64,000 bases of DNA from Haloplanus sp. HW8-1 (GTDB lineage: Archaea; Halobacteriota; Halobacteria; Halobacteriales; Haloferacaceae), in NCBI RefSeq assembly GCF_023703795.1, contig NZ_CP098518.1:1426001-1490000 (forward strand), given 5' to 3'. Both the position numbers and the translations under genes were made by a program. Numbering within the stretch: position 1 is the stretch's first letter; each line of letters opens with the position of its first letter. The notes below the pieces were generated by a model. It made no database searches. It worked only from the letters and a program-made list of their open reading frames with translations, and was not told where the DNA came from. This document shows positions 1 through 64,000 of the stretch, piece by piece.

Positions 1-14
1 CACGAGGGTGGAAC

Positions 15-1316
15 GTGCCCCTCGGTTCGATCCGCAGACGACGTGCCGCCCTCTGGATTCTGCTCGCCACTGGCTTCCTGTTCGTCAACTTCCACCGAAC
101 GGCGACGGCCGTTCTCGCGGACTCACTGGCCCGCACCTTCGACGCGACGGGCGCCGAACTCGGCTTGCTCCACGCCTCCTTCTTCTACGTCTACGCGCCC
201 CTCCAACTCCCGGCGGGACTGATCGTCGACCGTTACGGTCCGCGGCGAGTCGGCACCGCCGGCCTCGGCTTGCTGACTCTCGGCGTCGTCGGCTTCGCGG
301 CGAGCGAGACGCTCCCGGCCGCCTTCCTCGCTCGGGGGATCGTCGGCCTCGGCGGGAGCGTCCTCTACATCGGCACGCTGCGCTTCTGTGCCGCCTGGTT
401 TCGCGCCGATCAGTTCGCCACGATGACCGGCTACACCATCGGCGCTGCGGGGCTGGGTGGCATCCTCGCGACGACCCCGCTGGCGCTCGCCATCGGCGCC
501 GTCGGCTGGCGATCGACGATGATCGTCGCCGCCGCCACGACCGGCGTTCTCACCCTCGCGATCGCGGCGTTCGTCCGGGATACCCCCACCAGTGCGGGCT
601 TCGACGCGGTCGGCCACGGCGGCGACGGGGCCGACACCGCGTCGCTCGCGGAGGTGGGAGCCAACGTCCGGACCGTCGTCGCGGAGCGCGAGACGTGGCT
701 GATGGGACTGATCCTCTTCTGTGTCATCGGAGTGAACTTCACCGTCCTCGGTCTGTGGGGCGTTCCGTTCCTCGCCGACACCTACGGCATCTCGCTGGCC
801 CGCGCCTCGACGTTCGTGCTCGCCGGCAACCTCGGCTTCGTCCTCGGATCGCCGCTGCTCGGGATGGTCTCCGACCGCTTCGGCCGCCGGACGGAACTCA
901 TCGCCGGGGCGGCGCTGCTTTTCACCCTCGCCTACGCGACCCTCGTTCTCGTCCCACCGCTCTGGATCGTCGGCCCAATCTTCTTTCTCGCGCTCCTCAC
1001 CAACGGCGGTGTCTCCCTCGTGTTCACGGTCGGCAAGGAGCGCCACGCACCGTCGGTCGCGGGAACGATCACGGGCGTCGTCAACGGCGTAGGCTACCTC
1101 GGCGCCGCGACCCTTCCCGCGGTCCTGGGAGGTATCCTCGACGTCTACTGGACCGGCGAGATGCTCAACGGTGCCCGGGTGTACACCGTCGCGGGCTACC
1201 GCGTCGCCTTCGGCATCGCCGCCGCCGCGGGGCTGGTCGCCACGCTCGCAGCGCTCTACCTCCACCGGCGCGAGGGGGGCACGGGACCGACGCCGGCGTC
1301 CAGTCAGCCGCGATAG
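15..1316 (+). CDS. MFS transporter
   Basis: Major facilitator superfamily permease of 433 aa, about the usual length for a 12-helix carrier in the cytoplasmic membrane. Hydrophobic helices run through most of the protein. The family's cytoplasmic loop motif appears twice, as DRYGPRR (about residues 72-78) after helix 2 and SDRFGRR (about 286-292) in the second half, as expected from the internal duplication. A hydrophilic central loop (about 190-225) separates the halves. The start is a GTG close to the window edge, preceded by a GAGGGTGG purine-rich stretch. The substrate cannot be told from sequence. Its 3' end overlaps the convergent gene at 1304-1792 by 13 nt. Confidence 0.85.
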   Translation: MPLGSIRRRRAALWILLATGFLFVNFHRTATAVLADSLARTFDATGAELGLLHASFFYVYAPLQLPAGLIVDRYGPRRVGTAGLGLLTLGVVGFAASETLPAAFLARGIVGLGGSVLYIGTLRFCAAWFRADQFATMTGYTIGAAGLGGILATTPLALAIGAVGWRSTMIVAAATTGVLTLAIAAFVRDTPTSAGFDAVGHGGDGADTASLAEVGANVRTVVAERETWLMGLILFCVIGVNFTVLGLWGVPFLADTYGISLARASTFVLAGNLGFVLGSPLLGMVSDRFGRRTELIAGAALLFTLAYATLVLVPPLWIVGPIFFLALLTNGGVSLVFTVGKERHAPSVAGTITGVVNGVGYLGAATLPAVLGGILDVYWTGEMLNGARVYTVAGYRVAFGIAAAAGLVATLAALYLHRREGGTGPTPASSQPR

Positions 1317-1792
1317 CGGCGCCACCCCGCCAGCGCGACGCCAGCGGCGACGAACAGCCCCCCGAGCGGACGGGCCGCAGCGAGCCCCAGTCCGAGGAGC
1401 AACGCCGCCATGTTGAACCCCTCGCTCCGCCGCTCCGTCAGCAGCGAGTACGTCTCCCCGCGATAGCGGACGGCGTAGAGGCCGTCGTTCAGGGCGACAT
1501 GGTCGCTCGTGTACGTGAACTCCGGTGCCGTCTCCGACGCGCTCTCGACGACGTACGGCAAGTCGTCGACGGCGCGGGCGACGACACGCTGTTCCGGTTC
1601 CGAGAGGTTCTCGTAGGCCAGGACGTCCGCTTCCGCGTACGCGATTCCGAACGCGAGGGTTCCGTTCTCGGCCGGTTCGGCCCGGTGAACGTAGTCGACG
1701 TCCACCGTGTTGCCGACCGGGACTGCCGAGGCGACGAGGAGGAGGACGCCGACGGCGACGAGGGCCGACTGGAGGGAGGGCTTGGAGACCAT
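1304..1792 (-). CDS. hypothetical membrane-anchored protein
   Basis: A protein of about 162 aa with an N-terminal hydrophobic segment (about residues 8-25, signal anchor-like), a hydrophilic acidic middle of about 100 residues, and a hydrophobic C-terminal segment ending in a basic WRRYRG tail. The central part is therefore probably outside the membrane. I do not recognise a family. ATG at 1792 is chosen; a GTG two codons upstream (1798) is an alternative. It is convergent with the MFS gene and overlaps its last codons. Codon usage looks like the neighbours, which supports a real gene, but the function is unknown. Confidence 0.6.
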   Translation of the reverse strand: MVSKPSLQSALVAVGVLLLVASAVPVGNTVDVDYVHRAEPAENGTLAFGIAYAEADVLAYENLSEPEQRVVARAVDDLPYVVESASETAPEFTYTSDHVALNDGLYAVRYRGETYSLLTERRSEGFNMAALLLGLGLAAARPLGGLFVAAGVALAGWRRYRG

Positions 1793-1883
1793 GTCCACCC
1801 CTGTGATCGCCTCGATACGTGTCTCTTGTGCTCATCCGCGTCGAACCCGAGGGTTTTTCGCCGGCCGCCGACGCCGTAGGCGT

Positions 1884-2831
1884 ATGCGTCACACCGGCAC
1901 CGTCTCGCTTCTCGGCGCCATCGGACTCTATGCCGGCTCCCGCGCCGTGCAACGGTTCGGCCTCGACGAGACGGTGTTCGGCCTGGCCTTCGGCCCGCCG
2001 CTCCTGCTTGGCCTGTCCGTGGCCGCCGTGCTTCTCGCCGCGTACGGCGGCTACCGGCTGGTCGGTGGGGCACTCCTCGCACGCACCACGAACAAGCGCG
2101 GCCGCCACGACGTCCGCAACGTCCTCCGTCTGGGCTTCGGGGCGCTCGCCATCGTCACCGCCTTCGGCGTCGTGACGCGCAACTGGGTGAGTGTCCTCTT
2201 CTCGCTGGGCGTGGTCGGCGTCGCCATCACGTTCGCGCTCCAGCAACCCCTGTTCTCGCTGATCGGCTGGCTGTACATCGTCACCAAACGCCCCTACGGG
2301 GTGGGGGACCGAATCGCCATCGAGGACACCCGCGGCGACGTGGCTGCCATCGACTTCTTCACGACCGAAGTGTGGGAGATCGACGGCGAACTCGTCTCTA
2401 GCAACCAGCCGTCGGGTCGGATCGTCACCGTCCCAAACAGCGTCGTCCTCTCCTCGCACGTGATCAATTTCCACGGCGAGGGCGTACCACACGTCTGGAA
2501 CGAACTCTCGATACAGGTCGCCTACGAGACGGATCTGGCGTTCGCGACCGATCTGATGCCCGAAATCCCGGACCGGCAACTCGGCGACGAGATGGCCACG
2601 CACGTCGCGGAGTACCGCCATCGTCTCGAGGAGACGCCGGTCGAACTCGATGTCAACGACCGGCCGACGGTCAACGTGGTGCAGCGGGAGTCGTGGGTCG
2701 AACTCCGGCTTCGATATCTGGTCCACCCGCGACGGGGGACCCGCACGCGGAACGCGCTGTACCGTGAGATCCTCGACACGTTCAACGACCATCCCGACCG
2801 CGTGAAGTTCCCCGTCAGCCGCAACCGCTGA
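1884..2831 (+). CDS. MscS-type mechanosensitive channel protein
   Basis: Small-conductance mechanosensitive ion channel family protein of 315 aa, which would release solutes on hypo-osmotic shock. Three or four hydrophobic segments precede the pore-helix region (VGVAITFALQQPLFSLIGW). This runs into the conserved beta domain with the RPYGVGDRIAI and VPNSVV motifs typical of MscS. The C-terminal cytoplasmic alpha-beta domain is present. The ATG at 1884 is chosen because membrane sequence begins there; an in-frame extension upstream has no hydrophobic or family character. The gene lies head-to-head with 1304-1792, sharing a short intergenic region. Confidence 0.85.
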   Translation: MRHTGTVSLLGAIGLYAGSRAVQRFGLDETVFGLAFGPPLLLGLSVAAVLLAAYGGYRLVGGALLARTTNKRGRHDVRNVLRLGFGALAIVTAFGVVTRNWVSVLFSLGVVGVAITFALQQPLFSLIGWLYIVTKRPYGVGDRIAIEDTRGDVAAIDFFTTEVWEIDGELVSSNQPSGRIVTVPNSVVLSSHVINFHGEGVPHVWNELSIQVAYETDLAFATDLMPEIPDRQLGDEMATHVAEYRHRLEETPVELDVNDRPTVNVVQRESWVELRLRYLVHPRRGTRTRNALYREILDTFNDHPDRVKFPVSRNR

Positions 2832-2989
2832 CCGGTGGCCGAGCCGTCGTCCGGCATCCTCTTGTGGGTTTGGACGACACCCCCGACAATCGACCGGGGG
2901 GTATCGATAGCCCCACTCGTCGGCGCGACCCCCCGCCCTCGGACCAGCCTTCCGCGGTCCGGTTCCCAGAACTCAGGAACCGGCAGCGC

Positions 2990-2997
2990 GATATAAC
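2990..2997 (+). promoter_or_regulatory. TATA box for the DoxX-like gene
   Basis: GATATAAC lies about 46 nt before the ATG at 3036. This predicts a short leader that carries GAGGTG (3024-3029) as a Shine-Dalgarno element 6 nt before the start. This is inferred from haloarchaeal promoter geometry. Confidence 0.4.
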
Positions 2998-3035
2998 TCC
3001 TCGGCGGACCGAGAACGAAACGTGAGGTGTGTATC

Positions 3036-3560
3036 ATGGCATACAACGCGTCGAACCCGCTCGATAGCGAGTTCGAATTCGGCGGTGTCGGCCCGATCGC
3101 GACCTTCTGGATCGCGTTCCTGCGGGTCGTCGTCGGCTGGTGGTTCTTCCACGCCGGCGTGACGAAGCTCATCGAGTCCGGACTGAACTACACGTACGGA
3201 CCCGCCTACCTCAGCGAGATGGGAGGGACGGTCCTCGGTCCGGTCGCCGTGTGGATGGGGACCGCGATCCCGGGGTTCATCGCGGCCATCGTCCCGATCG
3301 CCGAGACGCTGATCGGCCTCGCCCTGATCGCCGGTGTCGCCGTCCGACTCGCGTCCTTCGGGGGCGCCGTGTTCATGTCGTTCTTCTGGGTCGGCAACGC
3401 CGAGTTCGGCCACGGCGTCGTCAACGGCGACCTGATGGGCCTGCTGCTGTTCGTCACGATGATGGCGTTGGCCGCCGGCCGGTACTACGGCCTCGACGCC
3501 ATCGTCGAGCAGACGGCGCTGGTCGAGAACCACCCGCGGCTCAAATACCTGCTCGGCTGA
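3036..3560 (+). CDS. DoxX/DoxD-like membrane protein
   Basis: A 174-aa integral membrane protein resembling the DoxX/TQO small-subunit DoxD family: four hydrophobic helices with the FWIAFLRVVVGWWFFHAGVTK start typical of the family. Members include quinone-linked thiosulfate oxidoreductase subunits, but many haloarchaeal members have no proven role, so only the fold is claimed. The ATG at 3036 is preferred over a GTG at 3027 because GAGGTG sits 6 nt upstream of it. The gene is followed after 14 nt by a small membrane-protein gene on the same strand, so the two are probably cotranscribed. Confidence 0.75.
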   Translation: MAYNASNPLDSEFEFGGVGPIATFWIAFLRVVVGWWFFHAGVTKLIESGLNYTYGPAYLSEMGGTVLGPVAVWMGTAIPGFIAAIVPIAETLIGLALIAGVAVRLASFGGAVFMSFFWVGNAEFGHGVVNGDLMGLLLFVTMMALAAGRYYGLDAIVEQTALVENHPRLKYLLG

Positions 3561-3574
3561 CGAGGTGACCACCC

Positions 3575-3862
3575 ATGACAACCACGATCGACAAGGCGGC
3601 GATGGCGCTGAGCGGCACCCTGCTGTCGCTCGGCATCGTCGTCCTCGGCGTCGTAGAGATCGTCGACGGGGCGCCGTACGGGGCGTCCCCGGTGACGAAC
3701 GAGGCGGGCGAAATCGTCGCTCACCCCGGCGTGGATCCCGCCATCCGGACGGGACTGGTGCTCGCCGGGCTGGGCGTGTTGCTCCTGTGGGGCGGCTATC
3801 GGGCCGCCGTGGGCCCCGCCACCGTCGGTTCGACGAGCGACGGCGTGACGGCGGCGCAGTGA
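3575..3862 (+). CDS. small two-helix membrane protein
   Basis: A 95-aa protein with two hydrophobic segments (about residues 10-31 and 61-82) separated by a loop containing a PYGASPVTNEAGEIVAHPGV stretch. It starts 14 nt after the DoxX-like gene and is probably in the same transcript. I do not recognise the family; a role alongside the DoxX-like protein is only suggested by position. Confidence 0.6.
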   Translation: MTTTIDKAAMALSGTLLSLGIVVLGVVEIVDGAPYGASPVTNEAGEIVAHPGVDPAIRTGLVLAGLGVLLLWGGYRAAVGPATVGSTSDGVTAAQ

Positions 3863-3933
3863 CCCCCCGACTCCCGCCGTGAGGCCGTCCCGTCAACCGA
3901 AGCGTTATCCTTGGGGCGTGTAATTTCGGACCG

Positions 3934-5250
3934 ATGCTGACCGATCCACAACCACTCGAACCGCTCGCCGTCGCGCTGCGTGCCGGCGAGCGCTCCCCGA
4001 CTGCGCTGATCGACGATTACGCCGATCGCATCGACTCCGTAGACGACGACGTGGCGGCGCTCGTCCCCGAACCGGGTCGACGGACACGGCTCCGACGCGA
4101 GGCCGCGGCGCTCGCGTCCCAGTACGACGACCCTGCCACCAGACCGCCGCTGTTCGGCGTTCCGGTCGGGGTCAAAGACATCTTTCACGTCGACGGCTAT
4201 CGTACACTCGCCGGATCGTCGGTCCCGCCCGCCGCGATCACCGAAACGGAATCGACCGCCGTGCGACGGTTGCTCGACGCGGGCGCTCTCCACCTCGGCA
4301 AGACGCATACGACCGAGTTCGCGTACTTCGAACCCGCGCCGACGCGGAATCCCAACGATCTCGCGCACACGCCCGGCGGATCGTCGAGTGGGTCGGCGGC
4401 CGCCGTCGCCGCGGGGATGTGTCCGCTCGCGCTCGGCAGCCAGACCGTCGGCTCGGTGATTCGTCCCGCGGCGTTCTGTGGGATCGTCGGATTCAAACCG
4501 AGTTACGACCGGATCCCGCGCGAGGGCGTCGTTCCCTTCTCGACGACTGCCGATCACGTCGGCACTTTCACCGCCGACGTGGCCGGCGCGGCCCGAGCCG
4601 CCTCGATCCTCTGTGACGGCTGGGTGCCGGCCGATCCCGGCGACCGGCCGGTACTCGGCGTGGTCGAAGGCCCCTACCTCGATCAGGCGACGCCCGCCGG
4701 CCGGGCCGGCGTCGAGGCCGGTGCCGACGCGCTCGCCGACGCGGGTTACGAGGTGCGTCGGGTGTCGATGCTGGACGACATCAAGGCGGTGAACGACCGG
4801 CACGACGACCTGACGGCGGCCGAACTGGCCCTCTCACACGCCGAACGCTTCGCCGAACACGGCGACGACTTCTCGGAGACGACCGCCGAGTTGATCGACA
4901 TCGGCCGCGGCGTCGGCGTCGACGAACTGGTCGACGCCCGCGCCGCTGCCCGTGCGTTCCGTGACCGGGTCGGCGACCGGATCCGCGAGGCCGGCGTCGA
5001 CCTCCTGCTCTCGCCGGCGGCCCCCGGCCCCGCGCCCGAAGGTATCGACGACACCGGTGATCCGATCATGAATCTCCCGTGGACCCACGCCGGCGTTCCC
5101 GCCCTGACCGTTCCCTGCGGGCGAGCCGATGACCTCCCGCTGGGGCTCCAGATAGTCGCCCCGTTCGGCGAGGACGAGTCGCTCCTCGCGTGGGGACGTG
5201 ACATCGCAGCCGCCGTCGCCGACGTGGGAGCGGTGGACGACGGGGCCTGA
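3934..5250 (+). CDS. amidase (amidase-signature family)
   Basis: Amidase-signature hydrolase of 438 aa. The Ser-cisSer-Lys triad can be placed: Lys81 in GVPVGVKDIF, the Gly/Ser-rich loop GGSSSGS at about 148-154, and the nucleophile Ser174 in GSQTVGSVIRPA, followed by GFKPSYDRIP. These are the family's hallmark positions. The protein is too short and lacks context for GatA (no gatB or gatC nearby), so it is more likely a general amide hydrolase. The substrate is unknown. A CTTGGGG-CGTGTAATTTCGG stretch just upstream may hold the promoter. Confidence 0.85.
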   Translation: MLTDPQPLEPLAVALRAGERSPTALIDDYADRIDSVDDDVAALVPEPGRRTRLRREAAALASQYDDPATRPPLFGVPVGVKDIFHVDGYRTLAGSSVPPAAITETESTAVRRLLDAGALHLGKTHTTEFAYFEPAPTRNPNDLAHTPGGSSSGSAAAVAAGMCPLALGSQTVGSVIRPAAFCGIVGFKPSYDRIPREGVVPFSTTADHVGTFTADVAGAARAASILCDGWVPADPGDRPVLGVVEGPYLDQATPAGRAGVEAGADALADAGYEVRRVSMLDDIKAVNDRHDDLTAAELALSHAERFAEHGDDFSETTAELIDIGRGVGVDELVDARAAARAFRDRVGDRIREAGVDLLLSPAAPGPAPEGIDDTGDPIMNLPWTHAGVPALTVPCGRADDLPLGLQIVAPFGEDESLLAWGRDIAAAVADVGAVDDGA

Positions 5251-5268
5251 TTGGACAGGATCGGCCGG

Positions 5269-5781
5269 TCACGCCGTTTCGGTCTCGGTCCCGGGTGTCG
5301 TCGTTTCGCTGCTGGCCTGCGTCCGAGCCTCCTCGAACACCGACGCGGGGAAGAGTCCGTTGACCTCCTCGAACTGGAGCGAGTCCAGCAACGCTTCGGG
5401 GTCGCCGGTGACGAGCATCACACCGAAGTCGCCCACGGTGTCGTCGACGGTGACCGAAATGTTGCCCGTTCGGTTCCGGAACCGCGACACCGCGTTTCTC
5501 GTCAGTTCGATCCGCCGACTCCGGAACTCCCGCTGGGCCTCCGTTCGGTCGAGTTCACCCGACTCGACCTGCGATCGGATCTCCGCCTGGAGTTCCTGCA
5601 TCGACTGCTCGTCGGGCTGGACGCCGAGTGTGACCGTCGCCATCTCGGCCCCACCGTCACCGCCGCCGCCACCGCCGCCGTCGGCGTTGTGATTCGAGAG
5701 CGCACTACAGCCGGCCATCGAGAGTGCCGTCCCAGTCCCGGCGAGTTGGAGAAAGCGGCGTCGGTCGGTGTCGTCGAACAT
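5269..5781 (-). CDS. Tat-exported lipoprotein, hypothetical
   Basis: A 170-aa protein with a twin-arginine signal (RRRFLQLAGTGTA) ending in a lipobox (LSMAGC, Cys at about 25). A Gly-rich linker typical of secreted haloarchaeal lipoproteins follows. It is therefore predicted to be exported folded and lipid-anchored on the outer face of the membrane. The remainder is a small soluble domain with an amphipathic helical middle rich in Glu, Gln and Arg; no known domain is recognised. It is convergent with the amidase gene. Confidence 0.7.
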   Translation of the reverse strand: MFDDTDRRRFLQLAGTGTALSMAGCSALSNHNADGGGGGGGDGGAEMATVTLGVQPDEQSMQELQAEIRSQVESGELDRTEAQREFRSRRIELTRNAVSRFRNRTGNISVTVDDTVGDFGVMLVTGDPEALLDSLQFEEVNGLFPASVFEEARTQASSETTTPGTETETA

Positions 5782-6152
5782 ATCGTCACACCTTCGGATA
5801 CGAACGGCATAAGCCCTCGCTTCCGTCCGAACGACTGTAACGGACGACTCGCTCCGGAAAACACGGGTGCGCCGCGGTTTGGACCCGGACGGGCGATGTT
5901 TTCCACGGGCCGTACGGTCGTGCTGGTCTCCCTATTAGGGGGTTCAGTCTTACCTCTAACCCCAGTCAGCCCGTCCGTGTGGATGGACCGACTCGGATCG
6001 TCCGGTGAGCCCCCACGGCACTCCCGAGACATTGTCGTATGTTATTAAGGAACGAAAGCTTTCGCCACGCACGGTCGGCGTCAGTCCGGCGAGCGAATCG
6101 CCCGACCGAAATCGGTGGGTTGAACCACCGCGATATTGTACCGCCAGTGCGT
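5782..6152. other. gene-free spacer upstream of tRNA-Leu
   Basis: About 370 nt between the start of the lipoprotein gene and tRNA-Leu. No reading frame here has coding character. It contains a CCCTATTAGGG palindrome at 5930-5940 and an AT-richer patch (TGTTATTAAGG, about 6039-6049) that could be a promoter. Nothing else is recognised. Confidence 0.5.
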
Positions 6153-6236
6153 GCGAGGGTAGCCAAGCCTGGAAACGGCGGCGGACTCAAGATCCGCTCC
6201 TGTAGAGGTCCAAGGGTTCAAATCCCTTCCCTCGCA
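6153..6236 (+). tRNA. tRNA-Leu (anticodon CAA)
   Basis: An 84-nt class II tRNA. The acceptor strands GCGAGGG (6153-6159) and CCCTCGC (6229-6235) pair perfectly, followed by an A discriminator. The anticodon stem GCGGA/TCCGC encloses the loop CTCAAGA, giving anticodon CAA, which reads UUG leucine codons. A long variable arm and a GGTTCAAATCC T-arm are present. No intron is seen and CCA is not encoded. Confidence 0.95.
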
Positions 6237-6286
6237 TCGAAGGGCCTACGCCCGGCGCGGTGGTTCGGAGCTACCGTGTAAGATGC

Positions 6287-6312
6287 GGAAGGCGCTCCGG
6301 GAGCGCTCTTCC
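6287..6312 (-). terminator. hairpin after the HTH regulator gene
   Basis: GGAAGGCGCTCC and GGAGCGCTCTTCC can pair over 12 bp with a single bulge. The hairpin lies 36 nt beyond the stop of the leftward regulator gene ending at 6349. The position fits a transcription end or a transcript-stabilising structure; no long U-run follows. Confidence 0.4.
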
Positions 6313-6348
6313 CTCGCAACACTTCTGCGATGTCGATCCGATCGGTAG

Positions 6349-7398
6349 TCAGCCCAGTTCGAGCGTCTCCACGTATCTGAGAAACGACTCCAGTGCGGGG
6401 TTGCCGTGATACCGGACCGTCGAGTCTTCGGGGTCGAACTCGAGGATACCGAGATCAGCCAGTTTCGGCAGATGGGCGTGAACGAGCGACACGCGGACAG
6501 TGTCGGCCGACTCGGGGGTCTCACGCGCGGGGATCGACCGCTCCCGTGTCACGACCGCGTCCACGAGGTCGTCCAGCGACAGCGTACCGGTCCCCCGATC
6601 TTTCAGGTGATAGAGAAGCGTCCGCCGACGCGGGACCGAGATGAGTTCGAGCATCTGATCGAAGGCGTACGGCATCGGAATCGTCTCGGGGCGAGCCGGA
6701 TCGGTTCCGGCCGTCCCGCCCGGCGGCGCCGTCGACTGCCGGAAGGAGGGTCGGTCGACGTCGGCCGGCGCCCGCGTCACCGTCCAGCCGTCCTCCGGGA
6801 CGTGTTCCACCACCGCGTCGTACAGGGGGCGGAACGTGGCGACGATCTCGTCGTCGTGTGCCGAGGGGTCCATGTGGTGATGGGCCGTAGCGCCGACGGA
6901 GTCACACAGGTCGTTGAGCGCCGACACCATGGAGATGACGACGTCGCGGTCGAACCGATCCAGCAGGGCCGTCAACGTGTGGAGACAGAGTACCGTCGGC
7001 TCCTCCTCCGCCTCCCAGGCACCGAGATAGCGGGCAAGAGCCATACCGAGGTCGATCGGTTCCGCGTTCTCCGGCAGGATATCGACGGCAAGTGTCGTCA
7101 ACAGATCCGATGCGTCGGGCGCATCGTCCTCCGTGATCGCCTGTTTTCGTCCCTCGCAGGCGGCGACGATGGCTCCGCGGTTCGGCGACTGATCACCCAC
7201 CGCCCGCTGCCAGAGGGCGACTCGCTCGCCAGGCGGTTCTACGATGGTCGCGCTGAGGACGTTCGCCTGCGACGGACCCCCTATTGTCAGCATGCCAACA
7301 CATGCGTTGTCGTCGGAGTCGCTCGCGGACGGTGTCAAGAGAAGTACCGACGACGCGTCGTCGAGGGCTTCGTCGACCTGACCCGATGGCCCGTCCAT
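6349..7398 (-). CDS. HTH protein with N-terminal RecA-like domain (DUF7504/DUF7344-like)
   Basis: A 349-aa haloarchaeal regulatory-type protein. The N-terminal ~200 residues look like the degenerate RecA/KaiC-like domain found in many haloarchaeal regulators (beta-strand segments SSVLLLTPSAS and EPTVLCLHTLTALLDRF) without an obvious Walker A. The C-terminal ~100 residues form a winged helix: VPRRRTLLYHLKDRGTGTLSLDDLVDAV, then a recognition-helix stretch and LVHAHLPKLADLGILEFD, as in DUF7344. Its target is unknown. A TATA-like GTTAAAAG about 28 nt upstream suggests a leaderless transcript. Confidence 0.7.
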   Translation of the reverse strand: MDGPSGQVDEALDDASSVLLLTPSASDSDDNACVGMLTIGGPSQANVLSATIVEPPGERVALWQRAVGDQSPNRGAIVAACEGRKQAITEDDAPDASDLLTTLAVDILPENAEPIDLGMALARYLGAWEAEEEPTVLCLHTLTALLDRFDRDVVISMVSALNDLCDSVGATAHHHMDPSAHDDEIVATFRPLYDAVVEHVPEDGWTVTRAPADVDRPSFRQSTAPPGGTAGTDPARPETIPMPYAFDQMLELISVPRRRTLLYHLKDRGTGTLSLDDLVDAVVTRERSIPARETPESADTVRVSLVHAHLPKLADLGILEFDPEDSTVRYHGNPALESFLRYVETLELG

Positions 7399-7422
7399 AC
7401 GGATCGCTGTATGTTGTCAGAT

Positions 7423-7430
7423 GTTAAAAG
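7423..7430 (-). promoter_or_regulatory. TATA box for the HTH regulator
   Basis: On the minus strand CTTTTAAC lies centred about 28 nt before the ATG at 7398, the spacing expected for a leaderless haloarchaeal gene. Confidence 0.45.
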
Positions 7431-7618
7431 AGTATCACCCGCGTTCCGTGTCGGCTCCCCCTCACGCTTCCCTGCCGGCCGACCGGTCACGGATCTTGGG
7501 ACCCATGGTATACCGGATGGCGACCGCTGCTCCGCCGGTTCGTCCGTGTCGGTGGCTGTCCGCTCGGTCGCCCACCGAACGGTCCCACGGAGATTGCCTC
7601 CCCCATGGAAGCGCGGAC

Positions 7619-7625
7619 GTTAAAC
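7619..7625 (+). promoter_or_regulatory. TATA box for dph2
   Basis: GTTAAAC is centred about 28 nt before the ATG at 7650. This supports that start and a leaderless or nearly leaderless transcript. Confidence 0.4.
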
Positions 7626-7649
7626 GGCCTCGCCGGCAACGAGGGGGTA

Positions 7650-8684
7650 ATGAGTCAGGACGCGTCCACCGAGGGTGACCTCCGGAACACGGGGATGTCG
7701 CTCAAACACGACCGGGAGTGGGACTACGAACTCGACCGCATCGTCGAGGCGGTCGAAGAGCGTGATGCCACCAAGGTCGGCCTCCAGTTCCCGGAAGGGT
7801 TGAAACGCCGCGGGCCGGCCGTCGCGGACGACCTCCGGGCGTTGACCGATGACGACGTGACGTACATGCTCTCGGGACAGCCCTGTTACGGCGCCTGTGA
7901 CCTAGATACCTACCTGATGCGTCGAACCGACGTCTTCGTCCACTTCGGGCACTCGCCGATGAAGGAGTCCGAGAAGATCATCTACGTCCCGCTGTTTTCG
8001 AACGTCGATCCCTTCCCGATGATGGAGGACGCACTGGCGGAACTCCCCGAAGACGACGTCGGCCTCGTCACCACGGCCCAGCATATGAACCTCTTCGAGG
8101 ACATGCGGTCGTGGCTCGAAGACGAGGGCTACACCGTCCATACCCGGAGAGGCGACGACCGCCTCACTCACGAAGGGCAGGTCCTCGGCTGTAACTACGC
8201 CTCGGCCGACATCGACGCCGACCAAGTTCTCTACGTCGGCGGGGGGAAGTTCCACCCGCTCGGCCTCGCGATGGAGCATCCGGACAAGAAAGTCGTCATC
8301 TGCGATCCAGTGAACAACGTCGTCACCGTCGCCGACACGGAGAAATTCATGAAACAGCGGTACGGCGCCGTCCATCGCGCCATGGACGCCGAGAAGTGGG
8401 GCGTCATCTTCTGTACCAAGATCGGGCAGGGCCGCTGGGACATGGCCGAGCGGATCGTCGAGGACAACGACGACGCCTACCTGATCACGATGGACGAGGT
8501 GACGCCGGACCGCCTGCGTAACTTCGATATGGACGCCTTCGTCAACACCGGTTGTCCGCGCATCACGACCGACGACGGCCCGCAGTTCCACAAACCCATG
8601 CTCACGCCCGGCGAGTACCGCATCGCCGTCGGTGACGAACCCCTCGACTCACTCTCGTTCGACACCTTCCACGGCACCTGGTAA
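7650..8684 (+). CDS. dph2: diphthamide biosynthesis enzyme Dph2
   Basis: 2-(3-amino-3-carboxypropyl)histidine synthase, the radical enzyme that transfers the aminocarboxypropyl group of S-adenosylmethionine to a histidine of elongation factor 2, the first step of diphthamide formation. The 344-aa protein has the family's opening (VGLQFPEGLKRRG) and three well-separated cysteine sites expected to hold the [4Fe-4S] cluster: SGQPCYGAC (about 79-83), VLGCNYAS, and NTGCPRI near the C-terminus. The ATG at 7650 is used because a TATA box sits about 28 nt upstream; an in-frame ATG at 7605 lies before that promoter. The gene stands alone, upstream of trmO. Confidence 0.92.
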   Translation: MSQDASTEGDLRNTGMSLKHDREWDYELDRIVEAVEERDATKVGLQFPEGLKRRGPAVADDLRALTDDDVTYMLSGQPCYGACDLDTYLMRRTDVFVHFGHSPMKESEKIIYVPLFSNVDPFPMMEDALAELPEDDVGLVTTAQHMNLFEDMRSWLEDEGYTVHTRRGDDRLTHEGQVLGCNYASADIDADQVLYVGGGKFHPLGLAMEHPDKKVVICDPVNNVVTVADTEKFMKQRYGAVHRAMDAEKWGVIFCTKIGQGRWDMAERIVEDNDDAYLITMDEVTPDRLRNFDMDAFVNTGCPRITTDDGPQFHKPMLTPGEYRIAVGDEPLDSLSFDTFHGTW

Positions 8685-8729
8685 TCGAACGCGGTCAGCC
8701 TTTTGAGCGCGGCACTCCTCGATCCGCCC

Positions 8730-9125
8730 ATGGAGTGTGACCCCATCGGCACCGTCTACACGCCCCACGAGACGACGAGCGAGGCGCCCCGGCAGGGATT
8801 TCACGGAGACGCCGACGGCGTCGTCGACCTCCACCCCGACTACCGCGAGGGGCTGTCCGGGTTCGACGGCGACCGGGTGGTGGTGGTCTGGTGGGCCGAC
8901 CGGGCCGACCGCTCGGTGCTGACGCTGGATCGCGACCCCGGACGTGGCGTGTTCACGTCGCGGTCGCCCGCCCGGCCCAATCCAGTCTGCATCACGGAGT
9001 GTCGGGTACTGGCCGTCGACCGCGAGGCCGGCCGCCTCCGGGTCGCCGGCGTCGACATGGCCGACGGCAGTCCGGTGATCGACCTGAAGGTTCCCGTCGA
9101 CGTTCAGTGCTGGGACTCGACGTAG
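8730..9125 (+). CDS. trmO: TrmO-family tRNA methyltransferase
   Basis: tRNA (N6-threonylcarbamoyl-A37) N6-methyltransferase family protein (UPF0066/VirR fold), 131 aa. It shows the signature elements: IGTVYTPH at the N-terminus, GLSGFDGDRVVVVWW, GVFTSRSPARPNPVCIT, which contains the SAM-binding RPNP motif, and a C-terminal VIDLKVPV. The ATG at 8730 fits the family's MxxxPIG start; a TTG at 8703 would add residues unlike the family. Its last 22 nt overlap the convergent gene ending at 9104. Confidence 0.88.
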   Translation: MECDPIGTVYTPHETTSEAPRQGFHGDADGVVDLHPDYREGLSGFDGDRVVVVWWADRADRSVLTLDRDPGRGVFTSRSPARPNPVCITECRVLAVDREAGRLRVAGVDMADGSPVIDLKVPVDVQCWDST

Positions 9126-9544
9126 TCCACGGCCTCCACGGGCGTCGCGACCGGTTCGACGCCCGGCGCGTCGTGGGTGTCGAGTCCCGCGATCGGCCGG
9201 TCGAACACCCCCGCGAACCCGAGTTCCGAGAGCGTCCCAGCTCCGCCGTCGACGGCGATTACCGCGTCGCCGTTCATCACGACCATCGCGTTCCTGGCGT
9301 GTCCCATTCCCGTCGCGATAGCGGTGTCGACGTACTCGTTGGCGTCCCGACGGTCGGCCGTCGGCAGAATGCCGACCGTCTCGCCGCCGGCGTCGCTCGC
9401 ACCGGCACAGGTCGCTTCCATGACGCCGTCGAGCCCACCGCAGACGACGACGTGTCCCCGCTCTCCCAGCACCCGGCCGAGGGTGCGGGCTCGATCGGCC
9501 GTCGCCCCGTCTACCCTTCCGCCGCCGATGACGCTGACGCGCAT
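9104..9544 (-). CDS. TIGR00725/LOG-like Rossmann-fold protein
   Basis: A 146-aa protein of the SLOG superfamily (TIGR00725-like, related to LOG and lysine-decarboxylase-like proteins). Visible are the glycine-rich N-terminus (MRVSVIGGGRVDG), the HVVVCGGLDGVMEA helix-cap segment, the NEYVDTAIATGMGHARN region and the nucleotide/phosphate-binding DGGAGTLSELGFA. Family members bind nucleotide or sugar-phosphate ligands; no substrate is assigned for this subgroup. The start at 9544 is chosen because the first beta strand begins there. It converges on trmO with a 22-nt overlap. Confidence 0.75.
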   Translation of the reverse strand: MRVSVIGGGRVDGATADRARTLGRVLGERGHVVVCGGLDGVMEATCAGASDAGGETVGILPTADRRDANEYVDTAIATGMGHARNAMVVMNGDAVIAVDGGAGTLSELGFAGVFDRPIAGLDTHDAPGVEPVATPVEAVDYVESQH

Positions 9545-9637
9545 GGGTGAGGCTGGCGAGGCACGGGCAAATACGTTCGGCTCGCACCGACCGTCGCCTC
9601 TCGACCACCCACAGTTATCTGATGGTTCCGCGCGTGC

Positions 9638-10552
9638 ATGCATATGTCCGCGATCCGGTGCCTCCGAACGGCGGTCGACGCGCTCTCGCGGAATCCAGTC
9701 CTCGTTCTCGGCGGGCTGTGTTACGCGCTCGTGGTCCTTCCCCAGCGCGCGCTCCAACTGGCCGGCGTCCCGCTCGCCCCGGCGGCCCTCCAGATGCTGA
9801 CGTTCTTCCTCACGCCGTTCGTGCTGGCGGGCGTCGTGGGGATGGCCCGGGAAGCGCTGGACGGCGAGACGGGCCTCGACTCCCTCGTCGCCGCCGGCAA
9901 GTCGGAGTACGTCGACCTGTTGCTCGCCACGATGATCGAGTTGGCGATCAAACTGGCGTTCGGCGTCGTCCTGGCCGTACTTGGCATCCTCGCCCTGGTG
10001 GCCGGTGGCGGGGCGGGGAGCGTCGGCGGCGCCGCCCTCGTCGTCCTGATCGGGGTCGTCTACCTCGCGGTCCTCTTTCTCGTCCAGTTCTACCCGGTCG
10101 TCGTCGTCCTCGACGACGCCGGACCGGTCGACGCCGTCACGGGGAGCGTCGCCTTCGTCCGCGCGAACCTCCTCGGGACGCTCGGGTTCTCGGTCGTGAC
10201 TGTCCTGCTCGGCGGCCTCGCGGCACTCCCGATCACGGGCGTCGCCGCCTATCGCTTCGCCACGGCCGGCACGGGAATGGGTGGCGATACCCCCGGTCCG
10301 ATCGGCGGGGGCATGAGTCCCGGCGACGTCGGCGCCGCGAACGGCACGGGAGCGGGGACACCGGCACTGGCCGACGCCTTCGCGAGCGGTGCCGGCGGAC
10401 TGGGGCTCTCCACGCCCGAAGTCGCCGCGCTGTCGCTCGTCTCGCTCGTGACGACCGCACTGTTCGTCGCCTTCCGGCTGACGTACGCCACCGCCTTCTA
10501 CCGACGGAACGGTCGGTCGATCGAGGAGCGCGTCCTCGACGACGGGCCGTAG
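9638..10552 (+). CDS. polytopic membrane protein (DUF7847-like)
   Basis: A 304-aa integral membrane protein with about five or six hydrophobic segments. The pattern of a first segment (NPVLVLGGLCYALVVLP), long Gly/Ala/Val helices and a final LTYATAFYRRNGRSIEERVL tail is common to a conserved haloarchaeal family of unknown function. A Gly-rich hydrophilic loop (about residues 205-255) separates the last helix. The start may be the ATG at 9638 or the one at 9644; both lie about 25 nt after a weak AGTTATCT element. No operon partner is evident. Confidence 0.65.
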   Translation: MHMSAIRCLRTAVDALSRNPVLVLGGLCYALVVLPQRALQLAGVPLAPAALQMLTFFLTPFVLAGVVGMAREALDGETGLDSLVAAGKSEYVDLLLATMIELAIKLAFGVVLAVLGILALVAGGGAGSVGGAALVVLIGVVYLAVLFLVQFYPVVVVLDDAGPVDAVTGSVAFVRANLLGTLGFSVVTVLLGGLAALPITGVAAYRFATAGTGMGGDTPGPIGGGMSPGDVGAANGTGAGTPALADAFASGAGGLGLSTPEVAALSLVSLVTTALFVAFRLTYATAFYRRNGRSIEERVLDDGP

Positions 10553-10623
10553 GAACCGCGAACGACGACGGGCCGGGACGAGCGAATCGAGCGTGTCGCA
10601 CCGGCGGTCTGCGGTGGCTCCGA

Positions 10624-11121
10624 CTACAGCAGGAACGTCTCCTCGCGCTCGGAGAGGTCCATGAACGTATCGGCGGCGTCGACGAGTTCGTCGGCCGTCG
10701 AGGAACCGAAAGCCATCACCTCGACGCGGACGCCCTCGTGCCGGAGATGAGAACAGAGGCGGGAGAAATCGCCGTCACCGGTACACAATACCACCACGTC
10801 GACGTGGTTCGCGAGGGTGACGGCGTCGAGGCTGATCCCCACGTCCCAGTCGGCCTTCTTCGTCCCGTCGCCGAAGGTCTTGATGTCCTTGATCTTTCGC
10901 TCGAAGCCGATCTCCTCGAGGGCCTCGAAGAACCGCTCTTCTTCGGGCGAGTCCGCACGGATGACGTAGGCGATGGCGCGCACGAGTGCGCGGTCCGCGA
11001 CGCCCTTCGAGAGCAGCGCAGAGTAGTCGATATTTCGTGAATAGAGGCTCTGGGCCGAGTGATAGAGGTTCTGCGCGTCCGCAAGCATCGCGACGCGCTG
11101 ATTCGCGTGGATATCGGTCAC
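10624..11121 (-). CDS. NYN-domain (LabA-like PIN fold) protein
   Basis: A 165-aa protein of the NYN/LabA family, PIN-like nucleases thought to act on RNA. The acidic active-site positions can be seen: Asp15 in AMLADAQNLYHS, ADWDVGISLDA in the middle, and the CTGDGDFSRL strand-turn before the C-terminal helix. Length is normal for single-domain members. The terminal helix is rich in Glu and Asp. Its RNA target is unknown, and it stands alone on the minus strand. Confidence 0.8.
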   Translation of the reverse strand: MTDIHANQRVAMLADAQNLYHSAQSLYSRNIDYSALLSKGVADRALVRAIAYVIRADSPEEERFFEALEEIGFERKIKDIKTFGDGTKKADWDVGISLDAVTLANHVDVVVLCTGDGDFSRLCSHLRHEGVRVEVMAFGSSTADELVDAADTFMDLSEREETFLL

Positions 11122-11261
11122 GTTGTCGGACAGTGGGACGCGCGCGACTAAATTCCTTGCTCATCCGCCGTCGCTCACACCTCCCGGCCCTTCTTCGGAA
11201 TCCAGTCCCCCGTCGGCGACGATACGAGCGATTTAACCCCGCGGCGGGGACAGAGTGGAGC

Positions 11262-11672
11262 ATGCGTACCGAGCAGGCCGCGCCCGTGCTTGGCATCGCC
11301 GGCTGTCTCGCCGCCGTCGCCGCACTCGCCCTCCCATTCGCCCTCTTTCCCGGGTGGGGGGCGGAACTGGGGCAGTACTACACCGGCGGGCCACTGGGTG
11401 TCGGTGCCGTTCTCGCGTTCGCCCTCGTCGGCGTCGTCGTCTTCCTCGCAGGGGCTCGCGGTCGGACCGACGCGACGACGGCCGCCGGCATCGCCGTTCC
11501 GCTCGGCGTCGTCGCGTTCCTCGTCGCGCTCTCGTGGGCGCTCTCGGCATCCCTCGATCCCCTCTTCGGGTTCCCGGCGTCGTGGATCACGGAGCTTCGG
11601 TGGGTCGTCCTCGCCGCCACGGGACTCGTCACGCTCGCGGCCGGACTCTACGCCCGAGCCACGCTCGGATGA
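11262..11672 (+). CDS. four-helix membrane protein, hypothetical
   Basis: A 136-aa integral membrane protein with four hydrophobic segments (about residues 8-28, 44-64, 72-94 and 109-133) and short connecting loops, one containing GWGAELGQYYTGGPLG. It belongs to a conserved haloarchaeal type of unknown function. The start is placed at the ATG at 11262, immediately before the first helix. It lies just upstream of the SRP RNA, which has its own promoter. Confidence 0.6.
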   Translation: MRTEQAAPVLGIAGCLAAVAALALPFALFPGWGAELGQYYTGGPLGVGAVLAFALVGVVVFLAGARGRTDATTAAGIAVPLGVVAFLVALSWALSASLDPLFGFPASWITELRWVVLAATGLVTLAAGLYARATLG

Positions 11673-11703
11673 TCAGCCGACGGCCACCGATCGCAGGGCG
11701 GAG

Positions 11704-11720
11704 TCGAAAGGCCCTTAAGA
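11704..11720 (+). promoter_or_regulatory. promoter of the SRP RNA
   Basis: A BRE-like TCGAAAG is followed by the TATA-like CCCTTAAGA. The TATA centre is about 26 nt before the predicted RNA start near 11743, the canonical archaeal spacing. Confidence 0.6.
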
Positions 11721-11742
11721 GGAAGCGGCGTACGACTGGATG

Positions 11743-12047
11743 GACTAGGTCGGGCAGTTAGGCCCTGCTCGTTCACCCGCACTACGGTCTTGAGCGGGGA
11801 CCGAACCCGGGCGCGTCCGGTCAGACCGGTTCGGGCCTCGGGAGCCAACGTGGAAGCCTCGTCCTTCGGGGACAGCGGTCCACGGCGCGCGTCTGCAGGG
11901 ACGCTCCGTCGTGGTTCGTCGGCGACACCGGGCCAGGCGCGGAAGCGAGCAGCCCACCGCCGGACGCCCGTCGCTCGAAGGATCGCGGGGTGGAGGAGGC
12001 GACCGGGACTCCCCGGATCGGAACGCCGGGCAATCCCGTCGTCCACA
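11743..12047 (+). ncRNA. archaeal signal recognition particle 7S RNA
   Basis: The RNA of the signal recognition particle, which with SRP54 and SRP19 targets membrane proteins to the translocon. The diagnostic helix-8 element is present: CCAGGC at 11933-11938, then GCGGAAGCGAGCAGCC (11939-11954), matching the universally conserved asymmetric loop and GNRA-type tetraloop. The total length of about 305 nt equals known haloarchaeal 7S RNAs. The 5' end (GGAC...CGGG near 11742-11754) can pair with the 3' end (CCCGTCGTCC, about 12035-12044) as helix 1. The exact ends are estimated to within a few nucleotides from the promoter spacing and this pairing. Reading frames across it are spurious. Confidence 0.9.
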
Positions 12048-12163
12048 TTCGTACCGTTTCACACCCCGAGCGGCCGCTCTATCCCACTGGCGCGCGGACG
12101 AGACGGTCCGACTCGGCGACGACACGTAACCACGTGACTGGGATGTCCGGGCCGACGCAAAAA

Positions 12164-12198
12164 ATTATATTATTGTTATAAATATCATATAATATAAT
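12164..12198. repeat. AT-only inverted repeat
   Basis: ATTATATTAT (12164-12173) and ATAATATAAT (12189-12198) are perfect 10-bp inverted copies around an AT-rich 15-nt centre. They lie in a patch of about 45 nt that is almost free of G and C. Candidate roles are a promoter cluster or an easily melted element. Confidence 0.6.
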
Positions 12199-12566
12199 AT
12201 TTCGTATACTTTGGGTTCGTCGAGTGCGGTGGGAACGATTTCCGCACGTCGTACTCTGTTGCTCGTGCTCGGTCCGATTCTCTCGGGGGAAATCGGTCGC
12301 CGAAACACGGAGATGATTCGACGTCGTACGGTCGCCGTATCGTCGTTATTCCGGTGAGAATTTGTGTATATGTGAATTATTTCGGCGTATGCTGTATCTA
12401 CGTTCGTTCGTATCCTTCAACGATGTACGGTCAGCATCACCGGTCGTCGTCGTCGTCGTCGTTGTCTCACGATCTCGCGTCGGACGATCCGATCGGAGAC
12501 CGAGCCACGCTCGGTCCCCGTATCGGTCGTGAATGGCGGTTCGAGATCGATTATCGCCAAAATAAT

Positions 12567-12593
12567 CAGAATTACATATAGTATGTTATTCTG
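12567..12593. repeat. 27-bp palindrome, possible operator
   Basis: CAGAATTACATA and TATGTTATTCTG are inverted copies matching at 11 of 12 positions around a TAG centre. The size and symmetry suit a dimeric DNA-binding protein. Its outer part, extended as ACCAGAATAAC on the minus strand (12585-12595), recurs in the ABC-transporter promoter region at 16579-16589. Confidence 0.5.
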
Positions 12594-13027
12594 GTAAATC
12601 TGTGGTAGGTTCCCCACACCGACCCGCCTCGTGAACTCGATTTCGCTGTCGAGCCGACACGCACGACTCCCTCGGCACGGCCCGCGATAGTCGAAGGCTC
12701 GCCACGGTTCCTGCCCCGCCAGCGAGCGCACGAGGTTCTCATTACATCCATAGTTCTGTAATTTTTTGCGGCCGTCTCCCGCCGCCGATTCGGTACGGCA
12801 ACGCAGCGACGGAGACGGGGTCGCGGTGGCCCGTTCCAGATCCCGTATTGGTGGATTTTATTAACTATCGGACGAGCCGTCGGGGCGTTCGTCGTCGGCA
12901 CGGCCGGAAACCCGGCGTCTCCGCGACCGGAACGCGCACGGACCGGACTCGGTGTCCCAGCCTCACGCCGCGTTCCCGGTCGTTCGACCGGGAGCCCATG
13001 CGACGCTCCGTGCGGGTCGAAGCGGTT

Positions 13028-13771
13028 TCAGCGATACTGAATATTAAGTTCGACCTCCTCGGCGGTTCCCAACAACAACCCCGAAACGGTCTCGTGGAGT
13101 CGGTCGCTATCAACGCGATGGGCCGGCCCGGAAACGCTGAACGCACCGAGTGGGTCGCCTGCGGGGTTCAGTACCGGGACTCCGACCGCTCGCTGTTTCA
13201 TTATCCGCTCCTCGTCGTTGATAGCGTAGCCCCGGTCACGGATCGTGGACAGTTCCTCGAACAGCGCGTCACGCTCCGTGATCGTCCGGGGGGTGTAGGC
13301 GGTCAGCCCGTGTTGGGAGATGATCTCGTCGACTCGACCGTCCGGGAGGTGTGCGAGGATGGCCTTCCCGGCGGCAGTCGCGTGTAGGCCGACGAATTTT
13401 CCGGGTCGCACGTCTGTCTGAACGGCGGCATCGCCGATCGTCTCCGTGAAAAGATACACGCCCTGCCCGTCCTGTTCGACGATGAACTGCGACCGCTCCT
13501 CCGTCTCACGGGCCAGGAACGTGACTTTCGGCTCTATGAGCGAGAATACCTCGTCGTCGTAGCGGACGCTCCCGCTGTAATGGAGAAATTTCAGCCCGAT
13601 CTTGTTGAGATCACCGTCCGTCCGGACCAGTCCGTGTTGTTTCAGCGCGCTCAGATGGGCGTGAACCGTACTGTTCGGCATTCCGAGCACGTCGCTCAGT
13701 TCGGAAACCCGAGCCCCGTCAGACCGAACCAACGCGTCTAATATTTTGATCGACTTATCCAGTGATTTCAT
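13028..13771 (-). CDS. IclR-family transcriptional regulator
   Basis: A 247-aa regulator with the standard IclR layout. An N-terminal winged helix (about 1-60: KSIKILDALVRSDG, then VSELSDVLGMPNSTVHAHLSAL as the HTH) precedes a C-terminal effector-binding domain (about 75-245). The latter holds the family's GLHATAAGKAILAHL segment and the GYAINDEERIMKQRAVGVPV core. Such proteins control catabolic and transport genes in response to small molecules. The adjacent ABC importer and SBF-type transporter are likely targets. A TATATAAAA box about 25 nt upstream supports the ATG at 13771. Confidence 0.9.
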   Translation of the reverse strand: MKSLDKSIKILDALVRSDGARVSELSDVLGMPNSTVHAHLSALKQHGLVRTDGDLNKIGLKFLHYSGSVRYDDEVFSLIEPKVTFLARETEERSQFIVEQDGQGVYLFTETIGDAAVQTDVRPGKFVGLHATAAGKAILAHLPDGRVDEIISQHGLTAYTPRTITERDALFEELSTIRDRGYAINDEERIMKQRAVGVPVLNPAGDPLGAFSVSGPAHRVDSDRLHETVSGLLLGTAEEVELNIQYR

Positions 13772-13790
13772 ACGCTCAATTCCCTATGTG

Positions 13791-13806
13791 GGTATATAAA
13801 ATCCAC
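13791..13806 (-). promoter_or_regulatory. promoter of the IclR gene
   Basis: On the minus strand GTGGATTTTATATACC contains a strong TATA box centred about 26 nt before the ATG at 13771. The 11-mer GTGGATTTTAT recurs on the plus strand at 12851-12861, beyond the other end of the gene. Confidence 0.55.
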
Positions 13807-13916
13807 TAATAGCGGAGAAATTGCATCGTTCGTAAGATGCCATTCCTCCCGGCTTCCGTCGAGGACCCGGGTCGGATCCGTGGACTCGGGTCCTATCGTA
13901 GCCTTTGTAAGTCATC

Positions 13917-13954
13917 GCACACCTGATCGCCAGACTGCGTGCGATCAGGTGTGC
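13917..13954 (-). terminator. perfect 14-bp hairpin after the thioredoxin-like gene
   Basis: GCACACCTGATCGC (13917-13930) and GCGATCAGGTGTGC (13941-13954) are exact inverted copies around a 10-nt loop. They lie 25 nt beyond the stop of the leftward gene at 13979 and upstream of the IclR promoter. It could be a terminator for the leftward transcript or an operator. No U-run follows. Confidence 0.5.
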
Positions 13955-13978
13955 AAACAGTTCCAAACGCTACTATAG

Positions 13979-14641
13979 CTACCGTTCGGCCCGTCGGTCG
14001 ATCATCTCCACTTCGGACTCGACGCTCCGGGCGTACTGGGCCCCCATCAGCCGCGAGTCGACGGCACCGTCGGCACAGAACAGCGTCGTTGGAGCTCCGT
14101 CGACGTCGAACTGGTCGTGCAGGAGTGCCGCACAGTCCGTCCCGTACACCGCGAACAGTCCGTACCGATCCGACCCGTCCTCGAACACCTCGTCGAGAGT
14201 CTGCTTCATCGTGTCGCACGCGTCGCAGTCGTGACGCCACGCGTATACGACGGACCGCGGGTGGAGTTCGATGGCGGTGCGGAGATGGCGTCCGCGAACG
14301 GGCTGGAACGCCTCCGGAGCCCCACCGAAGTTCAACTGTGGTTCGATGAACTGGTCGATTACGAAGACCAGCGAAAGCTGTGTTTCGAGGGGGAGGTCCC
14401 GAGTCTTCTGCGCGACGGCGACGTACTTCTTCAGGAACTCCGGATCGTCGTTACAGACGTCTATTAGCTCCGCTTTCTCGGGGTCGTCCCGGAGCACCGG
14501 GTGGTCTTCGATCGGCGTCGGGCCGGACTGCTCGATCGCTCGGTGGATCTCCGGATCGAGTTCGTACGTCTGGTTCGAACGCGGAGTGATCAGGTCACGA
14601 TTCGTCAGGTCGTCGAGGGTGATGTTGGTTTGGACGGACAT
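13979..14641 (-). CDS. thioredoxin-fold protein with CDAC motif
   Basis: A 220-aa protein whose C-terminal ~95 residues form a thioredoxin fold: the VVYAWRHDCDAC strand and active site with a CxxC pair (Cys139 and Cys142), then a cis-proline loop DGAPTTLF (Pro184). The N-terminal ~115 residues are predominantly helical, acidic and without a recognised domain. There is no signal peptide, so it should be cytoplasmic. It lies 66 nt downstream of the ABC substrate-binding protein gene on the same strand and is probably cotranscribed. A redox task connected with the imported compound is possible but only inferred. Confidence 0.75.
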   Translation of the reverse strand: MSVQTNITLDDLTNRDLITPRSNQTYELDPEIHRAIEQSGPTPIEDHPVLRDDPEKAELIDVCNDDPEFLKKYVAVAQKTRDLPLETQLSLVFVIDQFIEPQLNFGGAPEAFQPVRGRHLRTAIELHPRSVVYAWRHDCDACDTMKQTLDEVFEDGSDRYGLFAVYGTDCAALLHDQFDVDGAPTTLFCADGAVDSRLMGAQYARSVESEVEMIDRRAER

Positions 14642-14707
14642 CGTCGGTGTGTGGTAGGTACGTTCGGGGTATCGGACGATCGAGGGGGTGAAAACCGGAG
14701 TGGCCGT

Positions 14708-16492
14708 TTAGACGTCGGAAAGACAGGGGAAGTCCTCGGCGGAGGGCTCTTCGCCCTGCGGCCACACGGGTGAGAGATCCGCATCCGGCGGGTAATGGAG
14801 GTTACCGTCGGAATCCCATCCCCAGCCGGCGTCTTCCAGAATCGAGGTCGCCATCTCGGGACTTCCCGTGGGGTCGTCGGCCATCTGATACAGTCGGTCG
14901 TCGGGGGCTCGCCACGGGTGAGAGGGCATGAAGTGGTTCGCGTAGAGTTCGGGGTCGGCCTCCCCCTGATAGGCGATGTCGCTCAGCTGCTGACGATCGA
15001 TGCTGGCGGCCAGTGCCTTCCTGAACGCCTCGAACTTCCCGGGGGCGAAGCTGGCTTGCGGATACAGCACGAAACTCAGGAACCCGTCGGCGTAGTACGC
15101 CTCGACGTCACTCATCTCGCTGGTGCGTGAGGCACCGCCCGGTGAGACCTCCGGAAGCACCTGAATTTCGTTGTTGTCCAGCGCCTCGATCATCGTGGTT
15201 TCGTCGCGGTAGGCGCGCCAGTACAGGTTCTTGTCGGGGACGTCGACGGGGTGGTCTTCGTACGGTTCCCACTCCATGTACGACCCCGCTTCGCTGTCGA
15301 CGAACTGGTAGGGGCCGGAGCCAACCACGTTCTCGAACTCGAAGCCACCCGGGTTCTCGACTGCCCCGCCGGCCTCCCAGGTCTCCTTGTGCAGGATCCC
15401 CCAGCGCGGTGCGATCGCCGAGAGAAAGAGGAGGTACGGCTCGGAGAAGTTGAACTCGACCGTTTTTTCGTCGACGGCGTTGATACTCTCGTACGGTGGC
15501 AGGCTCGGTTTGGGGTAGACGCCGGCCTCGGCACCGCGAACCAACTGTTCGAACGTGAACTTGACGTCCTCCGCGGTGACGGGATCTCCGTTGTGGAACG
15601 TCGCGTCGTCTAGGATCTGGAACGTGATTCGCTCACCTTCTTCGGTCACTTCGTAACTTTCAGCCAGATAGTTTTCGAGTTCGTACGACTCGTTGTACCA
15701 GAGCAGCGGCGAATGGAGCTGGACCTCCCACGGCGCACTCGGGTTACCTGCGGTCTGTGTCAGGTAGTTCCGCGTCTCGAACATGATCGGGTCGACGCCG
15801 ATGCCGATCCGTTCACGGTCCGTGAGCGACTCCATTTCGATGAAGAAGTTCGCGTTCGTCCGCGTAACGCCTGCATCGTCGATGCCCTGTGCCTCGATCT
15901 CGTCGGTTCGCCACGCGCCGATGTCGACGTTCGGCGTCAGTGCGATCGGCACGCAGGCATCGGAGATGATCTCCTGGCTCTGGTAGACGTCCTCCCGTCG
16001 CTGATCCTCGGTGGGCGCCGACTCCTGGGCCAGGGCCGCCTCGGTGTACTCGCAGTTCGCCCAGTTGGCCACGTTCGCCCGCCCGTTCGCGCCGGCGTTG
16101 TCGGCAGCGAACCACCGAGTGAGCTCCTGTGGATCGAGCCGATAGAAACCGTTCACGTACCAGAAGAACGTGATTTCCGCGTTCCGCTCGTCGTTGAACG
16201 TCTCGTCGAGTTGGGTGTTGATTCCTTTGCCGACGCTGTCGATGCTCACGCCGAGAACGTCGTCGGCGTTGCGCTCGATGATCGCCGACATGTTCTCCTG
16301 AATCGTGGTAAATCCGCCGTAGTCGGACCAATACTCGTTCGTCACTTCGGGTACTCGTTCGCCCAAGTCACCGGAGGACGAACCGCCGTCCCCTCCACCA
16401 CCGCCGCCACATCCGGCGAGCCCGACGGCTGATGCGGTACCAATAGCTTGTATCAACCGTCTCCGGTTGATCGTCTCGGTTGTGTCGCTCAT
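14708..16492 (-). CDS. ABC transporter substrate-binding lipoprotein (peptide/nickel type)
   Basis: Family 5 extracellular solute-binding protein (DppA/OppA/NikA type), 594 aa. It has a twin-arginine signal (INRRRLIQAIG), a lipobox LAGC with Cys28, and a Gly/Ser linker, so it is an exported lipid-anchored receptor. The SBP_bac_5 core is visible: ITFQILDDATFHNGDPVTAEDVKF, then VEFNFSEPYLLFLSAIAP and the later FRKALAASIDRQQLS segment. It is transcribed away from its permease and ATPase genes across a 231-nt shared promoter region. The ligand could be a peptide, sugar or metal chelate; the sequence does not decide. Confidence 0.92.
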   Translation of the reverse strand: MSDTTETINRRRLIQAIGTASAVGLAGCGGGGGGDGGSSSGDLGERVPEVTNEYWSDYGGFTTIQENMSAIIERNADDVLGVSIDSVGKGINTQLDETFNDERNAEITFFWYVNGFYRLDPQELTRWFAADNAGANGRANVANWANCEYTEAALAQESAPTEDQRREDVYQSQEIISDACVPIALTPNVDIGAWRTDEIEAQGIDDAGVTRTNANFFIEMESLTDRERIGIGVDPIMFETRNYLTQTAGNPSAPWEVQLHSPLLWYNESYELENYLAESYEVTEEGERITFQILDDATFHNGDPVTAEDVKFTFEQLVRGAEAGVYPKPSLPPYESINAVDEKTVEFNFSEPYLLFLSAIAPRWGILHKETWEAGGAVENPGGFEFENVVGSGPYQFVDSEAGSYMEWEPYEDHPVDVPDKNLYWRAYRDETTMIEALDNNEIQVLPEVSPGGASRTSEMSDVEAYYADGFLSFVLYPQASFAPGKFEAFRKALAASIDRQQLSDIAYQGEADPELYANHFMPSHPWRAPDDRLYQMADDPTGSPEMATSILEDAGWGWDSDGNLHYPPDADLSPVWPQGEEPSAEDFPCLSDV

Positions 16493-16723
16493 TTACCGAC
16501 GTTATCCCGTAGCCCCATCATGATACATAAATCGTTGGATCAAGACAATATTAGGTGTATTTTCATATCCATATGCCACCAGAATAACCACAAAGCCGAA
16601 TCTATATTCGTGACTATGTAGTAAACATTCATCCGCATATTCTCGCGAAGACCATCCATGTTTCATGGTATTTGGCACAACAACAAGCTTTTAACCCATC
16701 GAACTGCCTCTTCGAGTGAAGAG
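16493..16723. promoter_or_regulatory. divergent promoter region of the ABC importer
   Basis: A 231-nt AT-rich region between the receptor gene (leftward) and the permease gene (rightward). It contains ACCAGAATAAC (16579-16589), shared with the 12.57-kb palindrome. It also contains the dyad CCATG-TTT-CATGG (16656-16668), a candidate operator. CTTTTAACCC (about 16686-16695) is a TATA candidate for the rightward gene, about 30 nt before the ATG at 16724. Confidence 0.5.
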
Positions 16724-17662
16724 ATGAGTTCGCTGTCGAACACCAATTTGTACGAAAACGCTACCCGGCTGATTTCGGAGCAGCCGTACCTGCGTCAGCT
16801 GTACAACACATCGAAAACGATCTTCAGTGATAGATCGATCTGGATTTACACCGGGTTCCTCGGGCTGCTGTTGATCACTGCCGTAGTGGGACCGTCCCTT
16901 GCGCCCTACGAACCCGATCAGCCGGTCCGAACCGACAGTGGCGAAATAAAGCAGTTGGCGCCACCGTCGCCTGAGCATCCGTTGGGAACCACCTGGAGGG
17001 GGAACGACGTGCTCTCACGGCTGTTGGTCGGCGTGGGACCGACCGTATTAGTGGGACTCATCGGCGGGACGATGATCGCGGGTATCGGCCTCGCCATCGG
17101 CGTTACTGCTGGATACGTCGGTGGGACAGTCGGGAATCTGTTGATGCGAGTCACCGACTTCGTATACGCCGTTCCGGTCATTCCGTCGGCGGTCGTCATC
17201 ATCTCGATTCTGGGGATCGGCTTCTACTCCTCGATCCTCGTTCTCGGTCTGTTGTTGTGGAGATCCAGCGCTCGCGTGATCAGATCGCAGGTCCTCCAGA
17301 TCAAGAACTACCCGTTCATCCAGGCCACGAAGGCTACCGGAGCGAGCGATTCCCGTATTATTTTGGAAAACATCCTGCCGAACATCGCACCAATGGCGAT
17401 TTTCTTCTTCGCGTGGGGTATCGGATACACGATACTGGTGCAGTCCAGTCTGGCCTTCCTGGGGATCACGGATCCGTTCGTTCCCAGTTGGGGGATCATG
17501 ATTCGGAACGTCTACGACACGGGATACATCGCCGAAGCGTGGTGGTGGTCCGTCCCGCCGGGACTCCTGATTTCGTTCACCGTGCTGTCGACGTTCATGA
17601 TCGGGCGGAAATTCGAGGACCTCTCGAACGAGGGCGACAGTTCGGGCGGTGTTGTGGTATGA
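16724..17662 (+). CDS. ABC transporter permease, DppC type
   Basis: Inner-membrane subunit of a dipeptide-type importer, about 312 aa. It has the N-terminal OppC-type segment (SIWIYTGFLGLLLITAVVGPSLAPYEPD, here only cited by start and end), a periplasmic loop with HPLGTTWRGNDVLSRLL typical of DppC proteins, and five further helices. The EAA loop lies near QATKATGASDSRIILENILPN. The start at 16724 follows a TATA-like element by about 30 nt; an upstream in-frame ATG at 16658 falls inside the operator-like dyad. Its stop overlaps the next start in ATGA. Confidence 0.88.
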   Translation: MSSLSNTNLYENATRLISEQPYLRQLYNTSKTIFSDRSIWIYTGFLGLLLITAVVGPSLAPYEPDQPVRTDSGEIKQLAPPSPEHPLGTTWRGNDVLSRLLVGVGPTVLVGLIGGTMIAGIGLAIGVTAGYVGGTVGNLLMRVTDFVYAVPVIPSAVVIISILGIGFYSSILVLGLLLWRSSARVIRSQVLQIKNYPFIQATKATGASDSRIILENILPNIAPMAIFFFAWGIGYTILVQSSLAFLGITDPFVPSWGIMIRNVYDTGYIAEAWWWSVPPGLLISFTVLSTFMIGRKFEDLSNEGDSSGGVVV

Positions 17663-18717
17663 GCGAGTCCGCGTCGGGAGCGCTGCTCGATGTCCGTGAC
17701 CTGACCATCGAGTACGAAACCGACCGAGGGACGATTACGGCCGTTTCGGACGTCTCCTTTACCGTCGACGAGGCGGAGTATTTCGGTCTGGCCGGCGAGT
17801 CCGGGTCGGGGAAGAGTACCATCATCAAAGCGATAATGGGAGGACTGGATTCGAACGGCCAGGTCGCCTCGGGCGAGATATACTACAAGGAACATCCGGT
17901 CCACGACATGTCCGAGCGGGAGTTAAACGAACACATCAGGTGGAACGAAATTTCCTGGATCCCACAGAGCTCCATGAACAGTCTCGACCCGCTCAAGCGA
18001 GTGAGCGATCAGGCCATCGATATCGCGTCCCGGAATAGTGATCTCTCCGAGGACGAGGCGCTAGAACGGTTCAAAGAGATGTTCGAGTTGGTCGGAATTC
18101 AGGAAAGCCGCATCCACGACTATCCACACCAGTTCTCCGGTGGGATGCAACAGCGTGCGATCATCGCCCTCGCACTCTTTCTCGACCCGGAACTCATCAT
18201 CGCCGACGAGCCGACGACGGCACTCGACGTACTCATGCAGGATCAGATATTCCAGTATCTGACGTCACTTCGCGATCAGTCGGAGACGAGTGCGATCGTC
18301 GTCACACACGATATCAGCATCATCTTCGAGTCGTGTGACAGCATGGCGCTGATGCACGCCGGTCAGATGGCCGAGATCGGCACGGTCGAGGAGGTGCACG
18401 GGAATCCACGCCACCCGTACGCACTCCTGTTCCAGAACGCGTTCCCGGACATCCGGTACCCGAAACAGGATCTGGAGATCATCGACGGTCACCCGCCGGA
18501 GATGTTGGGTGAGACGGACTTCTGTAGCTTCGTGGATCGGTGTCCCTGGGCCACCGAGGAATGCCGAAACGAAGCCCCGCCGGAGACCGTCGTCGAGGAG
18601 GACGACCAACAGTCCCACCGAATCCACTGCTTCCACGGAGAGACCGCCTATCAGGAGTACCGCTCGGAACGCCAAGCGACCGAACCGGTAGAGATGGAAG
18701 ATTCGTTCAACCCCTAA
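17659..18717 (+). CDS. ABC transporter ATP-binding protein, DppD type
   Basis: A 352-aa ATPase of the oligopeptide/dipeptide importer class. Walker A is GESGSGKST (about 46-54), the signature is FSGGMQQR, Walker B is LIIADEPTTALD, and the switch histidine is in VVTHD. The C-terminal extension has the oligopeptide-transporter HPYALLFQNAFP segment and a cysteine cluster (CSFVDRCPWATEEC), as is usual in DppD/OppD proteins, some of which bind an Fe-S cluster. The start overlaps the preceding stop by 4 nt, so translation is coupled. Confidence 0.92.
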   Translation: MSESASGALLDVRDLTIEYETDRGTITAVSDVSFTVDEAEYFGLAGESGSGKSTIIKAIMGGLDSNGQVASGEIYYKEHPVHDMSERELNEHIRWNEISWIPQSSMNSLDPLKRVSDQAIDIASRNSDLSEDEALERFKEMFELVGIQESRIHDYPHQFSGGMQQRAIIALALFLDPELIIADEPTTALDVLMQDQIFQYLTSLRDQSETSAIVVTHDISIIFESCDSMALMHAGQMAEIGTVEEVHGNPRHPYALLFQNAFPDIRYPKQDLEIIDGHPPEMLGETDFCSFVDRCPWATEECRNEAPPETVVEEDDQQSHRIHCFHGETAYQEYRSERQATEPVEMEDSFNP

Positions 18718-18721
18718 TCCA

Positions 18722-19747
18722 ATGTCGTCGAAACCACCGTTGTTGGAACTTCGCGGCCTCGAAAAGCACTTCGAACAGAAACGGAGTATCAAGGAAATCG
18801 CGTTTCGCAAGGAGAAGCCACCGGTACAGGCGGTCGACGGGGTGTCGTTCGAACTCAACGAGAACGAGTCGAAGGCGATCATCGGCGAGAGTGGATGCGG
18901 GAAATCGACGCTGTTGAAGACGCTGATGGGACTGCACGATCACACGGGCGGGCGGTTGTTCTACAAGGGACGTGACACCGGTGGGTTCGTCGACTCCGAC
19001 TGGAAGGAGTTCCGACGGAACGTACAGATGATCTTCCAGGACCCGTTCAATTCGCTTGATCCGAAGAAAACGGTCAGATCGACGCTGACACAGCCGCTCA
19101 AGGTCCACAAGATGTCGGACAAAGAGCAGCGGATTCGGGAGGTACTCGAGGAGGTGGAACTCAACCCCGTCGAGAAGTACATCGATCGGTTTCCCGGACA
19201 GTTGAGTGGCGGGGAACGACAGCGAGTCTCGATCGCGAGAGCGTTGGTCCTCGACCCGGATGTCATCCTTGCCGACGAACCGGTCTCGATGCTCGACGTC
19301 TCCACACAAGCCGCGATCCTACAGAAGTTGAAGAAACTGATCGAGACGAAGGATATCTCGATGCTGTACATCTCCCACGACGTATCCACCGTCTCCTACG
19401 TTGCAGACGTGATCAAGGTGATGTATCTGGGTCGGATCGTCGAGTCGGCGCCCACGGAGACGTTGCTGTCCGAGCCGAAACATCCCTACTCGCAGGCGCT
19501 CATCTCCTCGATACCGGTGCCGGATCCGACACACGAACGGGAGCATCCGGACGTCCACGGCTCACCGAGGGATCCCATCGATCTCGGGGAGGGCTGTCGC
19601 TTCAGGGACCGGTGCCCCGAGGAGATGGACGTGTGTGGAACCACGCCGGAATACGTGGAGACGGACCCGGATCACAGCGTCGCGTGCCACCTCTGTTATG
19701 ATCACGACGCCCGGACGAAACGGATGGACGGGGAGGTGGACCTATGA
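18722..19747 (+). CDS. ABC transporter ATP-binding protein, DppF type
   Basis: Second ATPase of the importer, 341 aa, pairing with the DppD-type subunit. Walker A is GESGCGKST (about 55-63), the signature is LSGGERQR, Walker B is VILADEPVSMLD, followed by LYISHDVSTV. The C-terminal domain carries HPYSQALISSIPVPDP and a cysteine set (CRFRDRCPEEMDVCG) as in OppF/DppF. An unusual ~12-residue insertion (SIKEIAFRKEKPP) lies between the first beta strand and AVDGVSFEL. It begins 4 nt after the preceding stop and overlaps the next gene by 4 nt. Confidence 0.92.
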   Translation: MSSKPPLLELRGLEKHFEQKRSIKEIAFRKEKPPVQAVDGVSFELNENESKAIIGESGCGKSTLLKTLMGLHDHTGGRLFYKGRDTGGFVDSDWKEFRRNVQMIFQDPFNSLDPKKTVRSTLTQPLKVHKMSDKEQRIREVLEEVELNPVEKYIDRFPGQLSGGERQRVSIARALVLDPDVILADEPVSMLDVSTQAAILQKLKKLIETKDISMLYISHDVSTVSYVADVIKVMYLGRIVESAPTETLLSEPKHPYSQALISSIPVPDPTHEREHPDVHGSPRDPIDLGEGCRFRDRCPEEMDVCGTTPEYVETDPDHSVACHLCYDHDARTKRMDGEVDL

Positions 19748-20727
19748 GTTCGCTGCGTTACTATCTCAAGCGCACGCTCCAGTCGCTGGTCATGCTCTGG
19801 ATCAGCGCGAGCGCGATCTTTCTGCTGTTTCGGCTGATGCCGGGCGATATCACGAGCATGATGACGCTCGGCGGTGCCTCACAGGAAGCGCTGAACGCAT
19901 TCAGGGAGCGCTGGGGACTCAACGATCCGATTCACGTGCAGTACTGGCGCTTCATGATCAACATGTTCACCCTCGACGCCGGAACGTCGCTACAGTTCCA
20001 GATCCCGGTGTGGGAGTACGTCAAGACCCGAATATTCAATACGTTCATCCTCGCAGCACCAGCACTGACGCTGGCCTACGTACTCGGTGGCGTGTTCGGC
20101 ACGATACTGGGGTATTACAACGACAGCAAGATCGAAGAATACGGGCTCATTCCGGTCATTGCCGTCGGCTCCTTCCCGGAGTTCTTCCTGTCCATCGTGC
20201 TTCTCATCACGTTGGCCAGTTGGCTCGGGATCTTCCCGATCTCGGGGATGGTGTCGTCCGAAACCATGAGCGGTGCCTCCACTTGGTACGGTATCTACTT
20301 GACTCGGGACTTCCTCTGGCATTACATCCTCCCCTTCGGGACGATCGTGCTGCGATATCTGTTCATCCCGTCGCTGATCATGCGAACGAGCGTCGTCGAG
20401 ACGATGGGGGAGGATTTCTCTTTCTACAACCGCATGACCGGGATGCCGAAGACCCAGCGCATGGCGAACATTGCCAAGCACGCCAGCCTCCCGGTCATCA
20501 CGGTGTATCCCGCGACGATGACCAGAGCGATCGGCGGCCTCGTTCTCGTCGAGACCGTCTTCAACTGGCCAGGTATCGGATACGCGTTGGTCAATTCCGT
20601 CTTGGCCCGGGACTTCCCGGTGGTTCAGTTCGTGTTCGTCGTCATCGCTGCGTTCGTCATCTTTGCGAACTTCGCAGTGGACGTGCTGTACGCACGGATC
20701 GATCCGCGGGTGGCAGTAGATCAGTAG
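19744..20727 (+). CDS. ABC transporter permease, DppB type
   Basis: Second membrane subunit, 327 aa, with the DppB/OppB opening (YYLKRTLQSLVMLWISASAI), a FRLMPGDI segment after helix 1, an extracytoplasmic loop containing RERWGLNDPIHVQYWRFM, and five more helices. The EAA-type coupling loop is near YNRMTGMPKTQRM and the family's LVLVETVFNWPGIGYAL segment is intact. Having the DppC gene first and the DppB gene last in the operon is unusual; the more common order places B before C. It overlaps the upstream ATPase by 4 nt. Confidence 0.9.
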   Translation: MSSLRYYLKRTLQSLVMLWISASAIFLLFRLMPGDITSMMTLGGASQEALNAFRERWGLNDPIHVQYWRFMINMFTLDAGTSLQFQIPVWEYVKTRIFNTFILAAPALTLAYVLGGVFGTILGYYNDSKIEEYGLIPVIAVGSFPEFFLSIVLLITLASWLGIFPISGMVSSETMSGASTWYGIYLTRDFLWHYILPFGTIVLRYLFIPSLIMRTSVVETMGEDFSFYNRMTGMPKTQRMANIAKHASLPVITVYPATMTRAIGGLVLVETVFNWPGIGYALVNSVLARDFPVVQFVFVVIAAFVIFANFAVDVLYARIDPRVAVDQ

Positions 20728-20967
20728 ATGATCCACGCATACCGATTGGCCGAGACGGTCGGAAAGTTTCGCGACGGGTCGCCGACCGTTCGAGAGGACC
20801 GAAACGAACTCCGGCGGCGAACGGAAGACGGCACCCACGAAATCGCCGCCTTCCTCCCGGATCCCGGGACACCTGTCGGGGGACAGTGTGTAACCCGCTT
20901 CGGTTCCGACGAACCTCTATCGAACTGGAGTACTGATCTCGCTCGAACGCTTCGGTCGGCTCAGTAG
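20728..20967 (+). CDS. possible small ORF after dppB-like gene
   Basis: A 79-codon frame that begins with the ATG directly abutting the permease stop (TAGATG). It ends 4 nt before the TTG start used for the next gene. The peptide is hydrophilic, rich in Arg, Asp and Thr, has no recognised domain and no membrane segment. The spacing would suit translational coupling, but composition alone does not show it is expressed. It may be non-coding spacer. Confidence 0.25.
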   Translation: MIHAYRLAETVGKFRDGSPTVREDRNELRRRTEDGTHEIAAFLPDPGTPVGGQCVTRFGSDEPLSNWSTDLARTLRSAQ

Positions 20968-20971
20968 ACAG

Positions 20972-21853
20972 TTGCTCTCATTAGTTTATCGCGGCAAGAA
21001 CGTCGTGATCGTACTGCTTGCTGTCGGAGCAGGGGTCCTGGTCCCCAAACTCGGAACCCAACTCCGTCCATTGATCACGCCGCTCGTGATCTTCCTAGTG
21101 TATAGCTCGTTTCGGGATACCGATTCCAACTCGTCCACGATCGGGTCGTACTGGGAACTGCTGTTACTGTTCTTACTCCTCTCGTACGGCGTCCTGCCAG
21201 TACTCGGGATGTACATCGTCGATCTCCTCCTCTCCGGGGGAACGAGAACCGGGTTCGCGATCATGCTCGCCGCGCCGACCACCGCAGGGAGCGCGATCGT
21301 GTGGACGCGACTGTCCGACGGGGAAGTCCAGTTCTCGACGGCAGCATCTATCACGTCCCTATTTCTCGCACCGGTCGTCACGCCGATTCTGTTGGGCCAC
21401 CTCCTCTCAAATTCGGGTGGCGTCCCCACGCTATCGATCCTCACCAACCTGGCGATCATTCTGGGTGGGGGGGCCCTGTTACACGTTGGGGTTCCCGAGG
21501 GGTGGGTCTCGAAGAGGGCGATGGACGTCTCGACCTCGGCGGCTATCATGTCGTTGATATATATCTCGATCAGCGGGAGCGAGATTTCGGGGATCTCTCC
21601 CCGGTGGTTCGCTCGCGTGTTCGCTATCTCGACGCTTCTGGTGGCCCTCGGGGCGCTCTTGGTTCTGCTCCTCAAATACGCGTTGGACCTGTCCTACGGC
21701 GAAGCCGTCTCTCTGTTCTTCATCACCAATCTGAAGAATTTGGGGATCACCGTCTCGGTGTCGGTCACCTACACGGGGCCGTTGGTCGTGACCACGATCG
21801 TGTTCTACTATGTGTTCCAGCAAGTCATCTCTGCCATGGTGTCCGATCTCTAG
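20972..21853 (+). CDS. SBF/BASS-type membrane transporter
   Basis: A 293-aa polytopic protein of about nine or ten helices that resembles the bile acid:sodium symporter (BASS/SBF) fold. The evidence is the paired helices with GFAIMLAAPTTAGSAIVWTRL in the first half and SLFFITNLKNLGITVSV in the second, which match the two crossover, substrate-site regions of that family. The substrate is unknown. The start is uncertain; TTG at 20972 is the only initiator close to the first helix. It follows the ABC operon and is probably cotranscribed, so both systems may handle related compounds. Confidence 0.65.
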   Translation: MLSLVYRGKNVVIVLLAVGAGVLVPKLGTQLRPLITPLVIFLVYSSFRDTDSNSSTIGSYWELLLLFLLLSYGVLPVLGMYIVDLLLSGGTRTGFAIMLAAPTTAGSAIVWTRLSDGEVQFSTAASITSLFLAPVVTPILLGHLLSNSGGVPTLSILTNLAIILGGGALLHVGVPEGWVSKRAMDVSTSAAIMSLIYISISGSEISGISPRWFARVFAISTLLVALGALLVLLLKYALDLSYGEAVSLFFITNLKNLGITVSVSVTYTGPLVVTTIVFYYVFQQVISAMVSDL

Positions 21854-22606
21854 GCGTCGGAGGGCGTGCATGCTCTCTCACCCCGGGACTGCATCCGCCC
21901 GGTCGGGACGGCGTGTGGTTCGATCCCCGGGTCTCCCCTCGGGAGCGCCGTGTTCGAATAGTCAGAAAAATATTATTTGATAGATATATCATATCTTCAG
22001 TATTCAGGTGGAGTGGTAATTCCGGGGTGTCCACTCCGAACCCTGGAGTGGTGCCGTCTCGATGTGGCTCCGGACTGGCGAGGGTATCGACGAGCAACGT
22101 GGATGCGACAAATATCGCTTTCTCGCGATATTTATGGCGTAGCGTCCACTACTCTGTCCGATACTACTCCAGATGTGTCCTATCGATGGTAGCGTACAGT
22201 CGGTAGCACGGTCAGTCGGAACCGAGATACTTCGGCAGTTCAGTCTGACCGTGTTCCGTTCATGATGCCGGATGGGGGACGTGCCGAGTCTTCTCTCGAA
22301 AAGACATCAGTATTCTGTTTTATATTTCAATCTGGTACTTAGTTGGAAGACGAAACGCCCGCTCGACTCCCAAACTCGCATGAGCGCTTCCGGTCCGTTG
22401 GCGAACGGACCACGGGGATCGAAGGGTATTGCGAGTGATCGAACGAACCACACGAAAGGCGTCTACGCTGGTCGGGAGTCGAACCACGCCGAGACGTTCC
22501 TGCTCGCTCCGCACCTCGTTGCGCCGGCCGGGAGTCCCGCGAGCGAACGGAGTGAGCGAGCGGGCCAAGAGCCGACCGAAGGGAGGCTCGCAGGCTTTTG
22601 ATCGAG
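21854..22606. other. gene-free spacer with several inverted repeats
   Basis: About 750 nt without a convincing gene between the SBF-type transporter and the tRNA-Gly terminator. It includes an AT-rich patch (about 21961-22000), AAATATCGC-tttctc-GCGATATTT (22110-22133), a 9-bp inverted pair CACGGTCAG and CTGACCGTG (22207-22215 and 22245-22253), and GGTCCGTT-GGCG-AACGGACC (22392-22411). The right end carries GAGCGAACGGAGTGAGCGAGCGGG-like repetitive text (about 22540-22565), common beside haloarchaeal RNA genes. Confidence 0.5.
22110..22133. repeat. perfect 9-bp inverted repeat
   Basis: AAATATCGC and GCGATATTT flank TTTCTC. This stable hairpin lies about 260 nt after the SBF-type transporter gene. 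It may be an operator or the end of that transcript. Confidence 0.5.
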
Positions 22607-22640
22607 CTTTTACAAGCGAGCGAAGCGAGCGCAGTAAAAG
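22607..22640 (-). terminator. hairpin downstream of tRNA-Gly
   Basis: On the minus strand CTTTTAC and GTAAAAG pair around a 20-nt loop of GCGAGC/GCTTCG repeats. This begins 8 nt after the tRNA-Gly 3' end, and the first arm supplies a T-run, so it is a good candidate for the tRNA terminator. Confidence 0.5.
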
Positions 22641-22647
22641 GTCGTAG

Positions 22648-22718
22648 TGCGCCGGCCGGGATTTGAACCCGGGCCATGAGCTTGGAAGGCTCAGGTCCTA
22701 CCACTAGACCACCGGCGC
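22648..22718 (-). tRNA. tRNA-Gly (anticodon TCC)
   Basis: A 71-nt tRNA. The acceptor strands GCGCCGG and CCGGCGC (plus-strand positions 22712-22718 and 22649-22655) pair fully with an A discriminator. The anticodon stem TGAGC/GCTCA encloses CTTCCAA, giving anticodon TCC, which reads GGA/GGG glycine codons. The T-arm has GGGTTCAAATCCC. No intron and no encoded CCA. It marks the right edge of the AT-richer segment. Confidence 0.95.
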
Positions 22719-22764
22719 CCAGATAACGATTCAGGATCGTAGGATAAGGCAGTTACGTTTGTCC

Positions 22765-23802
22765 TCAGTCGTCGGCGGGCGACTCCACCGTCTCCTCCCG
22801 GAACGAGCGTGCCGTTTCGCGGAGCGACGCCGACATCGCCGGTACCTCGTCGGCCTCGACTGCGCCCTGTGTTTCGATCTCCGCGACGCTTCGCGGAAAC
22901 GGACGGAGATCCATGTGGATCGCGATGCCGGCTTTGGCGCCCTGACCCATGGCGACGGGAATCTGGTTGTGGCCCTGCACGAGGTCGCCGACGGCGTAGA
23001 CGCCGTCGACGCTGGTCCGACCGTGGTCGTCGACGACGACGGTGCCGTCGTCGTTCAGGTCACAGTCGAGGTCGGCCGCGAGGTCGCTGTTGTACTCGGA
23101 GCCGTACATTGGGAAGCCGCCGCGGTACTCGCGGACGGTCCCATCCGCGAACTCGAAGCTCTCCAGCCAGCCGTCCGCCCCGCGGTTCATCCCCGTGATC
23201 TCCTCGTGGATCACGTCGACGGGATGAGCGCGGAGCATGCGGTCGGTCTCTTCGCTCCACGTGGGGTCGTCCCCCCGGGTGAGGAGGTCGACCTCGTCGG
23301 TGAAGTTCAACATGATCATGGCGACGTAGGCGGCGCTGTCGCCGTGGCCCATCACGTACACCGATTCGTCGACGAACATGTACGCATCACAGTGGAGACA
23401 GTAGTGGAGTCCCCGGCCCGTCGGGGGGAGCGGCGGGTCGGGTCTCGCATCCGAGAACCCTGTCGCGAGGACGACCCGATCCGCGTCGACGGTCGCGTCG
23501 TCGACCGCCAGGGAGAACGCCCGGTCACCCTCCGGACGGCGATCGATTTCGGAGACGAACCCCCGATGATAGGTCGCGCCGTAGGCCTGTACCTGTTCGC
23601 GTGCAGTTTGGAGGAACTCGAAGCCGGAGACGTCCTCGGTGACGCCGATGACGTTGTGTGTCTCCTGCATCATCGCCGCGCGGCCTCCGCCGCGGTCCAC
23701 GACGACGGTATCCTGTCCGAGCCGCGTGGTGTAGAGGGCGGCGGTCAGACCGGCCGGCCCCCCACCGACGACGGCCACGTCGTAGTCGTCTGTGTCGGTC
23801 AT
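22765..23802 (-). CDS. thioredoxin-reductase-like FAD/NAD(P) oxidoreductase
   Basis: A 345-aa pyridine nucleotide-disulfide oxidoreductase of the thioredoxin-reductase group. The FAD-binding GGGPAGLTAALY motif is at about 13-24, a CLHC pair (Cys135 and Cys138) sits where TrxR proteins carry the redox CxxC, and the C-terminal second FAD motif DGVYAVGDLVQGHNQ is present. The region around the NAD(P) site (VMGHGDSAAYVAMIML) departs from the usual GGGxxA pattern, so the electron donor may differ. The ATG at 23802 is used; upstream in-frame sequence lacks domain character. Confidence 0.85.
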   Translation of the reverse strand: MTDTDDYDVAVVGGGPAGLTAALYTTRLGQDTVVVDRGGGRAAMMQETHNVIGVTEDVSGFEFLQTAREQVQAYGATYHRGFVSEIDRRPEGDRAFSLAVDDATVDADRVVLATGFSDARPDPPLPPTGRGLHYCLHCDAYMFVDESVYVMGHGDSAAYVAMIMLNFTDEVDLLTRGDDPTWSEETDRMLRAHPVDVIHEEITGMNRGADGWLESFEFADGTVREYRGGFPMYGSEYNSDLAADLDCDLNDDGTVVVDDHGRTSVDGVYAVGDLVQGHNQIPVAMGQGAKAGIAIHMDLRPFPRSVAEIETQGAVEADEVPAMSASLRETARSFREETVESPADD

Positions 23803-23867
23803 CGTGACACACTTTCGACGCCGAAAGGTTAAGTCCATCACGTCTGTGCGCCCCGCCGTCCAGACCA

Positions 23868-24506
23868 CTACGTCTCCGGCGGACCGACGACCGCGTAGCC
23901 GTTCCCGCTCGATTCGAATCGTTCGTGGACGAGGAGGTCGCTCGCCTCCAGGTCGGCCGCGAACTCGTCGGGATCGTAGATGTGGTAATACCGCGGAACG
24001 GTCTCGCCGTCCGGGAGCGTCCAGTCGACCGTCGTGTCGAATCCGGTCGTCGCGTCGAAGCGGTCGTGAGTCGTGCTCCAGACGCCGACGAGCGCGCGGC
24101 CCGTCGGCGCGAGGACGCGCGCGAGTTCGTCGAGGCTAGCGACGCGGGTCGTCCGCGGGTGAAGGTGATGCAGCGTCGCGACGTACACCGCGAGACCGAC
24201 GCGATCGGGGCGAACGGGGAGGTGGGCCGCGTCAGCCTGGAGGAGATGGGCGTCGAAGCCCCGTGTTGTCCGCCGCTCGCGGGCGGTTTCCAGCAGCCCC
24301 CGGCTGACGTCAAGCGCGAGTACGCGCTGGGCGACGGTGTCGAGCACTTCGGCGTGACGGGCGTTCCCGCACCCGACATCGAGCCCCAGGGCGGCCGCCT
24401 CCCTGTCGGCGACGAACCCCTCGACTTCCGGCCACGGGTACTCCCGCGTCGCGGCGAAGTGAGTCGCGATACGGTCGTACGTCTGCCGTGGGTCCGGGTG
24501 GTCCAT
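23868..24506 (-). CDS. class I SAM-dependent methyltransferase (Trm9/ABH8-like)
   Basis: A 212-aa methyltransferase with SAM-binding motif I LGLDVGCGNARHAEVL, a following acidic strand LALDVSRGLLETA, and the post-motif segments HLLQADAAHLPVRPDRVGLAVYVATLHHL. The N-terminus (QTYDRIATHFAATREYPWPEVEGFV) and overall layout resemble the Trm9/ABH8 group of tRNA wobble-uridine methyltransferases, but no partner gene is near and the substrate is unproved. ATG 24506 is preferred to an upstream one at 24533 because it begins the family's conserved start. Confidence 0.75.
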   Translation of the reverse strand: MDHPDPRQTYDRIATHFAATREYPWPEVEGFVADREAAALGLDVGCGNARHAEVLDTVAQRVLALDVSRGLLETARERRTTRGFDAHLLQADAAHLPVRPDRVGLAVYVATLHHLHPRTTRVASLDELARVLAPTGRALVGVWSTTHDRFDATTGFDTTVDWTLPDGETVPRYYHIYDPDEFAADLEASDLLVHERFESSGNGYAVVGPPET

Positions 24507-24580
24507 ACGGGCTCTCAGTGTCCGAACGGTCATAAGACCGCCGCGTCGGCCGCGTCGACCGCATCGCCCCGGTCACCCGA

Positions 24581-26674
24581 TCAGAGCAACACGAGCGCGA
24601 ACACGAGGTAGGTCAACGCGAGCAGTCCCGCCGCGTGCTTGACGCCGTCGGCGATTCCACCCTCGGCGAGCTGTCCGGCGATGATCCCGGAACAGACCGC
24701 CTGGATGGCGGAGAGGTGGAAAAAGAGCAGTTCGTAGGCGTCGGTGTTCACGTCGGTGCCGGCGAAGGCAGCGGTCACTCCGGCGCTCGGCGCGTTCGAC
24801 GGCGTCGCCGCCGACGTTCCGGCCGCCTGCTGTACGGCAGGGATGAACGCGACGGTCAGCGCGGCGATGATTCCGAGGAAGACGAACACCGAAATGTAGA
24901 TCACAAGGATGTAGGTGAGCATCTCCTGACGGCGCTCGCGGCGGAGACGGCGGGTGTCCTGGGCCTCGTCGGCGGCGATGCGGAGCACCGGCGCGATGTC
25001 GCCGCTCGCGTCCATGGCGTTGGTGATGAGCGTGACGGCTTGGGTGACCATCCGGGCGCGGGTCCGGACGGCGAGTCGGCGGAGCGCAGTCCCGGCGTCC
25101 GCGCCCCAGCGGATATCCCGCCAGGTGCGGTTCACCTCGTCTTCGAGGCCGCCGAGGTCGGTGCCGGCCACGCGTTCGATGCTCTCGACGACGGTCATCC
25201 CAGCCTCGTTGACGCTCGCCAGACGATCGAGGAAGTCCGGCACGGCGCGTTCGAGGCGCCGAACCCGGCGCTTGTGCGTCTCGTGGAGAATGGCGAAGAT
25301 GGCCATGACGACCACCGTGGCCTCGATGACCGGATGATCGAGCGTCCCCAGCGCCGACGGTCCGAGGGGGATCGGAACGGACCGATACAGCACCCAGCCC
25401 AGACCGAGCGGAACGGTCACGACGAAACTGATCCAGGGCCGTTCGAGCACGCTCCGTGTCGGCTCGCGCAGCCACTCGCGGACCGTCCGGAACCGGTCGT
25501 AGGCCGCGAGGCGTTCGACGTTCCGTCGCTGCCCCACGACCGCCGCCCCGCCGTCGGAGAGTGGCGTCGACGGTCGCCCCCCCGTCGCGTCGTCGCCGAC
25601 CGTCCCGGCGACGTCGTCGCGGACGTTCGTCAGCGCGGTGTCGTGCTGGGTGAGGCTATCGATGTAGACGACGAACGCCGCGGAGGCGAGAGGGATGCCC
25701 GCGTACCCGATGATGCGGACGATAGTGACCGTATTCTCGATGACGAGACCAATGACGACGAGGACGGTGATGAGAAAGAGCGGACCGGCGACCAGGACGG
25801 TCACGTATATCTCGGCGAACGTGGAGACGAGTTCGAGATACTGCTCTTGCTGGGCCTCGGCTTCTTCCTGGTACCGCTCGTACTGCTCGCGGAGGAACGT
25901 CGAGAGGTTGCGCCCGCTACCGAGCACGCTCGCGAGGTTGTCCGAGAACTCCTCCAACCCCTCGCTGGGCGTCCGGTCGGCGGTGTGACGGAGGGCGGTC
26001 AGGATATCCGTCGAGAACGCGTTCATGTCCCGTACGGCGACTCCGACCTCCCGGGCGGCCTCGCCGTAGATGTCGTCGTTGTTGGCGAGCGTCTCCAAGA
26101 CCGTCGGAAAGGGCATACCGCTCCGCGAGAGCGCGTAGACGAAGGCGATCGTTCGGGGGAGCGTCGCTTCGATCTCACTCGCACGGGCCTCGGCCAACTG
26201 ATCGAGATACGTCCACCGCGCCCAGTAGGTTCCAAGTGCCAGCGTCGATCCCACCGTCGCCCCGAAGAACAGAAAGAGGACGAACAGGCCGAGCAAGGTC
26301 AGATCCTGCAGGCGCGTCAGCCCGGCGAGAAAGGAAAGCGGCGGCGGCACCACCCCTAGGATGGCCGCCCGGCTGATCGAGAAGAGATCGACCAGCCAGA
26401 CGGCGACGTACACCCCGAGGATGGCGCCGACGACGCCCGCGAGGCCGCTGATGAGGAGCGTCCGGGAGGCGAACACGCGGTGGGTGGTGCCGACGTGGGT
26501 GGCCCGCAACCGGGACAGCTGCCAGGATCGTCGGGAACTCCGACCCACGTAGTCCCCGAAGATCGGGACGGCCAGCCGGGAGACGAGCAGATCCGCCCGA
26601 CGGCTCACCGGAGAGAGCAAGACCGGGAGGCCGATGATCGCGACGACGACGAGCGGTACCAGATGTGCGATCAC
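24581..26674 (-). CDS. pilus assembly membrane platform protein (TadC/PilC, T2SSF)
   Basis: A 697-aa membrane protein with two copies of the type II secretion system F domain (about residues 170-330 and 480-630), each followed by pairs of hydrophobic helices, as in archaeal PilC/TadC proteins that form the platform for type IV pilus assembly. The start is a GTG at 26674 that overlaps the ATPase stop in GTGA, so synthesis is coupled. Sequence upstream of that GTG belongs to another frame of the ATPase gene. No pilin-like class III signal peptide gene is seen nearby. Confidence 0.85.
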   Translation of the reverse strand: MIAHLVPLVVVAIIGLPVLLSPVSRRADLLVSRLAVPIFGDYVGRSSRRSWQLSRLRATHVGTTHRVFASRTLLISGLAGVVGAILGVYVAVWLVDLFSISRAAILGVVPPPLSFLAGLTRLQDLTLLGLFVLFLFFGATVGSTLALGTYWARWTYLDQLAEARASEIEATLPRTIAFVYALSRSGMPFPTVLETLANNDDIYGEAAREVGVAVRDMNAFSTDILTALRHTADRTPSEGLEEFSDNLASVLGSGRNLSTFLREQYERYQEEAEAQQEQYLELVSTFAEIYVTVLVAGPLFLITVLVVIGLVIENTVTIVRIIGYAGIPLASAAFVVYIDSLTQHDTALTNVRDDVAGTVGDDATGGRPSTPLSDGGAAVVGQRRNVERLAAYDRFRTVREWLREPTRSVLERPWISFVVTVPLGLGWVLYRSVPIPLGPSALGTLDHPVIEATVVVMAIFAILHETHKRRVRRLERAVPDFLDRLASVNEAGMTVVESIERVAGTDLGGLEDEVNRTWRDIRWGADAGTALRRLAVRTRARMVTQAVTLITNAMDASGDIAPVLRIAADEAQDTRRLRRERRQEMLTYILVIYISVFVFLGIIAALTVAFIPAVQQAAGTSAATPSNAPSAGVTAAFAGTDVNTDAYELLFFHLSAIQAVCSGIIAGQLAEGGIADGVKHAAGLLALTYLVFALVLL

Positions 26675-28299
26675 GCGCCGGGCCCCTCGTCGACCAGTCG
26701 GTCCACGCGTTCGAGCACCCGGTCGGAGTCGGCGTAGTACTCGTTGACGAGCGCGGTGAACTGTCGGTAGTCGGTGATCCCCTGATCCCGGAGAGCGGTG
26801 AGGAAGCGACGGCGGTCGCGAAGCTCTTCGAGCAGGCGCGTTCGGGACCAACCGCGATCATCCTGAATCTCGTCGAGGAGCGAACTGTTCTCTCGGTCGA
26901 AGGTGTCCGTGTCGGCGTCCCAGGTGAAGGCGTTGGAGTAGTCGAGTTCGCCGGTTCGCTGGTCGATGCCGCCGATTTCGCTGATCGCGTTGGACCGACG
27001 CACCCGCTCGCCCTCCAGACGGGTGAGTCGCTGGACACAGAGCAAGTCGAGCGACTGAATCATCGCCCGGGGGACGTTGATCGGTTCGTTCTCCAGCCGG
27101 TTGATCACCGTCTCGATGCTGTCGGCGTGCATCGTCGAGAAGGTTGTGTGTCCGGTGTTCATCGCCTGAAAGAGGGTGACGGCCTCGTCGCCGCGCACCT
27201 CGCCGACGATGATGTACTCCGGGCGATGTCGGAGCGCCGACCGCAACAGGTCGTACATGTCGATGTCGGCACCCTCGTGGAGGCGCTCGCGGGTGACACT
27301 GGAGAGCCAGTTGTCGTGATACAGCGAGAGTTCGCGGGTGTCCTCGATGGAGAGCACTTTCGAGCGCGGCGGGACGAACATCGACACCGCGTTCATCGAG
27401 GTAGTCTTGCCCGACGCCGTGCCGCCCGCGAAGATGAGCGACTTGTTGTTCTCGATGGCGAGCCACAGGTACGCCATCTGTTCGACGTTGAAGGTGCCGT
27501 ACTCGATGAGGTCGATCGGCGTGAAGGGGTCGTCGGCGTACTGGCGAATGGTAAAGGCCGAGCCACGCGGGGTCACCTCCTCGCCGAGGGCGAGTTCGAC
27601 CCGGGAGCCGTCCGGCAGCGTCGTCCCGACGACGGGATCACCGACACTGATGTGACGCCCCGACTGCTGAGCGAGTCTGACGACGTAGTTGTCGAGTTCG
27701 TCAGGATCCTCGAAGACGACGTTCGTCGCCACGTCCGTGTACTGGTCGTGATAGACGAAGATCGGCAGGCCGTACCCGTCACACGACACGTCCTCGATGT
27801 GCCCGTCGTGCATGAGGGGATCGAGTCGGCCGAATCCGTTGAAGTCACGAATCAGATAGTACCGAAGCTTGTGGAACGTGTGCATGTCCACGTCGACACC
27901 GTACTCCTCCAGCAGGGACTCGAGTTCTCCTTCGAGGACCGTCTCTTCGGTCGGTTCGTCCTCGGCTCGAAACAACAGCGGGTCGCGTATGTCCTCGCGG
28001 ATCCGTTCGAGCAATCCCGACTCGAAGGAGTCGAGATTCGGTTCGACCGCGTGATAGCGGTGCTCGCTCTCCTCGGTATTACGGGTGATGACGACGTACG
28101 CGAACGGCGCGTTCACCCAGTAGCGGTCGAGTTCCTCGTGACCCGACGGGGGGTCGAACGTCGCGAGCGGTCCGTCCTCGCCCGGACGGAACGGGCGCGC
28201 ATCGATGGTCGACCCGCGGAGCATCTCGTAGGTTCGGACGACTCGCCGTCGGAGTTCGCCGAGCGTCCCGTCGGCTCCCGACGCCGCGTCCCCTGACAT
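26671..28299 (-). CDS. pilus assembly/secretion ATPase (PilB/TadA, GspE family)
   Basis: A type II/IV secretion ATPase of 542 aa that would power assembly of a type IV pilus-like structure with its overlapping PilC-type partner. Walker A is GGTASGKTT (about 292-300), followed by an Asp-box VLSIEDTRELSL, Walker B in IIVGEVRGDEA, and the His-box TGHTTFSTMHAD, all family hallmarks. The N-terminal ~130 residues are the acidic variable domain usual in archaeal PilB proteins. It lacks the FlaI-type context of archaellum genes. Confidence 0.9.
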   Translation of the reverse strand: MSGDAASGADGTLGELRRRVVRTYEMLRGSTIDARPFRPGEDGPLATFDPPSGHEELDRYWVNAPFAYVVITRNTEESEHRYHAVEPNLDSFESGLLERIREDIRDPLLFRAEDEPTEETVLEGELESLLEEYGVDVDMHTFHKLRYYLIRDFNGFGRLDPLMHDGHIEDVSCDGYGLPIFVYHDQYTDVATNVVFEDPDELDNYVVRLAQQSGRHISVGDPVVGTTLPDGSRVELALGEEVTPRGSAFTIRQYADDPFTPIDLIEYGTFNVEQMAYLWLAIENNKSLIFAGGTASGKTTSMNAVSMFVPPRSKVLSIEDTRELSLYHDNWLSSVTRERLHEGADIDMYDLLRSALRHRPEYIIVGEVRGDEAVTLFQAMNTGHTTFSTMHADSIETVINRLENEPINVPRAMIQSLDLLCVQRLTRLEGERVRRSNAISEIGGIDQRTGELDYSNAFTWDADTDTFDRENSSLLDEIQDDRGWSRTRLLEELRDRRRFLTALRDQGITDYRQFTALVNEYYADSDRVLERVDRLVDEGPGA

Positions 28300-28351
28300 C
28301 GTTCGTGGGCGCTAAGCGAGGCACTGACTTAAACGTGCGCCCGACGTGATC

Positions 28352-29042
28352 GGTCGCGTTAAGTTAGAGGATGAGGCGGACGAGTTCCGAGTGCTTATGG
28401 CAGAATTCGACCGCCTCAACGGACGTATCGAGTGGATCGACTTGTCGTTTGTGGAGCGAAAGCGGACTCCCGAGTGGGCGATTCAAGTGGGCATCCGGTG
28501 TCATCTCGCGGTATGTCAACGAGATATTTAAGTCAGTTTCTCGATGAGTTGGGAGCCAAACGCAGTCACGTCGCTGTTCACAACTGGGAACACAAGGCCG
28601 ATCTACAGCCGATGTCGATGATGAGTGCGGATCAGCTCGCGGTCGACGAGAAAGTGATCCGCGTCAACGGCGACGACTACTGGCTGTACAGTGCCATCGA
28701 TCCCCAAACAAACGAAATCTTGCATTTTAGGCTGTTTCCGGCGACGACGAAACAGACGACGCGATGGTTTTTGTCCGAGCTGCATCGGCGATATCGGCTA
28801 GATGGCGTCGAATTTCTCGTTGACGACGCCGATCATGTAGTGAATGTCCTCGACGAAGACGGGTACCGATTCCAGCTGATTTCACACGGGAATCGGAATG
28901 CTATCGAACGTATCTTTTTGAACATATAACGACAAACTTCCTCGTTTACAATGACTTTCAACCATGTCGAACCGCAGACAGCAGAATCGTGGCTCCAAGC
29001 CCTCGCCGTCCAGCACAACTCACGCCAAAGTTAACGCGACCC
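28352..29042 (+). mobile_element. degenerate IS6-family insertion sequence (ISH14/15-like)
   Basis: A remnant of about 690 bp. Imperfect terminal inverted repeats are visible: GGTCGCGTTAAGTTA at the left (28352-28366) and its near-inverse, plus-strand AAAGTTAACGCGACC, at the right (29028-29042), matching at 13 of 15 positions. Between them lies one broken DDE transposase gene that fills the element, as in haloarchaeal IS6-type insertion sequences. Flanking 8-mers (ACGTGATC left, GTCACATC right) are not identical, so no target duplication is preserved. Confidence 0.8.
28397..29034 (+). pseudogene. IS6-family transposase, inactivated
   Basis: The reconstructed product is about 212 aa. It starts MAEFDRLNGRIEWIDLSFVE, then continues after a one-base deletion near 28510 in another frame (MSTRYLSQFLDELGAKRSHV). 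It passes the DDE-type residues in LAVDEKVIRVN and FLVDDADHV, and reaches GNRNAIERIF. There an in-frame TAA (28927-28929) replaces what is normally a Lys codon. The downstream sequence still encodes the family's C-terminal NHVEPQTAESWLQALAV segment to the terminal TAA at 29034. Two independent lesions show it is dead. It is convincingly similar to haloarchaeal ISH14/ISH15-type transposases. Confidence 0.85.
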
Positions 29043-29059
29043 GTCACATCGGCCGACCA

Positions 29060-29067
29060 CTTATACC
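29060..29067 (+). promoter_or_regulatory. TATA box for the amidohydrolase gene
   Basis: CTTATACC is centred about 26 nt before the ATG at 29090, indicating a leaderless transcript. It lies just outside the right end of the IS6 remnant. Confidence 0.55.
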
Positions 29068-29089
29068 ACCTGCGGGCCATCGGTCGAGC

Positions 29090-30373
29090 ATGAGCCTCGA
29101 TGGCCCCGACCACGAATCGCTTCGGAACCTGCGTCGTGACCTGCATCGCCACCCCGAACCGGGCTGGCGGGAGTTCTACACCACTGCCCGTCTCGTCGAC
29201 GAACTCGAGAGGCGCAACCTCGACGAACTCCACGTCGGTCCCGAAGTCTTGGCCGAGGACCGGCGCGGCGTCCCCGACGATGCCGAACTCGACGAGTGGC
29301 GCGAGCGAGCGGTCGCCGCCGGCGCCAGACGGGACGTCGTCGACCGCCTCGACGGCGGGCACACCGGTGCCGTGGCCGTCCTTCGCCGGGGCGACGGGCC
29401 GACCGTCGGTCTCCGGGTCGACATCGACGCCCTCCCGATCACGGAGTCCGACGAGGCGTCGCACCGACCCGCCGCGGAGGGCTTTCGCTCCGAGAACGAG
29501 GGATACATGCACGCCTGCGGGCACGACGCCCACGCGACCGTCGGGGTCGGCGTCCTCGACGCCGTCGCCGCGAGCGACTTCGCGGGGACGCTCAAGGTGT
29601 TCTTCCAGCCCAGCGAGGAGACCATCGCGGGCGGCGAACCGATGTCCGAGAGCGGTCACCTCGACGACGTGGAGTACCTCCTCGCGCTCCACGTCGGCCT
29701 CGATCACCCCACCGGCGAGGTGGTCGCCGGCGTCGACGGGTTCCTCGCGGTGAGTCACTTCCGCGCCGAGTTCTCGGGCGAGACGGCCCACGCCGGCGGG
29801 CATCCGGAGCGCGGCCGGAACGCGGTCCAGGCGATGGCGACGGCCATCCAGAACCTCTATGCGGTCCCGCGACACCACGACGGCGCCACGCGCGTCAACG
29901 CCGGCCTGGTCGGCGGCGGCACCGCCTCGAACATCGTCCCGGAGGAGGCGTTCATCGAGGGAGAGGTACGCGGCGAGACGACCGAACTGATGGAGTACAT
30001 GGACGACCACGCGGGTCGGATCCTCCGGTCGGCCGCCGAAATGCACGACTGCGAGGTCGAGGTGGAGTACCAGGGCCGCGCGCCGGGCGGCGAGAGTGAC
30101 GCGGCGCTCGTGGACGTGGTGTCGTCGGTCGCCGCCGACACGTCGGGCATCGATTCGATCCTCGAACGGGACAGCCTCGGCGGGAGCGAGGACGCCACCT
30201 TCCTGATGCGGCGGGTACAGGAGCAGGGCGGTCTCGCCTCGTACGTCTGTGTTGGCACCGATCACCCCGGCGGTCACCACACCCCAACCTTCGACGTAGA
30301 CGAGGAGACGATTCGGATCGGTATCGACGTGCTGTCGGAAACGATCGAACGGATCGGCAGGGAGCAGCCCTGA
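29090..30373 (+). CDS. M20-family amidohydrolase
   Basis: A 427-aa metallopeptidase-fold hydrolase of the M20D/aminoacylase group, which deacylates N-acyl amino acids or related amides. Metal-site motifs are present: GLRVDIDALPI, HACGHDAHAT with two histidines, FFQPSEETIAGG, and a later His in GGHHTPTFDVDEETI. The dimerisation domain lies around residues 210-320. Insertions between residues 45 and 100 make the N-terminal part longer than in bacterial relatives. The ATG at 29090 follows a TATA box by about 26 nt. It is convergent with the next gene, with one base between stops. Confidence 0.85.
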   Translation: MSLDGPDHESLRNLRRDLHRHPEPGWREFYTTARLVDELERRNLDELHVGPEVLAEDRRGVPDDAELDEWRERAVAAGARRDVVDRLDGGHTGAVAVLRRGDGPTVGLRVDIDALPITESDEASHRPAAEGFRSENEGYMHACGHDAHATVGVGVLDAVAASDFAGTLKVFFQPSEETIAGGEPMSESGHLDDVEYLLALHVGLDHPTGEVVAGVDGFLAVSHFRAEFSGETAHAGGHPERGRNAVQAMATAIQNLYAVPRHHDGATRVNAGLVGGGTASNIVPEEAFIEGEVRGETTELMEYMDDHAGRILRSAAEMHDCEVEVEYQGRAPGGESDAALVDVVSSVAADTSGIDSILERDSLGGSEDATFLMRRVQEQGGLASYVCVGTDHPGGHHTPTFDVDEETIRIGIDVLSETIERIGREQP

Positions 30374-30374
30374 G

Positions 30375-31736
30375 TCAGTACTTCGGGTCGGCACCCGTCG
30401 TCTCGTAGACCCGATCCATGACCGCGTCGCGGTCGGCCTGCCACGCCGACAGGCCCGCTGGACCGGATGGATACGACTCGTAGCGGTCCATCAACTCCTC
30501 GGCGAGCTGTTTCGTCCGGTAGAAATTCAGAATCGTCCCCCAGTAGCCGAAGCTCCTGATGGCGCTTTTGAGTTTCAACAGCAGCCCCATCGAGGTCGAC
30601 CCCGAGTACAGCGCCTCGGCGAGTTTCTCCCCGGGGAGGGCGGCCAGCAGCCCCATCAGGTCGTCGACGTCGACGGCCGTCGAGAGGACGTTGTACACGT
30701 CGAGACCGGCGTAGCGGCCGCCGAAGTGGTCCATCACGCGCTCGTTGTACTCCCAGAGCGCCGCCTCGGTCGGGTCGTCGTAGGCGTCGACGACGGCGTC
30801 GGCTGCGTAGGTGCCGGCGTAGGCCGCCCCCGCGATGCCGCCGCCGGTGGTGGGGTTGACGTGGCCGGCGGCGTCGCCGACGGCGACGAAGCCCGGCGCG
30901 ACGGCCGAATCGTACGGCCGCCGGGTCGGGAGGGCCGCGCCGAGTTTGTCCGTCACCTCGGCGCCCGTGAACTCGGGGCGGCGCCGCAGGTCGGTCCGAA
31001 GGTCCTCCACCAGTTTCATCGGCTCCTCGTTCATCTGGAACCCCAGCCCGGCGTTGATCGTCGTACTGGTTCGCGGGAAGTACCAGAGATAGCCCGCCGC
31101 CCGACGGGTCGGTTTGAACACGAGGGCGTCGTCCCACTCGACGGGGTCGGGGACCTCGACGATTTCGCGGTAGGCGGAACAGAACTGGGAGTACGAGACG
31201 TTGGTGTCGAAGGTGGTCTCCCCGAAGTCGGCCTTGTCCTGCAGGATCGAGAGGGCGCCCGCCGCGTCGACGGTGACGGCCGCCTCGTAGGTGACGGGGT
31301 CGCCCTTCCGGATCCCGCGGACGCCGGTGACGCGGGCGCCGTCCTGAAGCACGTCCTGCACGACGGTGTCGTAGTGGAAGTCGGCGCCGGCGGCCTCGGC
31401 CCCCTCGATGATGCGCCGGCCGTACGCGTGGCGGTCGATGACGGCGAGTTCACCGGGCACCGGAATGTCGAGCACCGTATCGTGCTGTGGGAGTTCGAAC
31501 CGGCCGTGGTCGACACCGGTGTTGGTAAAGGAGTCCTCGATTTTCGACTTCGGGATGGCATCCGGGAAGGTGTCGGCACCCTTCAGGGCGTCGCCACACG
31601 CGATATGGCCCGCCTCCTGTTCGTCCTTCCGCTCGACGACGACGACGTCGAGGCCGTCGCGAGCGGCGCTGGCCGCGGCGTAACACCCGGCCGTGCCCGC
31701 CCCGACGATGACGACGTCGCACTCGTGGGTAGTCAT
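30375..31736 (-). CDS. geranylgeranyl-reductase-family flavoprotein
   Basis: A 453-aa FAD-dependent oxidoreductase of the geranylgeranyl reductase family, whose archaeal members hydrogenate the isoprenoid chains of membrane lipids or quinones. It has the N-terminal dinucleotide-binding VVIVGAGTAGCYAA and VVVVERK, the family segment HIACGDALKG, and the C-terminal FAD motif GFVAVGDAAGHVNPTTGGGI. The HIACG stretch corresponds to the region around the catalytic cysteine described in this family. Which isoprenoid is the substrate is not decided by the sequence. Confidence 0.85.
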   Translation of the reverse strand: MTTHECDVVIVGAGTAGCYAAASAARDGLDVVVVERKDEQEAGHIACGDALKGADTFPDAIPKSKIEDSFTNTGVDHGRFELPQHDTVLDIPVPGELAVIDRHAYGRRIIEGAEAAGADFHYDTVVQDVLQDGARVTGVRGIRKGDPVTYEAAVTVDAAGALSILQDKADFGETTFDTNVSYSQFCSAYREIVEVPDPVEWDDALVFKPTRRAAGYLWYFPRTSTTINAGLGFQMNEEPMKLVEDLRTDLRRRPEFTGAEVTDKLGAALPTRRPYDSAVAPGFVAVGDAAGHVNPTTGGGIAGAAYAGTYAADAVVDAYDDPTEAALWEYNERVMDHFGGRYAGLDVYNVLSTAVDVDDLMGLLAALPGEKLAEALYSGSTSMGLLLKLKSAIRSFGYWGTILNFYRTKQLAEELMDRYESYPSGPAGLSAWQADRDAVMDRVYETTGADPKY

Positions 31737-31821
31737 TGGTGAGGTGTCTCGCCCGCGGTGGGAAAACTCTTTATTCCCGTTTCGTCGCCGTCGTGCCGAC
31801 GGAACGCGGCGATGGCCGGCG

Positions 31822-33165
31822 CTACGTCGCCTCGATCGCGCGTTCGATCACGGCTCGCGCCTCGGCGGCCAGGTCGCCGACGTCCTCGCTCTCGACGTAG
31901 AGACGGACGTACGGTTCGGTACCGCTCGGCCGGACCAGCAGCCACGAGCCGTCGGGGCGGTCCAGCCGTACCCCGTGACCGGTGTCGACGCTCGCCGCCG
32001 GGAATGTCTCCGGGAGCGACCGCTCGATCCGGTCCATCGCCGCGGCCTTCGCGTCGTCGGGACAGGGGACGCTCACCTTCCGGTAGGGCCGTTCGGTCAC
32101 CGGGGCGCGCAGGCCGGGAAGCCCCTCCGCGGCGACGAGGCGGGCGATCACGACCGCGCTGACCACGCCGTCGATCCACCCGCCGAAGTCGGGGTGGACG
32201 TGTTTCCAGGGTTCGGCCGCGAAGGCGACCGTGCCGCCCGACTCGCGGACGTCGGCGATCCCCTCGTGGAGCGCGCCGAGGGCAACGCGCTCGACGCGAC
32301 CGCCAGCCGCGTCGACGCGCTCGTCGATCCGGGCGGAGGCGTTCGGCGTCGTCACCACCACGGGATCGGCGGCGTCGCTCGCCCGGACGTACCGCTCTGC
32401 GACGACGGCGAGGACGGTGTCCTCGTGGACCACTTCGCCCGACCCGTCGACGATCACGATTCGGTCGGCGTCGCCGTCGTGACCGATCCCGAGGGCAGCG
32501 TCGCCGTCGGCGACGAACCGGCGGAGGTCGGAGAGCGAGTCGGGTGTGGGCTTGCTCCCACGGCCGGGGAAGTGCCCGTCGACGTTGGCGTGGAGAGCCG
32601 CGACGCGCGCGCCGAGGTCACGGAGGACGGCCGGCGTCGCGAGCGCACCCGTGCCGTTCCCGCAGTCGACGACGACACGGAGGCCGTCGAGGGCGCCGCC
32701 GAACCCGCGGGCGTAGTCGGCGACTGCCTCGCGGTAGTCTGGGAGCGGCGACGACTCGCGCCGGTCGCCCCACGCGTCCCACGCGACCGGCCCGTCGCCA
32801 GCCTCGACCCGCCGCTCGACGGTTCGCTCGGCCGCGCCGTCGTACTCGACGCCGTCGACGAAGGGTTTGATGCCGTTGTCCTCGGGTGGGTTGTGCGACG
32901 CGGTGAGCATCACGCCCCGGCGTCCCCGCGAGGCGAAGGCGAGGGCGGGGGTGGGCACGACGCCGACCCGTCGGACCGAGGCGCCACCCGAGAGGGCGCC
33001 GGCTTCGACGGCCGCGGCGAGGCCCGCGCCGGTCGTCCGACCGTCGCGGCCGACGACCACTTCCTCGGCCCCGCGGCCGACCGCCCGCCCGACCGCCACT
33101 GCGAGTTCCGGCGTCACGTCCGTCTCCACGCTACCGCGGATGCCCGCCGTCCCGAACAGGTCCAT
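31822..33165 (-). CDS. phosphohexomutase (phosphoglucosamine/phosphomannomutase)
   Basis: Alpha-D-phosphohexomutase of 447 aa. The catalytic phosphoserine is Ser90 in LTASHNPPEDNG, the metal-binding loop is GHDGDADRI in the second domain, the sugar-binding EPWK-type loop is FAAEPWKHVHP, and the phosphate-binding loop in domain 4 is RPSGTEPYVRLYVES. All four domains are complete. It interconverts hexose 1- and 6-phosphates; the archaeal GlmM type is likely, supplying activated amino sugars, but manno- or glucomutase activity cannot be excluded. It is divergent from the Agl23-like membrane protein gene. Confidence 0.9.
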   Translation of the reverse strand: MDLFGTAGIRGSVETDVTPELAVAVGRAVGRGAEEVVVGRDGRTTGAGLAAAVEAGALSGGASVRRVGVVPTPALAFASRGRRGVMLTASHNPPEDNGIKPFVDGVEYDGAAERTVERRVEAGDGPVAWDAWGDRRESSPLPDYREAVADYARGFGGALDGLRVVVDCGNGTGALATPAVLRDLGARVAALHANVDGHFPGRGSKPTPDSLSDLRRFVADGDAALGIGHDGDADRIVIVDGSGEVVHEDTVLAVVAERYVRASDAADPVVVTTPNASARIDERVDAAGGRVERVALGALHEGIADVRESGGTVAFAAEPWKHVHPDFGGWIDGVVSAVVIARLVAAEGLPGLRAPVTERPYRKVSVPCPDDAKAAAMDRIERSLPETFPAASVDTGHGVRLDRPDGSWLLVRPSGTEPYVRLYVESEDVGDLAAEARAVIERAIEAT

Positions 33166-33248
33166 ACCGATCCTCCGGGAGCCACCGGTTTGTATCGGTC
33201 GGTGACGACTATCGAAAGCTTCACCGGCACCCCGGCGGATGGACCGGT

Positions 33249-34877
33249 ATGTCAGCGGCCGAGCCGTCGGAGGGCGCCGGAGTACGGATCGACCGCGTCG
33301 CCCTCGCCGTCGTCACCCTCAGCGTCGCCGCCTTGGTCGCCCGCTTCGTCGGCCTCGACGCCCGATCCTTCCACTGGGCCGAGGCACGCGTCGGCTACTG
33401 GAGCCTCCGATTCCTCGACACCGGCGCGTTCAAGTACCGCCCCGTCGCTGGCGGCCCGTTCCTCTACGTCGTCGATCGGACCGTCTTCGCCCTCGTCGGC
33501 GCCACGGACGCCACCGCACGGGCCGTCGTCGCCCTCATCGGCGGCCTCGCGCCGCTCGTGGCGCTGCTCTTCCGCCCGCGCCTCGACGACGCCGAGACGG
33601 TCGCGCTCGCCGGCCTCCTCGCGGCGAGCCCCGTCCTGCTCTACTACGGACGCTTCCTCCGCGGGGACGTCCCGCTCGCCGTCTTCTCCCTCGTCGTCGT
33701 CGGCTGTGCGATCCGCGTTCTAGACGGAGGCGGCGCCCGCTATCGCTATCTCAGCGCCGCCGCCCTCGGCCTCGCGGGCGCCACGTCGGGATTCGTCGTC
33801 GGCTACGTGGGCTGCTGGCTGGCCGCGGCGGCGCTCACCGTCGACCAGCGACGGCTCGTCGGCGAGGGGCCGGGGGTCCGCGACCGCCTCGAACGGGCCG
33901 TCGAGCGACTGCGGGGCTCGACGCGCTCCGCCCTCGGCGCGCTCGGGATCCTTTTCGTCGTCCACCTGTTCTTCTATGCCCCCCGGACTGGCGGCTCGAT
34001 CCGGCCGTCGCTCGCGACGGTCGAGGCGGCCGTCCTCGGCGCCGCGCGGAAGTTCTATGGCGTGCGCGTCGTCGGCCGGCGCCAGGGTGGCGAGCACGAA
34101 CTCCTCCCCTACCTGAGCGCGCACGCCGAGACGCTGCTGGCGGCGTCGGGGGTCGTCCTCGCGCTCGCTCTCGTGGGCTTTCTCGTCGACCGCTACGGTC
34201 GCGGCCCGTCGCGACCGGTCGTCGCCTTCCACGCCTACTGGGCGGGCGCATCGCTGCTCGTCTTCCCCGTCATCACCGAGGAGAGCGCGGCGTGGCTCGC
34301 CGTCCACACCGTCACGCCGGCTATCGTCCCCGCGGCCGCGGCGGTCGGTCTGCTCGGCCGCTACGGTTCGCACGCGCTCGATCGAGCGGACGCGACGAGC
34401 GTCGCCGTCGCCGCCCTGATCGGCGTCGCCGTGGTCGGCCAACTCGGCGTCGCCGTCGCGGGCACCGCCTACGGGCCGACGAGCACCGAGAACCCGCTCG
34501 CCCACCACGCCCAGGCGGCCGACGACCTCGACCCCTTCGTCTCCGACGTGTCGGCCGCCATTGAGGACAACGAGGGGACGGACGTGCTGTTCTACGGTGA
34601 GACGTTCGTACCGGCGGCCGCCGACGGCGTCGATCGCCCCCCGGTGGGCGACGCGTGGGGGAACCGCCTCCCGCTGTCGTGGTATCTCGAACGGGAAGGG
34701 GCGGAGACCGACGGCGTCCGCGACGTGCGCGGACTGGAGGCGAGGACGACGACGCCGCCGGTGGTCATCGCCGACGCGAGCCAGCGATCGACCCTCGCCG
34801 CACGGCTCGATGGGTACGAGGCGAGCACGTATCGCCTGTCGCTCTGGAACCGAGAGGTCGTGGTGTTCGTCCGCTAG
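33249..34877 (+). CDS. Agl23-like/TIGR03663 membrane glycosyltransferase-fold protein
   Basis: A 542-aa protein with about ten to twelve membrane helices that resembles the haloarchaeal TIGR03663 family (flippase activity-associated Agl23), itself related to GT-C glycosyltransferases. The diagnostic N-terminal loop has [20 protein letters not shown] followed by GGPFLYVV. The acidic Glu in HWAEAR occupies the place of the catalytic acid in GT-C enzymes. A soluble C-terminal domain (about residues 420-542) ends in a beta-rich segment. A role in protein N-glycosylation or lipid-linked sugar handling is likely. It shares 4 nt with the convergent tfb gene. Confidence 0.7.
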
Positions 34878-35827
34878 CGGAAGCCCATCGCCTCGATCTG
34901 TTCCTGATACCGGTTACGGATGGTGACCTCGGTCACCTGGGCGACGTCGGCAACCTCGCGCTGGGTCTTTTTCTCGTTGCAGAGCAGCGAGGCGGCGTAG
35001 ATGGCCGCGGCGGCAAAGCCGGTGGGTGATTTCCCCGACAGCAAGCCCTGCTCGGCCGAGACGTCGATGATCTCCGTCGCCTTCGCCTGCACCTCCTCGC
35101 TGAGTTCGAGCGCCGAGGCAAAGCGCGGCACGAACTGCTTGGGGTCGACCGGCTTGAGTTCGAGGCCGAGTTCCTGAGAGATGTAGCGGTAAGTCCGGCC
35201 GATCTCCTTTTGCGGGACGCGGGACACCTCAGCCACCTCGTCCAGCGATCGGGGAATACCCTCCTGACGACAGGCGGCGTAGAGGGCGGCGGTGGCGACG
35301 CCTTCGATCGAGCGTCCGCGGATGAGGTCCTCGTTGAGCGCGCGCCGATAGATCACCGACGCCACTTCCCTGACCGAGCGAGGGACGCCCAGCGCCGAGG
35401 CCATGCGATCGATCTCGGAAAGCGCGAACTGCAGGTTGCGCTCGCCCGCGTCCTTGGTTCGGATCCGCTCTTGCCACTTCCGCAACCGATGCATCTGCGA
35501 GCGCTTCTCCGAGGAGAGCGACCGGCCGTAGGCGTCCTTGTCCTTCCAGTCGATCGTCGTCGTCAGCCCGCGGTCGTGCATCGTCTCGGTAATCGGGGCG
35601 CCAACCCGGGATTTGCTCTGGCGCTCCGAGTGGTTGAACGCCCGCCACTCCGGCCCGCGATCGATCTGCCGTTCGTCGATGACGAGTCCACAGTCGTCAC
35701 AGACGAGTTCCCCCTGATCGGCGTCCGTGACGATGTTGTCGGATCCACACTCGGGACAGTCAACGGATTCGTCCGCTTCCTGTTCCGTTTCCTGGCTCCG
35801 CTGGCGTTGACGGCTCGGACGTTCCAT
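34874..35827 (-). CDS. tfb: transcription initiation factor TFB (TFIIB)
   Basis: Archaeal transcription factor B, 317 aa, which bridges TBP, the BRE element and RNA polymerase. The N-terminal zinc ribbon is complete (Cys24, Cys27, Cys43 and Cys46 in CPECG...CDDCG). The B-finger region ([22 protein letters not shown]) and the two cyclin-like repeats (about 120-215 and 220-310) follow, the second with the [19 protein letters not shown] recognition segment. Haloarchaea carry several TFB paralogues, so this may be one of a set. A strong TATA box lies about 28 nt before the start. Confidence 0.95.
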
Positions 35828-35849
35828 TATAAGTGGCGTGGCGAAGCTC

Positions 35850-35860
35850 TTATTTAAATC
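35850..35860 (-). promoter_or_regulatory. TATA box of tfb
   Basis: On the minus strand GATTTAAATAA is an excellent archaeal TATA box centred about 28 nt before the ATG at 35827, so the mRNA should be leaderless. Confidence 0.65.
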
Positions 35861-35946
35861 TTTGGTGGGGTGGTCACTCGGGACGTCGATTCGGAGACGG
35901 CACCGGGATCATCCGGAGCGGAGCGCCCGGGGACCGAACCGTAACG

Positions 35947-36348
35947 CTATCCTTCCGCCCGCTGACCCGCGTCGGTCGACTCGTATTTGTCTTCGAACTC
36001 CCGGATGAGTTGGCCCATCTTGGCGTACCAGTCGTTAAGCATCCGCTGCATGTCGTCGGCGATCTTGGAGGGGTCCGTCGGTGAATAGACGTGATAGTAA
36101 CCGCCTTGGTCGTAGTTGACCTGCTCTTTCCCGATGAATCCCGTCTGAAGCAGTCGCTGGACGGCGCGGTAGGCCGTGGATCGCTCCCGGTCCACCGCCT
36201 CGGCGATCTCGTCGACAGTCAGTGGCTCCTCGGCGTCGACGAGGGCCTGAAAGCACGCCTTGTCTAGCTGTTTGAGCCCGTGAAAACACTCCAGAAGCCC
36301 CTCACACTCCATATCCTGCTGGAGTTGTTCGGACATCGAATCCGGCAT
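35947..36348 (-). CDS. TrmB-like winged-helix regulator
   Basis: A 133-aa HTH protein with a conserved winged helix: LKQLDKACFQALVDAEEPLTVDEIAEAVDRERSTAYRAVQRLLQTG (about 26-71), then a basic wing FIGKEQVNYDQGGYYHVY and a C-terminal helix with a RMLNDWYAKMGQLI motif likely to dimerise. It resembles the DNA-binding part of TrmB-type sugar regulators but has no sensor domain. This compact form is widespread in haloarchaea. The target genes are unknown. A TTTTTAAC box about 31 nt upstream supports the ATG at 36348. Confidence 0.75.
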   Translation of the reverse strand: MPDSMSEQLQQDMECEGLLECFHGLKQLDKACFQALVDAEEPLTVDEIAEAVDRERSTAYRAVQRLLQTGFIGKEQVNYDQGGYYHVYSPTDPSKIADDMQRMLNDWYAKMGQLIREFEDKYESTDAGQRAEG

Positions 36349-36525
36349 TGGTATCCGTCGGTAGTAGCCGCCGGTTAGTTAAAAACTTGTGAGATTCTGG
36401 TACAATTTTGCCCGCTCACGTGGGTTCGGTCGGTGAACGACGTCGTGGGCGACGGGCGTCCGGGTTCGGCGGGCCGAGAGCGAAACGAACGCCGCCGCGT
36501 GTCCGGGTCCCCGGTGAGACAGCCG

Positions 36526-36735
36526 TCAGGCCGTCGCCCAGTCGTAGATCCGTCTCGGCGGACAGAATCCTGTGACGCTACTCTGGAGTAGGTTCACGCC
36601 GGCGAACGCGTCCACGAGGAAAAACCACTCGTTGACGAACCAACCGAGGACGACCCCGAGCAACACGACGGTTCCTGCAATCCCCCGCACGAACCGTTCT
36701 GCGGCGGGATCGCATTCTTTTGTAGTATTCACCAT
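36526..36735 (-). CDS. DUF2892-like small membrane protein
   Basis: A 69-aa protein with two hydrophobic segments (VRGIAGTVVLLGVVLGWF and WFFLVDAFAGVNLLQSSV) and a C-terminal FCPPRRIYDW. This matches the DUF2892/YgaP-like inner-membrane protein pattern (GxNLLQSxxTGFCPxxxIL), often seen as a partner of rhodanese or thiol proteins. The ATG at 36735 is chosen; a TTG three codons upstream exists. It stands alone, with no rhodanese gene adjacent. Confidence 0.7.
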   Translation of the reverse strand: MVNTTKECDPAAERFVRGIAGTVVLLGVVLGWFVNEWFFLVDAFAGVNLLQSSVTGFCPPRRIYDWATA

Positions 36736-36852
36736 ATAGTACAATACTAATCGGGCGACATAACTCTTTTCGTGGCAATCGGCGGTCCGATCCGTCGCCG
36801 GGAGCGGGAGCCGACCCCGGACGTCGACCCGCTCGCCGGCCAGGACGATCGG

Positions 36853-38031
36853 CTAGCGGTCGCCGAGTCCGGCGGCGGTGACCTCGAAGCGGGCGCCGCC
36901 GGCGTCGCTCTCGACGACGGTGATCGACCAGTCGTGAGCGTCGACGATCTCCGCGACGATGTCGAGGCCGAAGCCGGTGCCGTCGTCCGCAGTCGAGTAG
37001 CCGACCTCGAAGATCTCGTCGCGCTCCCCGTCGGGGATCCCGGGGCCGTCGTCCGCGACGTAGAACCCGTCCTCGACGTGGCCGACCGTGATCGTCACGC
37101 CGTCGGCGACCCCCCCGCTCTCGTCCGCGTCGTCGGCCTCCGGCCGACTGCCCGTGGAGCCATGCTCCACGCTGTCCTCGAGAGCCTGCAACCGAGGGCT
37201 CGTCGAACCGTGTTCGACACTGTTCCGAAACAGGTTCTCGAACAGTTGTGTCAGCCGGCTGGGATCGGCCGCGACGGTGCCCGCGACGTCGACGTGGAGG
37301 TCGCTCTCCGGTGCCTCGACGTTGTCCCAGGCCGCCCGAACCAGATCGGCGAGGTCGACCGACTCGACCTCGTCGACGGAGCGACCGTCACGTGCGAGAT
37401 CGAGTAGGTCGTCGACGAGCACCTCCATCCGGCCGAGCGCGTCGATGGCCTCGTCGATATGTTCCGTCGAGACGTCCGTCCCCTCACGCTCCCCGGCCTC
37501 GTGCGACAGCCGCCCTTGGGCGACGTTCAGCGGGTTGCGGAGGTCGTGCGAGACGATGCTCGCAAAACGTTCGAGCCGCTCGTTTTGCCGTTTCAGCCGT
37601 CGTTCCTGTCGGTGTCGCTCCAGCGCGTGCCGGATCGCCCGTTCGAGTAGCGCCCCGTCGAGGTTGTCCTTCAGGAGGTAGTCCTGGGCGCCCTCCTGGA
37701 TCGCTCGGAGCGCCGTCTCGTCGTCCGTGAGTCCAGTCAGTACCACGACCGGGAGCAACGGAACGTCGTCGCGTGACGCCATCCGTTCTTCCAGCCGTTC
37801 CAGCGTCTCGATGCCGCGGCTGTCCGCGAGGCCGAGATCGAGGAGAACGAGGTCGAAATCGCCCCCGGCGAGTCGATCCACGGCCGCCGTGAGGGACTCG
37901 ACGTGTGTCAGGTTCGGCGGATCGAAAACGGTACTGGTGTCGGTCCGCAGATGATGGCGGATCAGGCGCGCGTCGCCGTCGTTGTCCTCGACGAGGAGTA
38001 CGTCCAGTTCGTCCGCTGGTTCCCTCGGCAT
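36853..38031 (-). CDS. response-regulator/histidine-kinase hybrid
   Basis: A 392-aa signalling protein with REC domain first (about 8-125; acceptor Asp in LVLLDLGLADS, Lys in YLLKDNL), then a HisKA dimerisation domain with phospho-acceptor His in IVSHDLRNPLNVAQ, and a HATPase_c domain with an N box (NLFRNSVEHG), G1 box (VADDGPGIP) and G2 box (GTGFGLDI). A repeat insertion (SVEHGSTSPRLQALEDSVEHGSTGSR, cited by ends) sits inside the N-box loop. It is the last gene of a three-gene operon, one base after the response regulator gene. Confidence 0.88.
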   Translation of the reverse strand: MPREPADELDVLLVEDNDGDARLIRHHLRTDTSTVFDPPNLTHVESLTAAVDRLAGGDFDLVLLDLGLADSRGIETLERLEERMASRDDVPLLPVVVLTGLTDDETALRAIQEGAQDYLLKDNLDGALLERAIRHALERHRQERRLKRQNERLERFASIVSHDLRNPLNVAQGRLSHEAGEREGTDVSTEHIDEAIDALGRMEVLVDDLLDLARDGRSVDEVESVDLADLVRAAWDNVEAPESDLHVDVAGTVAADPSRLTQLFENLFRNSVEHGSTSPRLQALEDSVEHGSTGSRPEADDADESGGVADGVTITVGHVEDGFYVADDGPGIPDGERDEIFEVGYSTADDGTGFGLDIVAEIVDAHDWSITVVESDAGGARFEVTAAGLGDR

Positions 38032-38032
38032 C

Positions 38033-38470
38033 TCACTCGGGCGGGAGTTTGACGACCTGAAGCCAGAACTCCTCGAGGGTGCTGACCACGTCGATGAAGC
38101 CGTCGAAGTCGACGGGTTTGGTCAGGTAGGCGTTCGCGTGTCGCTCGTAGGATTTGATGACGTCCTCTTCTGCCTCCGAACTGGTCAGGACGACCACCGG
38201 AATGCGTTTGAGATCCTCGCTCCCCTTGATCTCCTCGAGGACCTCCCGGCCGTCCTTCCGGGGCATGTTCAGATCCAGCAAGACGAGATCCGGCCGCGGC
38301 GTCTCCGTGTACGGGCCCTCGCCACGCAGGAACTGCATCGTCTCGACTCCGTCGTTGACGACGTGGAGGTTGTTCGCCAGTCGTCCCTTCTCCAGGGCCT
38401 TCCGAGTCAGCTTGACGTCGCCGGGGTTGTCCTCCGCGAGGAGGATCTCGACGGGTTCACGCTCCGACAT
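38033..38470 (-). CDS. single-domain response regulator (Rcp1-like)
   Basis: A 145-aa stand-alone receiver domain: acidic pocket in [10 protein letters not shown], phospho-acceptor Asp in [17 protein letters not shown], switch Thr/Ser in [12 protein letters not shown], and Lys in [10 protein letters not shown]. The [16 protein letters not shown] form and a C-terminal helix ([11 protein letters not shown]) are typical of the Rcp1/CheY-like regulators that pair with phytochrome-like kinases. It has no output domain, so it presumably relays phosphate between the two flanking kinases of its operon (3 nt and 1 nt spacing). Confidence 0.9.
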
Positions 38471-38473
38471 ACG

Positions 38474-39985
38474 TCAGGCCTTCTGACCGCTCGGGTTTGA
38501 CTGTTGCGACGAGGGGTTCGGAAATTTGGCGTAGAAAGTGGTCCCCTCGCCGTCGTCCGACTCGATCCAGATCTCCCCCTCGTGACGGTTGACGATCCGT
38601 TGGCAGATGGCCAGCCCGATGCCGGTCCCGTCGTCGTCGCGGCTGGACTGCTCGAAGAGTTCGAACACCCGCTCTTGGTGGTCCAGCGGGATACCGGGGC
38701 CGTTGTCGGCGACCGAGAGCACGACTCCGTCGCCCCGGTTCTCGCCGTCGACGTGTACCGTCGGCGGGCCGTCGTCGCCGGCGTGTTCCACGGCGTTCGA
38801 GACGAGGTTCTGGAGGAGTTGTCGGAGCTGGTTCTCGTCGGCGAAGACCGTCGGCAAGTCCCCCGACGTGACCTCCGCGTCGGTCTCCGCGATGAGGAGT
38901 TCGAGGTCCCTCAACACCCGGTCCAGGACGGCATCGGTGTCGATCTCCTCGAACTCCTCTCCCTGCGTATGGACGCGGGAGTACCGGAGGAGGTCGTCGA
39001 TCATGGCCTGCATCCGCCGAGCGCCGTCGACGGCGAACTCGATGTACTCGTCGGCCTCGTCGTCGAGTTCGTCGCCGTACTCCGAGGCGAGTAGATCCAC
39101 GTAACTGGACACCATCCGTAGCGGCTCCTGGAGGTCGTGGGAGGCGACGTAGGCGAACTGCTGGAGCTGTTCGTTGGAGCGTTCGAGTTGATCGACCGTC
39201 CGCTCCAGTTCCGCCTCCGCCTTCTGGATGTCAGTCACGTCCTGGAAGATGGCGTAACTCCGCGAATCGTCGGTCCGCTCGGTCCCGAACGGCACCAGTT
39301 CGACCACGAAGTGTTTCTGCCCCTCCTCGGTTCGGATCGTCGTCTCCGTCGTGAACCGCTCCCCGGAGATGGTACGCTCTCGGAGCGTCTCGAGCGTCCC
39401 CTCGCCGAGTTGCGGGAGCGTCTCGGAGAGAGCCTTCCCGGTCGCCGCGCCGAACAGCGACTCGAACGTCGGGTTCGCCGACTCGGTGACGAGGCGTTCC
39501 CCGTGACTGCGAAGCCCCACGATTCCAGAGGGGTCGTTCTCGAACAGGGACTGGAAGCGTTCCTTCTCGCGCCGGCTCCGGTCGCGGGCCTGCTCGACGG
39601 TCGCGGTCCGCTGGCCGACGAGCAGCCCCGCCGCCGCGCCGACGACCATCGTCTGCAGGACGATGATCGCGGGTTTCAGCTCGTTTTGTGCGACCTGGAT
39701 GCCGACGACCCAAGCCGTCAACCCGCCCATCGTCACGACGCCCGCGACGGTCCATTTCGTCACCAGACCGAGGAACGCGTCGTCGTACTCGGGGCCACGG
39801 AGCTTCCACACCGTGTAGAACACCAGCAGGAGGAGCGCGAACGGGAGTGCGTTCTCGATCATCGTGGAGGCGAGGGTGTTCCCCTGGACGGCCCAGTCCT
39901 CGTACACGTCGAACACCAGCACACCGGTCAGCGCCAGTCCGATGCCGGACAACACGCCCAGTGAGATTCGCCGGTCCAGTTGCAT
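38474..39985 (-). CDS. membrane PAS histidine kinase
   Basis: A 503-aa sensor kinase. About four hydrophobic helices (residues 8-125) form a membrane domain, followed by a short coiled-coil linker (TVEQARDRSRREKERFQ), a PAS domain (about 140-255), a HisKA domain with His in YVASHDLQEPLRMVSSYVDL, and a HATPase_c domain with NLVSNAVEHA, VADNGPGIP and GTGIGLAI. It is first in the operon with the Rcp1-like regulator and the REC-kinase. The sensed signal is unknown; PAS and membrane domains leave light, redox or small molecules open. Confidence 0.9.
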   Translation of the reverse strand: MQLDRRISLGVLSGIGLALTGVLVFDVYEDWAVQGNTLASTMIENALPFALLLLVFYTVWKLRGPEYDDAFLGLVTKWTVAGVVTMGGLTAWVVGIQVAQNELKPAIIVLQTMVVGAAAGLLVGQRTATVEQARDRSRREKERFQSLFENDPSGIVGLRSHGERLVTESANPTFESLFGAATGKALSETLPQLGEGTLETLRERTISGERFTTETTIRTEEGQKHFVVELVPFGTERTDDSRSYAIFQDVTDIQKAEAELERTVDQLERSNEQLQQFAYVASHDLQEPLRMVSSYVDLLASEYGDELDDEADEYIEFAVDGARRMQAMIDDLLRYSRVHTQGEEFEEIDTDAVLDRVLRDLELLIAETDAEVTSGDLPTVFADENQLRQLLQNLVSNAVEHAGDDGPPTVHVDGENRGDGVVLSVADNGPGIPLDHQERVFELFEQSSRDDDGTGIGLAICQRIVNRHEGEIWIESDDGEGTTFYAKFPNPSSQQSNPSGQKA

Positions 39986-40128
39986 TGGTCCACTCTGTGG
40001 GGACGGGGACTTAGCCCTTTGTCGGTCCCGTTTTCAGGGCTGGTAATCGCAGGGATGCGTATTTGTCGGTCGGGTCCTCAGGCAGCGCGAGTCATGTCGA
40101 ACCGACCGCAGTGTGCGATCAGGATAGC

Positions 40129-41910
40129 ATGAGCGCACCCGACGAGCCGTTTCACGTGCTGCACGTGGACGACGACCCGGCCGTCCTCGATCTCACGTCG
40201 GCGTTTCTCGACCGGGAGGTCGACTGGTCGATCACGACCGAGGCCGAACCGTCCCCCGAGGCGGCGCTGACCCGGGTCGTCGACGGCGAGGTCGACTGTA
40301 TCATCAGCGATTACGATATGCCCGGGATGAACGGGCTGGACGTCTTCGAGGCTGTCCGGGATCGCGGCGTCGAGGTCCCGTTCATCCTGTATACGGGGAA
40401 AGGAAGCGAGGAGATCGCCAGCCAGGCGCTCAACGCCGGCGTCACCGGCTACTTACAGAAGGGCGGTCCGGACCAGCAGCGTCGCCTCGCCAACCGCGTC
40501 CAGCATGTTCTCGACGACCGCCGGACGCAGGCGGTCGCCGATCGCTACTCGACCGTCCTCGAAGCCCTCGGCTATCCCATCTACGTCGTCGACGATGAGG
40601 GTCGCTTCGACTTCGTCAACGAGGAGTTCGCGGCGCTTACGGGGTACGACCGCTCGACGATCATCGGCAGTCGGCCGTCGCTGATCAAGGACGACGCCGC
40701 CGTCGACAGGGCCGAGTCCGAACTCGGCACGATCCTCTCCAGCGATGGGCCGGATATCAGTCGGTTCTCCGTAGGCATCGTCCCCAAGGACGGCGAGCCG
40801 ATCCGGTGTCGGGATCACATGGCCGCCCTGCCTTACGACGGGGAATGTTTCGAGGGCAGCGTCGGCATCCTCCGGGACGTCTCCACCGAGCGCCGACGGG
40901 AGCGCGAACTCGAACACAAGACCCGCGCGATGGACGAGGCGCCGATCGGGATCACGATGGTCGACCCGTCTCGGTCGGACGATCCGATGACCTACGTCAA
41001 CGACCGCTTCGTCGAGCTGACGGGGTACGAACGCGACGAGTCGATCGGTCGCAACTGCCGGTTCCTCCAGGGCGAGGAGACGTGTCCGGAGCGCGTCCGG
41101 ACGCTCCGCGAGGCCATCGACACCGGAGAACCGACCTCGGTCACCCTCCGGAACTACCGCGCGAACGGCGAGATGTTCTGGAACCGAGTCAGCATCGCCC
41201 CCATCCGCGACGAACACGGCGAGATCATCCGCTGGGTCGGGTTTCAGGAGGACGTGACCGAGGACAAGAACCACCAACTGGAGCTGAAACGGCAGAACGC
41301 CCGTCTGGAGCGGTTGGCGAGCGTCCTCTCGCACGACCTCCGCAATCCGCTGACCGTCGCCCAAGGCGAACTCGAACTCGCCCGCCTCGCGGATGGGACC
41401 GGCGAAGAGCACCTCGACGCGGTCGTGGACGCCCACGGACGGATCGAGGGCATCGTCGAGGACCTGCTGGAACTGGTTCGTGGACCCGACGGGGAACTGG
41501 TGCCCGAACTGTTGTCGCTCGGTCGGATGGCCAACCGGTGCTGGGAGGGCCTTGACGACCGGAACGCGACGCTGCGGGTCGAGACGGATCGGACGCTCCG
41601 AGCCGACCCGCGTCGCTTCCAGCGACTCCTCACGAACCTCCTCGGCAACGCAGTCGATCACGGCGGCGACGCGGTCACGGTCACGGTCGGGACGACCGAC
41701 GGCGGATTCTACGTCGCGGACGACGGCCCCGGGATCCCCGACAGGGAGCGCGAACGGGTGTTCGACGTCGGCTACTCGACCGCGGACGACGGCACCGGCT
41801 TCGGCCTCGACATCGTCCGGGAGTTCGCCGAGGATCACGGGTGGACGGTCACGATCAGCGAGAGCGACGCCGGCGGCGCCCGCTTCGAGATCACCGGCAT
41901 CGAGGAGTAG
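40129..41910 (+). CDS. REC-PAS-PAS histidine kinase
   Basis: A 593-aa hybrid kinase. The REC domain (about 6-122) has the acceptor Asp in CIISDYDMPGMNGL and Lys in GYLQKGGP. Two PAS domains follow (about 140-255 and 265-395). The second ends in the GRNCRFLQGEET and NYRANGEMFWNRVSIAPIRDE segments, the pattern of LOV/BAT-type PAS domains, including NCRFLQG. It closes with HisKA (VLSHDLRNPLTVAQGELEL) and HATPase_c (NLLGNAVDHGG, VADDGPGIP, GTGFGLDI). The NCRFLQG segment suggests possible flavin photochemistry, as in LOV domains. It is divergent from the three-gene signalling operon. Confidence 0.88.
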   Translation: MSAPDEPFHVLHVDDDPAVLDLTSAFLDREVDWSITTEAEPSPEAALTRVVDGEVDCIISDYDMPGMNGLDVFEAVRDRGVEVPFILYTGKGSEEIASQALNAGVTGYLQKGGPDQQRRLANRVQHVLDDRRTQAVADRYSTVLEALGYPIYVVDDEGRFDFVNEEFAALTGYDRSTIIGSRPSLIKDDAAVDRAESELGTILSSDGPDISRFSVGIVPKDGEPIRCRDHMAALPYDGECFEGSVGILRDVSTERRRERELEHKTRAMDEAPIGITMVDPSRSDDPMTYVNDRFVELTGYERDESIGRNCRFLQGEETCPERVRTLREAIDTGEPTSVTLRNYRANGEMFWNRVSIAPIRDEHGEIIRWVGFQEDVTEDKNHQLELKRQNARLERLASVLSHDLRNPLTVAQGELELARLADGTGEEHLDAVVDAHGRIEGIVEDLLELVRGPDGELVPELLSLGRMANRCWEGLDDRNATLRVETDRTLRADPRRFQRLLTNLLGNAVDHGGDAVTVTVGTTDGGFYVADDGPGIPDRERERVFDVGYSTADDGTGFGLDIVREFAEDHGWTVTISESDAGGARFEITGIEE

Positions 41911-41945
41911 GTGGGCCGACCGGCCCGATGGGTCGACCCGGCGTC

Positions 41946-42659
41946 TCAGACGCCGAACCGTCGCAGGCCGTACTTTTCGGCGTCGACGCCGTCGAGGGAT
42001 CGGCCGCTGTACGCGACCCGTCCGTCGTCGAGAACGACGAACGAATCGCCGACGGCCGAGGCGAATCCCGGGTAATGCGTGGAGACGACGAAGGTGATCC
42101 CCTCGTCGACGAGACCACGGATCAACTCGACGAGCGCGCGCGTTCCGTCGCCGTCGAGGCCGGCCGTCGGCTCGTCCAGCACGACGTAGTCGGGATCCAT
42201 GGCCAGCACGCCCGCGAGGGCGACCCGCTTTCGCTCGCCGTTGCTCAGCCGGCTACAGAGTCGCCGCTCGTAGCCGTCGAGGCCGACCCGCGAGAGCGCC
42301 CGTGTCACGACCTCGTCGGCCGAATCGTCGGCGGCGTTGCGCGGGCCGAAGGCGACGTCCTGCTCGACGGTCGGAGCGACGAGTTGATCGCCCGGCCGCT
42401 GGAAGACGAACCCAACGCGGCGCCGAACGGCTTTCAGCGCGTCGCTGTCGTAGGTCAGGCGCTCGCCGCCGACGGAGACGTATCCGCCGTCGGGTTCCAG
42501 CAGGCCGTTGAACTGCTTGAGCAGGCTCGACTTCCCGGCGCCGTTGCGCCCGAGGAGAACGGTCACCGCCGCCGACGACGCGGTGACGTCCACGCCGCGG
42601 AGCACGGGTCGTTCCCCGTAGCTGAACCGGAGGTCGACGGTTTCGATCACGTGAGCCAC
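41946..42659 (-). CDS. cbiO: ECF cobalt transporter ATPase CbiO
   Basis: ATP-binding subunit of the energy-coupling-factor cobalt importer, 237 aa. Walker A is GRNGAGKSS, the Q-loop is GFVFQRPGDQL (the FQxPxDQL form is typical of ECF ATPases), the signature is LSNGERKRVAL, Walker B is YVVLDEPTAGLD, and the switch His is in VVSTHY. The start is a GTG that overlaps the end of cbiQ by 13 nt. As the last gene of the leftward cbiM-N-Q-O operon, it would drive Co2+ uptake for the neighbouring cobalamin pathway. Confidence 0.95.
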   Translation of the reverse strand: MAHVIETVDLRFSYGERPVLRGVDVTASSAAVTVLLGRNGAGKSSLLKQFNGLLEPDGGYVSVGGERLTYDSDALKAVRRRVGFVFQRPGDQLVAPTVEQDVAFGPRNAADDSADEVVTRALSRVGLDGYERRLCSRLSNGERKRVALAGVLAMDPDYVVLDEPTAGLDGDGTRALVELIRGLVDEGITFVVSTHYPGFASAVGDSFVVLDDGRVAYSGRSLDGVDAEKYGLRRFGV

Positions 42660-43372
42660 CTCGCCGCGGCCAGCAGGGAGAGCACCAGGCCGACGACGAC
42701 GTACCCGCCGCTCTCGTAGTCGGGGACGGGCATCCGCCCGTCGTAGTTGCGCGACTCCATGGCCGTCCCGAAGGCCTCCGCCCTGTCGATGGAGCCCACG
42801 AGCAGCGAGGCAGCGACGTGCTTCGTCGTGCGAAACAAGGTGCGCCGCGAGGCGAAGCCCCCGCGCAGTCGCGCCGCCGTGTGGAGGCGGGTCGCCCGTT
42901 CGACGAGGATCTGAATGCCACGGTAGACCAACAACAGGAGTTCCACGATCGGCGGCGGGAGACGGAGGCCGTCGAGCGCGGCGACGAGTTGGGGCACCGT
43001 CGTCGTCAGCGCCAGAAAGGACAGCACCGAGAGCGAGGCCACCGATCGCAGTCCGGCGGCCGTCGCGACCTCGACGCCACGGTGGGAGACACTCAGCACC
43101 CGGAGTTCGAACGCGGTATCGCCGGGCGTGAGGACGGCGATCACCAGTAGACTGGGGAGCAGAAAGGATAGCGGATACCGGAGCAACGTCAGGTAGGCCC
43201 GCCCCACGGCGTGTGTCGACAAGGCCGCGAACGCGACGACGGCGACGAGGTAGACGCTCGGCCGCGTCGTCGTCGCCGTGAGCACCAGCGCGGCGAGAAC
43301 GAAGTAGACTCTGAGGGGCCCCTCGACCGCGGGCGTCGCCTCGACCTGCACGTCCTCAAGCGTCCGGTGCAT
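42647..43372 (-). CDS. cbiQ: ECF cobalt transporter T component CbiQ
   Basis: Transmembrane coupling subunit (EcfT), 241 aa, with about five helices. The two short Ala-Arg-Gly motifs that contact the ATPase are visible as TAARLRGGFAS and DRAEAFGTAMESRNY, both in the C-terminal half. The start (ATG 43372, MHRTLEDVQ) overlaps the upstream cbiN-like gene by 17 nt. It joins CbiM/CbiN to CbiO in the cobalt importer. Confidence 0.93.
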   Translation of the reverse strand: MHRTLEDVQVEATPAVEGPLRVYFVLAALVLTATTTRPSVYLVAVVAFAALSTHAVGRAYLTLLRYPLSFLLPSLLVIAVLTPGDTAFELRVLSVSHRGVEVATAAGLRSVASLSVLSFLALTTTVPQLVAALDGLRLPPPIVELLLLVYRGIQILVERATRLHTAARLRGGFASRRTLFRTTKHVAASLLVGSIDRAEAFGTAMESRNYDGRMPVPDYESGGYVVVGLVLSLLAAARWLT

Positions 43373-43622
43373 CGCTCGTCCGTAGTCGGTCGAGGTAGTA
43401 GCCGAGCACGGTCGCTCCGAGGCCACCCTGCAGCGCGAACAGGGCCGATTCGGCGGTGGGTCCCGGCGTCCACGGCGGCGACAGCCACCGGTCGTATCCG
43501 GACGCTCGTTCGTCGACGGCGGCGACCGCCCGCTGGTCCGTGCCGGTGAACCCGCTCCCGGCCGTCGTGAGCAGGAGGACCACGGCCGCGACGGCGGCAC
43601 CGAGAAGCAGGAGTCGCCTCAC
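43356..43622 (-). CDS. cbiN: CbiN-like (PDGLE-domain) cobalt transport protein
   Basis: An 88-aa protein with an N-terminal helix (LLLLGAAVAAVVLLLTTAG), an exposed loop containing ERASGYDRWLSPPWTP, and a second helix (ALFALQGGLGATVLGYYL). The two-helix layout with a PDGLE-type loop and its place between cbiM and cbiQ identify it as the CbiN-type accessory, although the PDGLE residues themselves are changed. It overlaps cbiM by 4 nt and cbiQ by 17 nt. Confidence 0.8.
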   Translation of the reverse strand: MRRLLLLGAAVAAVVLLLTTAGSGFTGTDQRAVAAVDERASGYDRWLSPPWTPGPTAESALFALQGGLGATVLGYYLDRLRTSDAPDA

Positions 43623-44281
43623 GACGGCACCCCCAGCCGGCGGTCGGCGGCGGTGTCGATCCGGTGGAGATACCCGACCATCGCCGCCGCGAGGACGCCC
43701 TCGAGGACGCCGATGGGCAGTTGCGTGACTGCGAAGATAGCGGCGAAATCCAGCGTGGCGACGAGTACGCCGCCGGGGTCGGCGCCGGCTGGAAAGGCCA
43801 ATCCGAGCTGGAGCGACGCGACCAGATACGTCGTCCAGTCGGTGACGACTGCGGCGACGAAGGTCGCCTGCGGTAGCGTGAGTCGCGACCGCACGAGCCG
43901 ATACGCCAGCCAGCCCACGAACGGACCGACGATCCCCATCGACGTGACGTTGGCTCCGAGCGTCGTCAGACCGCCGTGTGCGAGGAGGACGGCCTGATAC
44001 AGGAGGACGATGACGGAGACGAAGGCGGTGATCGCCGGGCCGAAGAGGACGACCATGACGCCGGTCCCGGTCGGATGCGACGAACTCCCGGCAACGGAGG
44101 GGAGCTTGAGCGCCGAGAGGACGAACACGAACGCTGCGGCGACGGCGACGAGCGCCTTCGTCCGAGCGTCCATCCGAACCGTCGATAGCGTCCGGCGCGC
44201 GCCGTACGCGACGACCGGCAGGGCGACAACCGTCCAGAGAACCGCCCAGAGCGGGGGCAGGAACCCTTCCATGATGTGCAA
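43619..44281 (-). CDS. cbiM: cobalt transporter substrate-binding component CbiM
   Basis: Membrane S-component of the ECF cobalt importer, 220 aa with about seven helices. The hallmark N-terminus MHIMEGFLPP supplies the metal-coordinating amino terminus and His2. The codon giving this Met is TTG (44279-44281), an unusual start chosen because MHIMEG is essential in the family; the internal ATG would remove His2. HPTGTGVMV in the middle is also conserved. It is first in the leftward operon, and its promoter carries the proposed cobalamin-regulon element. Confidence 0.93.
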   Translation of the reverse strand: MHIMEGFLPPLWAVLWTVVALPVVAYGARRTLSTVRMDARTKALVAVAAAFVFVLSALKLPSVAGSSSHPTGTGVMVVLFGPAITAFVSVIVLLYQAVLLAHGGLTTLGANVTSMGIVGPFVGWLAYRLVRSRLTLPQATFVAAVVTDWTTYLVASLQLGLAFPAGADPGGVLVATLDFAAIFAVTQLPIGVLEGVLAAAMVGYLHRIDTAADRRLGVPS

Positions 44282-44316
44282 GTCGAGATCACTCCGTGCG
44301 GAAGCCGATTACCTCA

Positions 44317-44358
44317 CCCATAAAAACAATACCGCTTGCGATAATGAAACTGAACTTT
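44317..44358 (-). promoter_or_regulatory. proposed cobalamin-regulon promoter element of cbiM
   Basis: Read on the minus strand: AAAGTTCAGTTT (44358-44347), a 16-nt spacer containing GCAAGC, then ATTGTTTTTATGGG (44330-44317). The same two blocks with the same 16-nt spacing precede cbiT. The second block contains the probable TATA box, the first is a near-palindrome suited to a regulator. Confidence 0.6.
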
Positions 44359-44402
44359 GGGAACCCGGCGCCCGGAGCCGTCACCCTCAACACAAGTGGA
44401 TT

Positions 44403-44420
44403 GAAGTTACTGCAAATAAC
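44403..44420 (+). promoter_or_regulatory. possible cobalamin-regulon element of cobA
   Basis: GAAGTTACTGCAAATAAC shares GAAGTT-ACT and GCAA(A)TAAC with the chlID/cobN site and lies 13 nt before the cobA ATG. It is weaker than the cbiM and cbiT elements. Confidence 0.35.
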
Positions 44421-44432
44421 CCTTAGCTAACG

Positions 44433-45362
44433 ATGGACGACGACACCGCTCGCGGGCCGGCACGATCGGGGGACTCGCCGCGGTCGTCCCGGCCGAACGG
44501 GGGCGACGAGGAGGCGTCGGGTTCCTCGGCGGTCCGCGGCGCCCCGGTCACGCCGTTCGACGAACGGACGACCGTTCCGGAGCGGTCGCGTGCCGCGGGC
44601 GGAACGGTCTATCTGGTCGGTGCGGGACCGGGCGATCCGGATCTGCTGACCGTGCGGGCGCGGCGGTTGATCGAGACGGCAGACGTGGTGTTGCACGACG
44701 CCCTCACGCGTGACACGCTCGTCGATCGCATCCCGACGTCGGCCGAGGTTGTCGACGTGGGCAAACGCGCCGGGCACAGAACCCCGCAGTCGGCGATCAA
44801 CGACCTGTTGGTCGACCACGCCGCGGTCGGCGACGCGGTCGTCCGGTTGAAGGGGGGCGATCCGTTCGTCTTCGGCCGCGGCGGCGAGGAGGCCCAGCAT
44901 CTCGCCGACCACGGCGTCGCCTTCGAGATCGTTCCGGGCGTCTCCAGCATCATCGCGGCCCCGGGGCTGGCCGGCATCCCGCTCACCCACCGGGATCTCT
45001 CCTCTCGGTTCACCGTCATCACCGGTCACGAAACGCCCGACAAGGAGGAGAGTTCGCTGGACTGGTCGGCCATCGCCCGCGAGATCACGGGCGGATCGAC
45101 GCTCGTCATACTCATGGGGGTGCGAACGCTGGAGCGGAACGTCGCGGCGCTTCGCTCCCACGGGGTCGACGCCGACGTCCCGGTCGCCCTCGTCGAGAAG
45201 GCGGCGTGGGACGGACAGCAGGTCGTCCGCGGGACCCTCGACACCATCGTCGACGTGGTCGGGGAGTCCGCCATCTCGTCACCGGCGACCACCGTCGTCG
45301 GCGACGTGGTGTCGGTCCGGGACGACGTGGCGGCCCAACTCGGCGACTTCGACCCCGCCTGA
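44433..45362 (+). CDS. cobA: uroporphyrinogen-III C-methyltransferase
   Basis: SUMT, 309 aa: methylates uroporphyrinogen III at C2 and C7 using S-adenosylmethionine, giving precorrin-2, the entry to cobalamin and siroheme. Motifs of the tetrapyrrole methylase family are clear: VYLVGAGPGDPDLLTVRA, VVLHDALTRDTLVD, VRLKGGDPFVFGRGGEEA, and VPGVSSIIAAPGLAGIPLTHR, which are specific to CobA. A 55-residue N-terminal extension rich in Ser, Arg, Gly and Glu is atypical and probably disordered; a later start is possible. It is divergent from cbiM. Confidence 0.95.
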   Translation: MDDDTARGPARSGDSPRSSRPNGGDEEASGSSAVRGAPVTPFDERTTVPERSRAAGGTVYLVGAGPGDPDLLTVRARRLIETADVVLHDALTRDTLVDRIPTSAEVVDVGKRAGHRTPQSAINDLLVDHAAVGDAVVRLKGGDPFVFGRGGEEAQHLADHGVAFEIVPGVSSIIAAPGLAGIPLTHRDLSSRFTVITGHETPDKEESSLDWSAIAREITGGSTLVILMGVRTLERNVAALRSHGVDADVPVALVEKAAWDGQQVVRGTLDTIVDVVGESAISSPATTVVGDVVSVRDDVAAQLGDFDPA

Positions 45363-45426
45363 GACCGTCCCCGCCGATCCGCGACGCCGAGACCCTCGAC
45401 GAGCGACGGCGACGCGACTCCGAGTG

Positions 45427-45468
45427 AAAGTTCACTTTTTGTAGGGCAAGCACAATTGTTTTTACGGG
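45427..45468 (+). promoter_or_regulatory. proposed cobalamin-regulon promoter element of cbiT operon
   Basis: AAAGTTCACTTT (45427-45438, an inverted repeat AAAGT-TC-ACTTT), a 16-nt spacer with GCAAGC, then ATTGTTTTTACGGG (45455-45468). The TATA-like TTTTTAC ends about 24 nt before the ATG at 45489. The arrangement matches the cbiM promoter block for block. Confidence 0.6.
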
Positions 45469-45488
45469 GGCCCGAAATGGTGGAGGTG

Positions 45489-46043
45489 ATGTCGCAGGTA
45501 GCGCTCCCGCACGATGCGAAAGCCGGGCCGACGAAACCGGAGATTCGGGCGGTGTCGCTCGGAAAGTTGGACGTGCGACCGTCGGATCACGTCGTCGACG
45601 TCGGCTCCTGTACCGGCGCGGTCACCATCGAAGCGGCCCAGCGCGCCGGCCGGGTGACGGCCGTCGAACGGAAACCCGAGCGGCTGGCCGTCACCCGGCG
45701 GAACCTCGACGAAAACGAGTACGACGCCAAGGTGTCGCTCCGCGAGGCGGAGGCACCGGCGGGGCTTCCCGAGGACGCGGACGCGATGTTCGTCGGCGGG
45801 AGCCGAAACTTCGAGGCCGTCCTCGACCACGCCGTCGAGACGGGCGTCGACCGCATCGTGATGAACGTCTCCCGCGTCGAGGTGGCGGGCGACGCCATCG
45901 ACGCCTTCCGGGACCGTGACCTGCTCTCGGAGGTGCTCCAGGTGCAGGTGAGCCACGGCTACGAACTCGCCGGCGCGACGAGTTTCGACGCCGAAAACCC
46001 CGTCTACGTCGTCGTCGGTCGGGGAGAGGGAGGGTGCGAATGA
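45489..46043 (+). CDS. cbiT: cobalt-precorrin-6B C15-methyltransferase (decarboxylating) CbiT
   Basis: CbiT, 184 aa: methylates C15 and decarboxylates the C12 acetate side chain of the corrin intermediate. It has a Rossmann methyltransferase fold with VDVGSCTGAVTIEAA as the SAM loop and AVERKPERLAVTRRNL next; GGSRNFEAVL corresponds to the family's conserved substrate-side loop. The N-terminus KAGPTKPEIRAVSLGKL is characteristic. The ATG at 45489 fits a leaderless start about 24 nt after the TATA block; in-frame ATG at 45477 is an alternative. First gene of a long, overlapping operon. Confidence 0.92.
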   Translation: MSQVALPHDAKAGPTKPEIRAVSLGKLDVRPSDHVVDVGSCTGAVTIEAAQRAGRVTAVERKPERLAVTRRNLDENEYDAKVSLREAEAPAGLPEDADAMFVGGSRNFEAVLDHAVETGVDRIVMNVSRVEVAGDAIDAFRDRDLLSEVLQVQVSHGYELAGATSFDAENPVYVVVGRGEGGCE

Positions 46044-46747
46044 CCGTCTACGGCGTCGGCCTCGGGCCCGGCGAGGCCGACCTCGTCACCGTCCGCGGGA
46101 AGCGCGTCCTCGACGCCGTCGACACCGTCTACTCGCCGGGCCGGCTCTCGCGATCGGTCGCCCGGGAGTACGTCCCCGAGTCGGCGCTTGGCGACCTCGA
46201 TTTCCCGATGACCCGCGACCCGGAGCAGCTCAGGACGGCGTGGCGGACGGCCGCGGACGTCGTCGCCGACGCGGCCGCCGACGGGGACGTGGCCTTCGTG
46301 ACGCTGGGCGACCCGAACGTCTACTCGACGTTCGGCCACCTCCGGCGAACGCTCTCGGCGTTCCATCCGGGCGTCGACGTCGAGGTCGTCCCCGGGGTGA
46401 GCGCGGTCACGGCGTTCGCGACCGCGCTGGGCGTCGAGATCGAGGCCGGCACCGGGCTCTCGCTCCGGGAGGCCGCCGACGGGGCGGCCCCGACCGGCCC
46501 GGACCGGATGATCCTGTTCAAGGTGACCGACGCCGTCGCCACCGACGAGAAGCTCACCGCCGCCGGCTACGACGTCCGCTACGGCCGTCGCCTGTTCATG
46601 GAGCAGGGTGAGACCGTCGTCACGTCGGACCCGACCGACGTGGCCGAGCGCGACTACTACACGCTCGCGTACGCCGAGAAGCGGGGGATCGAACGCGACC
46701 TGGCGACCGCCGAGTTCGACGACGCCGGGACGGAGCGGTCGGCGTGA
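46040..46747 (+). CDS. cbiL: cobalt-factor II/precorrin-2 C20-methyltransferase CbiL
   Basis: A 235-aa tetrapyrrole methylase that methylates C20 of the macrocycle. It has GVGLGPGEADLVTVRGKRVL and a YSPGRLSRSVAREYV segment, FVTLGDPNVYSTFGHL in the SAM pocket, and VPGVSAVTAFATALG, all typical of CbiL/CobI. Start ATG 46040 overlaps the cbiT stop in ATGA. Length is that of the family. Confidence 0.92.
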   Translation: MTVYGVGLGPGEADLVTVRGKRVLDAVDTVYSPGRLSRSVAREYVPESALGDLDFPMTRDPEQLRTAWRTAADVVADAAADGDVAFVTLGDPNVYSTFGHLRRTLSAFHPGVDVEVVPGVSAVTAFATALGVEIEAGTGLSLREAADGAAPTGPDRMILFKVTDAVATDEKLTAAGYDVRYGRRLFMEQGETVVTSDPTDVAERDYYTLAYAEKRGIERDLATAEFDDAGTERSA

Positions 46748-47550
46748 GCGACGCGTACACCGCCGGCGACGTGCGCGAGGGCGTGCCGTTCGTCGGCGCC
46801 GGCCCGGGCGACCCCGGTCTCCTCACCGTCACCGGCAAGCGCCTGACCGAGTCGGCCGACCTCGTCGTCCACGCGGGATCGCTGGTCAACAGCGAACTGC
46901 TGGCGGCGTACTGCGCCGACGCGGAGCAGGTAAACAGCGTCGGCAAGGACCTCGAAGAACTGGTGCCGCTGATGGCGGCGGCCTACGAGGACGGCCGGTC
47001 GGTCGTCCGACTTCACAGCGGCGACCCGGCCGTCTACGGGGCTGCACTGGAGCAGATGGACGCCCTCGAAGCCGAGGGGGTTCCGACGTACTTCGTGCCC
47101 GGCGTCACCTCGGCCTTTGCCGCCAGCGCGACGCTCGGGACGCAACTGACGCTCAACGAGGTGGCCAATCACGTCGCGTTCACCCGCCCACAGGGCACGA
47201 CCCTCTCCGCGGACGAGGACCACATCAGCGACTTCGTCGGCTTCGGCGACGTGACCACGTGCATCTACCTGGGGACACACGCCGTGAGCGAGACGATGGA
47301 TCGCCTGCTGGCGGACGGCCACGACCCCGAGACTCCCGTCGCGGTCGTCTATCACGCCTCCTGGCCCGACGAGGACGTGATCCGGGGCACCATCGACACC
47401 ATCGGCGAGAAGGTCGAGGCGGCCGGCTACCGGGCGTCGGCGCTGGTCGTGATCGGCGAGGCGGCGACCGGTGCCGGGTACGAGCGGTCCTACCTGTACG
47501 GCGACTGGGCGAACCGTAGCAACGACGACTCTACAGAAACAGATGACTGA
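46744..47550 (+). CDS. cbiF: cobalt-precorrin-4 C11-methyltransferase CbiF
   Basis: A 268-aa tetrapyrrole methylase acting at C11. It shows VPFVGAGPGDPGLLTVTGKRL, LVVHAGSLVNSELL, VVRLHSGDPAVYGAALEQM, VPGVTSAFAASATLGTQLTLNEV and TRPQGTT, all close to known CbiF/CobM. It begins with GTG overlapping the preceding TGA by 4 nt, and it overlaps cbiG by 8 nt at its end. Confidence 0.95.
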   Translation: MSDAYTAGDVREGVPFVGAGPGDPGLLTVTGKRLTESADLVVHAGSLVNSELLAAYCADAEQVNSVGKDLEELVPLMAAAYEDGRSVVRLHSGDPAVYGAALEQMDALEAEGVPTYFVPGVTSAFAASATLGTQLTLNEVANHVAFTRPQGTTLSADEDHISDFVGFGDVTTCIYLGTHAVSETMDRLLADGHDPETPVAVVYHASWPDEDVIRGTIDTIGEKVEAAGYRASALVVIGEAATGAGYERSYLYGDWANRSNDDSTETDD

Positions 47551-48499
47551 CACCACCGACAACGACTGTAACACGGCGGACAGCGACGGCGAAGTCGCCG
47601 ACGAGATAGCGATCGTCGGCTTCGAGCGCAAACTGGACACGGCCGAGGAGATCCGGGCCGGTCTCGCCGACGACTACGACCGGATCGACGTCCTCGAATA
47701 CCACGGCGAGGTGTTCGACGAGCACTGGGGCGAGTACGACTGCTTCGTCGGCCTGATGGCCAGCGGGATCGCCATGCGAAAGACCGCCCCGCTGCTCGAC
47801 GACAAGTGGGCGGATCCGGCCGTCGTCGTCGTCGACGAGGAGCTGACGTGGGCGATCCCGCTCACGGGCGGCCACCACGGCGCGAACCAGGTCGCCTACG
47901 ACCTCTCTACCCTCGGCGCCGTCCCGGCGATGACGACGGCCTCCGAGGCGGCCGGCAAGCAGGGCGTCGAGAGCCGTGCGAAGGCGCTCGACACCCACGT
48001 CGTCAACGGCGACTCGACGGTGGCGACGAACCTCGCCGTCCTCGACGAGGAACTGGGGCCCGTCGCCCGCCTCGACGGACCGCAGGCTGTCCTCGTGGGC
48101 GACGACGTGACCGTCCTGAAGCGCAACGCGGACGACGGCGTCGTCCTCGGCACGGGCAGCGTCTCCGGTGCGGACGCCGAGCAGTTCCTGACGGCCTGGA
48201 CCGAGGCGCTCGACGAGGTGGACTGGTCGCCCGCGGACGTGGAGTTCGTCGCGACGGCGACCCGAAAGGCGGACGAACCCGGTCTCGTCGAGGCCGCCGA
48301 GGAGTTCGGCGTCGGCGTGGCGTATCTCGACAAGGAGACGCTGACGGCGTTCGAGGGGCCCACCCCCTCGCGGTCGAAGGAACTAATCGGCTGGCCGGGC
48401 GTCGCCGAGGCGAGCGCCATCGCCGGCGGCCGGCACCACGACCTTCTCGTCGAGAAGCGGCGCTACGACGACGCGGTCACCGTGGCGGTGGGACGATGA
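47543..48499 (+). CDS. cbiG: cobalt-precorrin-5A hydrolase CbiG
   Basis: CbiG, 318 aa: opens the delta-lactone of cobalt-precorrin-5A and releases acetaldehyde, a step specific to the oxygen-independent pathway. An N-terminal domain with [20 protein letters not shown], the central [32 protein letters not shown] segment (cited by ends) with the GG-rich [11 protein letters not shown]-type loop ([17 protein letters not shown]), and a C-terminal domain [22 protein letters not shown] match the family. Its presence argues for the anaerobic (early cobalt) route. Confidence 0.93.
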
Positions 48500-49308
48500 C
48501 CGAACGCGGCACGCTCTCCGTCGTCGGCATCGGGCCGGGACTGCCGGGCCACATGACCCAGCGTGCCCGCGAGACCGTCGCGACCGCCGACTGCGTCATC
48601 GCCTCGAACCTCTATCAGGAGTTCCTGCGGGCGGACGGGACGCTCCCACCCGAGGACGAGGCGGGACCGACCGATCCCGAAGTCGTCCGCTCGTCGATGG
48701 GCCAGCAGGTCGAACTCACCCGCGAGGCGTTCGAACGCGTCCGTGCGGGCGAGGACGTGGCGCACGTCTCCGGCGGCGACCCGAACGTCTACGGCAAGTC
48801 CGACCTCGTGTTCGCGATGGCCGAGGAAGACGACGCGACGGACGTGCCGATCGAAATCGTTCCCGGCGTCACGGCGGCCCTCGGCGGCGCGGCGATGATG
48901 GGTGCGCCCCTCTCGAACGACTTCTGCACCGTATCGCTGTCCGATAAGTGGCGCGGGTGGGACGAGATCGAGGAGAAGCTTCGTGCCGCCGCCATCAGCG
49001 ACTTCGTGATCGTCCTCTACAACTGCTGGCGCAACTACGAGCGGGCCGTCGACGCCGTCCGCGAAGAACGAGCCGACGACGTGCCGGTCGGCATCTTCAA
49101 CGACGCCGGCCGGGGCGACGCCGGGCGAAACGTCGACGGTGAGACGTTCACCGTCACGACGCTCGGCGAGGCGGACACACACGATGAGGAGGTCGGCGGG
49201 ATGGGGACGTCCATCCTGATCGGCACCCACGAGACGGAGACCTGGCGCAACGACTACGAAACGTACCTCGTCACCCCGCGCGGCGGGCGTGACGTCGACG
49301 ACTTCTAA
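48496..49308 (+). CDS. cbiH: CbiH-family methyltransferase, first paralogue
   Basis: A 270-aa tetrapyrrole methylase assigned to the CbiH/CobJ (C17-methylation, ring contraction) family by VVGIGPGLPGHMTQRARE, HVSGGDPNVYGKSDLVF, VPGVTAALGGAAMMGAPLSNDFCTVSLSD and LYNCWRNYERAVDAV. The segment after the first loop (CVIASNLYQEFLRADG) departs from the usual VVGYxxYI pattern, which the next paralogue keeps, so this copy may have a changed reaction. It overlaps cbiG by 4 nt. Confidence 0.85.
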   Translation: MTERGTLSVVGIGPGLPGHMTQRARETVATADCVIASNLYQEFLRADGTLPPEDEAGPTDPEVVRSSMGQQVELTREAFERVRAGEDVAHVSGGDPNVYGKSDLVFAMAEEDDATDVPIEIVPGVTAALGGAAMMGAPLSNDFCTVSLSDKWRGWDEIEEKLRAAAISDFVIVLYNCWRNYERAVDAVREERADDVPVGIFNDAGRGDAGRNVDGETFTVTTLGEADTHDEEVGGMGTSILIGTHETETWRNDYETYLVTPRGGRDVDDF

Positions 49309-49310
49309 CC

Positions 49311-50225
49311 ATGAGTGATATGGACACCACCGAATCGGCGTGTGGCGGATCGACGGCCGAGACGACCGACCCCTCGGAATCGGCGTGTGGCGGATCGACG
49401 GCCGGGACGACCGAGGAGAACGTGGCGGCGACGGCCGACGACTTCGACGCCGATCCCGGTCGGCTGGTGGCCGTCGGCCTCGGTCCCGGCCAGCCGGGAG
49501 GGATGACCGCCCGAGCGACGGAGGCGCTCCGGAGGGTCGATCAGATCGTCGGCTACACGACGTACATCGACCTCCTGCCCGACGACATCGTCGACGGCGC
49601 CGAGGACGTCTACTCGACGCCGATGTGTGGCGAGGTGTCTCGGACCGAAGAGGCGGTCGACCGGACCCTCGCCGGCAACGACGTCGCTATCGTCGGCAGC
49701 GGCGACCCGAACGTCTACGCGCTGGGCGGCCTGGCGCTGGAGATCCTCGAATCCAAGGACGGGTCGGCGAGCGCAGTCGACTTCGAGGTCGTGCCCGGCG
49801 TCCCGGCCGCCCAGTCGTGTGCCGCTCGACTCGGTGCGCCGCTGGTGAACGACACCGTCAGCGTCAGCCTCTCGGATCACCTGACGCCGATGCCGACCAT
49901 CGAATCCCGCCTGCACGCGGTCGCCAAGGAAGGGTTCACGATCGCCATCTACAATCCGTGGAGTCGCAAGCGCCGGGAGAACTATCAGAAGTGCTGCGAG
50001 ATCCTGCTCGAACACCGCGACCCCGAGACGCCGGTCGGCATCGTCCACGCCGCGGGACGGGAAGAGGAGGAGACCGAAATCGTCGAACTGCAGGATCTCC
50101 CCGAACTCGGCGAGAGCGACCTCGTCGACATGACGACGACGCTTCTGGTCGGCAACGAGGAGACGTACGTCTGGGACGAGCGGATGGTGACTCCCCGGGG
50201 CTACGAACGGAAATACGAGTACTGA
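49311..50225 (+). CDS. cbiH: CbiH-family methyltransferase, second paralogue (precorrin-3B C17 type)
   Basis: A 304-aa enzyme expected to methylate C17 during ring contraction. Canonical CbiH segments are intact: VGLGPGQPGGMTARATEAL, IVGYTTYIDLL, SGDPNVYALGGLALEIL, VPGVPAAQSCAARLGAPLVNDTVSVSLSD, and IYNPWSRKRRENYQKCCEILLEHR. The first ~45 residues are an added low-complexity tail made of two near-identical 15-residue repeats (ESACGGSTA-TT), encoded by a 45-nt tandem duplication at 49332-49420. Its stop overlaps the ferredoxin start in TGATG. Confidence 0.92.
   Translation: MSDMDTTESACGGSTAETTDPSESACGGSTAGTTEENVAATADDFDADPGRLVAVGLGPGQPGGMTARATEALRRVDQIVGYTTYIDLLPDDIVDGAEDVYSTPMCGEVSRTEEAVDRTLAGNDVAIVGSGDPNVYALGGLALEILESKDGSASAVDFEVVPGVPAAQSCAARLGAPLVNDTVSVSLSDHLTPMPTIESRLHAVAKEGFTIAIYNPWSRKRRENYQKCCEILLEHRDPETPVGIVHAAGREEEETEIVELQDLPELGESDLVDMTTTLLVGNEETYVWDERMVTPRGYERKYEY
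49332..49420 (+). repeat. 45-nt tandem duplication within cbiH
   Basis: Two direct copies with a 45-nt period differ at only one of their first 39 bases. They encode ESACGGSTA-TTD/E twice, each with one Cys. The near identity points to a recent duplication or a length-variable tail. Confidence 0.85.
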
Positions 50226-50470
50226 TGTACCGAATCGAACTCGACCGGGCGGCCTGCGACGGCATCTTCGCGTGTCTCGTGCGCGACGAGCGGTTCGTCG
50301 AGGACGACGCCGGTCTGGCGACGGTCGATCCGGCGGCCGACGGGGTCGTCGACGTCGATCGGAGGGACGACCGGATCGTCGCGACGTTCGAGGGGAACGC
50401 CGCCGACGCGAAACTGGCTGCCGAGGCCTGTCCGCCGGGAGCCATCACCGTCCGGGAGGGGTCCGAGTGA
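50225..50470 (+). CDS. [3Fe-4S]-type ferredoxin in the cobalamin operon
   Basis: An 81-aa small ferredoxin. The cysteines follow the single-cluster pattern C11-x5-C17 ... C69-P70, with Ile14 where a [4Fe-4S] ferredoxin has its second ligand, so a [3Fe-4S] cluster is predicted. The ACPPGAI ending is typical. It follows cbiH directly (1-nt overlap) and precedes the unassigned LAGLIDADG-like gene with a 4-nt overlap. A role as electron carrier for ring contraction or another corrin step is inferred from position; some CbiH enzymes (CbiH60) carry a fused Fe-S domain. Confidence 0.75.
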   Translation: MYRIELDRAACDGIFACLVRDERFVEDDAGLATVDPAADGVVDVDRRDDRIVATFEGNAADAKLAAEACPPGAITVREGSE

Positions 50471-51126
50471 GCCCCGACACCCCATCGGACCTGCTGACGT
50501 GTCACCCCGAGACGGCCTACTTCTGGGGCCACGTCGCCGGCGGCGGCGACGTTGGGACGGACGAACTCACCGTCCGGGCCCCGGACGAGGGGTGTGCGGA
50601 GCGCCTCGTCGCCGTCGCGGGCGGCGGCGACGTCGACCGGCGCCGGACCGAACGCCCCTACGCCCACGACACCTCGATCACCCGTGTCGAGGACGAGTAC
50701 CGCGTCACCGTGACCGGCGACGTGGCCGGGCGCGCGAGCGCCGCCTTCGGCCTCCCGATGGGCGACGAGCGCGGCGGCTATCGGTTCGACGCCCTGGCCG
50801 ACGCCGACCGACAGCTCCTCCGCGGGCTGCTCGAGAGCTGTGGGACGGTCTGTTTCAAGTCCTCGGGCACCGTCGGCATCTCCTTCGTCCACGACGACCG
50901 GACGCTCCTCGAAACCGTCGTGGGTCTCCTCGGGGACTGTCCAGTCGACGCGCCGACCGGCGAGATCGACGAGACGTCGTCGGGCGGATACTGGTTCGGC
51001 CTCGACGACGAGGCGGCCGGGCCGTTCGGACGCTGGGTGTACGACGGGAGCGAGGGGACGGGCCTGTACGCACCGACGCGCCGCCGGAAACTGCTGCGGA
51101 GTCTGGAGCGAGCCGAGAGCGAATGA
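50467..51126 (+). CDS. unassigned cobalamin-operon protein, LAGLIDADG-like fold suspected
   Basis: A 219-aa soluble protein with no recognised cobalamin activity. It reads as two related halves, each beginning with a helix motif like that of LAGLIDADG endonucleases: AYFWGHVAGGGDV (17-29) and QLLRGLLESCGTV (116-128). Each is followed by beta strands (ELTVRA; VGISFVHDDRTLLETVVGLL) and a strand-helix segment (YRVTVTGDVAGRASAAF; YWFGLDDEAAGPFGRWVYDG). The helix-ending acidic residues needed for DNA cleavage are absent (Gly and Cys instead), so nuclease activity is unlikely. It is fully coupled in the operon: 4-nt overlaps on both sides. The fold assignment is a judgement by eye. Confidence 0.6.
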   Translation: MSPDTPSDLLTCHPETAYFWGHVAGGGDVGTDELTVRAPDEGCAERLVAVAGGGDVDRRRTERPYAHDTSITRVEDEYRVTVTGDVAGRASAAFGLPMGDERGGYRFDALADADRQLLRGLLESCGTVCFKSSGTVGISFVHDDRTLLETVVGLLGDCPVDAPTGEIDETSSGGYWFGLDDEAAGPFGRWVYDGSEGTGLYAPTRRRKLLRSLERAESE

Positions 51127-52334
51127 CCGGGGAGACGCCGCTCGACGACGATGCCGTCCTCCTGGTCGGTCACGGCTCGCGCCGGGAGAAGTCGAACGAA
51201 CAGGTCCGCAGGCTCGCCGCGAAACTCGAAACCCGGCTCGAACTCCCGGTCGACGCGGCCTATCTAGAACTCGCGGAGCCGGCTATCGGCGAGGCCATCG
51301 ACACGCTCGCGCCCACCTGCCGGACGCTGACGGTCGTTCCGCTGTCGCTGTTCGGCGCGAGCCACGTCAAAAACGACGTGCCGCTCGCCATCCAGACCGC
51401 ACGCACCCGGCACAAGGACCTGACGATTCACTACGGCTCCCACCTCGGCGTCCACCCGTCGCTCGTCGACCTGCTCGACGACCGGGTGCGCGCCGTCGAA
51501 GCCGACCTCGGCGTCGACCGGGAGACGGCGGACGTGAGCGTCGTCGTCTGTGCCCGGGGGTCGAGCGACCCGGACTCGAACGCCGATGTCCACAAACTCG
51601 CCCGCCTCCTCTACGAGGGCCGCGAGTTCGACCGCGTCGACGCGTCGTTCATCGGCGTGACGTCGCCACGACTCGACGACACGCTCCACACCGTCACCAA
51701 GGACCGACCGGACGCGGTGGCGGTCGTCCCGTACATGCTCGGCGACGGGACGCTGACGGGGCGCATCGTGGACGGCACCGGGGCGTTCGACGACGAGTAT
51801 CCCTACGTCGACGCGGGCGCGGGAGACCCCCTGGGGACGGACGACCGCGTCGTCGACGTCCTCGCGGACCGCTGGAAGGCGGCGCGCTCCGACAGCGTCG
51901 AGATGTCCTGTGACACCTGCAAGTACAAGGTGGAACTCGCGGGCTACGAGGAGGATCAGGGGGGCGCGCGGGCCATGCTCCGCTCGCTCGTCCACCAGGC
52001 CGAACACGCCGACCGGGAGTCGGTCGACGACGACCCGCACGTCCACGACGCCCCCGAGAAACACGTCGCAGTCTGTACGAACCAGACCTGTGCCGCGAGC
52101 GGTGCGACCGCGGTCATCGAGGGGTTACGGCAGGGGGTCCGGGCAGCCGAGGACTGCGACGCCCGCGTCACCCGCACCTCCTGTCTCGGCCAGTGTGGCG
52201 ACGGCCCCATAGTCGCCGTCTACCCCGACGGCATCTGGTACGGCGGCGTCACGGCCGACGACACCGATCGCATCGTCTCGTCCCACCTCGATCGGGACCG
52301 CATCGTCTCCGACCTCGTACACCAGACACTATAA
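51123..52334 (+). CDS. cbiX: sirohydrochlorin cobaltochelatase CbiX fused to a [2Fe-2S] ferredoxin domain
   Basis: A 403-aa protein. The N-terminal ~260 residues are CbiX, the ATP-independent enzyme that inserts Co2+ into sirohydrochlorin: His17 in LLVGHGSRREKSNE and His81 in LSLFGASHVKNDVP are the metal-handling histidines, and a second, degenerate half follows (VVVCARGSSDPDSN). After a linker with CDTCKYK and an HVHDAPEKHVAV stretch, the last ~85 residues form a thioredoxin-like [2Fe-2S] ferredoxin with Cys318, Cys323, Cys354 and Cys358 (CTNQTC...CLGQC). The start overlaps the previous stop by 4 nt and the end overlaps the DUF3209 gene by 1 nt. Confidence 0.93.
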   Translation: MTGETPLDDDAVLLVGHGSRREKSNEQVRRLAAKLETRLELPVDAAYLELAEPAIGEAIDTLAPTCRTLTVVPLSLFGASHVKNDVPLAIQTARTRHKDLTIHYGSHLGVHPSLVDLLDDRVRAVEADLGVDRETADVSVVVCARGSSDPDSNADVHKLARLLYEGREFDRVDASFIGVTSPRLDDTLHTVTKDRPDAVAVVPYMLGDGTLTGRIVDGTGAFDDEYPYVDAGAGDPLGTDDRVVDVLADRWKAARSDSVEMSCDTCKYKVELAGYEEDQGGARAMLRSLVHQAEHADRESVDDDPHVHDAPEKHVAVCTNQTCAASGATAVIEGLRQGVRAAEDCDARVTRTSCLGQCGDGPIVAVYPDGIWYGGVTADDTDRIVSSHLDRDRIVSDLVHQTL

Positions 52335-52711
52335 TGGCTTGCGCAGAACTCGAAGCGCTACGACTCGCACTGATGAACCTGAACGGCACCGTCGACGAGA
52401 GTGTGCGGCAACACGCTGAAGCGGAGATCGGCGACGAACTGGAGGCGAACGGCCCGATCGCCGCCCTCGCGAACGCCACGACGCTGGACGAGATCCAGCG
52501 ACACCTCGACGCGGCACTGATCGACCTCGAGGAGGCGGCGATGGCGGCCGACCCCGACGACCCCGACGGAGCGTACCTCCGGGGGCGGGTCGTCGCCGTC
52601 CGGGACGCGAAGCGGACGGTCCGTCGGCTCCGTCGCCGGACCGACGACCTGCTCGACGACCTCGGCGAGGCTCACCACACCCTCCACGAGACGTTCCCGA
52701 CCGAGGAGTGA
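52334..52711 (+). CDS. DUF3209 protein of the cobalamin operon
   Basis: A 125-aa, mostly helical acidic protein that matches the DUF3209 family, found beside cobalamin genes; no activity is known. It starts CAELEALRLALMNLNG, contains a GPIAALANATTLDEIQRHLDAALIDLEEA core and ends with a long helix (VRRLRRRTDDLLDDLGEAHHTL). It has a single Cys (Cys3) and a His pair near the end. Coupled to cbiX (TAATG, 1-nt overlap) and to the next gene (4-nt overlap). Confidence 0.8.
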   Translation: MACAELEALRLALMNLNGTVDESVRQHAEAEIGDELEANGPIAALANATTLDEIQRHLDAALIDLEEAAMAADPDDPDGAYLRGRVVAVRDAKRTVRRLRRRTDDLLDDLGEAHHTLHETFPTEE

Positions 52712-53967
52712 CGACGGTACGGATGCTCACCGACGAACGGCGACGTCCGCTCGGCGACCTCGACCCCGCGGAGAGTCGTCACAACTGGGCCCGGTCGGCG
52801 GCGACCGTCGCCGACGGGACCGTCGTCGCCGGGGGCGTCGGCGGCCGCCTGACGGCCGAGCGACCGGACGCGACGCCGGCCGAACGGTGGTCCACCACCG
52901 CCGCCGACCCGTCGGCCATCGTCGACAGCTACGTCGTGTCGCTGGCGGCACGCGACGGCACACTCGTCGCCGGCGAGCGAGGCCCCGACGGCCACGTCGC
53001 CGCGCTCTCGGCGGCCACCGGCGACCGCCGATGGCGGTACGCGACGGCCGCGGATGTCGGAACGGCGACCACGGAGTCGCTCACCTTCCAGCCGTACGTC
53101 GTCGACGTGGCAGTCGGGGGGAGGACCGTCGCCGCCGCGAGACGGTACGACCGCGACGGCGAGAGCCGCGACTGGTCGAGCGTCGTCCTCGGCTTCGATC
53201 CCGACGGCGACGTTCGGTGGCGCTACCCCGCCCGTGCGGCACCGCTCGCACTCGACGCCCGCCACAGCCGCGTCGCCGTCGCGTACAACCGGTGTACGGA
53301 CGCCCACGCACACGGACTGGTCGTCCTCGATGCCGACACCGGCGCCCCCGTGATGAACTGGGACCCCGGTACCGAGGGTGACCGCCGCGTCGGGGACGTG
53401 GCGTTCCTCGGCGACGGCGTCGCCGTCGCGAGCCACGGCGACAAGCACGGCTACCTGCTCGACGCCGACGGCGGCGAACGCTGGCGCGTCGACCTCGCGA
53501 GCGAGCGACGCGTCGGCGGCGAGACGGTCTACGCCTACCCCACGCACGTCCGTGCCGCCGGCGACGCCGCCGTCTTCGTGACGGGCAACACCTACGCCGA
53601 GTCGACCCGCGACCCGGACGCACGCCACCCACGCGAGCACACGATCGCCGCCGTCGACGACGGCGACCTGACGTGGACGCACCCCGTCGGCGGCTTCGCC
53701 CGCGACGTCGCGGCCGACGGGTCGCTCGTCGCCGTCCCCTCGGCACAGCACTTCCGCGAGCGGCGGGCCGACACGCACGCCGTCCACCTCTTCGACGCCG
53801 ACCGGGGCCACCTCGACTCGCGGTCGATCCCCGGAATCGCTGCGGCCGTGGCACTCGACGGCGACACGCTCGCGGTCGTCGAGGAACCGGTCGAGTACCA
53901 CGACGAGGGCGTCACGCACGGCGCCTTCCGCCTGCACACGTGGCGGGTCGACGCCGACGAGCGCTGA
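52708..53967 (+). CDS. PQQ-like beta-propeller protein of the cobalamin operon
   Basis: A 419-aa cytoplasmic protein (no signal peptide) built from about seven repeats of the beta-propeller kind: VAALSAATGDRRWRYA, VLGFDPDGDVRWRYPA, GYLLDADGGERWRVDL and IAAVDDGDLTWTHPVGG, each with the Asp-Gly and Trp of PQQ/WD-type blades. No catalytic motif is recognised. The GTG start overlaps the DUF3209 stop by 4 nt, so it is translated with the operon. It may be a scaffold or sensor for pathway enzymes, but this is only inference. The stop faces chlID with 4 nt between. Confidence 0.75.
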   Translation: MTTVRMLTDERRRPLGDLDPAESRHNWARSAATVADGTVVAGGVGGRLTAERPDATPAERWSTTAADPSAIVDSYVVSLAARDGTLVAGERGPDGHVAALSAATGDRRWRYATAADVGTATTESLTFQPYVVDVAVGGRTVAAARRYDRDGESRDWSSVVLGFDPDGDVRWRYPARAAPLALDARHSRVAVAYNRCTDAHAHGLVVLDADTGAPVMNWDPGTEGDRRVGDVAFLGDGVAVASHGDKHGYLLDADGGERWRVDLASERRVGGETVYAYPTHVRAAGDAAVFVTGNTYAESTRDPDARHPREHTIAAVDDGDLTWTHPVGGFARDVAADGSLVAVPSAQHFRERRADTHAVHLFDADRGHLDSRSIPGIAAAVALDGDTLAVVEEPVEYHDEGVTHGAFRLHTWRVDADER

Positions 53968-53971
53968 CCGA

Positions 53972-56068
53972 CTACTCCTCGCCGGCGGTCGCCGCGGCGG
54001 CGGCCACCCGCTCGGCGGTCAGATCGTCGAGCGGGATCCGCAGTCCGCCGGTTTCGGTTTCGATGACGTCCGTCAGTCCGGTGCCGTCGTCCCCGGCGTC
54101 CACGAGGACGACCGACGCGTCGCCGGCCGCCAACCGACGTGCTGCGGCGCGTGTCGCCTCCGTCGGACTGCCGTCGGCCACGTTCGCGCGGCCGTCGGTC
54201 ACCACGACGACGAGACTCGCGTCCGCCTCGGCACGGGCGAGGAGTCGGTGGGCGGTGTCGAGTCCGTCGGGAAGCGGCGTCCGGTCGCCTGTGGGGAGGT
54301 CCTTCAGATGGCGGGCCGCGAGCGTGACGCTGTTCGTCGGCGGGAGAAGTACCTCGGCGTCGTCGCCCGCGACGGCGACGAACGCCACCTCGTCGCGCTG
54401 TTCGTAGGCGTCGCGGAGCAGCGCCATCACCGTGCCCTTGGCCTCGCGCATCGCCGGCCGCATCGACGCGCTGGCATCGACGACGAAGACGACGAGCGTC
54501 CGCGCGCTCCCGCTCCGGACCGACGTCCGCAGGTCGCGCTCCTCGATTCGCGTCCGGCCCTCGGCGACGGCGGCACGGACCGACGCCGCGGCGTCCACGT
54601 CGTCGTCCGGCGTCGCGCGCTCGGTTCGGACCCGTGACCCGCGGCCACCCTCGGACGCGCTGGCCCGCGATCCCTCGCCCGACGTGGCCGACTCCGCCGC
54701 CGGATCGTCGACGGGTGGTGGGCCGGCCTCGCCCACGTCGGCCCGGTTCCGGCCCGGGACGAGCGGAGTAGCGTCGGTGTCGGCGTCGCCGCCATCGGCG
54801 TCGCCGCCGTCGTCGCTATCCGAGCCCCCGTCGCCACTGTCGTCCCTCCCTCCTCCGGCCGACGACGGCGTCGGCCGCCCGGTCGGGGCGTCCGGGTCGT
54901 CGGCGTCGGCGTCGCTCCCTCCCTCATCGCTCGCGCCGTCCCCGTCGTGGGCGTCCTCGGGCTCTATCGTCCCGGCGTCGTCTCCGTCGTCGCCGTCATC
55001 TGTCCCGTCCCCCGCGTCGTCCGCCTCGTCACCGTCTTCATCGCCCTCGCCGCCGTCTCCGCCCCCCTCGAAGTGATCGTCGAGGACATCCTCCGGGTCC
55101 GGCGCGTCCTCGAAGGGGTGACCACGGAGTCGGTGGGGGAGCGCGAACGCGGCCGCCTCGCGGACGTCCGATTCGATCACCTTCGTCCGGCCGTCGAGGG
55201 CGGCGATGGTCACCGCGGCCCGCGCGGTGGCGATGTCCGCGCGGTGGCCGTCGACGCCGGCGTCCCGGCAGCATTCGGCGATGTCCCGCTTGAACTCGGT
55301 CGGAAGGGTCACCTCGTCGACGAGCCGACGGGCCGTCAGGAGTCGGTCGCGCAGGGCGTCGGTCTCGTCCTCGTACGCCGCCGCGAACGCCGCCGGGTCG
55401 TCGCCCCTGTCGAGCGCCCGGTCGACGACGGCGACCCGATCGTCGATCTCCCGACAGCCGGAGACCGTCGCCTGCAGCGCGAAGCGATCGCGGAGTTGGG
55501 GGCGGAGATCGCCCTCCTCGGGGTTCATGGTCCCGACGAGGGTGAAGTCGGCGGGGTGTTCGACGCTCACGCCGTCGCGTTCGACGTGGTTGACGCCGCT
55601 CGCCGCCGCATCCAGCAGGACGTCCACCAGATGGTCGTCGAGGAGGTTCACCTCGTCGACGTAGAGGATCCCCCGGTTCGCGCGGGCGAGGAGGCCGGGG
55701 TCGAACGTGGCGTCGCCGTCGAGGGCGTCGGTCACCGACAGCGTGCCGACCACGCGCTCGCGCGTCGCGCCCAGCGGGAGCGTCACGAGCGGCACGGGTC
55801 GCGTCTCCACGTCGAGGGTCGAACGGGACCGACACGACTCACACTGGCGTTCGGGATCGTCCGGCGGACAGCCGTACGGACAGTCCGCGACGGCGCGCTG
55901 TGCCGGCAACAGATCGGCCAGCGCGCGGACGGCGGTCGACTTGGCCGTCCCTCGCTCCCCGCAGACGAGCAGACCGTCGAGCGCGTCGTTCGCGGCGACG
56001 GCCAACAGCGCCCGCTTCAACTCCCCTTGCCCGACGATCGCCGGGAACGGTGTACGGCGACGCTCCAT
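53972..56068 (-). CDS. chelatase I/D-type subunit fusion (ChlI/ChlD-like)
   Basis: A 698-aa AAA+ chelatase motor that combines the two small subunits of CobN/BchH-type chelatases. The N-terminal AAA+ module has Walker A GERGTAKST (about 37-45), a four-Cys insertion (CPYGC and CESC, about 58-75), Walker B ILYVDEVNLLDD and TLVGTMNPEEGDLRPQL. A very acidic Gly/Asp linker (about 340-440) leads to a VWA domain with a MIDAS loop DASASM near residue 528. It is divergent from cobN across 49 nt and should energise late cobalt insertion by CobN. Confidence 0.9.
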   Translation of the reverse strand: MERRRTPFPAIVGQGELKRALLAVAANDALDGLLVCGERGTAKSTAVRALADLLPAQRAVADCPYGCPPDDPERQCESCRSRSTLDVETRPVPLVTLPLGATRERVVGTLSVTDALDGDATFDPGLLARANRGILYVDEVNLLDDHLVDVLLDAAASGVNHVERDGVSVEHPADFTLVGTMNPEEGDLRPQLRDRFALQATVSGCREIDDRVAVVDRALDRGDDPAAFAAAYEDETDALRDRLLTARRLVDEVTLPTEFKRDIAECCRDAGVDGHRADIATARAAVTIAALDGRTKVIESDVREAAAFALPHRLRGHPFEDAPDPEDVLDDHFEGGGDGGEGDEDGDEADDAGDGTDDGDDGDDAGTIEPEDAHDGDGASDEGGSDADADDPDAPTGRPTPSSAGGGRDDSGDGGSDSDDGGDADGGDADTDATPLVPGRNRADVGEAGPPPVDDPAAESATSGEGSRASASEGGRGSRVRTERATPDDDVDAAASVRAAVAEGRTRIEERDLRTSVRSGSARTLVVFVVDASASMRPAMREAKGTVMALLRDAYEQRDEVAFVAVAGDDAEVLLPPTNSVTLAARHLKDLPTGDRTPLPDGLDTAHRLLARAEADASLVVVVTDGRANVADGSPTEATRAAARRLAAGDASVVLVDAGDDGTGLTDVIETETGGLRIPLDDLTAERVAAAAATAGEE

Positions 56069-56076
56069 GTGAATAC

Positions 56077-56104
56077 GAAAGTTTACTTGTAGTACCGCAA
56101 TAAC
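56077..56104. promoter_or_regulatory. proposed cobalamin-regulon site between chlID and cobN
   Basis: GAAAGTTTACTTGTAG (56077-56092) is followed by GCAATAAC (56097-56104). The first block matches AAAGTTCACTTT of cbiT at 10 of 12 bases, and both sites continue into GTAG and GCAA. It is the only spacer between the divergent starts at 56068 and 56118, so it could control both. Confidence 0.5.
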
Positions 56105-56117
56105 GCTTTATCAACGC

Positions 56118-59100
56118 ATGCCGACGATCGGGCTCTACACGGCGACGGAGAACGAACTGGGGGCGGTACAGCAGGCCGCGGGGCGACTCGACGGGGTGGA
56201 CCTCGTGGTACGTTCGGAGGGGGACCTCGACGACGAAACCGACGTCGACGCCTTCGTCGACGACGTCGAGTCCGCGTCGGCCGTGGTGCTCTGGATGCAC
56301 GGCGCCGAGGAGAGCATGCCCGGCTACGACCACGCGGTCGATCGACTCGCGGCGGCGGGCGTCCCGCTCGTCGTCAAGTCGACGGGCGACGCGTTCGCGT
56401 TCGAGGACACCACCGTCATCGAGCGCGACCGGGACCGGGTGCACGAATACCTCGACGCCGGTGGTGTGGTGAACCTCGCGAACTGCTGTCGGTTCCTCGC
56501 GAGCGAGTACGGCGACGACGACGTCGACTACGACGACCCCGTCTCGCTGCCGACCGAGGGTGTCTATCATCCCGACCATCCAGGCGTCGAGTACGAGGAG
56601 TTGCTGGCGACTCACGATCCGGAGAAACCGACGGTCGGCGTCTGGTTCTACGAGTCCCACTGGACGCACGCGAACACGCGGTACGTCGACGCGCTCGTCC
56701 GGCGCCTCGAGGCGGCGGGCGCGAACGTCCTCCCCGCCTTTTGCAACCCGGCGACCGACGAGGCGGGTCAGGAGAACGCCGAGTGGGTCGCCCGCAACTG
56801 GTTCGCCGACGAGGACGGCCCGCTCGTCGACGCCGTGGTGGGTTCGTTCATGTTCTCGTTGTCGATGAGCGAGCGCGGCCGTAGCGCGAGCGACGAGGGC
56901 GAAGGGGCGGAGGACGTGTTCCTCACCGAACTCGGCGTTCCCGTCCTGCAGGCCATCACGACGATGCGGTCCCGGTCGCGCTACGAGGGAAGCGACACGG
57001 GCGTGATGGGGTTCGAACTCGCCCTGTCGGTCGCGCTCCCCGAGTTCGACGGCAACGTCATCACCCACCCCATCAGCGGCAAGGAACGGATGGACGACGA
57101 GGCGGGCATCGGCAGCGCGCCGAAACAGCATCTCCCGATCGACGACCGGATCGACCACGTCGCCCGACTGGCCGTCAACTGGGCGCGGCTTCGACACCTG
57201 CCGAACGCGGAGAAAGACGTCGCGGTCGTCCTCCACAACTACCCGCCGAGCGACGACGGCATCGGCACCGCGTTCGGCCTCGACAGCCCCGAGAGCACCG
57301 TCAACCTCCTCGACGAACTCGACGCGCGCGGCTACGCCGTCGACGGGCGCCCCGCCGACGGCGCGGCCCTCATCGACCGCCTCACCTCGCAGTTGACCCT
57401 CGACTCCCGGTGGGTCGCGCCCGAGGACGTCCGCGAGATGAGCGTCGACACCGTCTCGCCCGAGCAGTACGCCGCGTGGTTCGAGGAGGCCGACGATCGC
57501 TTTCGCGAGGCCGTCGTCGAGGAGTGGGGCGACCCGCCGGACCGACCCTTCGCCATCCCCGGCGTCGAGTACGGGAACGTCCTCGTGACCGTTCAGCCGC
57601 CCCGCGGGTTCGGGATGGACCCCTCGAAGGTCTATCACGACTCTGACCTCCAGCCACCGCACGACTACTACGCCTTCTACGCGTGGCTCCGCGAGGCGTT
57701 CGACGCGGACGCCGTCGTCCACCTCGGCACGCACGGGAGCCTGGAGTGGCTGCCGGGCAAGACCGTCGGCCTGAACGGCGCGAGCGCTCCCGATCAGTTA
57801 ATCGACGACCTGCCGAACGTCTACCCGTACATCATCAACAACCCCGGCGAGGGGACACAGGCCAAGCGGCGCTCCTACGCGGCGGTCGTGGACTACCTGA
57901 CGCCGGTCATGCGGTCGGCCGGCACCTACGACGAACTGGCCGAACTGGAGGAACTCGCCGACCGGTATCGCGAGGCCGGCATGGAGGACGCACGGACCGA
58001 CGACGGCGAACATCTCGAACGACTCCTCCGCGAGACGGTCGAGGAACTCGACCTCGCGGCCGAACTCGGCGTCGCCGGCACGGTCGACGAACCGGCCGAC
58101 GTGCGCGGTCCCGAGGCGGCCGGACCGACCCTCGCCGAGGGGGCCGTCGACGGCGACGAACTCGACGTCGACGAACTCGTCGAGCGGATTCACGAGTACC
58201 TCACCGACGTGAAGACGACGCAGATTCGCATGGGGCTGCACACGATGGGTGAACCGCCCGACGGCGACCGCCTCGTCGAGTATCTGGTGGCGCTCACCCG
58301 TCTGGAGAACCCGGGTGCGCCGAGCCTCCGGCGGGCCGTCGCCGGCGTCCTCGGGGTCGACTACGACCGGATGCGCTCCGAGCCGGGGGCCTACGACGAG
58401 CGACTCGGCATGACGCTCTCGGCGGCCGCCGACCACGTCCACGAGCGGTCCATCGAACTCGTCGAGGCGCTGGCGCGTCGTGGCTTCGACGTGCCGGAGT
58501 CGGAGACCGACGCCGGCCTCGACGACGAGGTGAACATGAACCTCCTCGTGGTCGACGTCGACCCCCTCGGCGACGCGCGGGCGAAGTCGGGCGCCCACGA
58601 CGCCCTCCGGGAGGTGCTCGCGTTCATCTGCGAGGAGGCGGCACCGCGGGTCGCCGGGGCGAGCGAGGAGATTCCGCGGACGGCGGAGGCGCTGAACGGC
58701 GAGTACGTGCCGCCGGGCGGGAGCGGGGCGCCGACGCGTGGCGGCGTCGACCTCCTGCCGACGGCACGGAACTTCTACACGCTCGATCCCCGGAAGGTCC
58801 CCGCCAGGACGGCGTGGGAGGTGGGGGCGGAGGTGGCCGACGGCGTCGCCGAACGCCACCGCGACGACCGGGGCGAGTACCCCGAGGAGGTCGGCGTCGT
58901 GGCGTGGGGGACGCCCACGGTTCGGACCCGCGGCGAGACGGTCGCGCAGGTACTCGCCCTGATGGGGGTCGAACCGGTGTGGACCGACGCCGGCCGGATC
59001 GACGGCGTGGAGCCGATCCCGCTCGACGAACTCGGACGGCCACGCATCGACGTGACGACGCGGGTGTCGGGGCTCTTTCGCGACGCCTTCCCGCAGGCCG

Positions 59101-59996
59101 CGAGCGTCGTCCACGACGCCGTCGACGCCGTCGTCGCCCTCGACGAGCCCCACGACGTGAACTACGTCAAAAAGCACGTCGAAGAGGACGCCAAGGAACT
59201 AGAGGCCGACGGGATGGACGCCGACGCGGCGGCCGCCGCCGCCCGCGAGCGCGTCTTCACGACGAAACCCGGCGGCTACGGCGCGGGGACGAACAAGGCC
59301 GTCGACGGGGGGGAGTGGACGGACCGTGCCGACCTCGCGGACGTCTACGTCCAGTGGGGCGGGTACGCCCTCGACTCCCGCGGGCGGGTCTCGGAGGCCC
59401 ACGAGAGCTTCGAGCGGCGACTCGGCTCCGTCGAGGCGACGGTGAAAGTCGAGGACACGGCCGAACAGGACGAGTTCGACTCCTCGGACTGGTACGCCTT
59501 CCACGGCGGGTTCATCTCCGCGGTCGGCGAGATCGCGGGGACCGAGCCCGCCTCCTACGTCGGCGACTCGGCCGATCCCGACGACGTGACCGTCTACACC
59601 AACGAGGAGAAGGTGCGAAAGACGATGCGGGCGCGCGTCCTGAATCCCGACTGGCTGGACAGTATGACGGACCACGGCTACAAGGGAGCGGGCGACCTCT
59701 CGACCACCGTCGACGTGGCACTCGGCTGGGACGCGACGACCGGCGTCGTGAGCGACCGCCTCTGGTCGGACCTCGCGGAGGCGTACGCCTTCGACGCGGA
59801 GCGACAGGAGTGGCTCCGTGATGTGAACCCGTGGGCGCTGGAGAGCATCACGGCGACTCTGCTGGAGGCCATCGACCGCGGCCTGTGGGACGCAGCCCCC
59901 GACGTCAAGGACCGACTCCGGGACATCAACCTCTCTGTCGAGGGCGATCTGGAGGCGCGAACGGCCGAATCGAAGGAGGCGATCTCCGATGACTGA
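56118..59996 (+). CDS. cobN: cobaltochelatase large subunit CobN
   Basis: A 1292-aa catalytic subunit of the ATP-dependent cobaltochelatase that inserts cobalt into hydrogenobyrinic acid a,c-diamide in the aerobic pathway. Full length for the CobN/BchH/ChlH superfamily. Recognisable segments include LWMHGAEESMPGYDHAV near the N-terminus, HPISGKERMDDE, DSDLQPPHDYYAFYAWL, VHLGTHGSLEWLPGK (conserved His and Glu for metal handling), INNPGEGTQAKRRSYA and NPWALESITATLLEAIDRG near the C-terminus. An acidic insertion (about 650-700) is haloarchaeal in style. It overlaps cbiC by 8 nt. Confidence 0.93.
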   Translation: MPTIGLYTATENELGAVQQAAGRLDGVDLVVRSEGDLDDETDVDAFVDDVESASAVVLWMHGAEESMPGYDHAVDRLAAAGVPLVVKSTGDAFAFEDTTVIERDRDRVHEYLDAGGVVNLANCCRFLASEYGDDDVDYDDPVSLPTEGVYHPDHPGVEYEELLATHDPEKPTVGVWFYESHWTHANTRYVDALVRRLEAAGANVLPAFCNPATDEAGQENAEWVARNWFADEDGPLVDAVVGSFMFSLSMSERGRSASDEGEGAEDVFLTELGVPVLQAITTMRSRSRYEGSDTGVMGFELALSVALPEFDGNVITHPISGKERMDDEAGIGSAPKQHLPIDDRIDHVARLAVNWARLRHLPNAEKDVAVVLHNYPPSDDGIGTAFGLDSPESTVNLLDELDARGYAVDGRPADGAALIDRLTSQLTLDSRWVAPEDVREMSVDTVSPEQYAAWFEEADDRFREAVVEEWGDPPDRPFAIPGVEYGNVLVTVQPPRGFGMDPSKVYHDSDLQPPHDYYAFYAWLREAFDADAVVHLGTHGSLEWLPGKTVGLNGASAPDQLIDDLPNVYPYIINNPGEGTQAKRRSYAAVVDYLTPVMRSAGTYDELAELEELADRYREAGMEDARTDDGEHLERLLRETVEELDLAAELGVAGTVDEPADVRGPEAAGPTLAEGAVDGDELDVDELVERIHEYLTDVKTTQIRMGLHTMGEPPDGDRLVEYLVALTRLENPGAPSLRRAVAGVLGVDYDRMRSEPGAYDERLGMTLSAAADHVHERSIELVEALARRGFDVPESETDAGLDDEVNMNLLVVDVDPLGDARAKSGAHDALREVLAFICEEAAPRVAGASEEIPRTAEALNGEYVPPGGSGAPTRGGVDLLPTARNFYTLDPRKVPARTAWEVGAEVADGVAERHRDDRGEYPEEVGVVAWGTPTVRTRGETVAQVLALMGVEPVWTDAGRIDGVEPIPLDELGRPRIDVTTRVSGLFRDAFPQAASVVHDAVDAVVALDEPHDVNYVKKHVEEDAKELEADGMDADAAAAAARERVFTTKPGGYGAGTNKAVDGGEWTDRADLADVYVQWGGYALDSRGRVSEAHESFERRLGSVEATVKVEDTAEQDEFDSSDWYAFHGGFISAVGEIAGTEPASYVGDSADPDDVTVYTNEEKVRKTMRARVLNPDWLDSMTDHGYKGAGDLSTTVDVALGWDATTGVVSDRLWSDLAEAYAFDAERQEWLRDVNPWALESITATLLEAIDRGLWDAAPDVKDRLRDINLSVEGDLEARTAESKEAISDD

Positions 59997-60654
59997 CGAG
60001 GACTACGCGGACCTCGGCGCGACGACGCAGGACGCGATGGAGATTGCGGAGACGAGCATGGACATCGTCCGCTCGTTCGTCCCGAACGAGACGCTCGAAG
60101 ATCGGCTCAGGCAGAAAGCGGTCCACTCGACGGGCTCTCCCGACTTCCAGCACCTGCTGCGGTTTCACAACGATCCGGTTCGGGCTGGCGCGCGCGCCGT
60201 CCTCGACGACCGCCCCATCGTGACCGATATCACGATGGCAAAGGCGGGGATCACGGGTCGGGGTCACGACTGCCCGGTTCGGAAGGCGATCGGAGCGGGC
60301 GGGGATCTGGCCGCCGAGACGGGCATGACCAGAACCGCGGCCTCGGTCCTCGAACTCGACCGCGAGGGGGCCTACGACGGCGCCATCGCCGTCGTCGGGA
60401 ACGCCCCGACCGGCGCGCTGGCGCTGGCCGACTGCATCGAGGACGGGACTCGCCCCGCGGTCGTCGTCGCGACGCCCGTGGGCTTCGTGAAGGCGGTCGA
60501 GAGCCGCGAGCGCGTCCGCGAAGTCGCCGAGGAACACGGCGTCCCCGCCATCACCAACGTCGGGACGCGCGGTGGGAGCGGCCTCGCCGCGGCGCTGACG
60601 AACGAACTGATCCACGTCGCCAGCGACACGCGGGAGGGCGACGTCGAGCTATGA
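59989..60654 (+). CDS. cbiC: precorrin-8X methylmutase CbiC/CobH
   Basis: A 221-aa enzyme that moves the methyl group from C11 to C12 and yields (cobalt-)hydrogenobyrinate. The catalytic His is at about 46 in RQKAVHSTGSPDF. Other signatures are VTDITMAKAGI, VGNAPTGAL, PAVVVATPVGFVKAVESRE and NVGTRGGSGLAAALTNEL. Length is that of the family. Start ATG overlaps the end of cobN, and its stop overlaps cbiE in ATGA. Confidence 0.94.
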   Translation: MTDEDYADLGATTQDAMEIAETSMDIVRSFVPNETLEDRLRQKAVHSTGSPDFQHLLRFHNDPVRAGARAVLDDRPIVTDITMAKAGITGRGHDCPVRKAIGAGGDLAAETGMTRTAASVLELDREGAYDGAIAVVGNAPTGALALADCIEDGTRPAVVVATPVGFVKAVESRERVREVAEEHGVPAITNVGTRGGSGLAAALTNELIHVASDTREGDVEL

Positions 60655-61412
60655 GCGAGTACGACCTCGATTCCGGCCCGGATCCGGCGGCGGTCGCCGC
60701 CGCCGAACCGGAGCCGTCACGCAACGCCGCCGCCCCGGTCCACGCCGTCGGCATCGGCCCAGGAAACCCCGACTACCTCACCCGGCGGGGCGCGCGGGCC
60801 ATCCGCGAGGCGGACGTGGTCGTCGGCTTCGAGACGGTCGTCGACTTCGTGGCCGACGAGACGGGGGCGGACCTGCTCACCTGTGGCTACGCCGACGAGG
60901 CGGCGACGCTCGATACGTTCGCCGAGCGGGTCCGGGCTGGCGACCGGGGAACCGCGCTCCTGATGGGCGATCCAAACCACTCGGGCTATCAGTTCCTCGG
61001 CAAGGTCGAACGGGCGGTCGGCGCCCCCGTGACGGTGATTCCGGGGATCTCGTCGCTACAGGTGGCCGCGAGTCGGGCGCGCACGCCGATGGAGAACAGC
61101 GCGTTCGTCACCCTGCACAAGAGCGGCGATCTCGGCGCCGACCTCGACCGACTCGTCGGTGCTGTCGGCGACCGTCACCTCCTGGTCCTCCCGCGGCCCT
61201 TCGACTGGATGCCCGGCGACGTCGCCGACCTGCTCGTCGAGTCGGGCGCTCGCCCGGGGCTCGACGCGCTCGTACTCGAACGGCTGACCCACGCCGACGA
61301 GCGGGTGACGCGAACGCGCCTCGGCGACCTGCGCGAGTCTGCAGGGGGTTCGGACCCCGACTCGACGCCGTTCTCGGATCTCTCCGTGCTCGTGGTCCGG
61401 AGGGACGGATGA
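60651..61412 (+). CDS. cbiE: cobalt-precorrin-7 C5-methyltransferase CbiE
   Basis: A 253-aa tetrapyrrole methylase that methylates C5. Family elements: [53 protein letters not shown] and [14 protein letters not shown]-type [20 protein letters not shown]. The N-terminal 30 residues are an acidic, Pro/Ala-rich addition. It lacks a fused CbiT domain, which agrees with the separate cbiT gene at the start of the operon. Overlaps at both ends are 4 nt. Confidence 0.92.
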
Positions 61413-62716
61413 AGGGGGTCGTCGTGGCCGGCACGCGGTCGGGCGTCGGGAAGACGGTGGCGACGCTCGCCATCGTCCGCGCCCTGCAGGGGCAGGGCCG
61501 GGCCGTCCAGCCCGCGAAGGCCGGCCCGGACTTCATCGATCCGAGCCACCACGAGGCCGTGGCCGCAACCCCGTCGCGGACGCTCGACCTGTGGCTCGAA
61601 GGCCACGAGGGCGTCCGCCGCAACTACTACCGCGGCGACGGCGACGTCTGCGTCGTCGAGGGCGTGATGGGGCTCTACGACGGCGACTGTTCGAGCACGG
61701 CGATGGTCGCCGAGGCGCTCGACCTCCCGGTGGTGCTGGTCGTCGACGCGAACGCCGGGATGGAGAGCGTCGCGGCGACGGCTCACGGCTTCCACGAGTA
61801 CGCGTCCCACACCGGCCGCGACGTCGACGTGGTCGGCGTCCTCGCTCAGCGCACTCACGGCGGCCGCCACGAGCGGGGGATCCGCGACGCCCTCCCCGAT
61901 CACCTGACGTACTTCGGGCGGGTCCCGCCACGGTCGGCGCTGGAGATTCCGGATCGACATCTCGGCCTCCAGATGGGCGAGGAGGCTGCCATCGACGACG
62001 AGGCCCTCGACGAGGCTGCCGAGGCGATTCACGTCGACCGACTCCGCGACGCCGCGCGGACGCCGCCGCGCCCCGAGGAGCGCGTGGTCGACGACCCGAC
62101 CGACGCCCGTGTCGCCGTCGCCCGCGACGCGGCGTTCCGTTTCACCTACCCGGCCACGCTCGAACGCCTCCGGGAGCGGGCGGCCGTCGCCACGTTCTCG
62201 CCGCTCGCCGGCGACGCCCTGCCCGACTGCGACGGCATCTACCTGCCGGGAGGCTATCCGGAACTGCACGCGGAGACGCTCGAAGCCAGTCCGACGATGG
62301 ACGCCATCGCGACCGCCGCCGTCGACGGGACGGCCGTCCTGGGCGAGTGCGGGGGACTGATGGCGCTTTCGGAGTCGCTGACGACGACCGACGGGGAGAC
62401 CCACGGGATGGCCGGCGTGCTGCCCGCCACCGTCCGAATGCACGACCGGTATCAGGCGCTCGATCACGTCGAACTGCGGGCGAGGCGGGGGTCGCCCACC
62501 GCCGCGACCCACGACCGACGGCGTGGTCACGAGTTCCACTACTCCAGTGTGGACGTCGACGGCGACGCTCGGTTCGCGTTCGAGGTGCTGCGGGGCGACG
62601 GCATCGACGACGAACGGGACGGCCTCTACGAGTACCGGACGCTCGGAACGTACTGCCACCTCCACCCCGAGAGCGGGGCCTTCGACGCGTTCGTCGAGTC
62701 CGCGGCCGAGCGATGA
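61409..62716 (+). CDS. cbiA: cobyrinate a,c-diamide synthase CbiA
   Basis: A 435-aa glutamine- and ATP-dependent enzyme that amidates the a- and c-carboxylates of cobyrinic acid (or the metal-free form). The N-terminal dethiobiotin-synthetase-like domain opens with [17 protein letters not shown], and has [12 protein letters not shown] and [11 protein letters not shown]. The C-terminal type 1 glutamine amidotransferase domain has the catalytic Cys in [13 protein letters not shown] and His in GHEFHYSS. Both domains are complete. ATGA overlaps link it to cbiE and cbiP. Confidence 0.94.
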
Positions 62717-64000
62717 CCCGAACGCTGCTCGTCGCCGGCACCGCGAGCCACGTCGGGAAGAGCACGGTGGCAGCCGGGATCTGCCGAGTGCTGTCGGACC
62801 GCGGCGTCGACGTCGCTCCGTTCAAGGCACAGAACATGAGCAACAACGCCCGTGCCGTCCTCGCAGCCGGAGATGTGGACGTCGACTGGGGCGAAATCGG
62901 CGTCTCGCAGTACGTGCAGGCGCGGGCCGCACGCGCGACGCCGACGACGGACTGTAACCCGGTCCTGCTCAAACCCCGCGGCGACGGCGAGAGCCAACTC
63001 GTCGTCCAGGGGGAGGCGGTGGGCCACTTCGAAGCCGGCGAGTACTACAGGGACCACTGGGACCGCGTCCGCGACGCCGCCGAGGAATCGTACCGCCGAC
63101 TCGCCACGTCACACGACGTCGTCGTCGCGGAGGGGGCGGGGAGCGTCGCGGAACCGAACCTTCGCCACCGGGATCTGGCGAACGTGGAGACGGCGCGCGT
63201 TGCCGACGCCGACGTCCTCCTCGTCGCGGACATCGAACGCGGCGGCGCGTTCGCCAGCATCGTCGGCACGCTCGAACTCGCGCCGGAGGACGTCGCCGAC
63301 CGCGTCGTCGGGGTCGTCATCACGAAGTTCCGCGGCGACCGGTCGATCCTCGATCCGGCCATCGAGGAGGTCCACGACCGGACCGGCGTGCCCGTCCTGG
63401 GCGTCCTCCCGCACGACGACCCCGGCTTGCCCGCGGAGGACAGCGTCTCGCTCCCCGACGGCGAGGGCGTCCGCGGCGACGACGACGTCCCACCGGACCG
63501 GACCGTCACCGTCGGCGTCCCGCGCCTCCCCCGCGTGTCGAATTTTACCGACCTCGAACCGCTGGCCCGCGTGCCCGGCGTCCGCGTCGCGTACCGTCCC
63601 CTCTCGGCCTCGCTCGCCGACGTCGACGCCGTCGTCGTTCCCGGGACCAAAAACACCGTCGACGACCTGCTCGCGCTCCGCGAGGCGGGATTCGACGCGG
63701 AACTCGCGGCGTTCGACGGACCGATGATCGGCGTCTGCGGCGGCTACCAGTTGCTCGGCGACCGCATCGCCAACGCACACGTCGAGGGAACCGGCGACCG
63801 TCGGACCGTCGCGGGAATCGGGCGACTGCCCGTGGCGACGACCTTCACGACCGACAAGCGCGTCGAAGCGGTCACCGTGGACGCGTCGGGCGCGGGGCCG
63901 CTGGCCGGCCTCGACGGCGAGGTCTCCGGCTACGAGATCCACATGGGCGACACACGCGCGCTCCGCGCCGTCGACCGGCCGGTCGGTCCCCAGAGCGCCG
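62713..64000 (+). CDS. cbiP: cobyric acid synthase CbiP/CobQ, truncated by window end
   Basis: Amidates the b, d, e and g side chains of adenosylcobyrinate a,c-diamide. 429 codons are present without a stop; the family is about 490-510 aa, so roughly the last 70 residues lie beyond the edge. The N-terminal ATP domain begins [19 protein letters not shown], with [12 protein letters not shown] and QYVQARAA, and [18 protein letters not shown] in the middle. The glutamine amidotransferase domain shows the nucleophile Cys in [12 protein letters not shown] and later GYEIHMGDT. The start overlaps cbiA by 4 nt. Confidence 0.93.

What the first reader, a model, noticed from the sequence alone, without database searches (positions are those of the whole stretch)
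50467..51126. Possible domesticated LAGLIDADG-fold protein inside the cobalamin operon
The unassigned 219-aa protein shows two halves, each with a helix ending in Gly-x-Val (GHVAGGGDV; GLLESCGTV) followed by strand, helix and strand segments. This resembles the pseudo-symmetric layout of LAGLIDADG homing endonucleases. The cleavage Asp/Glu residues are replaced by Gly and Cys. It is not beside an intein or intron; it overlaps its operon neighbours by 4 nt on both sides. If correct, a DNA-binding fold has been recruited to B12 synthesis, perhaps as the missing regulator of the shared promoter element, or as a tetrapyrrole-binding scaffold.
Basis: inference. Interest (0 to 1): 0.7.

Follow-up and report, generated by a model that had tools for sequence, protein, structure and literature searches.

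The report
Retired homing-endonuclease fold in B12 operon
A protein of unknown function made from the vitamin B12 gene cluster of salt-loving archaea is confidently predicted to have the fold of a selfish DNA-cutting enzyme whose cutting site is dead; it occurs only in haloarchaea that make B12 from scratch, so a former gene parasite appears to have been put to permanent work in B12 synthesis, though its exact job is still open.

Summary
The 219-aa protein (window 50467-51126 +) gives a confident model (pLDDT 93, pTM 0.90) with two alpha-beta-beta-alpha-beta-beta-alpha repeats. It matches LAGLIDADG endonucleases and WhiA over its full length (I-Tsp061I Z 15.9, WhiA Z 14.7). Weak Pfam LAGLIDADG_3 hits in 43 of 64 relatives and one haloarchaeal intein agree. 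The catalytic acids are gone: D/S/G at position 26, Cys in 63/64 at position 125.
It is the orthologue, by gene order, of Haloferax HVO_B0055 ("function unassigned", 2021). Among 391 haloarchaeal genomes it is in 211 of 217 with cbiG and in none of 174 without. It sits between a ferredoxin gene and cbiX, usually with 4-nt overlaps.
Five also lack the ferredoxin, DUF3209, the PQQ-like protein and the CbiX Fe-S extension; in the sixth a short CbiX fills its slot. It is not the obvious filler of the CbiD/CbiJ gap. I favour an accessory role at ferredoxin/CbiX (about 0.4); a nucleic-acid-binding regulator is the main rival.

The parts
50467..51126 (+). stand-alone LAGLIDADG-fold protein (219 aa), orthologue of HVO_B0055 by gene order
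   Evidence: HVO_B0055 placement from the gene list in PMC8305020
50506..50544 (+). LAGLIDADG-type helix 1 (residues 14-26, containing AYFWGHVAGG); catalytic position 1 = Gly26 (D, S or G in relatives)
   Evidence: secondary structure; column counts; alignment to intein LVGLVFGDGDI
50788..50841 (+). LAGLIDADG-type helix 2 (residues 108-125, ending LLRGLLESC); catalytic position 2 = Cys125 (63/64), Glu123 invariant
   Evidence: aligns with intein FLRGLFDADGSVC
50842..50892 (+). conserved strand pair GTVCFKSSGTVGISFVH (residues 126-142) with Gly126, Cys129, Val136, Gly137, Ser139 and Val141 invariant
51073..51123 (+). conserved basic C-terminal helix PTRRRKLLRSLERAESE (Arg205, Lys208, Ser212 invariant)
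50225..50470 (+). ferredoxin, Fer4_15 single-cluster type (HVO_B0056 by gene order), 4-nt overlap with the LAGLIDADG gene
51123..52334 (+). CbiX cobaltochelatase with C-terminal thioredoxin-like [2Fe-2S] domain; 4-nt overlap with the LAGLIDADG gene
52337..52711 (+). DUF3209 protein, absent together with the LAGLIDADG gene in five of six exception genomes (an upstream in-frame start may add a few residues)
52708..53967 (+). PQQ-like beta-propeller protein, absent together with the LAGLIDADG gene in five of six exception genomes
44433..50225 (+). cobA, cbiT, cbiL, cbiF, cbiG, cbiH1, cbiH2 of the same cluster
45447..45462 (+). cbiT promoter element CAAGCACAATTGTTTT just upstream of cbiT; present in genomes with and without the LAGLIDADG gene
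44323..44338 (-). second copy of the element (CAAGCGGTATTGTTTT) upstream of cbiM

Best explanation
Shown: the gene encodes a stand-alone LAGLIDADG-fold protein without the two catalytic acids, conserved and fixed in the de novo cobalamin operon of haloarchaea. Inferred: it descends from an archaeal LAGLIDADG homing endonuclease and is no longer a nuclease. Inferred, less certain: it works as an accessory protein at the cobalt-insertion step. In this model it is co-translated between the ferredoxin and the Fe-S-extended CbiX and contacts one or both of them, or their cobalt or corrinoid cargo. The former DNA-reading sheet and the former metal site, now lined by Cys125, Cys129 and Glu123, would serve as the binding surface. 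The identity part I hold at about 0.93; the confidence given is for the functional part.
For: Fold: pLDDT 93.2, pTM 0.90; Foldseek's top 50 hits are all LAGLIDADG proteins or WhiA; VIA Z 15.9 over 183 residues (I-Tsp061I), 14.7 over 181 (WhiA). Sequence: PF14528 in 43/64 members, best E 3.2e-5, hitting either half, a few at or over the curated cut-off; profile match to an intein of the same genome through both motif helices (prob 83-89, E about 1e-5 to 1e-6). Link to B12: 211/217 cbiG-positive and 0/174 cbiG-negative haloarchaea. Link to CbiX/ferredoxin: order fdx - LAGLIDADG - cbiX in all 80 first-scan loci; 4-nt overlap with fdx in 93 of 108 loci, with cbiX in 57. Five of six LAGLIDADG-lacking clusters also lack fdx, DUF3209, PQQ-like and the CbiX Fe-S extension. 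In the sixth (G294) a CbiX without the extension starts in the exact 4-nt-overlap slot after fdx, while genus-mates G378 and G464 keep the LAGLIDADG gene there. Promoter element independent of the protein.
Against: No direct evidence of contact with CbiX or ferredoxin. One LAGLIDADG-positive locus (L047) has a CbiX with a His-rich tail and no Fe-S domain, so the link to the Fe-S extension is not strict. In G134 the divergent homologue (33% identity) lies away from the cbi genes. The LAGLIDADG-fold proteins described in the papers read here act on nucleic acids, so a purely protein- or metal-directed role would be unusual.
Confidence: 0.4

Rival explanations
1. It is a DNA- or RNA-binding regulator of the cobalamin operon (WhiA-like use of the fold), sensing cobalt, a corrinoid or redox state through the modified metal site.
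For: Fold precedent: WhiA is a transcription factor with a dead LAGLIDADG domain (PMC3781837), and in Mycoplasma that domain binds a DNA motif and ATP (PMC11701221). Presence strictly tied to the operon. Conserved basic C-terminal helix with invariant Arg205 and Lys208. A conserved operator-like element exists before cbiT and cbiM.
Against: The element is kept in all six cbiG-positive genomes without the protein. Both sheets are net acidic on average (N -4.7, C -2.5), and the 60-residue stretch after the second motif has 2 K/R against 10 in a haloarchaeal intein. The match covers only the LAGLIDADG fold, with no extra HTH domain. A divergent winged-helix DUF7839 gene next to cbiT in several lineages is an alternative regulator.
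Confidence: 0.33
2. It is an enzyme, or part of one, that fills the missing CbiD (C1 methylation) or CbiJ (precorrin-6A reduction) step of the haloarchaeal pathway.
For: PMC8305020 names the four unassigned cluster genes, this one among them, as obvious candidates for the two gaps. A ferredoxin lies next to it.
Against: G008 and G060 lack CbiD, CbiJ and all four candidate genes yet keep the other cbi genes of the cluster; G299, G500 and G542 also lack the four genes and CbiJ (CbiD not tested there). No SAM- or nucleotide-binding fold; the whole chain is LAGLIDADG.
Confidence: 0.08
3. It binds RNA or assists translation or splicing in the operon, a maturase-like use of the fold.
For: Maturases bI3 and I-AniI share the fold.
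Against: No intron in the operon; no positive evidence.
Confidence: 0.06
4. It is a still active free-standing homing endonuclease lodged in the operon.
For: Fold; Asp at position 26 in 36 of 64 relatives.
Against: No member has both acids; Cys at position 125 in 63/64. Vertical-looking distribution tied to cbiG in 211 genomes, no relatives found in phages or viral contigs, almost always the same operon slot.
Confidence: 0.02

Closest known systems
I-Tsp061I and I-DmoI, archaeal intron-encoded monomeric LAGLIDADG endonucleases (PDB 2dch, 5a0w)
   Same: Fold over the full length; size (about 190-204 aa); one chain with two repeats
   Different: Catalytic acid of motif 2 replaced by Cys; no intron; host gene fixed in a biosynthetic operon
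WhiA / DUF199 (PDB 8dy9, 3hyi)
   Same: Host-adopted, catalytically dead LAGLIDADG domain (Z 14.7 over 181 residues; PMC3781837)
   Different: No separate C-terminal HTH; archaeal; single operon context; chain ends with the LAGLIDADG fold
Haloarchaeal intein LAGLIDADG domains (PF14528), e.g. the one at C1:2652234-2652803 of the same genome
   Same: Profile match through both motif helices
   Different: Lie inside very long open frames (probably inteins in host proteins); that one keeps GDG and DADG motifs and more basic sheets
Yeast HO endonuclease
   Same: Host-domesticated member of a homing-element family (PMC7282813, abstract)
   Different: HO is an active endonuclease for mating-type switching; this protein lacks the acids
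HVO_B0055 of Haloferax volcanii (PMC8305020)
   Same: Same gene by order, between HVO_B0054 cbiX1 and the unassigned HVO_B0056
   Different: Listed there only as function unassigned; no fold named in the passages read

Membership tests
LAGLIDADG fold superfamily | Two alpha-beta-beta-alpha-beta-beta-alpha repeats in one chain (or one repeat per dimer subunit) | tested here: met
   Confident model, element order in both halves; full-length structural matches, top 50 all LAGLIDADG or WhiA
LAGLIDADG fold superfamily | Sequence-profile relationship to LAGLIDADG families | tested here: met
   PF14528 in 43/64 relatives, best E 3.2e-5, two members printed above and one at the 22.5-bit cut-off; the window protein alone gives no hit
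LAGLIDADG homing endonuclease (active) | Acidic residue (D/E) ending each of the two motif helices | tested here: not met
   Position 26 D in 36/64 only; position 125 C in 63/64, A in 1; none has both
LAGLIDADG homing endonuclease (active) | Encoded in an intron or intein, or shows mobile distribution | tested here: not met
   Operon gene with 4-nt overlaps, strictly tied to cbiG; no viral relatives found
LAGLIDADG homing endonuclease (active) | Site-specific DNA cleavage | not testable with these tools
   needs in vitro assay
[quoted passage not shown]
   219 aa, the LAGLIDADG fold spans residues 4-219; no HTH hit in Pfam for the window protein
CbiD (PF01888) / CbiJ (PF02571) | Family profile match | tested here: not met
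   No Pfam match of this kind; no CbiD in the haloarchaea of the phylum sample, no CbiJ over the cut-off in 16 haloarchaeal genomes tested
Transcription regulator of the cbiT/cbiM element | Element and protein co-occur | tested here: not met
   Element present in all six cbiG-positive genomes without the protein
CbiX/ferredoxin accessory protein | Physical or functional association with CbiX or ferredoxin | not testable with these tools
   Only genomic linkage tested

The most novel reading that the evidence does not exclude
A selfish homing-endonuclease fold has been recruited not as a gene regulator but as a component of a metabolic pathway. The former DNA-cleaving metal site, now with Cys125, Cys129 and Glu123, and the former DNA-reading sheet handle cobalt or a corrin intermediate between ferredoxin and the CbiX chelatase.
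Probability: 0.25. Interest if true: 0.85.

Novelty: new variant of a known kind. Interest (0 to 1): 0.62.

Why it matters
Few host proteins are known to come from LAGLIDADG endonucleases, and those described in the papers read here act on nucleic acids. A dead, single-domain member locked into the B12 operon of more than half of the haloarchaeal genomes sampled gives a fold, conserved residues and a genetic context to a gene listed as unassigned in a model organism. It makes its function directly testable in Haloferax volcanii. It also bears on an open question: the two missing steps of haloarchaeal cobalamin synthesis are shared by lineages that lack this gene and three other proposed gap-fillers, so those steps are probably done by other genes.

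Tried and rejected
phmmer and profile search of PDB sequences gave nothing real. Pfam on the window protein alone and NCBIfam on it and its relatives gave nothing. hhalign of the N-half against the C-half was not significant, so the internal duplication rests on the structure. The single-sequence model of the divergent G134 homologue was poor (pLDDT 54); its order of helices and strands is similar but it is not used as evidence. The regulator idea was tested through the promoter element and not supported. The gap-filling enzyme idea was tested through the exception genomes and not supported. My first ferredoxin queries were in the wrong frame and the search was repeated correctly. No phage or viral-contig relatives were found. 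The hits marked '1 TGA inside' in many genomes probably reflect the profile running past the stop codon; not followed up.

Full report
Observation. The ORF at 50467-51126 + is a real gene: 219 aa, GTG start, 4-nt overlaps with the upstream ferredoxin (50225-50470) and the downstream cbiX (51123-52334). It is single copy in its genome, has at least 111 relatives in the species-level genome collection (the 80 retained are archaeal, nearly all named as haloarchaea), and is under purifying selection against four relatives (dN 0.11-0.27, dS 0.37-1.0).

Fold. A 64-sequence alignment gave an AlphaFold2 model with mean pLDDT 93.2 and pTM 0.90. Its elements run helix-strand-strand-helix-strand-strand-helix twice. 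Foldseek against the PDB returns I-Tsp061I, archaeal and yeast inteins, I-DmoI, the bI3 maturase and WhiA; the 50 rows shown are all LAGLIDADG proteins or WhiA. VIA-align gives Z 15.9 over 183 residues for I-Tsp061I and 14.7 over 181 for WhiA, covering residues 4-219. Sequence agrees: the window protein alone hits nothing in Pfam, but 43 of 64 relatives hit PF14528 LAGLIDADG_3 (best E 3.2e-5), some through the N-half and some through the C-half, a few at or over the curated cut-off. hhalign aligns the family to one intein of the same genome through both motif helices (prob 83-89).

Dead active site. That intein alignment puts Gly26 and Cys125 at the two catalytic positions. Over 64 relatives position 26 is D/S/G/N/A (36/23/3/1/1) and position 125 is Cys in 63; Glu123, Gly126 and Cys129 are invariant. 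No relative has both acids. The likely DNA-facing residues of the C-half sheet (Thr127, Cys129, Gly137, Ser139, Val141, Trp176; facing inferred from strand alternation) are invariant or nearly so. Sheet regions are net acidic in the family (N -4.7, C -2.5 on average), whereas the last helix is basic (+4.0); after the second motif the window protein has 2 K/R in 60 residues against 10 in the intein.

Context. In all 80 first-scan loci the order is ferredoxin - this gene - cbiX. The 4-nt overlap with the ferredoxin gene is kept in 93 of 108 loci, that with cbiX in 57 (some genomes are represented by more than one locus there). Among 391 haloarchaeal genomes of at least 90% completeness, cbiG is in 217 and this gene in 211; comparing the two lists, every genome with the gene has cbiG, and none of the 174 without cbiG has the gene. 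In the wider phylum sample it was found only in the same order. It is the gene listed as HVO_B0055, function unassigned, next to cbiX1 in PMC8305020 (placement by gene order).

The exceptions. Six cbiG-positive genomes lack it. In five (G008, G060, G299, G500, G542) cbiH2 is followed directly by a short CbiX; ferredoxin, DUF3209, PQQ-like and the CbiX [2Fe-2S] extension are also missing from the cluster. In the sixth (G294) ferredoxin and the long CbiX are present, and a short CbiX starts in the exact slot of this gene, whereas genus-mates G378 and G464 keep the gene. One named genome (L047) keeps the gene beside a CbiX whose tail is His-rich instead of Fe-S. G134, in another family of the same order, has a 33%-identical homologue away from the cbi genes, between two cation-efflux genes and next to a rhodanese gene. 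In Bacillus megaterium CbiX the C-terminal Fe-S centre and His-rich region are dispensable for cobalt insertion and were proposed to serve metal storage and delivery (PMC7689651).

Regulator test. The shared promoter element reads TTGnnCTA-n3-CAAnCAnAATTGTTTTA; its ATTGTTTT part begins 29-35 bp before the cbiT start codon. The core pattern occurs exactly twice in the own genome, before cbiT and cbiM, and the control pattern not at all. It is intact in G008, G060, G299, G500 and G542, and in G294 as a one-base variant that its gene-carrying relative G464 shares. The element therefore does not depend on this protein. A divergent winged-helix + DUF7839 gene next to cbiT in several lineages is another candidate regulator.

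Gap test. PMC8305020 proposes the four unassigned cluster genes as candidates for the missing CbiD and CbiJ steps. CbiD was found in no haloarchaeon of the phylum sample, and CbiJ scored below the cut-off in all 16 haloarchaeal genomes tested, with and without this gene. Five genomes lack all four candidates in the cluster and still carry the rest of it. This argues against the candidates as the general gap-fillers, unless these lineages do not complete the pathway.

Reading. Identity (catalytically dead, stand-alone LAGLIDADG-fold protein adopted by the host) about 0.93. Function: an accessory role at ferredoxin/CbiX best fits the operon slot, the joint absence and the replacement in G294, but it rests on genomic context only (0.4). 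A nucleic-acid-binding regulator remains a serious rival (0.33), because WhiA shows the fold can act this way and the WhiA LAGLIDADG domain can bind both DNA and a small ligand (PMC3781837, PMC11701221).

Prior knowledge. The library search for LAGLIDADG with cobalamin biosynthesis in haloarchaea listed no paper linking them, and HVO_B0055 appears in one paper only. Public annotation calls the gene 'cobalamin biosynthesis protein' or 'hypothetical protein'. The library is partial, so an earlier mention cannot be excluded.

Noticed in passing
window 45447-45462 (+) and 44323-44338 (-): Operon-specific promoter element CAAnnnnnATTGTTTT close before the cbiT start codon and before cbiM; exactly two copies in the genome, found before cbiT throughout the cbi-positive haloarchaeal loci examined, including those without the LAGLIDADG gene.
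   Followed up: partly
L191 1643-2452 (-), also L105, L110, L116, L117, L119, L124, L135, L136, L142, L145: Winged-helix (MarR-like) + DUF7839 gene divergent from cbiT in several lineages; candidate regulator of the element.
   Followed up: partly
L128, L129, L163, L164, L165: Haloarchaeal cbi clusters lacking ferredoxin, LAGLIDADG protein, DUF3209, PQQ-like protein and the CbiX Fe-S extension as a set; could mark a different lifestyle.
   Followed up: partly
L131 10703-11644 (+): Second, short CbiX in the exact operon slot of the LAGLIDADG gene in genome G294.
   Followed up: yes
L047 5729-6781 (+): CbiX with a long His/Asp-rich tail in place of the [2Fe-2S] domain.
   Followed up: no
L126 7826-8422 (-): Divergent homologue (33% identity) between two cation-efflux genes and next to a rhodanese gene; keeps RGLLESCGTIC and SSGNYWF motifs.
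   Followed up: partly
window 52337-52711 (+): DUF3209 protein has a sub-threshold match to the MEDS sensory domain (E 0.0017).
   Followed up: no
C1:2652234-2652803, C1:1616815-1617306, C1:2807262-2809019 and others of the same genome: Several LAGLIDADG_3 hits within very long open frames (1277-2299 aa), probably inteins, in the same genome.
   Followed up: partly
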